NCBI GenBank assembly: GCA_023245195.1
Contig: JAHFKU010000005.1
Span: 1 to 37,672 of the forward strand
DNA length: 37,672 nucleotides
Reading direction: 5' to 3'
From: Candidatus Staskawiczbacteria bacterium
GTDB lineage: Bacteria > Patescibacteriota > Minisyncoccia > Minisyncoccales > Staskawiczbacteraceae
The notes below the pieces were generated by a model. That model was not told the DNA's origin. It saw only the letters and a program-made list of their open reading frames with translations, and did no database searches. Both the position numbers and the translations under genes were made by a program. The stretch's first letter is position 1. Every line of letters begins with the position of its first letter. Below, piece by piece: positions 1-37,672 of the stretch.

Positions 1-83
1 TCAAAGTAAATATAAATCTTATGAAAAATCCATTTTCAAATCAGTCAGGCGTTAAAAGTCAAATGTTAAATGTCAAAGGTCAA

Positions 84-536
84 ATGTCACGAGCAGGTTT
101 TACTCTTCTAGAAATTCTACTCGTCGTTGCCGCTATCGCTATTTTAGCGGGCATTGTCATTTTGGCCATTAATCCGAGCAAACAATTAGGAGATACTCGA
201 AACGCCCAGCGCAAGGCCGATGTCAATACTATTTTAAATGCTATTTATCAATATACGATTGATAATAATGGAACTTTGCCAACGATTCCTACGGGTTCTT
301 GTGCCCTTGTTGCAGCTAATCAAGTTTGCAAAGCCGCCGCAACTGGGACTTGTTCTACCGGGGTTGCGCTTACGGTGTTGACCGCCAGTGAAAAATATTT
401 AACCAGTTTGCCGATTGATCCTACGGTTTCATCAACTGATGGTACCGGATATTATATTTCAAAAAGTGCCAACGGCCGAGTAACTCTTTGCGCCCCAAGT
501 GCCGAACAAGGTGCAACGATCAGTGTAACCAGATAA
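84..536 (+). CDS. Type IV prepilin-like / pseudopilin protein (alternative upstream start at 21)
   Basis: N-terminal MSRAGFTLLEILLVVAAIAILAGIVILAINP is a class III prepilin signal; residues 1-21 of the 171-aa ORF are encoded by a repetitive gtcaaatgt word array, so M22 is the likelier start. Confidence 0.85.
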   Translation: MSRAGFTLLEILLVVAAIAILAGIVILAINPSKQLGDTRNAQRKADVNTILNAIYQYTIDNNGTLPTIPTGSCALVAANQVCKAAATGTCSTGVALTVLTASEKYLTSLPIDPTVSSTDGTGYYISKSANGRVTLCAPSAEQGATISVTR

Positions 537-591
537 TATAATGATTCGGTATTGTGCCGGTTTAAACCGAAATAAGTCTTTTGTTTGCATG

Positions 592-820
592 ACTTTAAGT
601 TACGAAATGCCTTCGCGGTATTTTTTCTAAATTTGCGGGCGGGGGTACCCTCTGGGTCCCGATAGAATTTTCAGGCTTAGCCAAAGGCTCCGGAGACGGG
701 GGTTCGGGCGAAGCCCGTAACCCTCGCGTCTTAACCTGAAAATTCTTGTGAATTCGCAGTCCAAATTTAGAAAAAAGACCCGAAACTTGCTTTTCCAAAG
801 GGCATTTCGTAACTCAAAGT
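592..820. repeat. Palindromic TIR element, family A copy 1
   Basis: TIRs ACTTTAAGTTACGAAATGCC / GGCATTTCGTAACTCAAAGT (19/20); internal core TCCGGAGACGGGG...CTCGCGTCTTAACC shared in reverse orientation with copy 2. Confidence 0.85.
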
Positions 821-831
821 TGCATGAGCAT

Positions 832-2694
832 ATGACCATAAGTAAAAAACTGGGGTTTAGTTCTATTGTTATCACGCTTGCCGTTGCAATATTCTTGGGT
901 GCAAGCGTTTTTTTGGTGTACCAACTGCAGGCATCTCAAGAAAAACAGCAATTGAGCCAGAAAATTAATGATATGTCATTTCAAATGGCGCTTTTGCAAA
1001 GCGAATATTTGGCCCACCCCAGTGAACAACTTAAAGGCCAGTGGATGGATACTAAAGAAGTACAGACACGAATTCTAGACCAAGGCAAGCACTTATTTGT
1101 CTTACCAGAAGAAAAAGCGTTATTTGAAAAAACGAGCGCAGTCTTGCAAGATAGTACGGTACTTTTTGGAGAATTAGTCTACAATATTGATAATGGCTGG
1201 GATCAAGCCATGGTCAAAGAATTAAATGACCGGCTGACCGCCAATACTCAAACCCAGGTTTCAAATGCTCTTAATCTGGCGGAATTGGGGAGCAGAGAAG
1301 CTGCCGATGCCCTGCGGACACTAGAATTTGTGATCGTTGTTTTGGCGATTATTATTTTAGCCATTTTAATTGGGTCTTATGTGATGGTTCGGTCAATCAT
1401 TAAGTCTTTAAACTTGCTTGGCAAGGGTGCCAGGACCATTGCCGAAGGCAATCTTAGCTACAACCTTAACATAAAAAGCAAGGATGAAATCGGTCAATTG
1501 GCGGAAGCGTTTAATACGATGGCGGTTAAATTGGAATCGTTTTATTCTGGTTTAGAAGAAAAAATCGCAGAACGTACCATTGAATTGGAAGCTGAAAAAG
1601 CCAAAGCCGAAGCTATTTTATTAAGCATTGCCGATGGTTTGGTGGCGTTGGATTTGCAGGGAAGGATTATGTTAGTAAATAAAGGTTTTGAAAATATGCT
1701 GGGCTGGAAAGAAGAAGAAATGCTGGGTAAAAAGTTAGTTGATGCGATGCCGCTCTTAAACGAAGCGGGCAAAGTTATTCCAGAATCTCAGAAAGTTTTG
1801 ACCAAAGTCCTTTTGGGTACTACAGCCATGGTGAAAGATATCCCTAATACCCAGTATTTTTATAAGAAAAAAGATGGATCGTTGTTATTGGTTACTTTTA
1901 ACGCCGCTCCCATTATGCTTGGCAAAAAGATTATCGGAGCGGTAGCGGTTTTCCGCGATGTAACCAAAGAAAAAGAAATTGATAAAGCTAAAACAGAATT
2001 CGTGTCTCTTGCTTCTCATCAGCTTCGCACACCCCTTTCCACGATTAATTGGTATACAGAAATGCTGCTTGCGGGAGACGCCGGCAAACTAAAAGATAAG
2101 CAAAAAGAGTATCTTAGCGAAATTTATACCGGCAACCAGCGGATGGTGGAATTGGTTGATGCGCTTTTGAGCGTTTCGCGCCTTGAACTGGGAACCTTTA
2201 TGGTAGAACCAGAACAAACCAATATTACTGAATTGATAGAAAGTGAAATCAACGAACAAAAGCCGCAAATTGAAAAACGGCAGATAAAAGTTTCTTCTTC
2301 TTTCCAGGAAAATAATTTTACCGTAAAAACTGATCCTAAATTGTTGCGCATGATTATTCAAAATCTATTGTCAAACGCCGTTAAATACACTCCCATTGGC
2401 GGTGAAGTAAAAACCGAAGTGACCTTTTCAAAGCTAAGGGGCAATATGCTAGACGCTTTAATTAAAATTTCTGATACCGGCTATGGCATACCCGATAATC
2501 AAAAAGATAAAATATTTTCCAAGCTTTTTCGAGCAGATAATGTGAGAGAAAAAGATACTGAAGGAACTGGTTTAGGCCTTTATATTGTAAGATTGATTAT
2601 TGAGCATTCTGGTGGTAAAATATGGTTTGAATCACAGGAAAATAAAGGCACGACGTTTTACCTTACACTACCTTTAGAAGTGGTATCAAAGTAA
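832..2694 (+). CDS. Membrane sensor histidine kinase (TM-HAMP-PAS-HisKA-HATPase)
   Basis: In-frame ATG at 832 (MTISKKLGF); SLASHQLRTPLSTINWY H-box, NLLSNAVKYTP N-box, GTGLGLYIV G-box; the 748 start lies inside the repeat. Confidence 0.9.
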   Translation: MTISKKLGFSSIVITLAVAIFLGASVFLVYQLQASQEKQQLSQKINDMSFQMALLQSEYLAHPSEQLKGQWMDTKEVQTRILDQGKHLFVLPEEKALFEKTSAVLQDSTVLFGELVYNIDNGWDQAMVKELNDRLTANTQTQVSNALNLAELGSREAADALRTLEFVIVVLAIIILAILIGSYVMVRSIIKSLNLLGKGARTIAEGNLSYNLNIKSKDEIGQLAEAFNTMAVKLESFYSGLEEKIAERTIELEAEKAKAEAILLSIADGLVALDLQGRIMLVNKGFENMLGWKEEEMLGKKLVDAMPLLNEAGKVIPESQKVLTKVLLGTTAMVKDIPNTQYFYKKKDGSLLLVTFNAAPIMLGKKIIGAVAVFRDVTKEKEIDKAKTEFVSLASHQLRTPLSTINWYTEMLLAGDAGKLKDKQKEYLSEIYTGNQRMVELVDALLSVSRLELGTFMVEPEQTNITELIESEINEQKPQIEKRQIKVSSSFQENNFTVKTDPKLLRMIIQNLLSNAVKYTPIGGEVKTEVTFSKLRGNMLDALIKISDTGYGIPDNQKDKIFSKLFRADNVREKDTEGTGLGLYIVRLIIEHSGGKIWFESQENKGTTFYLTLPLEVVSK

Positions 2695-2770
2695 TCTAAA
2701 TGCTCTTTATTAATTATTCTAAGGTGGTATAATAGTCCAAAGGTAGTAATATTAATTTATTAAATATTAT

Positions 2771-3154
2771 ATGTCTCACACTGCAGAAAACAAAAAAGTG
2801 TTAATTGTTGAAGATGAGCGGCCCATGCGCGAAGCGCTTTGCAATAAATTCAAGCAAGAACATTTTAATGTGTTTGAAGCTAAAAATGGGGAAGAGGGGC
2901 TCAAAGTTGCCCTGCAAGAGCATCCTGACATGATTTTACTTGATATTATCATGCCGGTCATGGACGGCATGGCGATGCTTGAAAAGTTACGCTTGGACTT
3001 TTGGGGTAAAACCGCCAATGTCATCATGCTTACCAACATTGATAATAAAAGCAACATTACCGAAGCCATGCAAAAAGGAGTTTTGCAGTTTTTGGTAAAA
3101 AGCGATTGGAAAATAGAAGAAGTCTTGCATATCGTACAAGAAAAGTTAAAATAG
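2771..3154 (+). CDS. Stand-alone response regulator receiver protein 1
   Basis: VLIVEDERPMREAL...MILLDIIMPVMDGMAML; no output domain. Confidence 0.92.
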   Translation: MSHTAENKKVLIVEDERPMREALCNKFKQEHFNVFEAKNGEEGLKVALQEHPDMILLDIIMPVMDGMAMLEKLRLDFWGKTANVIMLTNIDNKSNITEAMQKGVLQFLVKSDWKIEEVLHIVQEKLK

Positions 3155-3165
3155 CACGGCAATAT

Positions 3166-3570
3166 ATGACTAACAAGGCTAAAAATCAAAAGACGATATT
3201 GATTGTTGAAGATGAGCGTCCCTTGCTTGAGGCGATTAAATCTAAACTTGAGCAAAACGGCTTTGATGTAGTTACGGCTCGGACGGTAGAGCAAGCCATT
3301 GATTATCTTGAAACGATAAAGAAAATTGATGTCATTTGGCTTGATCACTATCTGTTGGGCAAGGGAAATGGTCTTGATTTTGTGGTTAAGCTTAAGGGTG
3401 ATAAAAAATGGAACAATATCCCTATTTTTTTGGTTTCTAATACCGCCAGTTCTGCCAAAGTACAGACTTACATCAGGCTCGGAGTCAATAAATACTACGT
3501 AAAAGCCGAACACCGGCTGGATAAAATCATAGAAGAAATGAAATCTTTTTTAGATAATCCAAATAGCTAA
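3166..3570 (+). CDS. Stand-alone response regulator receiver protein 2 (divergent)
   Basis: ILIVEDERPLLEAI...VIWLDHYLLGKGNGLDFV; start moved to in-frame ATG 3166. Confidence 0.85.
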   Translation: MTNKAKNQKTILIVEDERPLLEAIKSKLEQNGFDVVTARTVEQAIDYLETIKKIDVIWLDHYLLGKGNGLDFVVKLKGDKKWNNIPIFLVSNTASSAKVQTYIRLGVNKYYVKAEHRLDKIIEEMKSFLDNPNS

Positions 3571-3625
3571 AAACGTGGATCTTAAACCTAGCTTCAAACC
3601 CAGGTTTGAAGGTTTTTGAAAAATT

Positions 3626-4012
3626 ATGACGGTGCCCAAAGAAGGTAAAATTTTAATTATAGAAGACGAAGTTTCTTTGCTTAATATATTAACTGATAAG
3701 CTTACCCGCGAAGGTTTCTTGGTGGTTCAGGCAAAAAATGGAGAAGAGGGGCTAGAAGTCGCCCTGCGTGAACATCCAGACCTTATGCTGTTGGATATTA
3801 TTATGCCAAAAATGGATGGCATAGCCATGCTCAAAGAATTACAACAAGACGAATGGGGTAAAAACGCCAAAGTCATTATTTTCTCAAATTTGAGTGAAAA
3901 TGAAAAAATAGATAAAGCTCTTGGGTCTGGTTCTTATGAATATCTGATTAAGGCAGACTGGAAAATAGGGGATGTGGTCACTAAAATCCGCAAGATTCTT
4001 TCCAAACTGTGA
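3626..4012 (+). CDS. Stand-alone response regulator receiver protein 3
   Basis: ILIIEDEVSLLNIL...LMLLDIIMPKMDGIAML; close paralogue of receiver 1. Confidence 0.92.
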   Translation: MTVPKEGKILIIEDEVSLLNILTDKLTREGFLVVQAKNGEEGLEVALREHPDLMLLDIIMPKMDGIAMLKELQQDEWGKNAKVIIFSNLSENEKIDKALGSGSYEYLIKADWKIGDVVTKIRKILSKL

Positions 4013-4212
4013 ATTACGAAATGCCCGTTTTAAACCGCTCTTTTGGTCTTTTATCCAAATTTGGGCTATAAATTTGCTATAATTCTTCGGTTAAGACGCG
4101 AGGCGCGAAGCGCCCCGTCTCCGGATGCGTTGCATAAGCCTCAGAATTCTATCAAATTTCTATCTCCAAATTTGGACGAAGTACCACGAAGGCATTTCGT
4201 GATTCACAGTTT
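4004..4212. repeat. Palindromic TIR element, family A copy 2
   Basis: TIRs AAACTGTGAATTACGAAATGCC / GGCATTTCGTGATTCACAGTTT (21/22); left TIR contains the TGA stop of the upstream receiver gene; core is the reverse complement of the copy 1 core. Confidence 0.85.
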
Positions 4213-4234
4213 CTAAAAACCATTAAATTTATTC

Positions 4235-4272
4235 AAAAACGCCAAGCATAGAATTATGCTTGGCGTTTTTTT
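4235..4272 (+). terminator. Rho-independent terminator
   Basis: AAAAACGCCAAGCATA-GAAT-TATGCTTGGCGTTTTTTT. Confidence 0.85.
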
Positions 4273-4394
4273 CTTCCTTGATTTGAAAGCATTTCGTAAT
4301 TCAGAGTAATTTAAGGTACAATAAAAACACGGGGTTCTTTGACAATGACCATAATTTTTAACGCGTCATTTCCCTAACTTTAGGAGGATTTGCT

Positions 4395-5255
4395 GTGGCA
4401 ACACTCTTTGCTTCAAAAAATAAGATATTTTTTGTGGGACTTCACGCCCTCGTGTTTACGGTTTTGCTAGTTCCTTTTCCTACCTGGGTATCTTTATTGC
4501 TCTGTATTGGTTTTTACTGCATAAGAATGTTCGGGCTTACCGCTGGTTATCATAGGGGATTGGCTCATAAATCATATGAAACATCTCGTTGGTTTCAATT
4601 TTGTATTGATTGGTGGGGATGTGCCGCAATGCAAAAAGGCCCGCTTTGGTGGGCCGAGCAACACCGGCGTCATCACCGATATTCTGATCAAGAAGGCGAT
4701 CCTCATTCACCGGTTGTGAGTACCACGAGTTTTTTTGCGAAGTTGCGCGGTTTTTTTTGGGCGCAGATGGGATGGGTGTTGGCCGATAAAAACGATAAAA
4801 ATTTGTCCCGAGTCCAGGATCTTGCTAAGTTTCCGGAATTGCGCATGTTAAATCGGTTTCACTGGATGCCGGGCTTGTGTTTAATCCCGATATGTTATGC
4901 CATTGATGGGTGGAGTGGAGTAGTCTATGGATTTGTGGTCAGTACGGTAGTTTTGTACCACGGGACATTTTCCGTAAATTCATTCTGCCATATTTTCGGC
5001 ACCAGGCGGTTTAACACAAAAGACCAAAGCCGGAATAATTGGTGGGTAGCTATATTCACTTTGGGTGAAGGCTGGCACAACAACCATCATCACCAGCAGA
5101 GAAGCGCGCGCCAGGGATTTATGTGGTGGGAATATGATATAAGTTATTACGTTTTGTGGCTTTTGTCCAAGCTAGGGTTGGTGTGGAATTTGCACCAACC
5201 TCGTCTGGAAACAATAGAAGACGAAACAAAAGAAGATTTGATCATGACTGGTTGA
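4395..5255 (+). CDS. Acyl-CoA/fatty-acid desaturase-like membrane protein
   Basis: Three His boxes HRGLAH, HRRHH, HNNHHH; hydrophobic segments; GTG start preceded by AGGAGG. Confidence 0.85.
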   Translation: MATLFASKNKIFFVGLHALVFTVLLVPFPTWVSLLLCIGFYCIRMFGLTAGYHRGLAHKSYETSRWFQFCIDWWGCAAMQKGPLWWAEQHRRHHRYSDQEGDPHSPVVSTTSFFAKLRGFFWAQMGWVLADKNDKNLSRVQDLAKFPELRMLNRFHWMPGLCLIPICYAIDGWSGVVYGFVVSTVVLYHGTFSVNSFCHIFGTRRFNTKDQSRNNWWVAIFTLGEGWHNNHHHQQRSARQGFMWWEYDISYYVLWLLSKLGLVWNLHQPRLETIEDETKEDLIMTG

Positions 5256-5264
5256 TTCTTCGTA

Positions 5265-5296
5265 AACTCCCTGAAAGTTAGGGAGTTCTTTTTTTA
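5265..5296 (+). terminator. Rho-independent terminator after desaturase
   Basis: AACTCCCT-gaaagtt-AGGGAGTT followed by T-run. Confidence 0.85.
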
Positions 5297-5320
5297 GTTT
5301 TTTTAAAAAAGCAAAATCCC

Positions 5321-5381
5321 CCCAAAATAAACGATACCCTAAAATGTAAAGCTTTACATTTTAGGGTATCGTTTATTTGGG
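5321..5381. repeat. Near-perfect ~30-bp-arm palindrome without a loop
   Basis: CCCAAAATAAACGATACCCTAAAATGTAAAG|CTTTACATTTTAGGGTATCGTTTATTTGGG, single-base indel. Confidence 0.9.
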
Positions 5382-5382
5382 C

Positions 5383-5411
5383 TTGACAGGGTACTACTTA
5401 TATGATACAAT
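5383..5411 (+). promoter_or_regulatory. Sigma70-type promoter
   Basis: TTGACA - 17 nt - TACAAT. Confidence 0.85.
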
Positions 5412-5480
5412 GAACAGTAGAAGGGTGGGGAGTGTTTCTTCATCTAACTTAACAACCAGATCCCCAAGAGGAGTCTTCAG

Positions 5481-6125
5481 ATGCGTAACTCTATCGTGCT
5501 GGTCTGCGTCGCCATCGCCATGTTCGGGGTGGGCGCCGTCAGTGGCTGCAGTTGCTCGGGTTCTTCCAGCGCCAAGGACAAGGACGAGAAGAAGCCCGAG
5601 GAGCAGAAGGCCTGGACCGAGAGTCAGATCAAGACTCTGTTGGTTGAACAGCAAAAGGAAGTCGTCATCCACCGCAATCAAATGGTGGAGGAAGCCAAGA
5701 CAATGATCGCAAAGGAGAGGGCCGAGGCGAACGCCAAGATCACTGCCGATGAAAAGGCCCTCAAGACCGCCAAGGACGAAGTGAATGCCGAAATTGGCAA
5801 GAAGGTTAAGGCTGAGGTGGCACAGATTGTCAAGGAAGACAAGACTATCGCCAAGCTTCAGCAAGACCTGGAAAGGCAGATTCTGGAGGTTAATAGGGAG
5901 AAAGAGGCTTTGTCCAAGGCAAAGGAGGCCTTGGACAAGAAAAAACAGACTGACCAAGAAGAGTTGGTCAGAACCAAGAAGGCCCAAGAGGAGGCCCTTA
6001 AGACTAAGCTGGCCATCGCTGACCTCGCGATCGAGATGGCCAATCTCGATATTGCCGGCCTCTATCAAAAGGCGAACGATCAGAGGAAAAAGATCCTCGA
6101 TGCAGTTCGTACGATGCGAAAGTAG
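5481..6125 (+). CDS. Predicted lipoprotein with long charged coiled coil
   Basis: Signal/lipobox-like VGAVSGCSC; Lys/Glu/Ala heptads; SD AGAGGAG upstream; visibly higher GC than neighbours; promoter and terminator bracket it. Confidence 0.75.
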   Translation: MRNSIVLVCVAIAMFGVGAVSGCSCSGSSSAKDKDEKKPEEQKAWTESQIKTLLVEQQKEVVIHRNQMVEEAKTMIAKERAEANAKITADEKALKTAKDEVNAEIGKKVKAEVAQIVKEDKTIAKLQQDLERQILEVNREKEALSKAKEALDKKKQTDQEELVRTKKAQEEALKTKLAIADLAIEMANLDIAGLYQKANDQRKKILDAVRTMRK

Positions 6126-6205
6126 CTCGATTCTCGGATCGCGCTGCAAGACCGGGTGCAGTATTGTATCTGGCGGAGCCGGTTGCAGTATTGTACCCGG
6201 CAGAT

Positions 6206-6260
6206 CCCCGCGAGAAGATGTTTCCACCTGGAAACTTCTTTCTCGCGGGGTTATTTTTTT
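6206..6260 (+). terminator. Strong rho-independent terminator
   Basis: CCCCGCGAGAAGATGTTTCCA-CC-TGGAAACTTCTTTCTCGCGGGG followed by T-rich run. Confidence 0.9.
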
Positions 6261-6295
6261 GACAGAAAGCTAAAATTTTAATATTATCCATATAT

Positions 6296-6366
6296 AGGGG
6301 CGTGGTGAAATGGTATCATATCGGTCTCCAAAACCGTTGGTCCAGGTCCGATTCCTGGCGCCCCTG
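6296..6366 (+). tRNA. tRNA-Trp (CCA anticodon)
   Basis: Acceptor AGGGGCG/CGCCCCT, anticodon loop CTCCAAA, T arm CCAGG-TCCGATT-CCTGG; 3' CCA not encoded. Confidence 0.85.
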
Positions 6367-6410
6367 CCTTCGCTCGCCGAAGCGGCGAGCTACGGCAGGC
6401 AAAGCCTGCC
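6365..6410. repeat. GC-rich palindromic element abutting tRNA 3' end
   Basis: TGCCTTCGCTCGCCGAAGCGGCGAGCTACGGCAGGC then GGCAGGCaaaGCCTGCC. Confidence 0.75.
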
Positions 6411-6453
6411 AAGCACAATTCTGTACGTTTATTATGCGACAAATAATACGCTT

Positions 6454-7449
6454 ATGAACATAAATCTTAAAAACAAACTACTCATCGCTTTTTTTATTGC
6501 GGTTTTTTTAGTGTTTACGTGGGAAGCATATCTTCCCAAGTCTTTTGGCCAAAAGCCAACTTCAATATATGTTGTGCAGAAAGGCTGGGGATATAAAGAT
6601 ATCGCACGAGACTTAAAAAAACAGGGGATTATCAAAAGTGCTTATTTTTTTAATCTCTATGCCGTCATGTTTGGCGGTTATAACAAATTACAAGCTGGCA
6701 GATATGATTTGTCTGAATCAATGCCCCTTGCCCAGATTATAAAAAAAATGGCTACCGGAGACGTGGCTAAAAATACCATTACCTTAATTGAAGGCTGGAA
6801 TATGCAGGATATTGCTCTGTATCTTGAAAATAAGGGCATAGCTTCTAAGAAAGATTTTCTTGATGCTAGCCAAAAAGATTGGAGCCAAGAGTATGATTTT
6901 TTACGCGACAAGCCCAAAAACGCCACTTTGGAAGGGTATATTTTTCCCGATACCTATGAAGTCTACCAAAACCAAGACATTCAAGAAATATTGAAAAATA
7001 TCCTCTCGCATTTTGATAAAAAATTAACGCCCGAATTGAGGCAAGAAATTACCAATCGCCATAAATCCGTGTTCCAAATAATTACTATGGCTTCCATGAT
7101 TGAAAAAGAAGTCCAAACGCCTGAAGATAAAAAAATAGTTGCCGGAATACTCTGGAAACGAATAGAAAACGGGATGCCGCTGCAAATTGATGCTACGATT
7201 AACTATATCACCGGGAACGCAACCATTACTCAAAAAGACAAAGAAATAGATTCTGCTTACAATACTTACAAATATTACGGTCTGCCCAAAGGACCCATTG
7301 CCAACCCGGGGTTGGACAGTATTTTGGCGGCCATCTATCCCCAAAAAACTGATTATTGGTATTATCTTTCAGCCAATGAAACCGGCAAAACCATTTTTAG
7401 CAAAACCCTGCAAGAACACCAGGCCGCGGCGGAAAAATACTTAAGATAG
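6454..7449 (+). CDS. mltG: Endolytic murein transglycosylase MltG (YceG-like)
   Basis: N-terminal TM; IITMASMIEKEVQTPEDKKIVAGILWKRIENGMPLQIDATINY; YYGLPKGPIANPGLDSILAAIYP; ATG 6454 rather than 6310 (inside tRNA). Confidence 0.93.
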   Translation: MNINLKNKLLIAFFIAVFLVFTWEAYLPKSFGQKPTSIYVVQKGWGYKDIARDLKKQGIIKSAYFFNLYAVMFGGYNKLQAGRYDLSESMPLAQIIKKMATGDVAKNTITLIEGWNMQDIALYLENKGIASKKDFLDASQKDWSQEYDFLRDKPKNATLEGYIFPDTYEVYQNQDIQEILKNILSHFDKKLTPELRQEITNRHKSVFQIITMASMIEKEVQTPEDKKIVAGILWKRIENGMPLQIDATINYITGNATITQKDKEIDSAYNTYKYYGLPKGPIANPGLDSILAAIYPQKTDYWYYLSANETGKTIFSKTLQEHQAAAEKYLR

Positions 7450-7473
7450 GATTTAAATAATTTTGAATAAGAT

Positions 7474-7494
7474 TTGCGAGGTATGACCTCGCAA
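7474..7494. repeat. Intergenic copy of TTGCGAGGT-ATG-ACCTCGCAA palindrome
   Basis: Reverse complement of the unit found inside prmC at 29432-29452. Confidence 0.8.
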
Positions 7495-7570
7495 TGATAA
7501 ATTGCGCATAAGTTAATAAATAATTAATGATTGAAAGGATAACATACACTATCATAAAAATTAATATTAT

Positions 7571-8614
7571 ATGAAAATTTTATATAGATTACTTGTTGTC
7601 ATTAGCTTGGTTTGCGCCGGCTTTTTAGCCTTGTTGTCAGTAAATCCCTTGCTTGCCTATGCCGATACTTGCGCGAGCCATGCCAATAAGCAATGCATCA
7701 GTAATATTGTATATTGGTATGATTCTTGCGGCGCCTTGGAAGATATTTATCAAAACTGCAACACCACCAACCAAATATGCCAGAATGCACAGTGCGTAAA
7801 TAAAGCTCCCGTTACACCGCCCCCTGCAACCACAGGCCAGGTAAAAAGCTGCTATAACGGCGATATCCATTGGTTTAATTCAAACGGAACGGTGGGCGCT
7901 ATTTACCAAAGCTGTAAAGATGCTAATAGTTGCACGCTCGATGATTGTGCCGGTAACCAATGTGTTAATGAATTAAAATGCGATGGGTCAACTTGCCTGC
8001 AGAGTTCTCAAGATTACATAGTTTATTGTGGCGGCGCTCAAAACACAACCCAGCCGCCGGTTCAACCGCAAATCCAAAACCAATCGTTATCCATTTCTCT
8101 TTTTGGCAAAAAAGATAGCATGGCGCCTGATTGGCAGCGAAGTATTAGCTTGGCTGCCGGCGACAAAGTTGATTTTTTGATTATTGTTAAAAATAATTCC
8201 AACACGCCCGCAGACAGCATAATCGTAAAAACAGATTTAACCAGTGCGATTTCTTATGCTGGGGATTTAAAAATAGGAAACTTAGCATCAGCCGGAAATA
8301 TTGCTTCTGGGATTGACCTTGGAACGCTTGCCCCAAAATCTTCCCAAATCATATCGTTTACCGGCATGCTGGCAAACCAAGTTCCAGATGGCGCTTTGCA
8401 GGTAGGTGCTAGTGTTAATGCTTCTAGTGTTTTATATGATTCGGATTACCTTATGGTAGCTGCTCCTGCGGCGGTTGCCGGGGCTTCTGTTGTTAGCGCA
8501 GAAAATTCTTTTGTTACGAGATTCAAGAAAAATTGGTACATTTGGCTGGTAGTCATATTAGTGCTGATCGTCGTTTTTATCATCATTTTCAGGAGGCTTG
8601 GCGCAAAGGCATAA
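7571..8614 (+). CDS. Secreted Cys-rich repeat protein with C-terminal membrane anchor
   Basis: Signal peptide; two Cys-rich repeats (YWYDSCGALEDIYQNC / IHWFNSNGTVGAIYQSC); C-terminal TM then RRLGAKA. Confidence 0.75.
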   Translation: MKILYRLLVVISLVCAGFLALLSVNPLLAYADTCASHANKQCISNIVYWYDSCGALEDIYQNCNTTNQICQNAQCVNKAPVTPPPATTGQVKSCYNGDIHWFNSNGTVGAIYQSCKDANSCTLDDCAGNQCVNELKCDGSTCLQSSQDYIVYCGGAQNTTQPPVQPQIQNQSLSISLFGKKDSMAPDWQRSISLAAGDKVDFLIIVKNNSNTPADSIIVKTDLTSAISYAGDLKIGNLASAGNIASGIDLGTLAPKSSQIISFTGMLANQVPDGALQVGASVNASSVLYDSDYLMVAAPAAVAGASVVSAENSFVTRFKKNWYIWLVVILVLIVVFIIIFRRLGAKA

Positions 8615-8645
8615 TCAAGAAGTTTTATATAGCAAGTTTCCTCGC

Positions 8646-8674
8646 TTGACATAGATTATATTTTAGATTAATAT
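8646..8674 (+). promoter_or_regulatory. Promoter of rplJ leader transcript
   Basis: TTGACA - 17 nt - TAATAT. Confidence 0.85.
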
Positions 8675-8683
8675 AGTCCTATA

Positions 8684-8834
8684 AGCCGTAGACAATAGGT
8701 AGTATGCGAATAGCCTTAGCAAATGGGCACATTCGAATATATAAACCCTATCGAGGCACGACATGAGTATTACGTATCAAGTCTTTGGTATTGAGTATTG
8801 GTGTAGGTGTTGTCTGCAGGTCGCAGGCTTTTTT
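8684..8834 (+). promoter_or_regulatory. Putative L10-type ribosomal protein leader with attenuator
   Basis: CCGTAGACAA (start) pairs with TTGTCTGCAGG (end); ACCCTATCGAGGC motif; terminal hairpin followed by TTTTTT; upstream of rplJ. Confidence 0.65.
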
Positions 8835-8844
8835 ATTAGTAATT

Positions 8845-8933
8845 GCTACGAAATACGAATTTTATACGAATATACGAATTACCACCACGACGTTTCTTAT
8901 TCGTATATTCGTACTTGATTCGTATTTCGTAGC
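8845..8933. repeat. Palindromic word spacer, TACGAATA family copy 1
   Basis: GCTACGAAATACGAAT...ATTCGTATTTCGTAGC, 16-nt perfect outer arms plus inner TATACGAATATACGAA / TTCGTATATTCGTA. Confidence 0.9.
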
Positions 8934-8940
8934 CAAAACG

Positions 8941-9429
8941 ATGGCGTTAACCAAAGAAAAAAAACAACAATCTATTGCCGATTTAAAGGCCCATATTGCC
9001 AAGCAAAAATCAGTTATTTTCGCTGATTTTTCAAAAGTAAATTCCAAAGATTTATTCAGCTTGCGCAAGCAATTAAAAGAAGCCGGATGTAATTTGAAAA
9101 TAGCCAAAAAAACCTTGGTTAGAATCGCTTTTGGCCAGTCAAATATTTCTTTTTGGAACAAGATAAAACAGAGCATTCCGGGTCAATTGGCATTGGTATT
9201 TGGCATTGAAGATGAAATAGCTCCGGCTAGAATTTCACATGCTTTTACCAAAATCAATGAGAACTTTAAGATTTTGGGCGGGATTTTCGAAAGCCGATTC
9301 ATTGACCGCGAAAAGGCCTTAGTATTGGCTAATTTGCCAAGCCGCAATGAATTGTTGAGCAAGTTGGTCGGGTCTCTTTCTAGTTCAATGGCAAATTTTG
9401 TGAGAGTACTAAGCAAAATTAAAAATTAA
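8941..9429 (+). CDS. rplJ: Ribosomal protein L10
   Basis: MALTKEKKQQSIADLKAHIAKQKSVIFADFSKVNSKDLFSLRKQLKEAGC; followed by rplL. Confidence 0.93.
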   Translation: MALTKEKKQQSIADLKAHIAKQKSVIFADFSKVNSKDLFSLRKQLKEAGCNLKIAKKTLVRIAFGQSNISFWNKIKQSIPGQLALVFGIEDEIAPARISHAFTKINENFKILGGIFESRFIDREKALVLANLPSRNELLSKLVGSLSSSMANFVRVLSKIKN

Positions 9430-9538
9430 AAAATCAAAATTAAAAATGACAATTCAAAATTAAAAATGGACGGAACGTAGAATTTTAGATTTTACACTGT
9501 CATTTTTCATTTTGATATTTGCATTTTGCATTTACCAT
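9418..9538. repeat. AT-rich palindromic word spacer between rplJ and rplL
   Basis: (C)AAAATTAAAAATGACAATTC reiterated, then inverted GTCATTTTTCATTTTG...GCATTTTGCATTT; starts in rplJ last codons, ends just before rplL ATG. Confidence 0.8.
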
Positions 9539-9539
9539 C

Positions 9540-9944
9540 ATGTCAGAAGAAACTGTAAAAATAGAAGTACCAGAAAAATTCAAAGATCTGGTAAAAAAAG
9601 TTGAAGAGATGTCAATCGTAGAATTGGCAGAATTAGTAAAAGTATTGGAAAACAAATTCGGCGTGTCAGCAGCAGCCCCAGTGGCCGCCGCAGCCGGCCC
9701 AGCCGGTGCTCCAGCTGAAGAAAAAACTTCTTTTAACGTTGAATTAAAAGAAGTGGGAGCTCAAAAAATCGAAGTTATTAAAGCCGTCAGAGATATTACG
9801 GCAAAAGGATTGAAAGAATCAAAAGATTTAGTTGATGCCGCTGCCACCGCTCCTCAAATGGTAAAGGAAGGAGTCAAAAAAGAAGAGGCTGAAGAGATTA
9901 AAAAGAAATTCGAAGCTGCAGGTGCAAAGGTGGAAATTAAATAG
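9540..9944 (+). CDS. rplL: Ribosomal protein L7/L12
   Basis: [29 protein letters not shown] hinge; [39 protein letters not shown]. Confidence 0.96.
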
Positions 9945-9945
9945 C

Positions 9946-9993
9946 ATAGGTAATTAAAAAGCCCTTTTTAAAAAGGGCTTTTTAATTACCTAT
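9946..9993. terminator. Perfect 48-bp zero-loop palindrome acting as terminator
   Basis: ATAGGTAATTAAAAAGCCCTTTTT|AAAAAGGGCTTTTTAATTACCTAT. Confidence 0.85.
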
Positions 9994-10021
9994 TGACAAC
10001 GGAATTTGGCGGGAGTAGAAT
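9993..10021 (+). promoter_or_regulatory. Sigma70-type promoter of a small transcription unit
   Basis: TTGACA - 17 nt - TAGAAT. Confidence 0.8.
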
Positions 10022-10099
10022 CGAATTCATGTTGGGTTGATTTGGCTTGTCCTTGCACGGTTGCTTGGATAAAGCCAAATCAAAAAAAGGAGTTTCGAA

Positions 10100-10204
10100 A
10101 TGTTGGACCCCCTCTCCAGGCGCTGGTGGTTGGTCGCGCTGTTTCTGGGATCCACGCCGGTGGTTTTGGCCGCCATGATGCCGCGGTTTGGCTTCAAGTG
10201 GTAG
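10100..10204 (+). CDS. Putative 34-aa single-TM small protein
   Basis: MLDPLSRRWWLVALFLGSTPVVLAAMMPRFGFKW*; SD GGAG 6 nt upstream; own promoter and terminator; absent from the ORF track because short. Confidence 0.55.
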   Translation: MLDPLSRRWWLVALFLGSTPVVLAAMMPRFGFKW

Positions 10205-10233
10205 GCCCGTGTAGTACATTGTCAGGTTCTCTT

Positions 10234-10262
10234 GCTATCTCTACATAAGAGATAGCTTTTTT
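10234..10262 (+). terminator. Rho-independent terminator
   Basis: GCTATCTC-tacataa-GAGATAGC + T-run. Confidence 0.85.
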
Positions 10263-10303
10263 GTTGTACTGTAGTTTTTATTAAAAAATGGTAAAATAAG
10301 CCC

Positions 10304-10654
10304 ATGAGGAAACTTTACTGGACCGAGCATGCCAAGGTGAAAATGCGCCAATATGGGCTTTCAAAAAGCAAGATATTAAGTATTGTATATAAGCCAGAAA
10401 GGAAAGAAAAGGGGATTGCTCCAGGAACTACGGCTTTGATGCAAACCAGGAAAACATATTCGTTTTCAAAAACAAAAAAACCGGCTGAGATTGGGCGTAA
10501 CATTGCCCCCGGAGAAATTTGGTTGATGTATAAAGATACCAAGGATTTGCGAAAGATCATCAGTGCTTGGCGTTATCCCGGAATATCTAAGCCGGGCGAA
10601 AGCATACCGATACCGGCAGAAATTAGAGAAGAATTATTACATGATAAGTTGTGA
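10304..10654 (+). CDS. Small conserved-looking protein, possibly DUF4258/RelE-like
   Basis: N-terminal WTEHAKVKMRQYGLSKSKI resembles DUF4258-type proteins; TAAAAT 6 nt before ATG. Confidence 0.55.
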   Translation: MRKLYWTEHAKVKMRQYGLSKSKILSIVYKPERKEKGIAPGTTALMQTRKTYSFSKTKKPAEIGRNIAPGEIWLMYKDTKDLRKIISAWRYPGISKPGESIPIPAEIREELLHDKL

Positions 10655-10752
10655 ATACCGTATCTTGTATTCTGGAGCTAGAATGTGAAGCGAATTCAAT
10701 ATTCAAAATTCTATTCAAGCTACTGGATACAGAATTCAAAATTCAAATAAAA
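10650..10752. repeat. Imperfect palindromic word spacer
   Basis: TATCTTGTATTCTGGAGCTAGAAT versus ATTCTATTCAAGCTACTGGATACAGAAT, with ATTCAAAATTC words. Confidence 0.6.
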
Positions 10753-10753
10753 A

Positions 10754-11080
10754 ATGAATATCAATAAAATACTGGGTTATATATTACTGATTGCGGGAAT
10801 TTTACTTATTGTGGTGCCTTTATATCAAACGTACCAGATTTTTACTGGTAAAGTCTTGCCGGTGCAAGTTTTTTCCGTCCAAGGCGGAAAACAACCCACT
10901 GATACTAAAAGCCCAAATAACCCCTTTGATCTGCAGCAACAATTACAAAAATCACTCATGAATATTTTGCCTATCGATTTGATTAATAACACCTTGAATT
11001 TGGCAAGTTGGATGATTTTAATGTGGATTTTGATTTATGGCGGCAGTAAATTGGCCGGTATTGGCATTCAATTACTTTGA
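10754..11080 (+). CDS. Small two-TM membrane protein
   Basis: Hydrophobic N- and C-terminal segments. Confidence 0.65.
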   Translation: MNINKILGYILLIAGILLIVVPLYQTYQIFTGKVLPVQVFSVQGGKQPTDTKSPNNPFDLQQQLQKSLMNILPIDLINNTLNLASWMILMWILIYGGSKLAGIGIQLL

Positions 11081-11247
11081 ATCACAAAATGCTTTCTAGG
11101 TATTTTCTCCAAATTTGGAAGGCAAAAATACGATAGAATTCTAAAACGTAGTTGCGCTACGTTTTAGAATTATTGCGGATTTTTGACCCAAATTTGGAGA
11201 AAAGACCAGAAACTGTGTTTTTCATGGGGCATTTTGTGATTCAAAGT
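11074..11247. repeat. Palindromic TIR element, family A copy 3
   Basis: 19/19 TIRs ACTTTGAATCACAAAATGC / GCATTTTGTGATTCAAAGT; left TIR supplies the TGA of the upstream gene; inner CCAAATTTGGA arms; short AAAACGTAGTTGCGCTACGTTTT core. Confidence 0.88.
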
Positions 11248-11283
11248 TATAAAAGATTAGCAATTCGTAATTCGTAAGAATTT

Positions 11284-11670
11284 ATGCAACAGCATAAAGA
11301 AAATATTATCGTTCAATGGATTGTGTGGCATTTTTTTGAAGTGCCCAGATTTTTGTTTTCTGTTTGGAAAAATTACATGGCATTTGGCCTAGATTTTTTT
11401 TCTGCTCCACTTTTACTTTCCACTCTTTTTTCGCCCTGGAGAAGATATGGATGGGCTTACCCTCGGGGGTTTAACATTGTGGAATACGCAAACACCTTTG
11501 TTTCAAATATGTTTTCCCGCATGATAGGGGCGCTGTGCCGGTTAGTGTTGATTGTGGCCGGAGTTTTTGTTCAAATAATTATCTTTTTAGTCGGAATTAT
11601 CGTTATTTTGCTTTGGGTGTTGATACCCTTTATTATGATCGGCATTATTTTTTTGGTAATTCAAAGCTAA
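11284..11670 (+). CDS. Conserved-looking membrane protein of Clp-like cluster
   Basis: C-terminal long hydrophobic segments; directly upstream of the Clp-like gene. Confidence 0.65.
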   Translation: MQQHKENIIVQWIVWHFFEVPRFLFSVWKNYMAFGLDFFSAPLLLSTLFSPWRRYGWAYPRGFNIVEYANTFVSNMFSRMIGALCRLVLIVAGVFVQIIIFLVGIIVILLWVLIPFIMIGIIFLVIQS

Positions 11671-11679
11671 TTATTAAAC

Positions 11680-14247
11680 ATGGAAAATAATTTTAATTTT
11701 GATATCACTGCCACTTCTGTTTTTAGATCGTACAAACTATGGTCGTTTCCTTTGTTTAGATATGCCAATATCATAAACCGGCTTTTTTTAGCGTTATTTA
11801 TTCTTTCTCTCTTTTTGTATGCGAGCTCTTTTTTGGGTTTTATCTTGCAAGCCCAAGCTTTTAAAATTTCGCTTTTGATGCTCTTTTTCTATTTGGCATT
11901 TCTTGAAATTGAGCTATTTGTAAATTCTAAAATAAAAAATCCAAGTCAAGAAGTACCACTTTCAGAGGTGCTTGCTACCCCAGAAGCATACAATGCGGCC
12001 GAATCCTTAGATTTCCAAATGTGCCAAGCCGTTCAAAAAGCAATTAAAAAAAGCAGGAAAGAAAAGTTTCCCGGGACAAGTTCAGAATTACTTTTATATT
12101 TTTGCCTGCAGCAAAAATCTGATATGCAGATATTATTGTTGAGATTAGGATTAGATCCAAGCAAGCTTTTGCAGGATCTGAAAAATTATTTGGAAAAACA
12201 AAAAAGGGGGCAGCAAAGTAAAGTTTTGTTTTCAACCTCCTTTAAGGAAGCGATTAATGAAGCTTTGAGTATTGCTAGCCAAAGAGGTAAGCGCTCCATT
12301 GGGCAAAAAGAATTACTGGTTGCCTTGGCCCGCCACGATGATTTTTTTAAAAAAGTATTAGTAGAGCATGATTTAAAAGAAAAAGATGTTGAGAATATAA
12401 CGCTGTGGCTGGATAAGATAGAAGAAAAAATAGAAAAAAACAAGCAATTTTGGACTAAAGAAAATTTATCGCGTTTTGGATCTTTTGGCCGCGATTTTGC
12501 TTCAGGTTTTACCGTTACCCTTGATGCATTTTCACATGATTTAACTCGGGCCGCCAGCAAACATATTTTTGGCGAAATTGTCGGGCATCAAAAGGAAATA
12601 GAAGAACTGGAAATTATTTTAACTAAGTCAAGCCAAAGCAACGCTTTAATCATTGGAGATCCGGGTGTGGGCAGGAAAAGCATTGTTGAGGCGCTGGCTC
12701 AAAGGTGTTTTTTAAAAACGGGTTTGCCGGGCTTGGCTAGTAAGAAAGTAATTGAGCTTGATATGGTTGCGCTGGTTTCGCGGATCCAGGATGCAGAAAA
12801 ACTGGAAACAACCCTGGACAATATATTTCAAGAAGTACTGCGAGCAGGAAATGTCATTTTGGTTATTGATCAATTAGATCAATATGCCCATCAAGGCGTC
12901 CAAAAGCCGGGCCAGGTTGATATTTCCGGTATCTTGGCAAAGTATTTAGCGCTTCCTAATTTCCAGTTTGTCGGGATTGCTTCATTTGATGGATTGCATC
13001 GAAACTTAGAGCAAAACAGCTCGTTTTTGGAATATTTCCGTAAAATCGAGGTGCTGGAAGTTTCGGAGCTGGAAACGATTAGAATTTTACAGAATCTGGC
13101 GCTTTACATGGAACAAAAATATCGCATCCTGGTTGTGTATCCCGTTATTCGGGAAATAATAAACCTGACAGCGCGATACCTTCCTAGCGTCCCTTTTCCT
13201 AAAAAAGCCATCGATGTGTTAGACGAAGCGATATCGTATGCCAAGGCGTTAAATGTTAAAGTCGTTTTGCCAAGCTATATTGCTAAGATCATTTCAGATA
13301 AAACCCAAATTCCTATCGGCAAGATGGAATTTAAAGAAAAATCAATTTTATTGGATTTAGAGCATTTAATCCACCAAAGAATTATCGGCCAAGAAGAAGC
13401 GGTGCACGAAATATCGATAGCCATGAGAAGGGCGCGTTCTGGATTGAGTTCTAAAAAGCGCCCCATGGGAACCTTCTTATTTTTGGGGCCTACGGGAGTT
13501 GGTAAAACTGAAACCGCTAAAGCTTTAGCCGAAATTTATTTTGCCGGAGAAGATAAAATGATCCGGCTAGATATGTCTGAATTCCAGTCAATTGCCGATA
13601 TTCCAAGATTAATTGGCCAAATATCTCCGGTAGAAGAGCAGGGCCTTTTGACCACTCCCGTAAGGGAAAATCCATTTTCATTGGTGCTTTTGGATGAAAT
13701 TGAAAAAGCCCACCCTAACATTTTAAACCTCTTTTTACAGGTTTTTGACGAAGGTCACATTACCGATGGCCAGGGCCGGAAAATTATGTTTACCAACACC
13801 ATTATTATCTGCACTTCCAATGCCGGAGCCGACATGATTTTTAAGGCTGTTGAAACGGGCGAGGCCTTGCAAAAAAATACCCTGTTTGATGTGTTATTTT
13901 CCAAAGGTATTTTTAAACCAGAATTCATTAATCGCTTTGATGCCGCCGTGTTTTTCCATCCGTTAACCCGCGAAAATTTACTGGATATTGCCCAGTTGAA
14001 TTTAGAGAGCCTGGCTAAAAATCTTAAAGAAAAAGAAATCGATTTTATGATTACTAATCCCCTGAAAGAAAAAATAGTTGAACTTTCGTATAAGCCTGAA
14101 TTCGGCGCCCGCGAAATGCGCCGCGTGATGCAGGATAAAATAGAAAATGTTATTGCACAAGCTTTATTATCTGATACTATTATAAAGGGAGACAGCATTG
14201 AAATAAACCCAGAAAATTTTGAAGTAGTTAAAATAAAAAGTGGATAA
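11680..14247 (+). CDS. Membrane-anchored Clp/Hsp100-like AAA+ ATPase with degenerate D1
   Basis: Two N-terminal TM segments; Clp-N-like region; D1 IIGDPGVGRKS and VILVIDQLDQ; D2 FLFLGPTGVGKTETAKALAE and LVLLDEIEKAHP; FKPEFINRFD. Confidence 0.9.
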   Translation: MENNFNFDITATSVFRSYKLWSFPLFRYANIINRLFLALFILSLFLYASSFLGFILQAQAFKISLLMLFFYLAFLEIELFVNSKIKNPSQEVPLSEVLATPEAYNAAESLDFQMCQAVQKAIKKSRKEKFPGTSSELLLYFCLQQKSDMQILLLRLGLDPSKLLQDLKNYLEKQKRGQQSKVLFSTSFKEAINEALSIASQRGKRSIGQKELLVALARHDDFFKKVLVEHDLKEKDVENITLWLDKIEEKIEKNKQFWTKENLSRFGSFGRDFASGFTVTLDAFSHDLTRAASKHIFGEIVGHQKEIEELEIILTKSSQSNALIIGDPGVGRKSIVEALAQRCFLKTGLPGLASKKVIELDMVALVSRIQDAEKLETTLDNIFQEVLRAGNVILVIDQLDQYAHQGVQKPGQVDISGILAKYLALPNFQFVGIASFDGLHRNLEQNSSFLEYFRKIEVLEVSELETIRILQNLALYMEQKYRILVVYPVIREIINLTARYLPSVPFPKKAIDVLDEAISYAKALNVKVVLPSYIAKIISDKTQIPIGKMEFKEKSILLDLEHLIHQRIIGQEEAVHEISIAMRRARSGLSSKKRPMGTFLFLGPTGVGKTETAKALAEIYFAGEDKMIRLDMSEFQSIADIPRLIGQISPVEEQGLLTTPVRENPFSLVLLDEIEKAHPNILNLFLQVFDEGHITDGQGRKIMFTNTIIICTSNAGADMIFKAVETGEALQKNTLFDVLFSKGIFKPEFINRFDAAVFFHPLTRENLLDIAQLNLESLAKNLKEKEIDFMITNPLKEKIVELSYKPEFGAREMRRVMQDKIENVIAQALLSDTIIKGDSIEINPENFEVVKIKSG

Positions 14248-14253
14248 TATATT

Positions 14254-14478
14254 ATGAATAATCAAAATAGTAGCATACCAAACAAACCAGAACCTAAAAA
14301 ATGGAAATTATTTATCAGTAAAACCTGGTCAATTATTTTAGGAATTTCGGGCCTCGTTATTATTATGTTAATTATCGGCGGCGGGGCACTTTTGGCCAGC
14401 CACGTATGGAATCCTTCTTGGAATCCTTTCGGCCAGCATCAAGACAAGGGGATTAAAGATAAGATTTTTAAGAAGTAG
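14254..14478 (+). CDS. Small single-TM protein after Clp-like ATPase
   Basis: WSIILGISGLVIIMLIIGGGALLASHVW; 6 nt after the upstream stop. Confidence 0.6.
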   Translation: MNNQNSSIPNKPEPKKWKLFISKTWSIILGISGLVIIMLIIGGGALLASHVWNPSWNPFGQHQDKGIKDKIFKK

Positions 14479-14506
14479 TAACGCTTTGCCAACAATTACA
14501 CCAAAG

Positions 14507-14529
14507 AATCCGCTTTTGCGGATTTTTTA
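14507..14529 (+). terminator. Rho-independent terminator
   Basis: AATCCGC-tttt-GCGGATTTTTT. Confidence 0.8.
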
Positions 14530-14713
14530 GTGTGTAACATAATCAGAGCTTAAAGAAGTAAAAAGTGGGTCCGCTAAGCGGGTCTCCACCACGCTGAGCG
14601 TGGTGGGAAATTGGGAATTTGTAACTTTAAGCATAAATGTGAGAAATTTAGCGTGTCCCAACTGTGGATAACTAGCCCAATTTAAGCTTAAATTAAGGCT
14701 TTTTTAGTGGGTG

Positions 14714-14780
14714 TTGACTCGTTTATTTTAATAGGATATTAATAATATGTAGTGGATAATAGTGGATAAAAGTGGGAAAA
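14714..14780 (+). promoter_or_regulatory. mraZ promoter plus three 10-bp direct repeats resembling MraZ boxes
   Basis: TTGACT-17-TATTAA then AGTGGATAAT AGTGGATAAA AGTGGGAAAA at 14751-14780. Confidence 0.8.
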
Positions 14781-14810
14781 TCCTAGTTATCTGTTGATAA
14801 CTCTTAACGA

Positions 14811-14941
14811 ATCCCCACGAAATTGACGAACGAATCAACACGAATCACGAATCATAACATTATTGTCTATTATAGCCATTTGGCTGATAAAACAAATATT
14901 CGTGATTCGTGTGAATTCGTTGGTTATGTGAGAATTCGTAA
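14811..14941. repeat. Palindromic word spacer, ATTCGTG family
   Basis: ACGAATCAACACGAATCACGAAT ... ATTCGTGATTCGTGTGAATTCGT. Confidence 0.88.
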
Positions 14942-14947
14942 TATAAC

Positions 14948-15379
14948 ATGTTAATAGGCCAATATAAACATACGATAGACGTTAAGAAAAGATTGGCTCT
15001 GCCAGTTCGTTTTCGCGGTGAATTGGGCAGCAAAATAATTATTACTAAAGGAGTTGAAAATTGCTTGGTGGTATACACAGAAAAAGAGTGGGAAGTGATG
15101 TCAGAGAAACTGGGAAATTTGCCGATATCGCAGGGTGAGGCTAGGAGTTTTACCCGGCACTTATTGGCCAGCGCCACCGAAGTTGAATTGGATAAGCTAG
15201 GAAGGGTTTTATTGCCAGATTATTTAAAAGAATACGCTAAATTGCAAAAAAATGTTGTGGTATGTGGCTTGTCTAATCGGCTCGAAATCTGGGATCAGGC
15301 TATGTGGGAAAATTATACCAAGAGTGCAGAAAAAGGAGTTGAAGAGATTGTGTCAAAACTGGGACCCCTCGGAATATAG
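14948..15379 (+). CDS. mraZ: Transcriptional regulator MraZ
   Basis: MLIGQYKHTIDVKKRLALPVRFRGELG; first gene of dcw-type cluster. Confidence 0.93.
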   Translation: MLIGQYKHTIDVKKRLALPVRFRGELGSKIIITKGVENCLVVYTEKEWEVMSEKLGNLPISQGEARSFTRHLLASATEVELDKLGRVLLPDYLKEYAKLQKNVVVCGLSNRLEIWDQAMWENYTKSAEKGVEEIVSKLGPLGI

Positions 15380-15512
15380 ATTAAAAATTTCTAATTTCTA
15401 ATTTTAAATTTCTATTAAATGTTTAATTACCGAATTTCTAAACTGTAAACGGTTTAAAAATTTAGCTGCTGAAAATTTAATAGAAATTAGGAATTGAAAA
15501 TTAAAAATTAGT
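15380..15512. repeat. AT-rich palindromic word spacer, TAGAAATT family
   Basis: TTAAAAATTTCTAATTTCTAATTTTAAATTTCTATTAAA ... TTTAATAGAAATTAGGAATTGAAAATTAAAAATTAG. Confidence 0.85.
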
Positions 15513-15517
15513 AGCAT

Positions 15518-16405
15518 ATGGCTCATATCCCCGTTCTTACAAAAGAAGTTTTAGAATATTTAGATCCCAAATCAGATGAAAATTTTATTGACGGCACGGT
15601 TGGACAGGCGGGACACACATTGTTGTTATTAGAAAAGAATGGCCAAAAGGGCAAAGTATTGGGGATAGATTTAGATGCCGGCCAAATAGAAAATGCCAAG
15701 GCAAAAACAGCTAGGTATAAAGAAAGAGTAATCTTAGTTCATGATTCCTACGCTAACCTAAAAGAAATTGTCAAGAAAAATGATATTAGGCCGGTAAGCG
15801 GAATTTTGCTGGACCTGGGCTTTTCATCTTGGCAGCTTGAAAACTCAACCAAAGGATTTTCTTTTCAAAAAGACGAAATGCTAGACATGCGCTACGACCT
15901 GCAAAATACTCTGACCGCAGAAAAAATAGTTAATGAATATCCAGAAGACAGCATCAAGAACATATTAAAAGAATATGGAGAAGAAAAATTTGCCAAGCAA
16001 ATTGCAGCAAAGATTGTAAAGCAAAGAGCTGTAAAAAGAATCCAAAGCACGTTCCAGTTAAAAGAAATCATCGAAAGTGCGGTGCCGGCGAAATTCCAGC
16101 GCGGCCGGATTCATTGTGCGACAAGGTCATTTCAGGCTTTGCGCATTGCGGTAAATGATGAATTGCAAAGCTTAGCAAAAGCCTTGCCCGATGCCTTATC
16201 AGTATTATCTTCTCAAGGAAGATTGGTGGTAATATCTTTTCATTCTTTAGAAGATAGGATTGTTAAAAACTTTTTTAAGGAAAAAGCCCAAGAGGGGATT
16301 GTAACTATATTAACTAAAAAGCCGGTGGTGGCAAGTGATGGGGAAGTGTCGCAAAATCCCCGGGCCAGATCCGCAAAATTAAGAGCCATTATTAAAACGA
16401 ATTAA
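15518..16405 (+). CDS. rsmH: 16S rRNA (cytosine-1402-N4) methyltransferase RsmH
   Basis: MAHIPVLTKEVLEYLDPK; FIDGTVGQAGHT; FQALRIAVNDEL; VISFHSLEDRIVKNFF. Confidence 0.96.
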   Translation: MAHIPVLTKEVLEYLDPKSDENFIDGTVGQAGHTLLLLEKNGQKGKVLGIDLDAGQIENAKAKTARYKERVILVHDSYANLKEIVKKNDIRPVSGILLDLGFSSWQLENSTKGFSFQKDEMLDMRYDLQNTLTAEKIVNEYPEDSIKNILKEYGEEKFAKQIAAKIVKQRAVKRIQSTFQLKEIIESAVPAKFQRGRIHCATRSFQALRIAVNDELQSLAKALPDALSVLSSQGRLVVISFHSLEDRIVKNFFKEKAQEGIVTILTKKPVVASDGEVSQNPRARSAKLRAIIKTN

Positions 16406-16462
16406 CGCGAATTGCAAAACGAATGAACACGAATTACGAATTCGTGCTTTCGTGAAAATTCG
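16398..16462. repeat. Palindromic word spacer, ATTCGTG family
   Basis: CGAATTAACGCGAATTGCAAAACGAATGAACACGAATTACGAATTCGTGCTTTCGTGAAAATTCGTGG; rsmH stop TAA lies in the first word. Confidence 0.8.
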
Positions 16463-16502
16463 TGGTGCAACCGCGCCTGATTCGTGTTTATTTATCACAA
16501 AA

Positions 16503-16859
16503 ATGACAACTACAACCTTGCATGCAAATAATCGCGCGTTATATCATAAAATTCCAGTGCTTGGCGCTATAAAGATAAATTGGAAATTATTCTATCTTTC
16601 AGCTATTGCCGCTTCTTTGGCCATGCTTATTATGTATATTTACATGGTTAATCAACTGATCCAGGGGGCTTACGTGATTAAAAATTATAACAAAGATGTG
16701 GCCGCGCTCTTAAAAGAAAATAAGGTTTTAGAAGTTAATTTTGCCGAAAGCGGATTTTTAGCGGGCGTTCAAGAAAAAGCTCGAGAATTGAGTTTTGAAA
16801 AGACGACCGGTGTAACATATATTAAAGTGTTGCAAAATTCATTAGCAGAAGCCAAGTAA
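16503..16859 (+). CDS. FtsL-like divisome protein
   Basis: Single TM then coiled coil, between rsmH and ftsI-type PBP; ATG 16503. Confidence 0.7.
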   Translation: MTTTTLHANNRALYHKIPVLGAIKINWKLFYLSAIAASLAMLIMYIYMVNQLIQGAYVIKNYNKDVAALLKENKVLEVNFAESGFLAGVQEKARELSFEKTTGVTYIKVLQNSLAEAK

Positions 16860-16934
16860 TCACATAACACATAACATAGAACACATAACAATACGACGTC
16901 GTTTTGTTTCATGTTTCATGTTTCATGTTCCATG
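16859..16934. repeat. Word spacer, CATAACA / GTTTCATG family
   Basis: CACATAACACATAACATAGAACACATAAC ... GTTTCATGTTTCATGTTTCATGTTCCATG, imperfect inverted arrays running into the ftsI start. Confidence 0.7.
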
Positions 16935-18637
16935 AAGTGAAGGGCTGGAGGCCAAACATACTTATATCCGGGTTTTTTATCTTAGCAGCAATTATTATTG
17001 GCTGCTTGTTTTATGTACAGGTTTTACAACACAAATTTTACCAAGCAAAGGCTTTGGGCCAGCAATCAGGATTTTCTGAAGTTTTTGGATCGCGCGGCGA
17101 AGTTTTTTTAAAAAATAGCAAAGAATATCAGAATCAAGAAGTAAAAAGTTTGGCCATTAATAAAGATAAGTGGCTCGTTTCGGCCGTGCCAAGCAACATT
17201 GAAGATAAAACTAGTGTTGCCGCAACTTTGGCCCCAATGATAAGCCTTTCAAAAGAATTTATTGTAAATAAACTGGAAAGCTCTGATTCCTACGTGATTA
17301 TTAAAAAAGATGTATCTAGCCAGGAATTAAAAAATATTAAAGATTTTGATCAAGAAGGTCTTGCCTTGGAAAATATACCCAGCCGTTATTATCCCCAAGG
17401 CGCCATGCTTTCACAGGTTATCGGATTTTTTGGGGGAAACAATACCGGCCAGTATGGAATCGAAGGTTATTACGACGACATTTTAAAAGGCAAATCTGGC
17501 ATCAAAGAAGAAAAAAGGGGATTGAACGTGATTAATTCCAAGGCGCCTGTAGATTTAAACGGATCAGACCTTTATTTAACCATAGATTATAATATCCAAT
17601 TCCAGGCAGAAGATTTATTAAAAGAGGCCCGAAAAAAGATTGATATAGATTCTGGCCAAATTATCGTGCTGGCTCCGGATTCGGGCAAGATTCTGGCCCT
17701 CGCTAATTTCCCGTCATTTGATGTTAATAAATACTCAAAAGAACATGATTTAGAAATTTTCCAAAATTCAGCCATTCAAAAATTGTTTGAACCGGGCTCG
17801 GTTTTTAAGCCCTTTACTATGGCCATGGCCTTGCAAGAAGGCAGGGTCACCAAAGATAGCACCTTTGTTGATACAGGAAGTGTAACGATTGGCCCCGACA
17901 CCATCAGTAATTTTAACCACGAAGTCTATGGCAAGCGCGATATGTCGGGCATTTTAGAAAAGTCTATTAATACGGGAGCGGTTTTTTTGTCGCAATTAAT
18001 TTCTCATCAAACATTTTCAAATTACCTGGACACGTTCGGCTTTAGCGATAAAACGGGGGTAGATTTACAGGGAGAAGTGTATTCTGAAAATACTATTTTA
18101 AAAAACGGTTCGGATTTTGGTTTTGCAACGGCTTCTTTCGGCCAAGGTATTGAAATGACGCCTATTCAGCTCGCCCGCTCGTTTTCGATATTTGCCAATG
18201 GCGGTAAAATGGTAAAACCTTATATTGTTGATAAAATTAGCCATGGCCAGGATGAACAAAAAACAAAACCTCAAATTTCAGATCAGTTAATTTCCTCTAA
18301 AACCGCTTCTGATGTTACGACCATGTTAATTAATGTGGTAGAACGTGGGTTTGGCGACGGGGCGAAAATCCCGGGTTATTACCTGGCGGGCAAAACCGGG
18401 ACGGCGCAAGTTCCTTTTGAAAATAAAAAAGGGTATTATCCTGATAAAACCATTCAAAGTTTTATCGGTTTTGGGCCGGCACTAAAACCTCAATTTTTAA
18501 TATTGGTAAAATTGGATAATCCGAAAGTCCCCAAAAGTTCTTTGTCGGCTGTTCCCATTTTTAAAAAATTAGCTCAATATATTATAAACTATTGGCAAAT
18601 TCCTCCGGATTATGACGTTGTTTCAGGCGCTAAATAA
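16904..18637 (+). CDS. ftsI: FtsI-type penicillin-binding protein (start uncertain: 16904, 16925 or GTG 16937)
   Basis: FEPGSVFKPFTMAMAL SxxK motif, SINTGAV, AGKTGTAQVP KTG motif; N-terminal MFHVSCFMFHE is word-array encoded. Confidence 0.9.
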   Translation: MFHVSCFMFHEVKGWRPNILISGFFILAAIIIGCLFYVQVLQHKFYQAKALGQQSGFSEVFGSRGEVFLKNSKEYQNQEVKSLAINKDKWLVSAVPSNIEDKTSVAATLAPMISLSKEFIVNKLESSDSYVIIKKDVSSQELKNIKDFDQEGLALENIPSRYYPQGAMLSQVIGFFGGNNTGQYGIEGYYDDILKGKSGIKEEKRGLNVINSKAPVDLNGSDLYLTIDYNIQFQAEDLLKEARKKIDIDSGQIIVLAPDSGKILALANFPSFDVNKYSKEHDLEIFQNSAIQKLFEPGSVFKPFTMAMALQEGRVTKDSTFVDTGSVTIGPDTISNFNHEVYGKRDMSGILEKSINTGAVFLSQLISHQTFSNYLDTFGFSDKTGVDLQGEVYSENTILKNGSDFGFATASFGQGIEMTPIQLARSFSIFANGGKMVKPYIVDKISHGQDEQKTKPQISDQLISSKTASDVTTMLINVVERGFGDGAKIPGYYLAGKTGTAQVPFENKKGYYPDKTIQSFIGFGPALKPQFLILVKLDNPKVPKSSLSAVPIFKKLAQYIINYWQIPPDYDVVSGAK

Positions 18638-18669
18638 AAAAGCTAGATGTCCTACGATATCTGGCTTTT
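18636..18669. terminator. Bidirectional terminator between convergent genes
   Basis: AAAAAGCTAGAT-gtcctacg-ATATCTGGCTTTT. Confidence 0.75.
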
Positions 18670-19033
18670 AACTTTTATAAACATATATGGGCCTTGAAGG
18701 ATACCTTTGATAATGGTTGGGCAAGTATTGTTCTGCAGTTTCTCTTGATATGGAAAACAGGAATTTTCCTAATCGAAAGTGTTTTTGACTGTAGTTACCT
18801 GTCGGATGGCCACCTAAAAAACCACGTATGATGTTTTCTTTTGAACTAGCCAGGTGAATATTTATTCCTTCATCATTGGTGTCGCAGGGCTTCTTACGTT
18901 TTTGTGAACTTGGAATTTCTTTTAGAATTTCTTGGCTAATGGCGGAAAAGAAATATACATCATCGCGTGTACCGGCCATGAGAGTTATTCCGCATTTCAT
19001 TTCTTGTCCAGTTTCATCACAAATGAGCGACAT
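18668..19033 (-). CDS. Hypothetical protein of 121 aa
   Basis: ATG 19033 (MSLICDETGQEMKCGITLMAG) preceded by AGAGG; upstream ORF part looks like structured 5' UTR. Confidence 0.65.
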   Translation of the reverse strand: MSLICDETGQEMKCGITLMAGTRDDVYFFSAISQEILKEIPSSQKRKKPCDTNDEGINIHLASSKENIIRGFLGGHPTGNYSQKHFRLGKFLFSISRETAEQYLPNHYQRYPSRPIYVYKS

Positions 19034-19280
19034 GGTATGCCTCTTTGTAAAGGTGCTGGAACAACAGCGCTCCCACGGAGAGTCGGACTCCGCTTTCTTG
19101 GATGAGAACCAAGTGTCCTGGCCGATAGACGATGGGAGCAGGCCGCGCGCCTGCGGGCGCGCGGAATTTTCAATTTTCAACTTCAATCTATCATAAAATT
19201 GTTGTTTTGTCTTCACCCCCACACCAAAGTTATAAAACTGGTGGTGTGGGGTAAATATATTTTTATGTTATAATATGTAA

Positions 19281-20411
19281 ATGCTAAAAGATTTATTTAA
19301 AAACTACATTTACCCGATAGCTACGTTGTCGGGCAGTATTATCGGAGTTGGATTTTTATCTTTGCCCTATATCACCTTGAAAGTTGGCATCTGGCCAATG
19401 ATTTTTTATTTTATTGTTTTAACGTCATTAATGGTGTTTTTGCATATTATTTTTGGCGAAATTTGCCTTAAAACGCCTGATTTTAAACGATTTCCCGGCT
19501 TTGTCGGTTTTTACTTGGGCAAGCCCGCGGAAAAATTAATCATCATTTTGACCATTTTAGGTGCTTTTGGAGTCTTGCTGGCTTATTTGATTATCGGCGG
19601 GCAATTTTTAGCCACCATCTTTTCTCCCTTTTTTGGGGGAGAAGTATTTACGTATGTTATCTTATATTTCATTATCTTAAGTTTTATTGTGTATTTTGGC
19701 ATTAAGTTAATTTCCAAGATTGAATTTTGGGCTTTAATATTGCTTCTATCATTATTTTTTATTATTTTTGTAAGAGGTTTTTCACAAATCAAATTAGGAA
19801 ATGTGTTTTTGGCCAGTCCCTTGTTGGCTGGCGATTTCAAAAATATCTTTTTACCTTATGGCGCGGTGATTTTTTCATTGTGGGGGACTGGCTTGATCCC
19901 AGAAGTAGAAGAAATGCTAAAGGGAAGGAAAAAATTATTAAAAAATGTCATCATTATTGCAACCCTAATACCCGCCTTGGTATACCTGTTATTTATTTTT
20001 TTAATCTTGGGAATTACCGGATCTCAAACAACCGATTCAGCCTTAGTTGGGCTTTACGCCCACTTTGGCCGGGGATTATTTTCTTTGGCGCTGTGCATTG
20101 GCGTTATAACCACCTTTACCGCTTTTGTCACTCAGGCCCTTATCTTAAAGAAGGTTTTTATGTACGACATGGGTGTTGGCGAATTTCCGGCCTGGATTTT
20201 TGTTTGCTTTATCCCGTTAATTCTTTTTTTACTGGGAGTTAATTCTTTTATTCCTTTAATATCGTTTGTCGGAGGAGTATTTTTGGGAATCGATGGTCTG
20301 GTTATTTTACTGATGTATCGAAAAATCGGCGGTAAAAAAATGATCATGTATCCGCTGGCATTAGTTTTTATTTTGGGAATCGCATACGAAATTTTTTACT
20401 TTATTAAATAA
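19281..20411 (+). CDS. APC-superfamily amino-acid permease-like transporter
   Basis: YPIATLSGSIIGVGFLSLPYITLKVG plus multiple TMs; TGTTATAAT 6 nt before ATG. Confidence 0.8.
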   Translation: MLKDLFKNYIYPIATLSGSIIGVGFLSLPYITLKVGIWPMIFYFIVLTSLMVFLHIIFGEICLKTPDFKRFPGFVGFYLGKPAEKLIIILTILGAFGVLLAYLIIGGQFLATIFSPFFGGEVFTYVILYFIILSFIVYFGIKLISKIEFWALILLLSLFFIIFVRGFSQIKLGNVFLASPLLAGDFKNIFLPYGAVIFSLWGTGLIPEVEEMLKGRKKLLKNVIIIATLIPALVYLLFIFLILGITGSQTTDSALVGLYAHFGRGLFSLALCIGVITTFTAFVTQALILKKVFMYDMGVGEFPAWIFVCFIPLILFLLGVNSFIPLISFVGGVFLGIDGLVILLMYRKIGGKKMIMYPLALVFILGIAYEIFYFIK

Positions 20412-20505
20412 TGTAAAAATCTAAGTTTAAAATTTAAAAATAATTTAAAATTAATAAATTTAAAAATTGTTTAAAAATTAGAAATTTGAAATTAAAAATT
20501 CGCTA
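20411..20505. repeat. AT-rich word spacer, TAGAAATT/TTTAAAAATT family
   Basis: AAATTTAAAAATAATTTAAAATTAATAAATTTAAAAATTGTTTAAAAATTAGAAATTTGAAATTAAAAATT; fills the stop-to-start gap. Confidence 0.75.
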
Positions 20506-20507
20506 AC

Positions 20508-21470
20508 ATGTTGTGGTATTTTCTAGTATTCATACTCGTATTTTCTTGCATCATACTTTCCTGGCTTTCTTCCAGGCTGATTAATTCTTTGGTTGGCATA
20601 GCCAAATATCTTGGCTGGAAAGAATTTATTGTTGCTTTTTTTATGATGTCCTTTGCCGCCTCTCTGCCCAATTTGTTTGTCGATATTAATGCGGTCTTTC
20701 AAGGCGTGCCAGAGCTTGCTTTCGGAGATATTATTGGCGGTAATTTAGTTGATCTTACGCTGGTATTAGCGGTGGCGGTATTTTTCACTAAAAAGGGGCT
20801 CGGGGCTGAAGGCAAAATGGTTCAGCAGAGTGCTGTTTTTACGGCGATTATTGCCATATTGCCCTTGCTTTTAGTATTAGATGGCCGGCTTAATCGATAT
20901 GACGGGATTATACTGATTTTTTCATTTATGGTTTACGCCGCGTGGCTCTTTTCAAAAAAACAGAGATTCCAGGGAATTTATAAAAATGATGGCAAGAATA
21001 TCATGCAAGATTTTAGCGGGTTTTTAAAAAATGTATTAAAGATAGTCGTATTTTTATCATTGCTTTTGATAACTTCCCAGGTCGTGGTCTGGTCTGCCCA
21101 ATTTTTTTCAGATAAACTAGGCATTTCCCTTGCTTTAGTGGGCATTTTAATTGTCGGCCTTGGAAACGCATTCCCGGAAGGCTATTTTGCCGTTGTGTCG
21201 GCGCGAGAAGGAAAGAGCGCCTTGGTATTGGGGGACTTAATGGGATCGGTTATTGTCAGCGCTACGTTAGTATTAGGAATTATCGGCCTTTTCTTTCCCT
21301 TTACCATAACCGATTTTTCTCCCTTTTTAATTGCCCGAATATTTTTGATCGTCGCAGCCTTATTATCATTTTTATTCATTAAAACCGGCAGAAAAATCAC
21401 CAAAAAAGAGGGATTATTTTTACTTTTAGTATATGTAGTGTTTTTGTTAGTAGAAATATTCATCAAGTGA
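20508..21470 (+). CDS. CaCA-superfamily cation exchanger-like protein
   Basis: Two alpha-repeat-like segments: FAASLPNLFVDINAVFQGVPELAFGDIIGGNLVDLTLVL and GLGNAFPEGYFAVVSAREGKSALVLGDLMGSVIVSATLVLG. Confidence 0.8.
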   Translation: MLWYFLVFILVFSCIILSWLSSRLINSLVGIAKYLGWKEFIVAFFMMSFAASLPNLFVDINAVFQGVPELAFGDIIGGNLVDLTLVLAVAVFFTKKGLGAEGKMVQQSAVFTAIIAILPLLLVLDGRLNRYDGIILIFSFMVYAAWLFSKKQRFQGIYKNDGKNIMQDFSGFLKNVLKIVVFLSLLLITSQVVVWSAQFFSDKLGISLALVGILIVGLGNAFPEGYFAVVSAREGKSALVLGDLMGSVIVSATLVLGIIGLFFPFTITDFSPFLIARIFLIVAALLSFLFIKTGRKITKKEGLFLLLVYVVFLLVEIFIK

Positions 21471-21472
21471 TC

Positions 21473-21557
21473 GCTACGAAATACGAATGTCATACGAATA
21501 TACGAATACAAACGCCGTTGTTAATTCGTATATTGGTAACTATTCGTATTTCGTAGC
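21473..21557. repeat. Palindromic word spacer, TACGAATA family copy 2
   Basis: GCTACGAAATACGAATG...TATTCGTATTTCGTAGC. Confidence 0.9.
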
Positions 21558-21560
21558 CAA

Positions 21561-24164
21561 ATGATGCATTGGAGCTATTACACCAATAAATCCATTGGCG
21601 AAGTTTTTGAAGAATTGAAAACTTCGCCGGCCGGGCTTCTAAAACAAGAAGCGGTTTTACGCCAGAAAAATTACGGCCTTAATGAAGTATCGTCCAAGAA
21701 AATTGGCATTTTTGATATTTTAGTGCGCCAAGCGAAGTCACCGTTTTTTTATTTGTTGCTGATCGCCGGAATCGTGGCCTTTTTTATTGGTGAAAAAATC
21801 GATAGCCTGGTCATTATGATTTTCATCGTGGTTAACTTAGTGATCGGGTTTTTACAGGAATACAAGGCAGAAAGAACCATATCTCTTTTAAAAAATATCA
21901 TATCTTCAAAAACAACGGTTGTGCGTGAAGGCAGCTATGAAACCATCGAAAAAAAGTATTTGGTGCCAGGAGATATTGTTTCGCTTTCTCTAGGCGATAT
22001 GGTGCCAGCCGAATTAAGAGTTTTACATACGGAAAATTTTCTGGTTGACGAATCGGTGTTAACCGGAGAATCGGCGCCGGTGCTTAAAAACAGCGAACCT
22101 TTACCTTCAGAAGAAAAAGAGGTTTTTAAAAGCACGAATATATTGTTTACCGGAACATCGGTAATTTCTGGCAAGGCTTTGGGCATCGTGGTTGGCACCG
22201 GAGAAGATACGGCCCTTGGAAACATCGTGGCATCTGTCCAAGAAAAACGCCCTCAAGGGGTGTACGAAAAAGATTTAATGTATTTTTGCCGCTTGATGTT
22301 AAAAATAGTGGTCACAACGGTTTTTTTGATATTTTTACTGAATTTAATCATTAAAGGCACTGAAAACTTTTTTGAGTTTTCTCTTTTTTGCGTTGCCCTT
22401 ATTGTAAGCATTTTACCTGAAGCTTTGCCCGCCATTGTTATTTTGGCTCTATCGCGGGGAAGTATGAAAATGGCAAAAGAAAACGTGGTGGTAAAAAGAT
22501 TATCGGCCATTGAAGATTTGGGTAATATTGAAATTTTGTGCACCGATAAAACCGGCACCTTGACCCAAAATAAATTATCGCTGGAAAAAATTGTTTCTTT
22601 TAATAAAAGCAAAGCCGTTTTATACGGATTATTAGGCTCGCCAATTGATGAAGAAAAAAAATCATCTTTATTAAACCCCGCTAGAGGTCAAAGCGGCTTG
22701 GTGGAGTCACAAAAAAAGCAAACCTCTAACGGGGTAAATCCCTTTGATGTCGCTCTAAAAACGAGGGCGGATTGGCAGACATTAAAAGACATTAAAAAAT
22801 ATCGTATCGTCAAAGAGTTGGCATTCGATTCTTTCAGGATGCGGTCTTCCTTTTTAATAGAAGGCAAAAACCATGAAAAAATATTAATTACCAAGGGAGC
22901 CCCCGAAGTAATATTAAAGCTTTGTTCTACTTTTCCCGCTGGTTATAAGAGAAATGAAATTAAAGAAAATATCGCCAAAGAAGGCCAAGACGGAAAAAGG
23001 GTCCTGATGGTGGCTTTTAAGACTCACAAAAAAGACGTTATTGCCAAAGAAGATGAAAGGGGATTAACCTTTTTAGGGTATTTTGTGTTTGAAGATCCGC
23101 TCAAAACCACGGCTGAAGAAGCTATCAGGCTGGCTAAAAAGTTAGGCGTTCAAATAAAAATTATTACCGGCGATTCAAAAGAAGTGGCGCACTTTGTTTC
23201 TAAAAAAACCGGATTAATTAATAATGCCAGCGAAGTGATGCTGGGCCAGGATTTAGAAAACATGCACCAAGAAGAATTTAACAACGCCTGCCAAGATTAT
23301 GCGGTATTTGCGCGAATTTCCCCCGATATAAAACACCGTATTATTAAATCATTGCAGCGCAATTACGAAGTTGGGTTTTTGGGAGAGGGGATTAACGATG
23401 TCCCGGCCCTGGAAGCCGCCAATGTGGGAATTGCCGTTTTTGAAGCAACCGATATTGCCAAAGAGGCATCTGATATTGTGCTCCTCAAAAAAGACTTGCG
23501 GGTTATTATTAACGGCATTAAAGACGGCCGGATGGTTTTTTCTAATATTAATAAATACATCAAATGCTCGCTTTCTAGCAATTTTGGCAATTTTTATTCT
23601 ATCGCAGTCATATCACTGTTTATTCCATTTTTGCCCATGCTGCCGGTGCAAATTTTACTGGGAAATCTATTATCTGATTTCCCGTTAATTTCTATTGTTA
23701 CCGATTCGGTAGACATTGAAGAACTGCGAAAACCCAAAGCTTATCAATTACACAACATTTTGCCATTGATTATTGCCCTGGGCCTAGTTAGCACGGTGTT
23801 TGATTTTTTGTTCTTTTTGATTTTTTACAAAGATGCGCCGGCCAACATTCAAACATTATGGTTTATAGAGTCTATCATTACCGAACTCTTGCTCGTTTTT
23901 ATCATCAGGACGCGCCATGTTTTTTGGAAAGCGAAAAAACCCAGTTTTTCTTTAGTATTTTTATCAATCACTGCTGGTCTGGCAACGTTAATTTTGCCGT
24001 TTACCCATGTTGGCCAGAGTTTTTTTCATTTTGCCAAAGCTCCGCTTTCTGGCGTATTGGTAGTGATGGTACTGGTAATACTCTATATTGCCCTAAGCGA
24101 AATCGTAAAATTGGTATATTTTAAATATTTTAAAATGAAAGATCGAAAATTTGATTTGTCATAG
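21561..24164 (+). CDS. P-type cation-transporting ATPase
   Basis: DKTGTLTQNK phosphorylation motif, LTGES, LPEALP, GEGINDVPALEAANVGIAV. Confidence 0.94.
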   Translation: MMHWSYYTNKSIGEVFEELKTSPAGLLKQEAVLRQKNYGLNEVSSKKIGIFDILVRQAKSPFFYLLLIAGIVAFFIGEKIDSLVIMIFIVVNLVIGFLQEYKAERTISLLKNIISSKTTVVREGSYETIEKKYLVPGDIVSLSLGDMVPAELRVLHTENFLVDESVLTGESAPVLKNSEPLPSEEKEVFKSTNILFTGTSVISGKALGIVVGTGEDTALGNIVASVQEKRPQGVYEKDLMYFCRLMLKIVVTTVFLIFLLNLIIKGTENFFEFSLFCVALIVSILPEALPAIVILALSRGSMKMAKENVVVKRLSAIEDLGNIEILCTDKTGTLTQNKLSLEKIVSFNKSKAVLYGLLGSPIDEEKKSSLLNPARGQSGLVESQKKQTSNGVNPFDVALKTRADWQTLKDIKKYRIVKELAFDSFRMRSSFLIEGKNHEKILITKGAPEVILKLCSTFPAGYKRNEIKENIAKEGQDGKRVLMVAFKTHKKDVIAKEDERGLTFLGYFVFEDPLKTTAEEAIRLAKKLGVQIKIITGDSKEVAHFVSKKTGLINNASEVMLGQDLENMHQEEFNNACQDYAVFARISPDIKHRIIKSLQRNYEVGFLGEGINDVPALEAANVGIAVFEATDIAKEASDIVLLKKDLRVIINGIKDGRMVFSNINKYIKCSLSSNFGNFYSIAVISLFIPFLPMLPVQILLGNLLSDFPLISIVTDSVDIEELRKPKAYQLHNILPLIIALGLVSTVFDFLFFLIFYKDAPANIQTLWFIESIITELLLVFIIRTRHVFWKAKKPSFSLVFLSITAGLATLILPFTHVGQSFFHFAKAPLSGVLVVMVLVILYIALSEIVKLVYFKYFKMKDRKFDLS
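22674..22735. repeat. In-frame palindromic insertion in P-type ATPase
   Basis: AACCCCGCTAGAGGT ... ACCTCTAACGGGGT arms inside the N-domain coding region. Confidence 0.8.
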
Positions 24165-24179
24165 TATTTTTGCTAAGAT
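24151..24179 (+). promoter_or_regulatory. Promoter of purC inside the upstream gene
   Basis: TTGATT - 17 nt - TAAGAT with extended TGC. Confidence 0.65.
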
Positions 24180-24238
24180 GATTTAAATTTTAGCTACACT
24201 TGGTAGCTCGAAATTCACACCAGGAAAGGACATTGACA

Positions 24239-25060
24239 ATGCCGCATCAAAAAGATCTTTTATTGGCCGAAGGCAAAACCAAGAGAATTTGGTCTTCAAG
24301 CTTAACTAATAAGCACGTGATTATCGAATCAAAAGATGATCTGACGGCTGGCGACGGGGCAAAGCACGATATCATCCCGGGCAAGGGAGCTTTGTCAAAC
24401 CAGACAATCTGCAATGTGTTTGAGTGTCTGAAAGCTTGGGGCTTGCCGGTTGCTTTTTTTCGTCAGTACAGTGCTACTGAATTTATTGCAGAGCATTGCG
24501 CCATGATTCCCTATGAAGTTGTGGTAAGGCGTTTAGCTTTCGGGTCAATTCTCAAGCGCTACCCTAGCTATGATAAAGGTTATGTTTTCCCAGAACTTTT
24601 ACCTGAGTTTTTCTTGAAGACCTCGGGTAAGAAGTGGCAGGGTTACGGTTTGCCGGTCGATGATCCACTGATCATTTTTTCTCAAAATCGCGGGTGTTTA
24701 TTCCGTCCTGATCAGCCGATCGGCCAGCAAGCACCGTTTCTTATTCTCGATGACTTTCCTTTACAACATAGTCCTAAAGAAATTAAAGATATAGACCAAA
24801 TAGCGATTAGAGCTTTCTTGGAAGTAGAAATAGCTTGGCGTAAGCTTGGCTATCGGCTTGTCGATTTTAAGCTAGAGTTTGGACATAATGTTGATGGCGA
24901 GTTACGCCTGGCTGATGTCATTGATAACGACTCATGGCGTTTGCTGGATGAACACGGTTATGATGTTAGCAAGCAAGCTTACCGAGAGGGAGAGCCTCTC
25001 GAAAAAGTGGCTGCCAATTACCGGTTGGTCGCCCAAAGGACCGAACTGTTCTGTATCTGA
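24239..25060 (+). CDS. purC: SAICAR synthase
   Basis: LLAEGKTKRIW; DDLTAGDGAKHDIIPGKG; EVVVRRLAFGSILKRYP; LVDFKLEFG; SD AGGAAAGGA. Confidence 0.93.
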   Translation: MPHQKDLLLAEGKTKRIWSSSLTNKHVIIESKDDLTAGDGAKHDIIPGKGALSNQTICNVFECLKAWGLPVAFFRQYSATEFIAEHCAMIPYEVVVRRLAFGSILKRYPSYDKGYVFPELLPEFFLKTSGKKWQGYGLPVDDPLIIFSQNRGCLFRPDQPIGQQAPFLILDDFPLQHSPKEIKDIDQIAIRAFLEVEIAWRKLGYRLVDFKLEFGHNVDGELRLADVIDNDSWRLLDEHGYDVSKQAYREGEPLEKVAANYRLVAQRTELFCI

Positions 25061-25072
25061 TTTGATTTTCAT

Positions 25073-25101
25073 AGCGTTGTCTATTTAGGCAGCGCTTTTT
25101 C
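25073..25101 (+). terminator. Rho-independent terminator after purC
   Basis: AGCGTTGTC-tattta-GGCAGCGCT + T-run (with G-U pairs). Confidence 0.75.
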
Positions 25102-25238
25102 TTTACAAACAGTTTAATTTGACGGATGACAATTAATATGCTAGAAAACATATAGTCTGCACATTTACAAATAAACAGTTGCTCATCGTGGCGTTCACGA
25201 TGACTGTTTAATTGTCACTCTGGACACAGGAGCTACTC

Positions 25239-26279
25239 ATGAGTCAAGATAAAAACGATCAGAAAAAGTCTTATGCTGGATTTATTGCAGCGGGAATTTT
25301 GGTAGCCTTAAAATCAACCAAGATCATTGCAGCGCTCAAGTTGTTAAAATTCACCAAGCCCTTGGTGACAGCCATTTCTCTGGTAATTTCAGCTATTTTT
25401 TATGGCATTTGGCTTGGACCCTGGTTTGGGATCGGATTTTTGGCAATGCTGTTTATCCATGAGATGGGTCATATTATTGCCTTAAGAATCAAGGGGATAG
25501 AAACTCCCGGACCGGTGTTTATCCCATTTTTGGGAGCTGCTATCTTTGCTCCAAAATTCAAAGACAGAAATACGGAAGCTTTTGTTGCTTATGGTGGTCC
25601 CTTAGTTGGGACTATTGCTGCCCTTGGCGCCTTCGGCTTATGGTTTGCAACCAGTCAAACTTCACAGATACTATTGCTAGTAAGCTATGTCGGAGTATTT
25701 TTAAATCTGTTTAATCTCATTCCAATTAGTCCTCTTGATGGTGGCCGGATTACCCAAATTGTTGGCGGATGGTTTAAGTATGTTGGGCTGGCAATACTGC
25801 TTGCTCTCACGCTTATGATCCATCAACCTCAAATGTTAATGATTTGGGTTTTAACCCTGAATGACTTCAAAAATAATCTCTGGTTTAAGCTATTACTTGC
25901 AATTGTTCTGGGCCTTGGCATGGCAATATGCATGGCACTGGGTTTCAGTAGTCAGCCATGGTATATAGATATCATTGATTGCCTTGCGGTTACCATTTTT
26001 ATTTTAATTTACTGGACCCAGTATTTGGATAGTCAGAAAGAAAAAGCAATACAACAAAGGCTTTTGGAACTCGAGGGTAAAGCACCAGATAACAATAAGG
26101 TAATTGAAGAACTTCCTTACCCTGGTCTTTATACCAGGCTTGGGTGGTTTGCCTGCTATTTAGCTTTGGCGATTGTGGCAACTATTGCCATGTCCATCCA
26201 ATCTAAATATCTGCCCGAAGCCGTTCATAAAGATTCGCAAGAACTCACAAAGCCTGCCGATCAAGATAAAAAAGATTAG
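25239..26279 (+). CDS. M50 / site-2-protease-like membrane metalloprotease
   Basis: FIHEMGHIIAL (HExxH), FLNLFNLIPISPLDGGRI; SD AGGAG. Confidence 0.88.
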   Translation: MSQDKNDQKKSYAGFIAAGILVALKSTKIIAALKLLKFTKPLVTAISLVISAIFYGIWLGPWFGIGFLAMLFIHEMGHIIALRIKGIETPGPVFIPFLGAAIFAPKFKDRNTEAFVAYGGPLVGTIAALGAFGLWFATSQTSQILLLVSYVGVFLNLFNLIPISPLDGGRITQIVGGWFKYVGLAILLALTLMIHQPQMLMIWVLTLNDFKNNLWFKLLLAIVLGLGMAICMALGFSSQPWYIDIIDCLAVTIFILIYWTQYLDSQKEKAIQQRLLELEGKAPDNNKVIEELPYPGLYTRLGWFACYLALAIVATIAMSIQSKYLPEAVHKDSQELTKPADQDKKD

Positions 26280-26289
26280 GCAGGTACGT

Positions 26290-26325
26290 CCCCGCAAACA
26301 CCAGTTTGCCGGGGCTTTTATTTTC
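26290..26325 (+). terminator. Rho-independent terminator
   Basis: CCCCGCAAAC-acca-GTTTGCCGGGG followed by T-rich run. Confidence 0.8.
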
Positions 26326-26336
26326 TACAAGGAGAT

Positions 26337-26365
26337 TTGACTTATTAGGCTTAATATGTTACATT
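26337..26365 (+). promoter_or_regulatory. Sigma70-type promoter
   Basis: TTGACT - 17 nt - TACATT. Confidence 0.75.
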
Positions 26366-26425
26366 GGGTGCAATCAAACACGGTGTTTGAGTAAACTCAC
26401 AGTACCTTAAAACAGGAGACATTCA

Positions 26426-26749
26426 ATGGGCATGGAATCCGCCTTGACCATTCTTGACTTACCCATAAGACCACAAACATCTGATCTTGGTCACAGGTAC
26501 ATACTTTTTCACCCAGCGACACGCAAGTTCTATTATGCCAGTAGCTCGGGACCATGTTGGCCAATTGAACAGGGTGTGCAGGCAAATGATGAGGTTGGCT
26601 TGAGAGATTTGGCCACGTATTTTGATCATGCACATGGTTACCATCATGGATTATTAACTCCCTCTCAAGTCATAAAACTTGGCGACGCACTTGTTGCTCT
26701 CGGCAAAGTGTATCATGAAGTCAAGTCTTTTTACGATGACCTGCCCTAG
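26426..26749 (+). CDS. Hypothetical protein of 107 aa
   Basis: Dedicated promoter and SD AGGAG; no family recognised. Confidence 0.7.
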   Translation: MGMESALTILDLPIRPQTSDLGHRYILFHPATRKFYYASSSGPCWPIEQGVQANDEVGLRDLATYFDHAHGYHHGLLTPSQVIKLGDALVALGKVYHEVKSFYDDLP

Positions 26750-26820
26750 TCTATGTTCGAAGTAGTGTGATAATATTCCACTACTTTTTTCTTTTTAAGC
26801 ATTTGTGCTAAAATCAACTC

Positions 26821-27855
26821 ATGGACTACTCAATTCTATTTTACTTGCTAATTATTATCGGCATCGGGGTTGTCATTTTTTTGCAAACCAGAAAAAAGCC
26901 CGAGCCCAAAAAAGATGACAGTGCCATGTTAATGTTACAGCAGCAGATTAACCAGATTTCTCAAGAATTACGTGGCGGGCTTTCAGAGTCCAATAAAAAC
27001 CAGCAATTCCAGTTTAACCAATCGGCAAAAATTATCGGGGATGTGCGTGAACGATTGGCCAAATTAGATGAAACCAATCGGCAAGTGGTGGGTTTTGCCG
27101 ACCAGCTCAAGGGCTTGCAAGATATTTTAAAAAATCCAAAACAGCGGGGAATTTTAGGCGAATATTATTTGGAAACCGTGTTAAAAAATGTCTTGCCGCC
27201 CAGTTCCTATCAAATGCAGTACGGCTTTAAAGACGGCACGATGGTGGACGCCGTGGTGTTTGTTGATAAGCACATTATTCCTATTGATTCAAAATTTTCG
27301 CTGGAAAATTATAACAGAATGGTGCAGGCCCATGATCCTAATGAAAAAAAGAAATTTGAAACGGCTTTTATTACCGATTTAAAATTACGGATTGATGAAA
27401 CTTCAAAATATGTAAAACCGGAAGAAAAAACGATGGATTTTGCTTTTATGTTTATTCCTTCTGAAGCGGTTTACTACGATTTATTGATTAATAAAGTAGG
27501 GGTTATTTCGCAAGATTCGGATAATTTGGTGTACTATGCAGGCAAAAAGAAGGTGATCGTGGTTTCACCAACTTCGTTTTTGGCCTATTTGCAAACGGTG
27601 TTGCAAGGGCTTCGTAACCAAAAAATTTCGGAACAGGCTCAACATATTATCAAAGAAGTGGAAAAATTAGGCAAGCATTTATTTGTCTATTCAGAGTACA
27701 TGAGGCGTTTGGGGGATCATTTGGGATCCACAGTCAGTTCTTACAATAAAGCCGGCAAGGAACTGGAGAAAATAGATAAAGATGTGGTAAGGCTGACCGA
27801 TGGCAAGCCGAAGATTAAAATAGGAGATGTGGAAGCACCCACTATTGACCAATAA
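26821..27855 (+). CDS. rmuC: RmuC-family protein
   Basis: [58 protein letters not shown]. Confidence 0.9.
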
Positions 27856-27873
27856 TCATATTTTTGCTAAGAT
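27845..27873 (+). promoter_or_regulatory. rplU promoter giving a predicted leaderless mRNA
   Basis: TTGACC - 17 nt - TGC-TAAGAT, 7 nt before ATG. Confidence 0.75.
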
Positions 27874-27880
27874 AGCACCA

Positions 27881-28216
27881 ATGTTAGCTGTAATAAAAAC
27901 CGGTGGCAAGCAGTATCTTGTCCAGCCTGGCGATAAAATTAAAGTGGAGAAATTAGAAGCCGAAGAAGGGTCTGAGGTTTTGTTTTCGGAGGTTTTATTG
28001 CTTTGCCCGTCCGAAGCTTTAGCGAAGGAGGGTGCGAAATTAAACGTGCAAATCGGAAATCCTTTAGTTGAAAATGCCAAGGTAACCGCCAAAGTATTAA
28101 AAAACGGCAAAGGCAAGAAATTGATTATTTTTAAATATAAACCAAAGAAACGATATAAAAGAAAGATCGGGCATCGACAAACCTTTACCGAAGTTGAAAT
28201 TTTAACGATTAGCTAA
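27881..28216 (+). CDS. rplU: Ribosomal protein L21
   Basis: [25 protein letters not shown]...[19 protein letters not shown]. Confidence 0.95.
28006..28032. repeat. In-frame palindromic element in rplU
   Basis: CCCGTCCGAAGCTTTAGCGAAGGAGGG encoding [10 protein letters not shown]. Confidence 0.8.
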
Positions 28217-28256
28217 AAAATCCGCAATAGGCGGGTTTTTCATTAAGAGATTATTT

Positions 28257-28308
28257 CTTGTAAACCGCGGATTGTATTTTTACAAAAATACAATCCGCGG
28301 TTTACAAG
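28257..28308. repeat. Perfect 25-bp-arm palindrome (2-nt loop) upstream of pyrB
   Basis: CTTGTAAACCGCGGATTGTATTTTT-AC-AAAAATACAATCCGCGGTTTACAAG. Confidence 0.95.
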
Positions 28309-28340
28309 TATTCAGTCCTTTTACAACCAGGAGAACTGCA

Positions 28341-29285
28341 ATGCCTACATTTGATGGGTTTCCGCATGTGATGGTATCTCAACAATTTAGCCGCCAGTGG
28401 ATCGTGGAAGAATTTTTCCCGTTAGTAGACCAAATGAAACATATTTTTGTTAGCGGTGGGTGTGACATGTTGAAAGGAAAAAGGATGGTGTCATTTTTTT
28501 ACCAGCCAAGCACCCGCACCAGAATGTCATTTGAATTTGCTATTGGTTACTTGGGCGGAAATGTCCTTTTTTCTACTGAAAATGCCAGGGAATTTTCTTC
28601 AGGTGCCAAAGGGGAAAGCCTGAAAGATACAATATTAGTTATTAATCGTTATCGTCCCGATGTGATTGTGCTCCGATACGACAGAGAATTGGGATCAGAA
28701 GTAGTATCTGGTATTTCACGAGTACCCGTAATAAATGCGGGTGACAGGAATCCCGGCCAACATCCTACTCAAGGTTTGCTTGACCTAAATACCATCAAAA
28801 AACACTTTGGGCATATTGATGGCCTCACGGTTACGATGGTGGGAGATCTTAAAAATGGCAGAACGGTGCGGTCGCTATCGTATTTATTGGGTAAATTTGG
28901 GAGGATAAGCATTAATTTTGTATCACCGCCAAATCTAGCCATGAAATCTGATGTCAAAGAATATCTGTTTAAACACGGTGTGGAAGTGGAGGAATTTACC
29001 GATTTAAGAAGGGTGGCACCAGCTTCCGATGTTATTTATCAGACTCGTACCCAAACAGAGTGTGGTTCGACCATGAATGGCAAAGATGGATATTTTAGAA
29101 TTGATCAAACAATATTAGATATGCTTAATACTGATACTATCATTATGCATCCTCTACCAAAATTAGATGAAATTGCGTCGGAAGTAGACGATGATTCGCG
29201 TGCAGTTTATTTAACCGATCAAATTGACAGTGGGTTATTCACTAGAATGGCACTGCTAAAAATGATTCTTGCTCCAAAGAGGTAA
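28341..29285 (+). CDS. pyrB: Aspartate carbamoyltransferase catalytic subunit
   Basis: FYQPSTRTRMSFE; NAGDRNPGQHPTQGLLDL; HPLPKLDEIASEVDDDSRAVY; SD AGGAG. Confidence 0.93.
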   Translation: MPTFDGFPHVMVSQQFSRQWIVEEFFPLVDQMKHIFVSGGCDMLKGKRMVSFFYQPSTRTRMSFEFAIGYLGGNVLFSTENAREFSSGAKGESLKDTILVINRYRPDVIVLRYDRELGSEVVSGISRVPVINAGDRNPGQHPTQGLLDLNTIKKHFGHIDGLTVTMVGDLKNGRTVRSLSYLLGKFGRISINFVSPPNLAMKSDVKEYLFKHGVEVEEFTDLRRVAPASDVIYQTRTQTECGSTMNGKDGYFRIDQTILDMLNTDTIIMHPLPKLDEIASEVDDDSRAVYLTDQIDSGLFTRMALLKMILAPKR

Positions 29286-29296
29286 TTGTTCGCTAG

Positions 29297-29321
29297 GACC
29301 CAAAATGTGGGTCTTTTTTTT
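29297..29321 (+). terminator. Rho-independent terminator after pyrB
   Basis: GACCC-aaaatgt-GGGTC + T8. Confidence 0.85.
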
Positions 29322-29350
29322 GTCTGGCGTTTGGTGTAAAAAGAAAACAT

Positions 29351-30211
29351 ATGAAAAATACCAATAAAGAGGTTGCTTGGCTTTTGAAAGAAAAATACCC
29401 AAACCTTGCGAGGTCATACCTCGCAAGGTTATTGCGAGGTCATACCTCGCAAGGTTTTAACAAGGATGTTGAAAGATTGAAAGCGGGGGAGCCACTGGCT
29501 TATGTTATAGGATTTACTGATTTTTTGGGCTGCAACATTGATTTGTCAAAAAAGCCATTAATTCCAAGGGTGGAAACGGAATTTTGGGTAGAGCAGGCAA
29601 TTAAAGAAATAAAAAATAGGAAGCCCTTCGGCTTCGCTCAGGGTAAAATAAATAATAGATTGTTTATTTTAGACATTTTTTCCGGGTCGGGGTGCATTGG
29701 TGTTGCTATCTTACAACATATGAAAAATGCCAAAGTGACTTTTGTCGAAAAAGATAGAAAATTATTAGAGCAAATAAACATAAATTGCAAATTAAATAAC
29801 ATTGATAAAAAAAGATATATCACAGCCCAATCTGATATTTTTAATAACGTAAAGAGGAAACCTGCCCTGAGTGGAGCCGAAGGGTTTGACTATATTTTTG
29901 CCAATCCTCCATATATTCCCACCATAAAAAAATCAAAAATTCAAAAATCCGTTTTACAATACGAGCCCAAAAAAGCTTTATTTGGTGGCAAAGAAGGCCT
30001 TTTTTATATCAGGAAATTTTTGGCCGGAGCCAAGAATTTTTTAAATCCCAATGGGCGTATTTTTATGGAATTCGATTCTTTCCAAAAAAGAGAAATTGAA
30101 AAACTGCTTAAAAAATATGGTTATCAAGCATGGGAATTTCATAAAGACCAATATAAAAGATGGCGATGGGTTATAATATGGAACAAACATTATGAAAACC
30201 GTACTCCATAA
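29351..30211 (+). CDS. prmC: Peptide chain release factor glutamine methyltransferase PrmC/HemK
   Basis: GEPLAYVIGFTDFLG; PLIPRVETEFWVE; IFSGSGCIGVAIL; FANPPYIP motif. Confidence 0.93.
   Translation: MKNTNKEVAWLLKEKYPNLARSYLARLLRGHTSQGFNKDVERLKAGEPLAYVIGFTDFLGCNIDLSKKPLIPRVETEFWVEQAIKEIKNRKPFGFAQGKINNRLFILDIFSGSGCIGVAILQHMKNAKVTFVEKDRKLLEQININCKLNNIDKKRYITAQSDIFNNVKRKPALSGAEGFDYIFANPPYIPTIKKSKIQKSVLQYEPKKALFGGKEGLFYIRKFLAGAKNFLNPNGRIFMEFDSFQKREIEKLLKKYGYQAWEFHKDQYKRWRWVIIWNKHYENRTP
29404..29452. repeat. Two tandem in-frame palindromes in the prmC 5' region
   Basis: CCTTGCGAGGT-CAT-ACCTCGCAAGG then TTGCGAGGT-CAT-ACCTCGCAA. Confidence 0.92.
29624..29643. repeat. In-frame CCCTTCGGCTTCGCTCAGGG element in prmC
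   Basis: Encodes KPFGFAQGK; inverted relative of the element at 29865. Confidence 0.88.
29865..29884. repeat. In-frame inverted copy CCCTGAGTGGAGCCGAAGGG in prmC
   Basis: 18/20 to the reverse complement of 29624-29643; encodes PALSGAEGF. Confidence 0.88.
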
Positions 30212-30360
30212 GATATAAAAAATGGCGATAGGCTAGCTTTTCAACAAAAAATTCGCAAGCCGTAGTTATGGCTAAGCCTTACAAATTTTTTGTCTCCAAA
30301 GCGTCGCCTCTCATCCATTTTTTTATACTTCTTAGTACGTTTTCATAATGTTTGTTCCAT
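30178..30360. repeat. 183-bp imperfect palindromic element at prmC 3' end
   Basis: ATGGAACAAACATTATGAAAACCGTACT...AAAAAATGG..GATAGGC / GCCTCTCATCCATTTTTTTATACTTCTTAGTACGTTTTCATAATGTTTGTTCCAT plus inner ACAAAAAATT / AATTTTTTGT. Confidence 0.92.
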
Positions 30361-30392
30361 AAACAATAAAATGTGATATAATTTAAAAAAGT

Positions 30393-30530
30393 ACGAATTT
30401 TCACAAAATAACGAATGTACACAAATCACGAATGCGAAATCGTTTCGGTAGTAGGCGCCTTGCAATGATGGCTACGAAAATTTGTGATTCGTGTTGATTC
30501 GTTCGTCAATTCGTGTTAATTCGTCACAAA
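30393..30530. repeat. Palindromic word spacer, ATTCGTG family
   Basis: ACGAATTTTCACAAAATAACGAATGTACACAAATCACGAAT ... ATTTGTGATTCGTGTTGATTCGTTCGTCAATTCGTGTTAATTCGT. Confidence 0.88.
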
Positions 30531-30532
30531 TT

Positions 30533-31132
30533 ATGAACAAAAAATCTAAAGGTGCTGCATCAAGTATTCTGTTAATTTTAGGCGTGGTATTGGCCATTGT
30601 TATTATTGTTGTTTTTGTGGTGATTAAAATTAATGCCTCAAAAACGGCCACCAAAGCCAAAGAAACCGAATCTGCGCAAAATAACGAGCCACCGCCAGCT
30701 GTTTATCAGGCCCAACTTGGAGATATTAACTTTACCTTTGAATTGGCCCAAAATGTTGGTAGCGTTTTAAAAAGCAAAGATCCCAGATTCCAACCGGATT
30801 TAACCACGACCGAAAAATTTATCAAAGTGGTGATCGGAGCGCAAAATAAAGGAAAGGTTAATATAAAAAAGGGATCGTGGGATATTGGCAATATTGTCGA
30901 TTCTGAAGGCCGGAATTTTGTCCCTGTCAACCAAGATAATCAGATTTTTGCTTTTGCCAATAATGCTAATGTGTGCGGCGCTTTGCTTAAGCCCGAATTT
31001 GAGCCAACGCTCTGCGAAAAGTATTACGAAGTTTCAAAAGGATCAACTGATCTTAAAGTAGAAATTGACCTCATTGACGAAAATTCTGCCAAAAAGAAGT
31101 CCAGCTCATTTTTGGATTTAATTGTGGAGTAA
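30533..31132 (+). CDS. Membrane-anchored extracytoplasmic protein, DUF4352-like
   Basis: N-terminal TM; GDINFTFELAQNVG...TTEKFIKVVIGAQNKGKVNIKKGSWDI. Confidence 0.65.
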   Translation: MNKKSKGAASSILLILGVVLAIVIIVVFVVIKINASKTATKAKETESAQNNEPPPAVYQAQLGDINFTFELAQNVGSVLKSKDPRFQPDLTTTEKFIKVVIGAQNKGKVNIKKGSWDIGNIVDSEGRNFVPVNQDNQIFAFANNANVCGALLKPEFEPTLCEKYYEVSKGSTDLKVEIDLIDENSAKKKSSSFLDLIVE

Positions 31133-31169
31133 TTTAGGTATCAGTCAAAACTTAAAACTAAAAATCATT

Positions 31170-31562
31170 ATGTCAGACGATAAACAAGAAAAAGAAGTTA
31201 AAAATCCTAATATGAATTCGGGAGAAGTTTTTGCTGGCCAAGAAAAAGTTCTCGACGAAACAGAATTTAATGAATCGAAAGAAGGCGGGGAGTCAATCAG
31301 CCCGGAAGCTGTAAAAGAAATAAAAGCCCAAATAGAATCTGCCGATCTATCCGACACATTAAAAATGCAATCCCAATCCCAGGCCGGTGATTTGCAATCG
31401 CTTGAAACTAAAGAAAAACTGCAAAAATTACTCCAAACGGCCAAGGCAAAAGGAGTGGTGTTTGCGGTTCATGTGGCTAAAAACATGAACGATCCTTATA
31501 TGTTGGATATGCTGCACGATGCGCTGGCGCGCGAAGGATACTATAAAAATTTTCTTAAATAG
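31170..31562 (+). CDS. Hypothetical acidic protein
   Basis: ORF MSDDKQEKEVKNPNMNS...; codirectional with traG-like gene. Confidence 0.65.
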   Translation: MSDDKQEKEVKNPNMNSGEVFAGQEKVLDETEFNESKEGGESISPEAVKEIKAQIESADLSDTLKMQSQSQAGDLQSLETKEKLQKLLQTAKAKGVVFAVHVAKNMNDPYMLDMLHDALAREGYYKNFLK

Positions 31563-31697
31563 AAAATTTAAATTTTAAATTATCAATTTTTAATTTTTAT
31601 TAAATTTTCAATAAGGTGAATTTTTAAACACGTTTAAAAATTAAAACATTTGGTTATTATTTAGAAATTTAAAATTAGAAATTAGAAATTTTCGTTT
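31560..31697. repeat. AT-rich palindromic word spacer, TAGAAATT family
   Basis: TAGAAAATTTAAATTTTAAATTATCAATTTTTAATTTTTATTAAA ... TTTAGAAATTTAAAATTAGAAATTAGAAATTTTCG. Confidence 0.82.
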
Positions 31698-34175
31698 ATG
31701 CCTTTCATCATCTACGGCCTCATTTTAGTCTTTTTGTTGGTGTTATTGGCTTTTGTGATTGTGTTGCGCTCGGAGCAATCAGAAAAGCGGGCGGTTTTTG
31801 GCGGCTTGGAATCAGTACTGTTTTTGATCTTAATGCCAAAAAATGATTCAAAATCTGATGAGACGGCAAAAAAAGAAGAAAAAGTATTAATATCCCAGAT
31901 GGAACAAGTCTTGGCTAATTTTTTGTACCTCAAACAGCCAAAAATGTTTCAAGAACCGCCATCCGTCGCTTTAGAAATTGCTTCCCAAGTTGGAGGCACC
32001 GATATTTCGTTTTACATTTGCGTGCCAAAGTATTTAGAAACCGCTTTTGAAAAATATGTTCAGGGAGTTTATCCGCGGGCCATCATTGAAAAAGTACCGC
32101 AAGATTATACCGTTTTTGAACCGCAGGGCCAAACCTTGGGAGCCTATTTAACCTTAAAAGAAAATTACTTATTTCCTATTAGCACGTATCAAACCTTAGA
32201 AAAAGATCCGCTTTCTACCATTACCAATAATTTAAGCAAAATTACTGCAAACGAAGGGGCGGCCGTTCAACTTATTATTAAACCCTTATCTAAAATAAAT
32301 TTACGAAAAAAGGGCGAAAAAGCTTTATCTAAAATTCGGGAGGGAAAAAACACTCGTAGCGCGGTTATGGAAGCTACCCAATCAATGTTTTCTAATATTA
32401 TTTCTGACATTTTAAAATCTGCGCCAAAAGAAAATAACCCAGCCTCCGCCAAGGCTACGGCGGGCAAGGAAAAAGAGCAGGGGATTGACCAGGTTGCCTA
32501 TGACGCTGTCCAAAGTAAAATCCAAAAACAGCCGTTTTCGGTAAATATCAGGCTGGTGGCTTCAGCCCAGTCAAAAGAGCGCGCCGAAGACATTTTAAGC
32601 CATTTGACCGGCGCCTTCAGCCAGTTTTCCATTTCTGCCATCAACAGTTTAAAGCCCGCCCCAGTCAAAGGCAAGGCGTTGAAAAAATTTATTTACGAAT
32701 TCAGTTTTAGGATTTTCAACCCCCGCCAAAGCAGCATTTTAAACATTGAAGAGCTGGCCAGCATTTATCATTTTCCAACTCATTTTACCGAAACTCCCTA
32801 TATTAAAGGCGCTAAATCAGAAGTGGTGGCGCCTCCGGCTGACCTGCCAAAAGAGGGGGTGAGCTTAATTGGAAAGGTGCTGTTTCGCCAAGAAGAAAAA
32901 AAGGTGTATTTTGCTTCGCGGGAAGATCGGCGGAGGCACTTGTATGTTATTGGGCAGACTGGAGTGGGAAAGTCCGGCTTTTTGGAAAACATGATCAACC
33001 AAGATATCCAAAACGGCGAAGGGGTGGCGGTAATTGATCCCCACGGCGAATTGGTTGAACATACTTTGGCCAATATTCCTAGAAACAGGATTGATGACGT
33101 GGTGTTATTTGAGCCGTTTGATTTGGAGCGGCCCATGGGTTTAAATATGCTCGAATACGACACGCCCGAACAAAAAGATTTTGCTGTCCAAGAAATGATT
33201 TCTATTTTTTACAAATTATTTCCGCCTGAAATCATCGGCCCCATGTTTGAACACTATATGCGAAATGCCATGCTGGCCTTGATGGCTGATAAAGAAAACC
33301 CCGGCACATTGGTTGAAATTCCCAAAATGTTTACCGACCCCGCTTTTTTGGCCGAACGCCTAAAAAAAGTGCAAGATCCGATTGTGCGAAGTTTTTGGAC
33401 AAAAGAATGGGCGCAAACTACGGGCAATACTCGGTCTGATATGCTTGGCTATGTGGTTTCAAAAATCGGCCGGTTTATTGAAAACCAAATGATGCGAAAT
33501 ATCATCGGGCAAGGGCATTCGGGTTTTGATTTGGCCGATGTGATGGATAAAGGCAAAATCTTTTTGGCTAATTTATCAAAAGGCCAAACGGGAGAAGTTA
33601 ATAGTTCGCTCTTGGGATTAATTTTGGTTTCTAAAATGCAAATGGCGGCCATGAAGCGAGCCAGTATTGCCGAAGACCAAAGAAAAGATTTTTATTTGTA
33701 CGTTGACGAATTCCAAAACTTTACCACCGATAGCATTTCTACCATTTTATCTGAAGCCAGAAAATACAAATTAAATTTAACCATTGCCCACCAATATATC
33801 GCCCAATTAACCGATCCGATTAAAAATTCAGTCTTTGGTAACGTGGGCACGGTAGGATCATTTCGGGTAGGAGCCGAAGATGCCGAATTTTTGGAAAAAC
33901 AGTTTGAGCCCGGTTTTTCACGGTTTGATTTGGTTAATCTTGATAATTTCCACATGGTTATCAAAATGATGCTTAACAACAAAACATCTACTCCGTTTAA
34001 AATGCAAACGCTTCCGCCCGAAAAAGGCAAGCCTCAAATTGTAGAAGCTATCAAGAAAATCTCAAAGTTAAAATATGGCAAAGCTAAAGCCATCATTGAA
34101 GAAGAAATTGCCAAGCGGTCTTTCACGGCCGCTCCCGTAGCGCCCCAAACCCCGCCACCAATAAAGTCGTTGTAA
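31698..34175 (+). CDS. TraG/VirD4/HerA-type membrane ATPase
   Basis: N-terminal TM; YVIGQTGVGKSGFLENMINQDI Walker A; VAVIDPHGELVEHTLANIP; DFYLYVDEFQNFTTDSISTILSEARKY. Confidence 0.88.
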   Translation: MPFIIYGLILVFLLVLLAFVIVLRSEQSEKRAVFGGLESVLFLILMPKNDSKSDETAKKEEKVLISQMEQVLANFLYLKQPKMFQEPPSVALEIASQVGGTDISFYICVPKYLETAFEKYVQGVYPRAIIEKVPQDYTVFEPQGQTLGAYLTLKENYLFPISTYQTLEKDPLSTITNNLSKITANEGAAVQLIIKPLSKINLRKKGEKALSKIREGKNTRSAVMEATQSMFSNIISDILKSAPKENNPASAKATAGKEKEQGIDQVAYDAVQSKIQKQPFSVNIRLVASAQSKERAEDILSHLTGAFSQFSISAINSLKPAPVKGKALKKFIYEFSFRIFNPRQSSILNIEELASIYHFPTHFTETPYIKGAKSEVVAPPADLPKEGVSLIGKVLFRQEEKKVYFASREDRRRHLYVIGQTGVGKSGFLENMINQDIQNGEGVAVIDPHGELVEHTLANIPRNRIDDVVLFEPFDLERPMGLNMLEYDTPEQKDFAVQEMISIFYKLFPPEIIGPMFEHYMRNAMLALMADKENPGTLVEIPKMFTDPAFLAERLKKVQDPIVRSFWTKEWAQTTGNTRSDMLGYVVSKIGRFIENQMMRNIIGQGHSGFDLADVMDKGKIFLANLSKGQTGEVNSSLLGLILVSKMQMAAMKRASIAEDQRKDFYLYVDEFQNFTTDSISTILSEARKYKLNLTIAHQYIAQLTDPIKNSVFGNVGTVGSFRVGAEDAEFLEKQFEPGFSRFDLVNLDNFHMVIKMMLNNKTSTPFKMQTLPPEKGKPQIVEAIKKISKLKYGKAKAIIEEEIAKRSFTAAPVAPQTPPPIKSL
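32442..32465. repeat. In-frame palindromic element in TraG-like gene
   Basis: GCCTCCGCCAAGGCTACGGCGGGC encoding PASAKATAGK. Confidence 0.82.
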
Positions 34176-34188
34176 GTGCTATTAGTAT

Positions 34189-34216
34189 AACAGCCGCGCC
34201 AAAAGGCGCGGCTGTT
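34189..34216 (+). terminator. Perfect 12-bp hairpin, likely terminator
   Basis: AACAGCCGCGCC-AAAA-GGCGCGGCTGTT. Confidence 0.7.
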
Positions 34217-34230
34217 GTTATCTAAAAATG

Positions 34231-34274
34231 AAATGTAGTATATTTTCAAAAGCTTTTGAAAATATACTACATTT
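34231..34274. repeat. Perfect 44-bp zero-loop palindrome
   Basis: AAATGTAGTATATTTTCAAAAG|CTTTTGAAAATATACTACATTT. Confidence 0.95.
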
Positions 34275-34284
34275 ACTACCATAG

Positions 34285-34315
34285 AAAATCCGCTCAAATT
34301 TGAGCGGATTTTTTT
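34285..34315. terminator. Perfect palindromic bidirectional terminator
   Basis: AAAATCCGCTCAAA|TTTGAGCGGATTTT then T-run. Confidence 0.85.
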
Positions 34316-34344
34316 GTCAAATACCAAATGTCAATGGTTAAATG

Positions 34345-34911
34345 TTATTCCGATGCTCGTTTTACGTATTCTCCCAGTTCCGTGTTTACTTCAATTACAT
34401 CTCCTTCTTCAATAAAGAGGGGAACTTGAATGACAGCTCCGCTTTCTAGCACCGCTTCTTTAGTGCCTCCTTGCGCCCGGTCGCCTTTGACTCCCGGAGC
34501 CGATTCTTTCACTTTTAATTGTACTTTAATCGGAGCTACCACCGTAATAATCTTTTCATTGAAAATAATACCTTCCACCAGTGAATTAGGCTTGAAAAAC
34601 TTGGCTTGTTTGCCTAATTGGTCTTCGGTAAATGAGAATCGTTTTGAAGGGTCTTTTTCTTCGCAAAAGAAGTACTGGCCTTTGGTGGAATACAAAAACT
34701 TGATGTTTATTTTTTCCAAACCGGCTTCGTCAAACACGTCGCCCTGCTGGAAGTTTTTTTCTTGAAAGCTTCCGGTGATTAAATTTTTCATTTTGGTTTG
34801 CACCACCGGCCGGCGCTGGGCCATTTTAACCAAAAGTGCGTCAACCACTTCCCAGGGTTGATTTTCATAAATAAATTGAGTGCCTTTTTTGAGGTCAGTG
34901 TGAGTAAGCAT
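34345..34911 (-). CDS. efp: Elongation factor P
   Basis: MLTHTDLKKGTQFIYENQPWEVVDALLVKMAQRRPVVQTKMKNLITG; C-terminal GDVIEVNTELGEYVKRA. Confidence 0.95.
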   Translation of the reverse strand: MLTHTDLKKGTQFIYENQPWEVVDALLVKMAQRRPVVQTKMKNLITGSFQEKNFQQGDVFDEAGLEKINIKFLYSTKGQYFFCEEKDPSKRFSFTEDQLGKQAKFFKPNSLVEGIIFNEKIITVVAPIKVQLKVKESAPGVKGDRAQGGTKEAVLESGAVIQVPLFIEEGDVIEVNTELGEYVKRASE

Positions 34912-34912
34912 T

Positions 34913-34976
34913 TACGTGTAACTAGTAACTGGTAACTAAGTAACTGGTAATTACGAGTTACAAGTTACGAGTTACA
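34913..34976. repeat. Palindromic word spacer, GTAACT/AGTTAC family
   Basis: GTAACTAGTAACTGGTAACTAAGTAACTGGTAATT then ACGAGTTACAAGTTACGAGTTAC. Confidence 0.9.
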
Positions 34977-35681
34977 TTACTCTATTATTTTCCATTCAAT
35001 GGTGCTTTCTTTATCCGCAAATTCCAGCCATTCGCCATATTTACTGATGACATACCATTTCTTTTTGGTTGCTGAATAAATCATGGCGTCTCCTTTATAA
35101 AATGGTTTTTTAACGATTTCTTTAGGCTTTAACCGGTCTAATTCCAGCCATTTTTTAAAGACCGTTTCAATGGTGTAGTCTAGTTTTCTGGAATTGGCCC
35201 AGGTAGCAACGGTATCAATCGCCTGTTTTGCAGCCACAATTGAACCGGCTAATTCTAACAATTGCTTGGCGGGCTTGGTATAGCGCGAATAAATTATTTT
35301 TCTCTTTTTAGCATTTTCTTTTAATTCTTGCAAGGAGAGACCCTTGGAGGCGAAAAAATGGGTGATAATTTGGCGCAAAGCCGTTTCTTCTTGTAATTTT
35401 TCAAAATCTTTGATTTTGCCAATGCCGGGCGCAGACTTGTGCCCGGCGCGGCCGGCTGACTTAATATACTCTTCTATCCGTTTGGCGCTACCCTCACCGA
35501 TGCCGGGTATCTCTTTTAATCCTTTAATGCCTTTTTCTTGGTAAATTTGCGAAACATCAATTTGTAGGGAATGTAAAACATTCGCGGCTTTGCGGTAAGC
35601 ATTAATTCTGAAAGCCGAATCTCCCTTTATTTCCAAAAGTCCGGCTGTTTCATTGAAAATGTTGGCAATTTCTTTATTCAT
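34977..35681 (-). CDS. HHH (PolX N-terminal-like) DNA-binding protein without recognisable polymerase domain
   Basis: FRINAYRKAANVLHSL; LKEIPGIGEGSAKRIEEYI; C-terminal half unassigned. Confidence 0.78.
   Translation of the reverse strand: MNKEIANIFNETAGLLEIKGDSAFRINAYRKAANVLHSLQIDVSQIYQEKGIKGLKEIPGIGEGSAKRIEEYIKSAGRAGHKSAPGIGKIKDFEKLQEETALRQIITHFFASKGLSLQELKENAKKRKIIYSRYTKPAKQLLELAGSIVAAKQAIDTVATWANSRKLDYTIETVFKKWLELDRLKPKEIVKKPFYKGDAMIYSATKKKWYVISKYGEWLEFADKESTIEWKIIE
35424..35447. repeat. In-frame palindromic element in HHH gene
   Basis: GCCGGGCGCAGACTTGTGCCCGGC, encoding the AGHKSAPG region. Confidence 0.82.
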
Positions 35682-35704
35682 GCTTCTATCTTAGCATTTT
35701 TTCT

Positions 35705-35738
35705 AAAAAAAGAAGCCCCGTGCGTTGATCGCCGGGGC
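35705..35738 (-). terminator. Rho-independent terminator of minus-strand small gene
   Basis: GCCCCGgcgatcaacgcaCGGGGC followed on minus strand by TTCTTTTTTT. Confidence 0.8.
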
Positions 35739-35747
35739 CTATATTGA

Positions 35748-35888
35748 TCACAGCTCGCGGACGGAGTGGATTCCTTCCACATTTTGCCACCGCAAAACCT
35801 GGGCGCGCGCCTCACCTTCGCCTTGGGCTTCCACTTCAAACCTCCTGATGACGCCTTTGACCCAAGCGAAAACTTCAAAATATCGCAT
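35748..35888 (-). CDS. Putative 46-aa small protein
   Basis: MRYFEVFAWVKGVIRRFEVEAQGEGEARAQVLRWQNVEGIHSVREL*; SD GGAGG 5 nt before ATG; own promoter and terminator; too short for the ORF track. Confidence 0.7.
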   Translation of the reverse strand: MRYFEVFAWVKGVIRRFEVEAQGEGEARAQVLRWQNVEGIHSVREL

Positions 35889-35936
35889 ACGATCCTCCAG
35901 TGGAGCGCATCCTGCACAAGGAAAATCCTTAATACT

Positions 35937-35965
35937 ATATTACTACTATAAAATTTTGTTGTCAA
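35937..35965 (-). promoter_or_regulatory. Sigma70-type promoter of small minus-strand gene
   Basis: Minus strand TTGACA - 17 nt - TAATAT. Confidence 0.85.
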
Positions 35966-36002
35966 TAGTGAAGTGGATCTGAATTTTTGATAAGCTGAAA
36001 TT

Positions 36003-36569
36003 ATGAATAAACGACATCGGACTTTCATAGCCATTAATTTACCAAATGATGTTAAAAAAGTCTTGGCTGGTTACCAGAAAAAATGGGCTGATGTGCCAGC
36101 TCGGTGGACAGCCACGGAAAATTTGCACATTACCCTGCTTTTTTTGGGCGATTTGACCGATCTTGAATTGGGTGGAGTTTGTTTGGCGGTGAAAGGGGTT
36201 TTAGAAAAAAATAACTCTTTTAATATTACGCTAAACAAAGTGGCATACGGACCAGAAGGGAAATTACCTCCACGATACATTTGGGCGGGCGGCCAAGTTA
36301 GCAATGAAGCTTCATTGCTAAAAAAAGATTTAGAAGACGCTTTGCTTGAACTTGTAAAATTTAACGTAGATGCCTATGCTTTTCATCCGCACATCACCTT
36401 GGCTCGGATTAATTCTATGGCTTGGCGTGCTATTGAACCAGAAGAACGGCCGGAAGTTGGAGAACAAATCGAATTAACATTTACCGTAGAATCGATTGAA
36501 GTCATGGAAAGCGAATTAACCCGCCAAGGCCCGCGGTATTCTACTATAGAAAGTCATTCACTTTTATAA
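36003..36569 (+). CDS. thpR: RNA 2',3'-cyclic phosphodiesterase (2H family)
   Basis: RTFIAINLPNDV; ENLHITLLFLGDL; FHPHITLARI. Confidence 0.93.
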   Translation: MNKRHRTFIAINLPNDVKKVLAGYQKKWADVPARWTATENLHITLLFLGDLTDLELGGVCLAVKGVLEKNNSFNITLNKVAYGPEGKLPPRYIWAGGQVSNEASLLKKDLEDALLELVKFNVDAYAFHPHITLARINSMAWRAIEPEERPEVGEQIELTFTVESIEVMESELTRQGPRYSTIESHSLL

Positions 36570-36578
36570 TTATTTAGA

Positions 36579-36610
36579 ATATTATAACATTATATATAAT
36601 GTTATAATAT
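36579..36610. promoter_or_regulatory. 32-bp perfect palindrome overlapping the -10 of the wHTH gene
   Basis: ATATTATAACATTATATATAATGTTATAATAT; 28-bp core shared with 36931-36962. Confidence 0.85.
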
Positions 36611-36672
36611 AAATGTACGGCGTCTTGGTTTGGGTAAATAATAATTCTTTTCCTTATTTTTCTTATGTTTTT

Positions 36673-36939
36673 ATGAAAAATCCAAGAGATTTAGAAAAAT
36701 ATTTCAAGGGAGTAGCCAATCATCGAAGAATTGGTATTCTTAATTTGGTCGATCAAAATCCAAATATTACCGTGGAGGGTATTTCAGAAAAATTGGAATG
36801 TGATTTTCAAGTAGCCGCAGTGCACACTCAAAAATTATCACGATTTGGCTTGATAAACAAAAAATATATTGGTAGGTCGGTAGGTCATGCTATATCGCCT
36901 TATGGTAAAAAGTTTTTAGCTTTTATTCAATCATTATAA
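36673..36939 (+). CDS. ArsR-like winged-HTH regulator (alternative start 36613)
   Basis: LEKYFKGVANHRRIGILNLVDQNPNITVEGISEKLECDFQVAAVHTQKLSRFGLINKKYIGR. Confidence 0.75.
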   Translation: MKNPRDLEKYFKGVANHRRIGILNLVDQNPNITVEGISEKLECDFQVAAVHTQKLSRFGLINKKYIGRSVGHAISPYGKKFLAFIQSL

Positions 36940-36962
36940 CATTATATATAATGTTATAATGA
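36931..36962. promoter_or_regulatory. Second 32-bp perfect palindrome, upstream of murC
   Basis: TCATTATAACATTATATATAATGTTATAATGA; includes the wHTH stop codon. Confidence 0.85.
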
Positions 36963-36967
36963 TTTTC

Positions 36968-37006
36968 TGGGAAAATTAAATGGGAAAAGTAGATGGGAAA
37001 ATTAAC
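36968..37006. repeat. Three tandem 13-bp repeats in murC leader
   Basis: TGGGAAAATTAAA TGGGAAAAGTAGA TGGGAAAATTAAC. Confidence 0.85.
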
Positions 37007-37014
37007 AGAGATTT

Positions 37015-37672
37015 ATGAAAATTCATTTTATCGGTATTGGGGGAATAGGGGTGTCTTCGTTGGCACAGTACTATTTGCAAAAAGGGTATGAGATTTCAGG
37101 CTCTGATTTAGCATCTTCAGAAATCACTGATTTTTTAAAAAACAAAGGCGTAGAAATTTTTATTGGAAATAATCCTGAAAATATTAAAGAGGGGATTGAC
37201 CTGGTAATTTATAGCCCGGCGGTCAAGGCAGATAATCCGGAACTGCTAAAAGCTAAAAGCTATAAGCTAAAAGCCATTACGTACCCCGAGGCGTTGGGTG
37301 AGCTTACGCGCCAATATACGACGATAGCCGTTTCTGGGAGCCACGGAAAAAGCACTACAACAGCGCTGATAGCCTTGGTTTTGATAAAAGCGGGAATTGA
37401 CCCAACGGTTATTGTGGGTACTAAATTGAAGGAATTTGGGAATAGTAACTTTCGGTTTGGCAAATCAAAATATTTGGTGATTGAAGCCTGTGAATACGAT
37501 GATTCGTTTAATAATTATTTCCCCAAAATTACGGTCGTTACCAATGTTGATAAAGAACATTTAGATTATTTTAAAACCTTTGCCAATGTGGTAAAAACGT
37601 TTAAGGAATTTATTTTTAAGTTGCCGAAAGAAGGGTTTTTGGTGGCTAATAAAGACGATAAAAATTTGGTAA
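37015..37672 (+). CDS. murC: UDP-N-acetylmuramate--L-alanine ligase, truncated by window end
   Basis: MKIHFIGIGGIGVSSLAQYYLQKGYEISGSD; TIAVSGSHGKSTTTAL; EACEYDDSFNNYFP; open to window end. Confidence 0.93.
   Translation, partial: MKIHFIGIGGIGVSSLAQYYLQKGYEISGSDLASSEITDFLKNKGVEIFIGNNPENIKEGIDLVIYSPAVKADNPELLKAKSYKLKAITYPEALGELTRQYTTIAVSGSHGKSTTTALIALVLIKAGIDPTVIVGTKLKEFGNSNFRFGKSKYLVIEACEYDDSFNNYFPKITVVTNVDKEHLDYFKTFANVVKTFKEFIFKLPKEGFLVANKDDKNLV

Follow-up and report, generated by a model that had tools for sequence, protein, structure and literature searches.

A membrane-anchored Clp-type ATPase of Patescibacteria with an intact D2 ATPase site, no aromatic D2 pore loop and a conserved small membrane partner

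What does a Clp ATPase do if it is anchored in the membrane and lacks the loops through which its relatives handle their substrates? It is aromatic pore loops that grip a substrate and thread it, and an IGF-type loop that docks ClpP. The question is raised by P0001, which is encoded in a window of 37,672 nucleotides (the whole stretch of DNA that was analysed) from a Candidatus Staskawiczbacteria genome (787 kb, 95% complete; contig C13). We built an alignment of 89 orthologs, of which 50 come from the order of P0001 and 39 from elsewhere in the phylum, together with four reference proteins: ClpA and ClpB of E. coli, the ClpC of the host itself and one ClpC from Lachnospiraceae. Of these orthologs, 88 are complete. 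The motifs quoted for P0001 in the original prediction were all found, at the positions expected from the alignment to ClpA, ClpB and the two ClpC proteins (Table 1).

P0001 belongs to the Clp/Hsp100 superfamily (class I, with two AAA+ domains, a Clp-type D2 and a D2-small domain). In addition to the Pfam matches in Table 1 it matches AAA_lid_9 (2e-10), and the NCBIfam ClpA model aligns along residues 114-842. None of the NCBIfam models for ClpA, ClpB, ClpV, ClpG or ClpK reaches its curated cut-off with P0001, the best score being 476 bits against the 1232 set for ClpB. An AlphaFold2 model (mean pLDDT 78.5, pTM 0.56) consists of two long N-terminal helices, an N-domain of two helical repeats, D1 and D2; the closest folds are ClpC and ClpB, with low overall TM-scores that probably reflect the uncertain placement of the domains indicated by the pTM. 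The transmembrane helices proposed at the N-terminus are borne out by hydrophobic segments in nearly all full-length orthologs as well as by the modelled helices. Their flanks are rich in lysine and arginine, a positive-inside pattern compatible with a cytoplasmic ATPase, and judging from this charge bias the AAA+ domains probably lie in the cytoplasm. Four further features had not been part of the original prediction: a diverged N-domain, an intact Arg finger and sensor-2 in D2, the obligate nature of the neighbour at 11284, and the lack of a middle domain. The spacing from the D1 lid to D2 is 21-32 residues across the family, compared with 146 in ClpB, 85-147 in ClpC and 28 in ClpA, and leaves no coiled-coil middle domain.

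Table 1. Coordinates within the window of the clp gene, its sequence features and two neighbouring genes
Feature	Position	Strand	Evidence or distribution
P0003, 108 aa two-TM protein, order-level accessory neighbour	10754..11080	+	profile matches in many order loci
P0002, 128 aa membrane partner, 9 bp upstream of clp	11284..11670	+	conserved pairing/fusion
P0001, membrane-anchored pore-loop-less Clp ATPase	11680..14247	+	ORF of 855 aa; AAA_2 2e-48, ClpB_D2-small 5e-19
TM helix 1, residues 29-50	11764..11829	+	hydropathy, AlphaFold2 helix
TM helix 2, residues 57-85	11848..11934	+	hydropathy, AlphaFold2 helix
Diverged Clp N-domain, two four-helix repeats, residues 95-255	11962..12444	+	ClpA model match from 114; AlphaFold2 helix pattern
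D1 Walker A, GDPGVGRKS, Lys to Arg332	12655..12681	+	Arg in 47/50 order members
D1 pore-loop position, without KYRGEFEER	12775..12807	+	alignment
D1 Walker B, VIDQ, Glu to Gln398	12862..12873	+	E/D/N/Q/S/G at this position across orthologs
D1 Arg-finger position, FLEYFRK, both Arg absent	13024..13044	+	alignment
D2 Walker A, GPTGVGKT, intact	13486..13509	+	K609, T610 in 88/88
D2 pore-loop-1 site, GYVGYEEGG lost	13615..13650	+	GYVG in 0/88 orthologs, 4/4 references
D2 Walker B, LLDEIEK, intact	13687..13707	+	D672, E673 in 88/88
Site of the ClpP (IGF/LGF) loop of ClpA/ClpC, absent, residues 716-745	13825..13914	+	alignment
D2 Arg finger, FKPEFINRFD, R752 intact	13912..13941	+	88/88
D2 sensor-2, FGAREM, R811 intact	14101..14118	+	88/88

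The alignment upholds the earlier view that D1 is degenerate. Arg332 occupies the position of the Walker A lysine and Gln398 that of the Walker B glutamate, FLEYFR stands in place of ALERRF so that both Arg fingers are gone, and IQDAEKLE takes the place of KYRGEFEER. The exchange of lysine for arginine is a trait of the order to which P0001 belongs. In the rest of the phylum the lysine is mostly kept (33 of 39 distant orthologs, as in all four references), with the Walker B glutamate and the Arg fingers lost in most, and the decay of D1 has thus taken different forms in different branches of the family. By its sequence P0001 does not appear to possess two functional ATP sites, since D1 is without the Walker lysine, the glutamate and the Arg fingers and D2 is complete. 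At the D1 pore loop, 16 of the 50 near orthologs have a phenylalanine one residue off the aromatic position, where P0001 has alanine; an aromatic residue occurs somewhere within the shortened loop region in 18/50 near and 7/39 distant orthologs.

D2 combines a strictly conserved catalytic apparatus with the loss of the aromatic pore loop and the ClpP loop. K609, T610, D672, E673, R752 and R811 are invariant in all complete orthologs, in keeping with the claim that the Walker motifs of D2 are intact. Mean column identity within the order is 0.80 for D2-large versus 0.65 for D1-large, and conservation falls from D2 through D1 and the N-domain to the transmembrane region, the order expected if D2 is the motor. 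The invariance of the catalytic set in the best conserved domain indicates that the D2 ATPase is under selection. The replacement of GYVGYEEGG, by SPVEEQGLL in P0001, had been proposed together with the caveat that catalytic or aromatic residues might reappear at shifted positions; an equivalent of GYVG sought elsewhere in the 88 sequences was found in none. The segment that bears the loop is 33-44 residues long in nearly all orthologs compared with 45 in the references, and an aromatic residue lies within the shortened region in 5 of 50 near and 8 of 39 distant orthologs. This loop-less state is kept in every one of the 88 ortholog D2s and is absent from every soluble Clp control, a distribution that goes beyond chance. 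The predicted lack of a ClpP loop likewise holds: no IGF, LGF or IGL loop precedes the D2 Arg finger in P0001, and a chance L-G-[FL] at another position of the segment occurs in 2 of 86 orthologs. ClpA and the two ClpC references have the loop, and ClpB, as expected, does not.

The most constant companion of the clp gene is P0002. A homolog precedes the clp gene or is fused to it in every family locus with enough upstream flank, at a median intergenic distance of 2 bp and with frequent overlaps. Fusions occur in three loci of the order (L042, L061 and L062), where the P0002 domain sits at the point at which the clp gene's own N-terminal transmembrane segment would begin; ten or more distant loci also have a fusion. 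Three genomes of the same genus that are 96-100% complete (G001, G007 and G009) lack both genes. Family Clp proteins without a P0002 profile match were found in G158, G058 and G229; judged by eye and by position, each has either a fused N-terminal transmembrane region or, immediately upstream, a small transmembrane gene that has diverged, even more so than the homologs detected by profile, and none gives a significant profile score. The predicted structure of P0002 (AlphaFold2, pLDDT 89) has only three helices, and it runs from a helix through a short segment with a conserved SPWRRY to a helix of 63 residues. No Pfam family scored above noise, no PDB fold matched the predicted structure and no P0002 match turned up in plasmids, and we dropped the idea that P0002 belongs to a known family. 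With a profile made from near and far members, homologs were detected in 206 of 380 sampled Patescibacteria, some of the matches being weak. The same profile matched 0/150 genomes from the phylum of the Lachnospiraceae locus, in a search that had no positive control inside that group. Pairing and fusion suggest that P0002 is a cofactor of P0001. The original prediction had named three candidate partners, and of these only the product of the gene at 11284, P0002, proved general: that of the gene at 10754 (P0003) is limited to the order, its profile finding no match in distant loci, and that of the gene at 14254 is limited to a few close relatives. P0004 was rejected as a general partner as well, since like P0003 and the 14254 product it is confined to the order or to close relatives. 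The gene at 14254 (14254-14478) lies directly 3' of clp and encodes a 74 aa protein with a single transmembrane segment.

We give about an even chance to a model in which the family comprises membrane-anchored double-AAA+ Clp ATPases with D2 as the only motor, acting on P0002 or on a client without threading and without ClpP. We envision that the transmembrane hairpin and P0002 would keep a ring of subunits beneath the cytoplasmic membrane, its AAA+ domains lying in the cytoplasm, and that the degenerate D1 would form a collar with a structural or nucleotide-sensing role. Hydrolysis of ATP by D2, assisted by a trans-acting Arg finger, could alter the shape of the ring, and this motion would be passed on to P0002 and to client membrane proteins to promote their assembly, disassembly or release, with no polypeptide gripped and drawn through the pore and no contribution from ClpP. 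The role of membrane remodeller is putative. Of the original reading as a remodeller or scaffold rather than a threading unfoldase, the non-threading, non-ClpP part is well supported by the comparison, since the shortened, aromatic-less D2 pore loop and the absent ClpP loop extend throughout the phylum; a pure scaffold, on the other hand, is unlikely given the strict conservation of every catalytic residue in D2.

Some observations count against this model and leave room for a different kind of machine. Elements other than the aromatic loop 1 could still grip substrate, a few orthologs have an aromatic residue within the shortened loop regions, P0001 keeps the N-domain found in Clp proteins that handle substrates, and no client or pathway emerged, P0002 being the only neighbour conserved beyond the order. 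P0001 could instead extract or unfold membrane proteins by threading them with non-aromatic pore residues and hand them over to soluble proteases or release them into the cytoplasm. The complete D2 catalytic set together with the retained N-domain, a mode of anchoring like that of FtsH or Msp1 and the phenylalanine beside the D1 pore-loop position in some near orthologs all speak for such an extractor. Nevertheless we regard it as unlikely, since the aromatic-hydrophobic D2 pore loop is missing from 88 of 88 orthologs, with the loop shortened in nearly all, the ClpP loop is lacking and D1 does not resemble a motor.

The relationship of the family to canonical Clp proteins bears on a second alternative. 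A P0001 ortholog accompanies a canonical ClpC in 55 of the 58 nearest genomes, and Clp proteins fetched from 25 genomes at class and phylum level fall without exception into those that bear transmembrane segments and lack the loop and those that are soluble and carry GYVG or GYIG. In an unrooted tree of 71 sequences, obtained by a quick LG+G4 search after removal of the D2 pore-loop columns, the P0001 family and the canonical proteins, among them ClpA and ClpB of E. coli and the soluble ClpC proteins that other hosts in the order carry, lie on the two sides of one branch with an SH-aLRT of 100. For the tree only, we left out an intein-like stretch of one ortholog (L113, in G361:C20), a family clp ORF of 1253 aa in which an insertion beginning with CVVGDTLI and ending with HN interrupts the D2 P-loop (GPTGVGK|C...HN|TE). 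The P-loop of functional ATPases is the kind of site that inteins favour. Two genomes reported as 100% complete and searched whole (G130 and G061) had no Clp-profile match of either the membrane or the soluble type. The host of P0001 also encodes one ClpP and one soluble ClpC (L049) that has both IGF and GYVG, and ordinary Clp proteolysis is therefore already covered. This canonical pair, together with the ClpC-like N-domain that P0001 has kept, could mean that P0001 regulates ClpC-ClpP, as a membrane-tethered adaptor or a mixed-ring subunit that recruits or restrains ClpC. We consider this improbable: the protein's own D2 catalytic residues are strictly conserved, its D2 is only ~41% identical to that of the host's ClpC, and its obligate partner is P0002, with clpC and clpP located on other contigs.

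The position of the pair suggests a third possibility, that P0001 is devoted to envelope growth or to division, where it would energise or recycle a divisome or peptidoglycan complex. Many genomes of the order place the P0002-clp pair between rplJ-rplL and mraZ-rsmH-ftsI, and in most order loci with long flanks it lies just upstream of mraZ-rsmH-ftsI on the same strand. However, this linkage is confined to the order (mraZ and rsmH occur near the pair in 0 of 20 distant loci, where P0002 is the only recurring neighbour of clp) and the pair is missing from the three nearly complete genomes of the same genus, which makes such a dedicated role doubtful. Finally, the degenerate D1 motifs and the few orthologs that are broken or split in their assemblies (for example in G011) would fit a decaying, non-functional copy of clpC, an idea that we give almost no credence in view of the reading frames that have stayed open and the D2 catalytic residues that have stayed invariant throughout the phylum, the deep clade, the conserved pair and the fusions; for the family as a whole this conservation rules out a pseudogene.

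Comparison with known systems helps to place the membrane-anchored, non-threading ATPase that we favor. With ClpC and ClpA the family shares the N-domain, the D1-D2 order, the D2 catalytic set and D2-small, and with ClpA also the lack of a middle domain, but it differs from both in its two transmembrane helices, degenerate D1, missing pore and ClpP loops, obligate membrane partner and separate clade. FtsH and Msp1 join an N-terminal transmembrane anchor to a cytoplasmic AAA+ ring, and P0001 resembles them in this arrangement; unlike them, it is a Clp-type double AAA+ protein with neither a protease domain nor an aromatic pore loop. ClpV/TssH, ClpG and ClpK, which are soluble and keep their pore loops, are likewise Clp members with specialised roles outside ClpP degradation, but P0001 scores far below their NCBIfam cut-offs. 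Torsin offers the closest functional parallel: this ATPase is related to Clp, has no aromatic pore loops and uses the membrane cofactors LAP1 and LULL1, and its structure has been taken as an argument against threading (PMC5425593, PMC4999309). P0001 shares with Torsin the missing aromatic loop, the association with the membrane and, if P0002 acts as its cofactor, a membrane cofactor. It is not a Torsin. Torsin and its cofactors belong to the eukaryotic ER and nuclear envelope, and Torsin has a single AAA+ domain in the ER lumen with an Arg finger supplied by an AAA+-like cofactor, whereas P0001 has two AAA+ domains, probably in the cytoplasm, and its own D2 Arg finger; P0002 is small and, in its model, all-helical, without an AAA+ fold. 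With the Arg finger in the ATPase itself the cofactor logic must differ, which counts against the parallel. More tentatively, we suggest that P0001 represents a Patescibacteria-wide, membrane-embedded Clp that uses ATP hydrolysis in D2 alone and a small obligate membrane partner to remodel assemblies of membrane proteins without threading, a counterpart of the Torsin principle that evolved apart from ClpA, ClpB and ClpC.

If P0001 is indeed a non-threading membrane-anchored Clp, it would widen the known range of Clp/Hsp100 ring action and allow the mechanism of Torsin-like ATPases to be studied in bacteria. Patescibacteria are a very large phylum, for the most part uncultured and with tiny genomes, and at least half of the genomes sampled carry the P0002 gene. 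With such breadth, the machine is likely to fill a widespread role in the envelope of these bacteria. In the open-access literature we found no account of such a membrane Clp, and judged against that literature the family appears to be previously undescribed. Annotation as "ATP-dependent Clp protease ATP-binding subunit" is a trap, as this name would be wrong for P0001.

The window contains some further elements near the pair. Upstream, at 10304-10654, lies the gene for a 116 aa protein with a weakly DUF4258-like start that is conserved in this position in many members of the lineage. An inverted repeat with 27 nt arms, 89% complementary and 45 nt apart, is found just upstream of mraZ (14826-14924). 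Between P0003 and P0002 (11080-11241) there is a nested inverted repeat of ~160 bp, with arms of 29, 20 and 13 nt that are 86-100% complementary, which looks like a small palindromic or MITE-like element.
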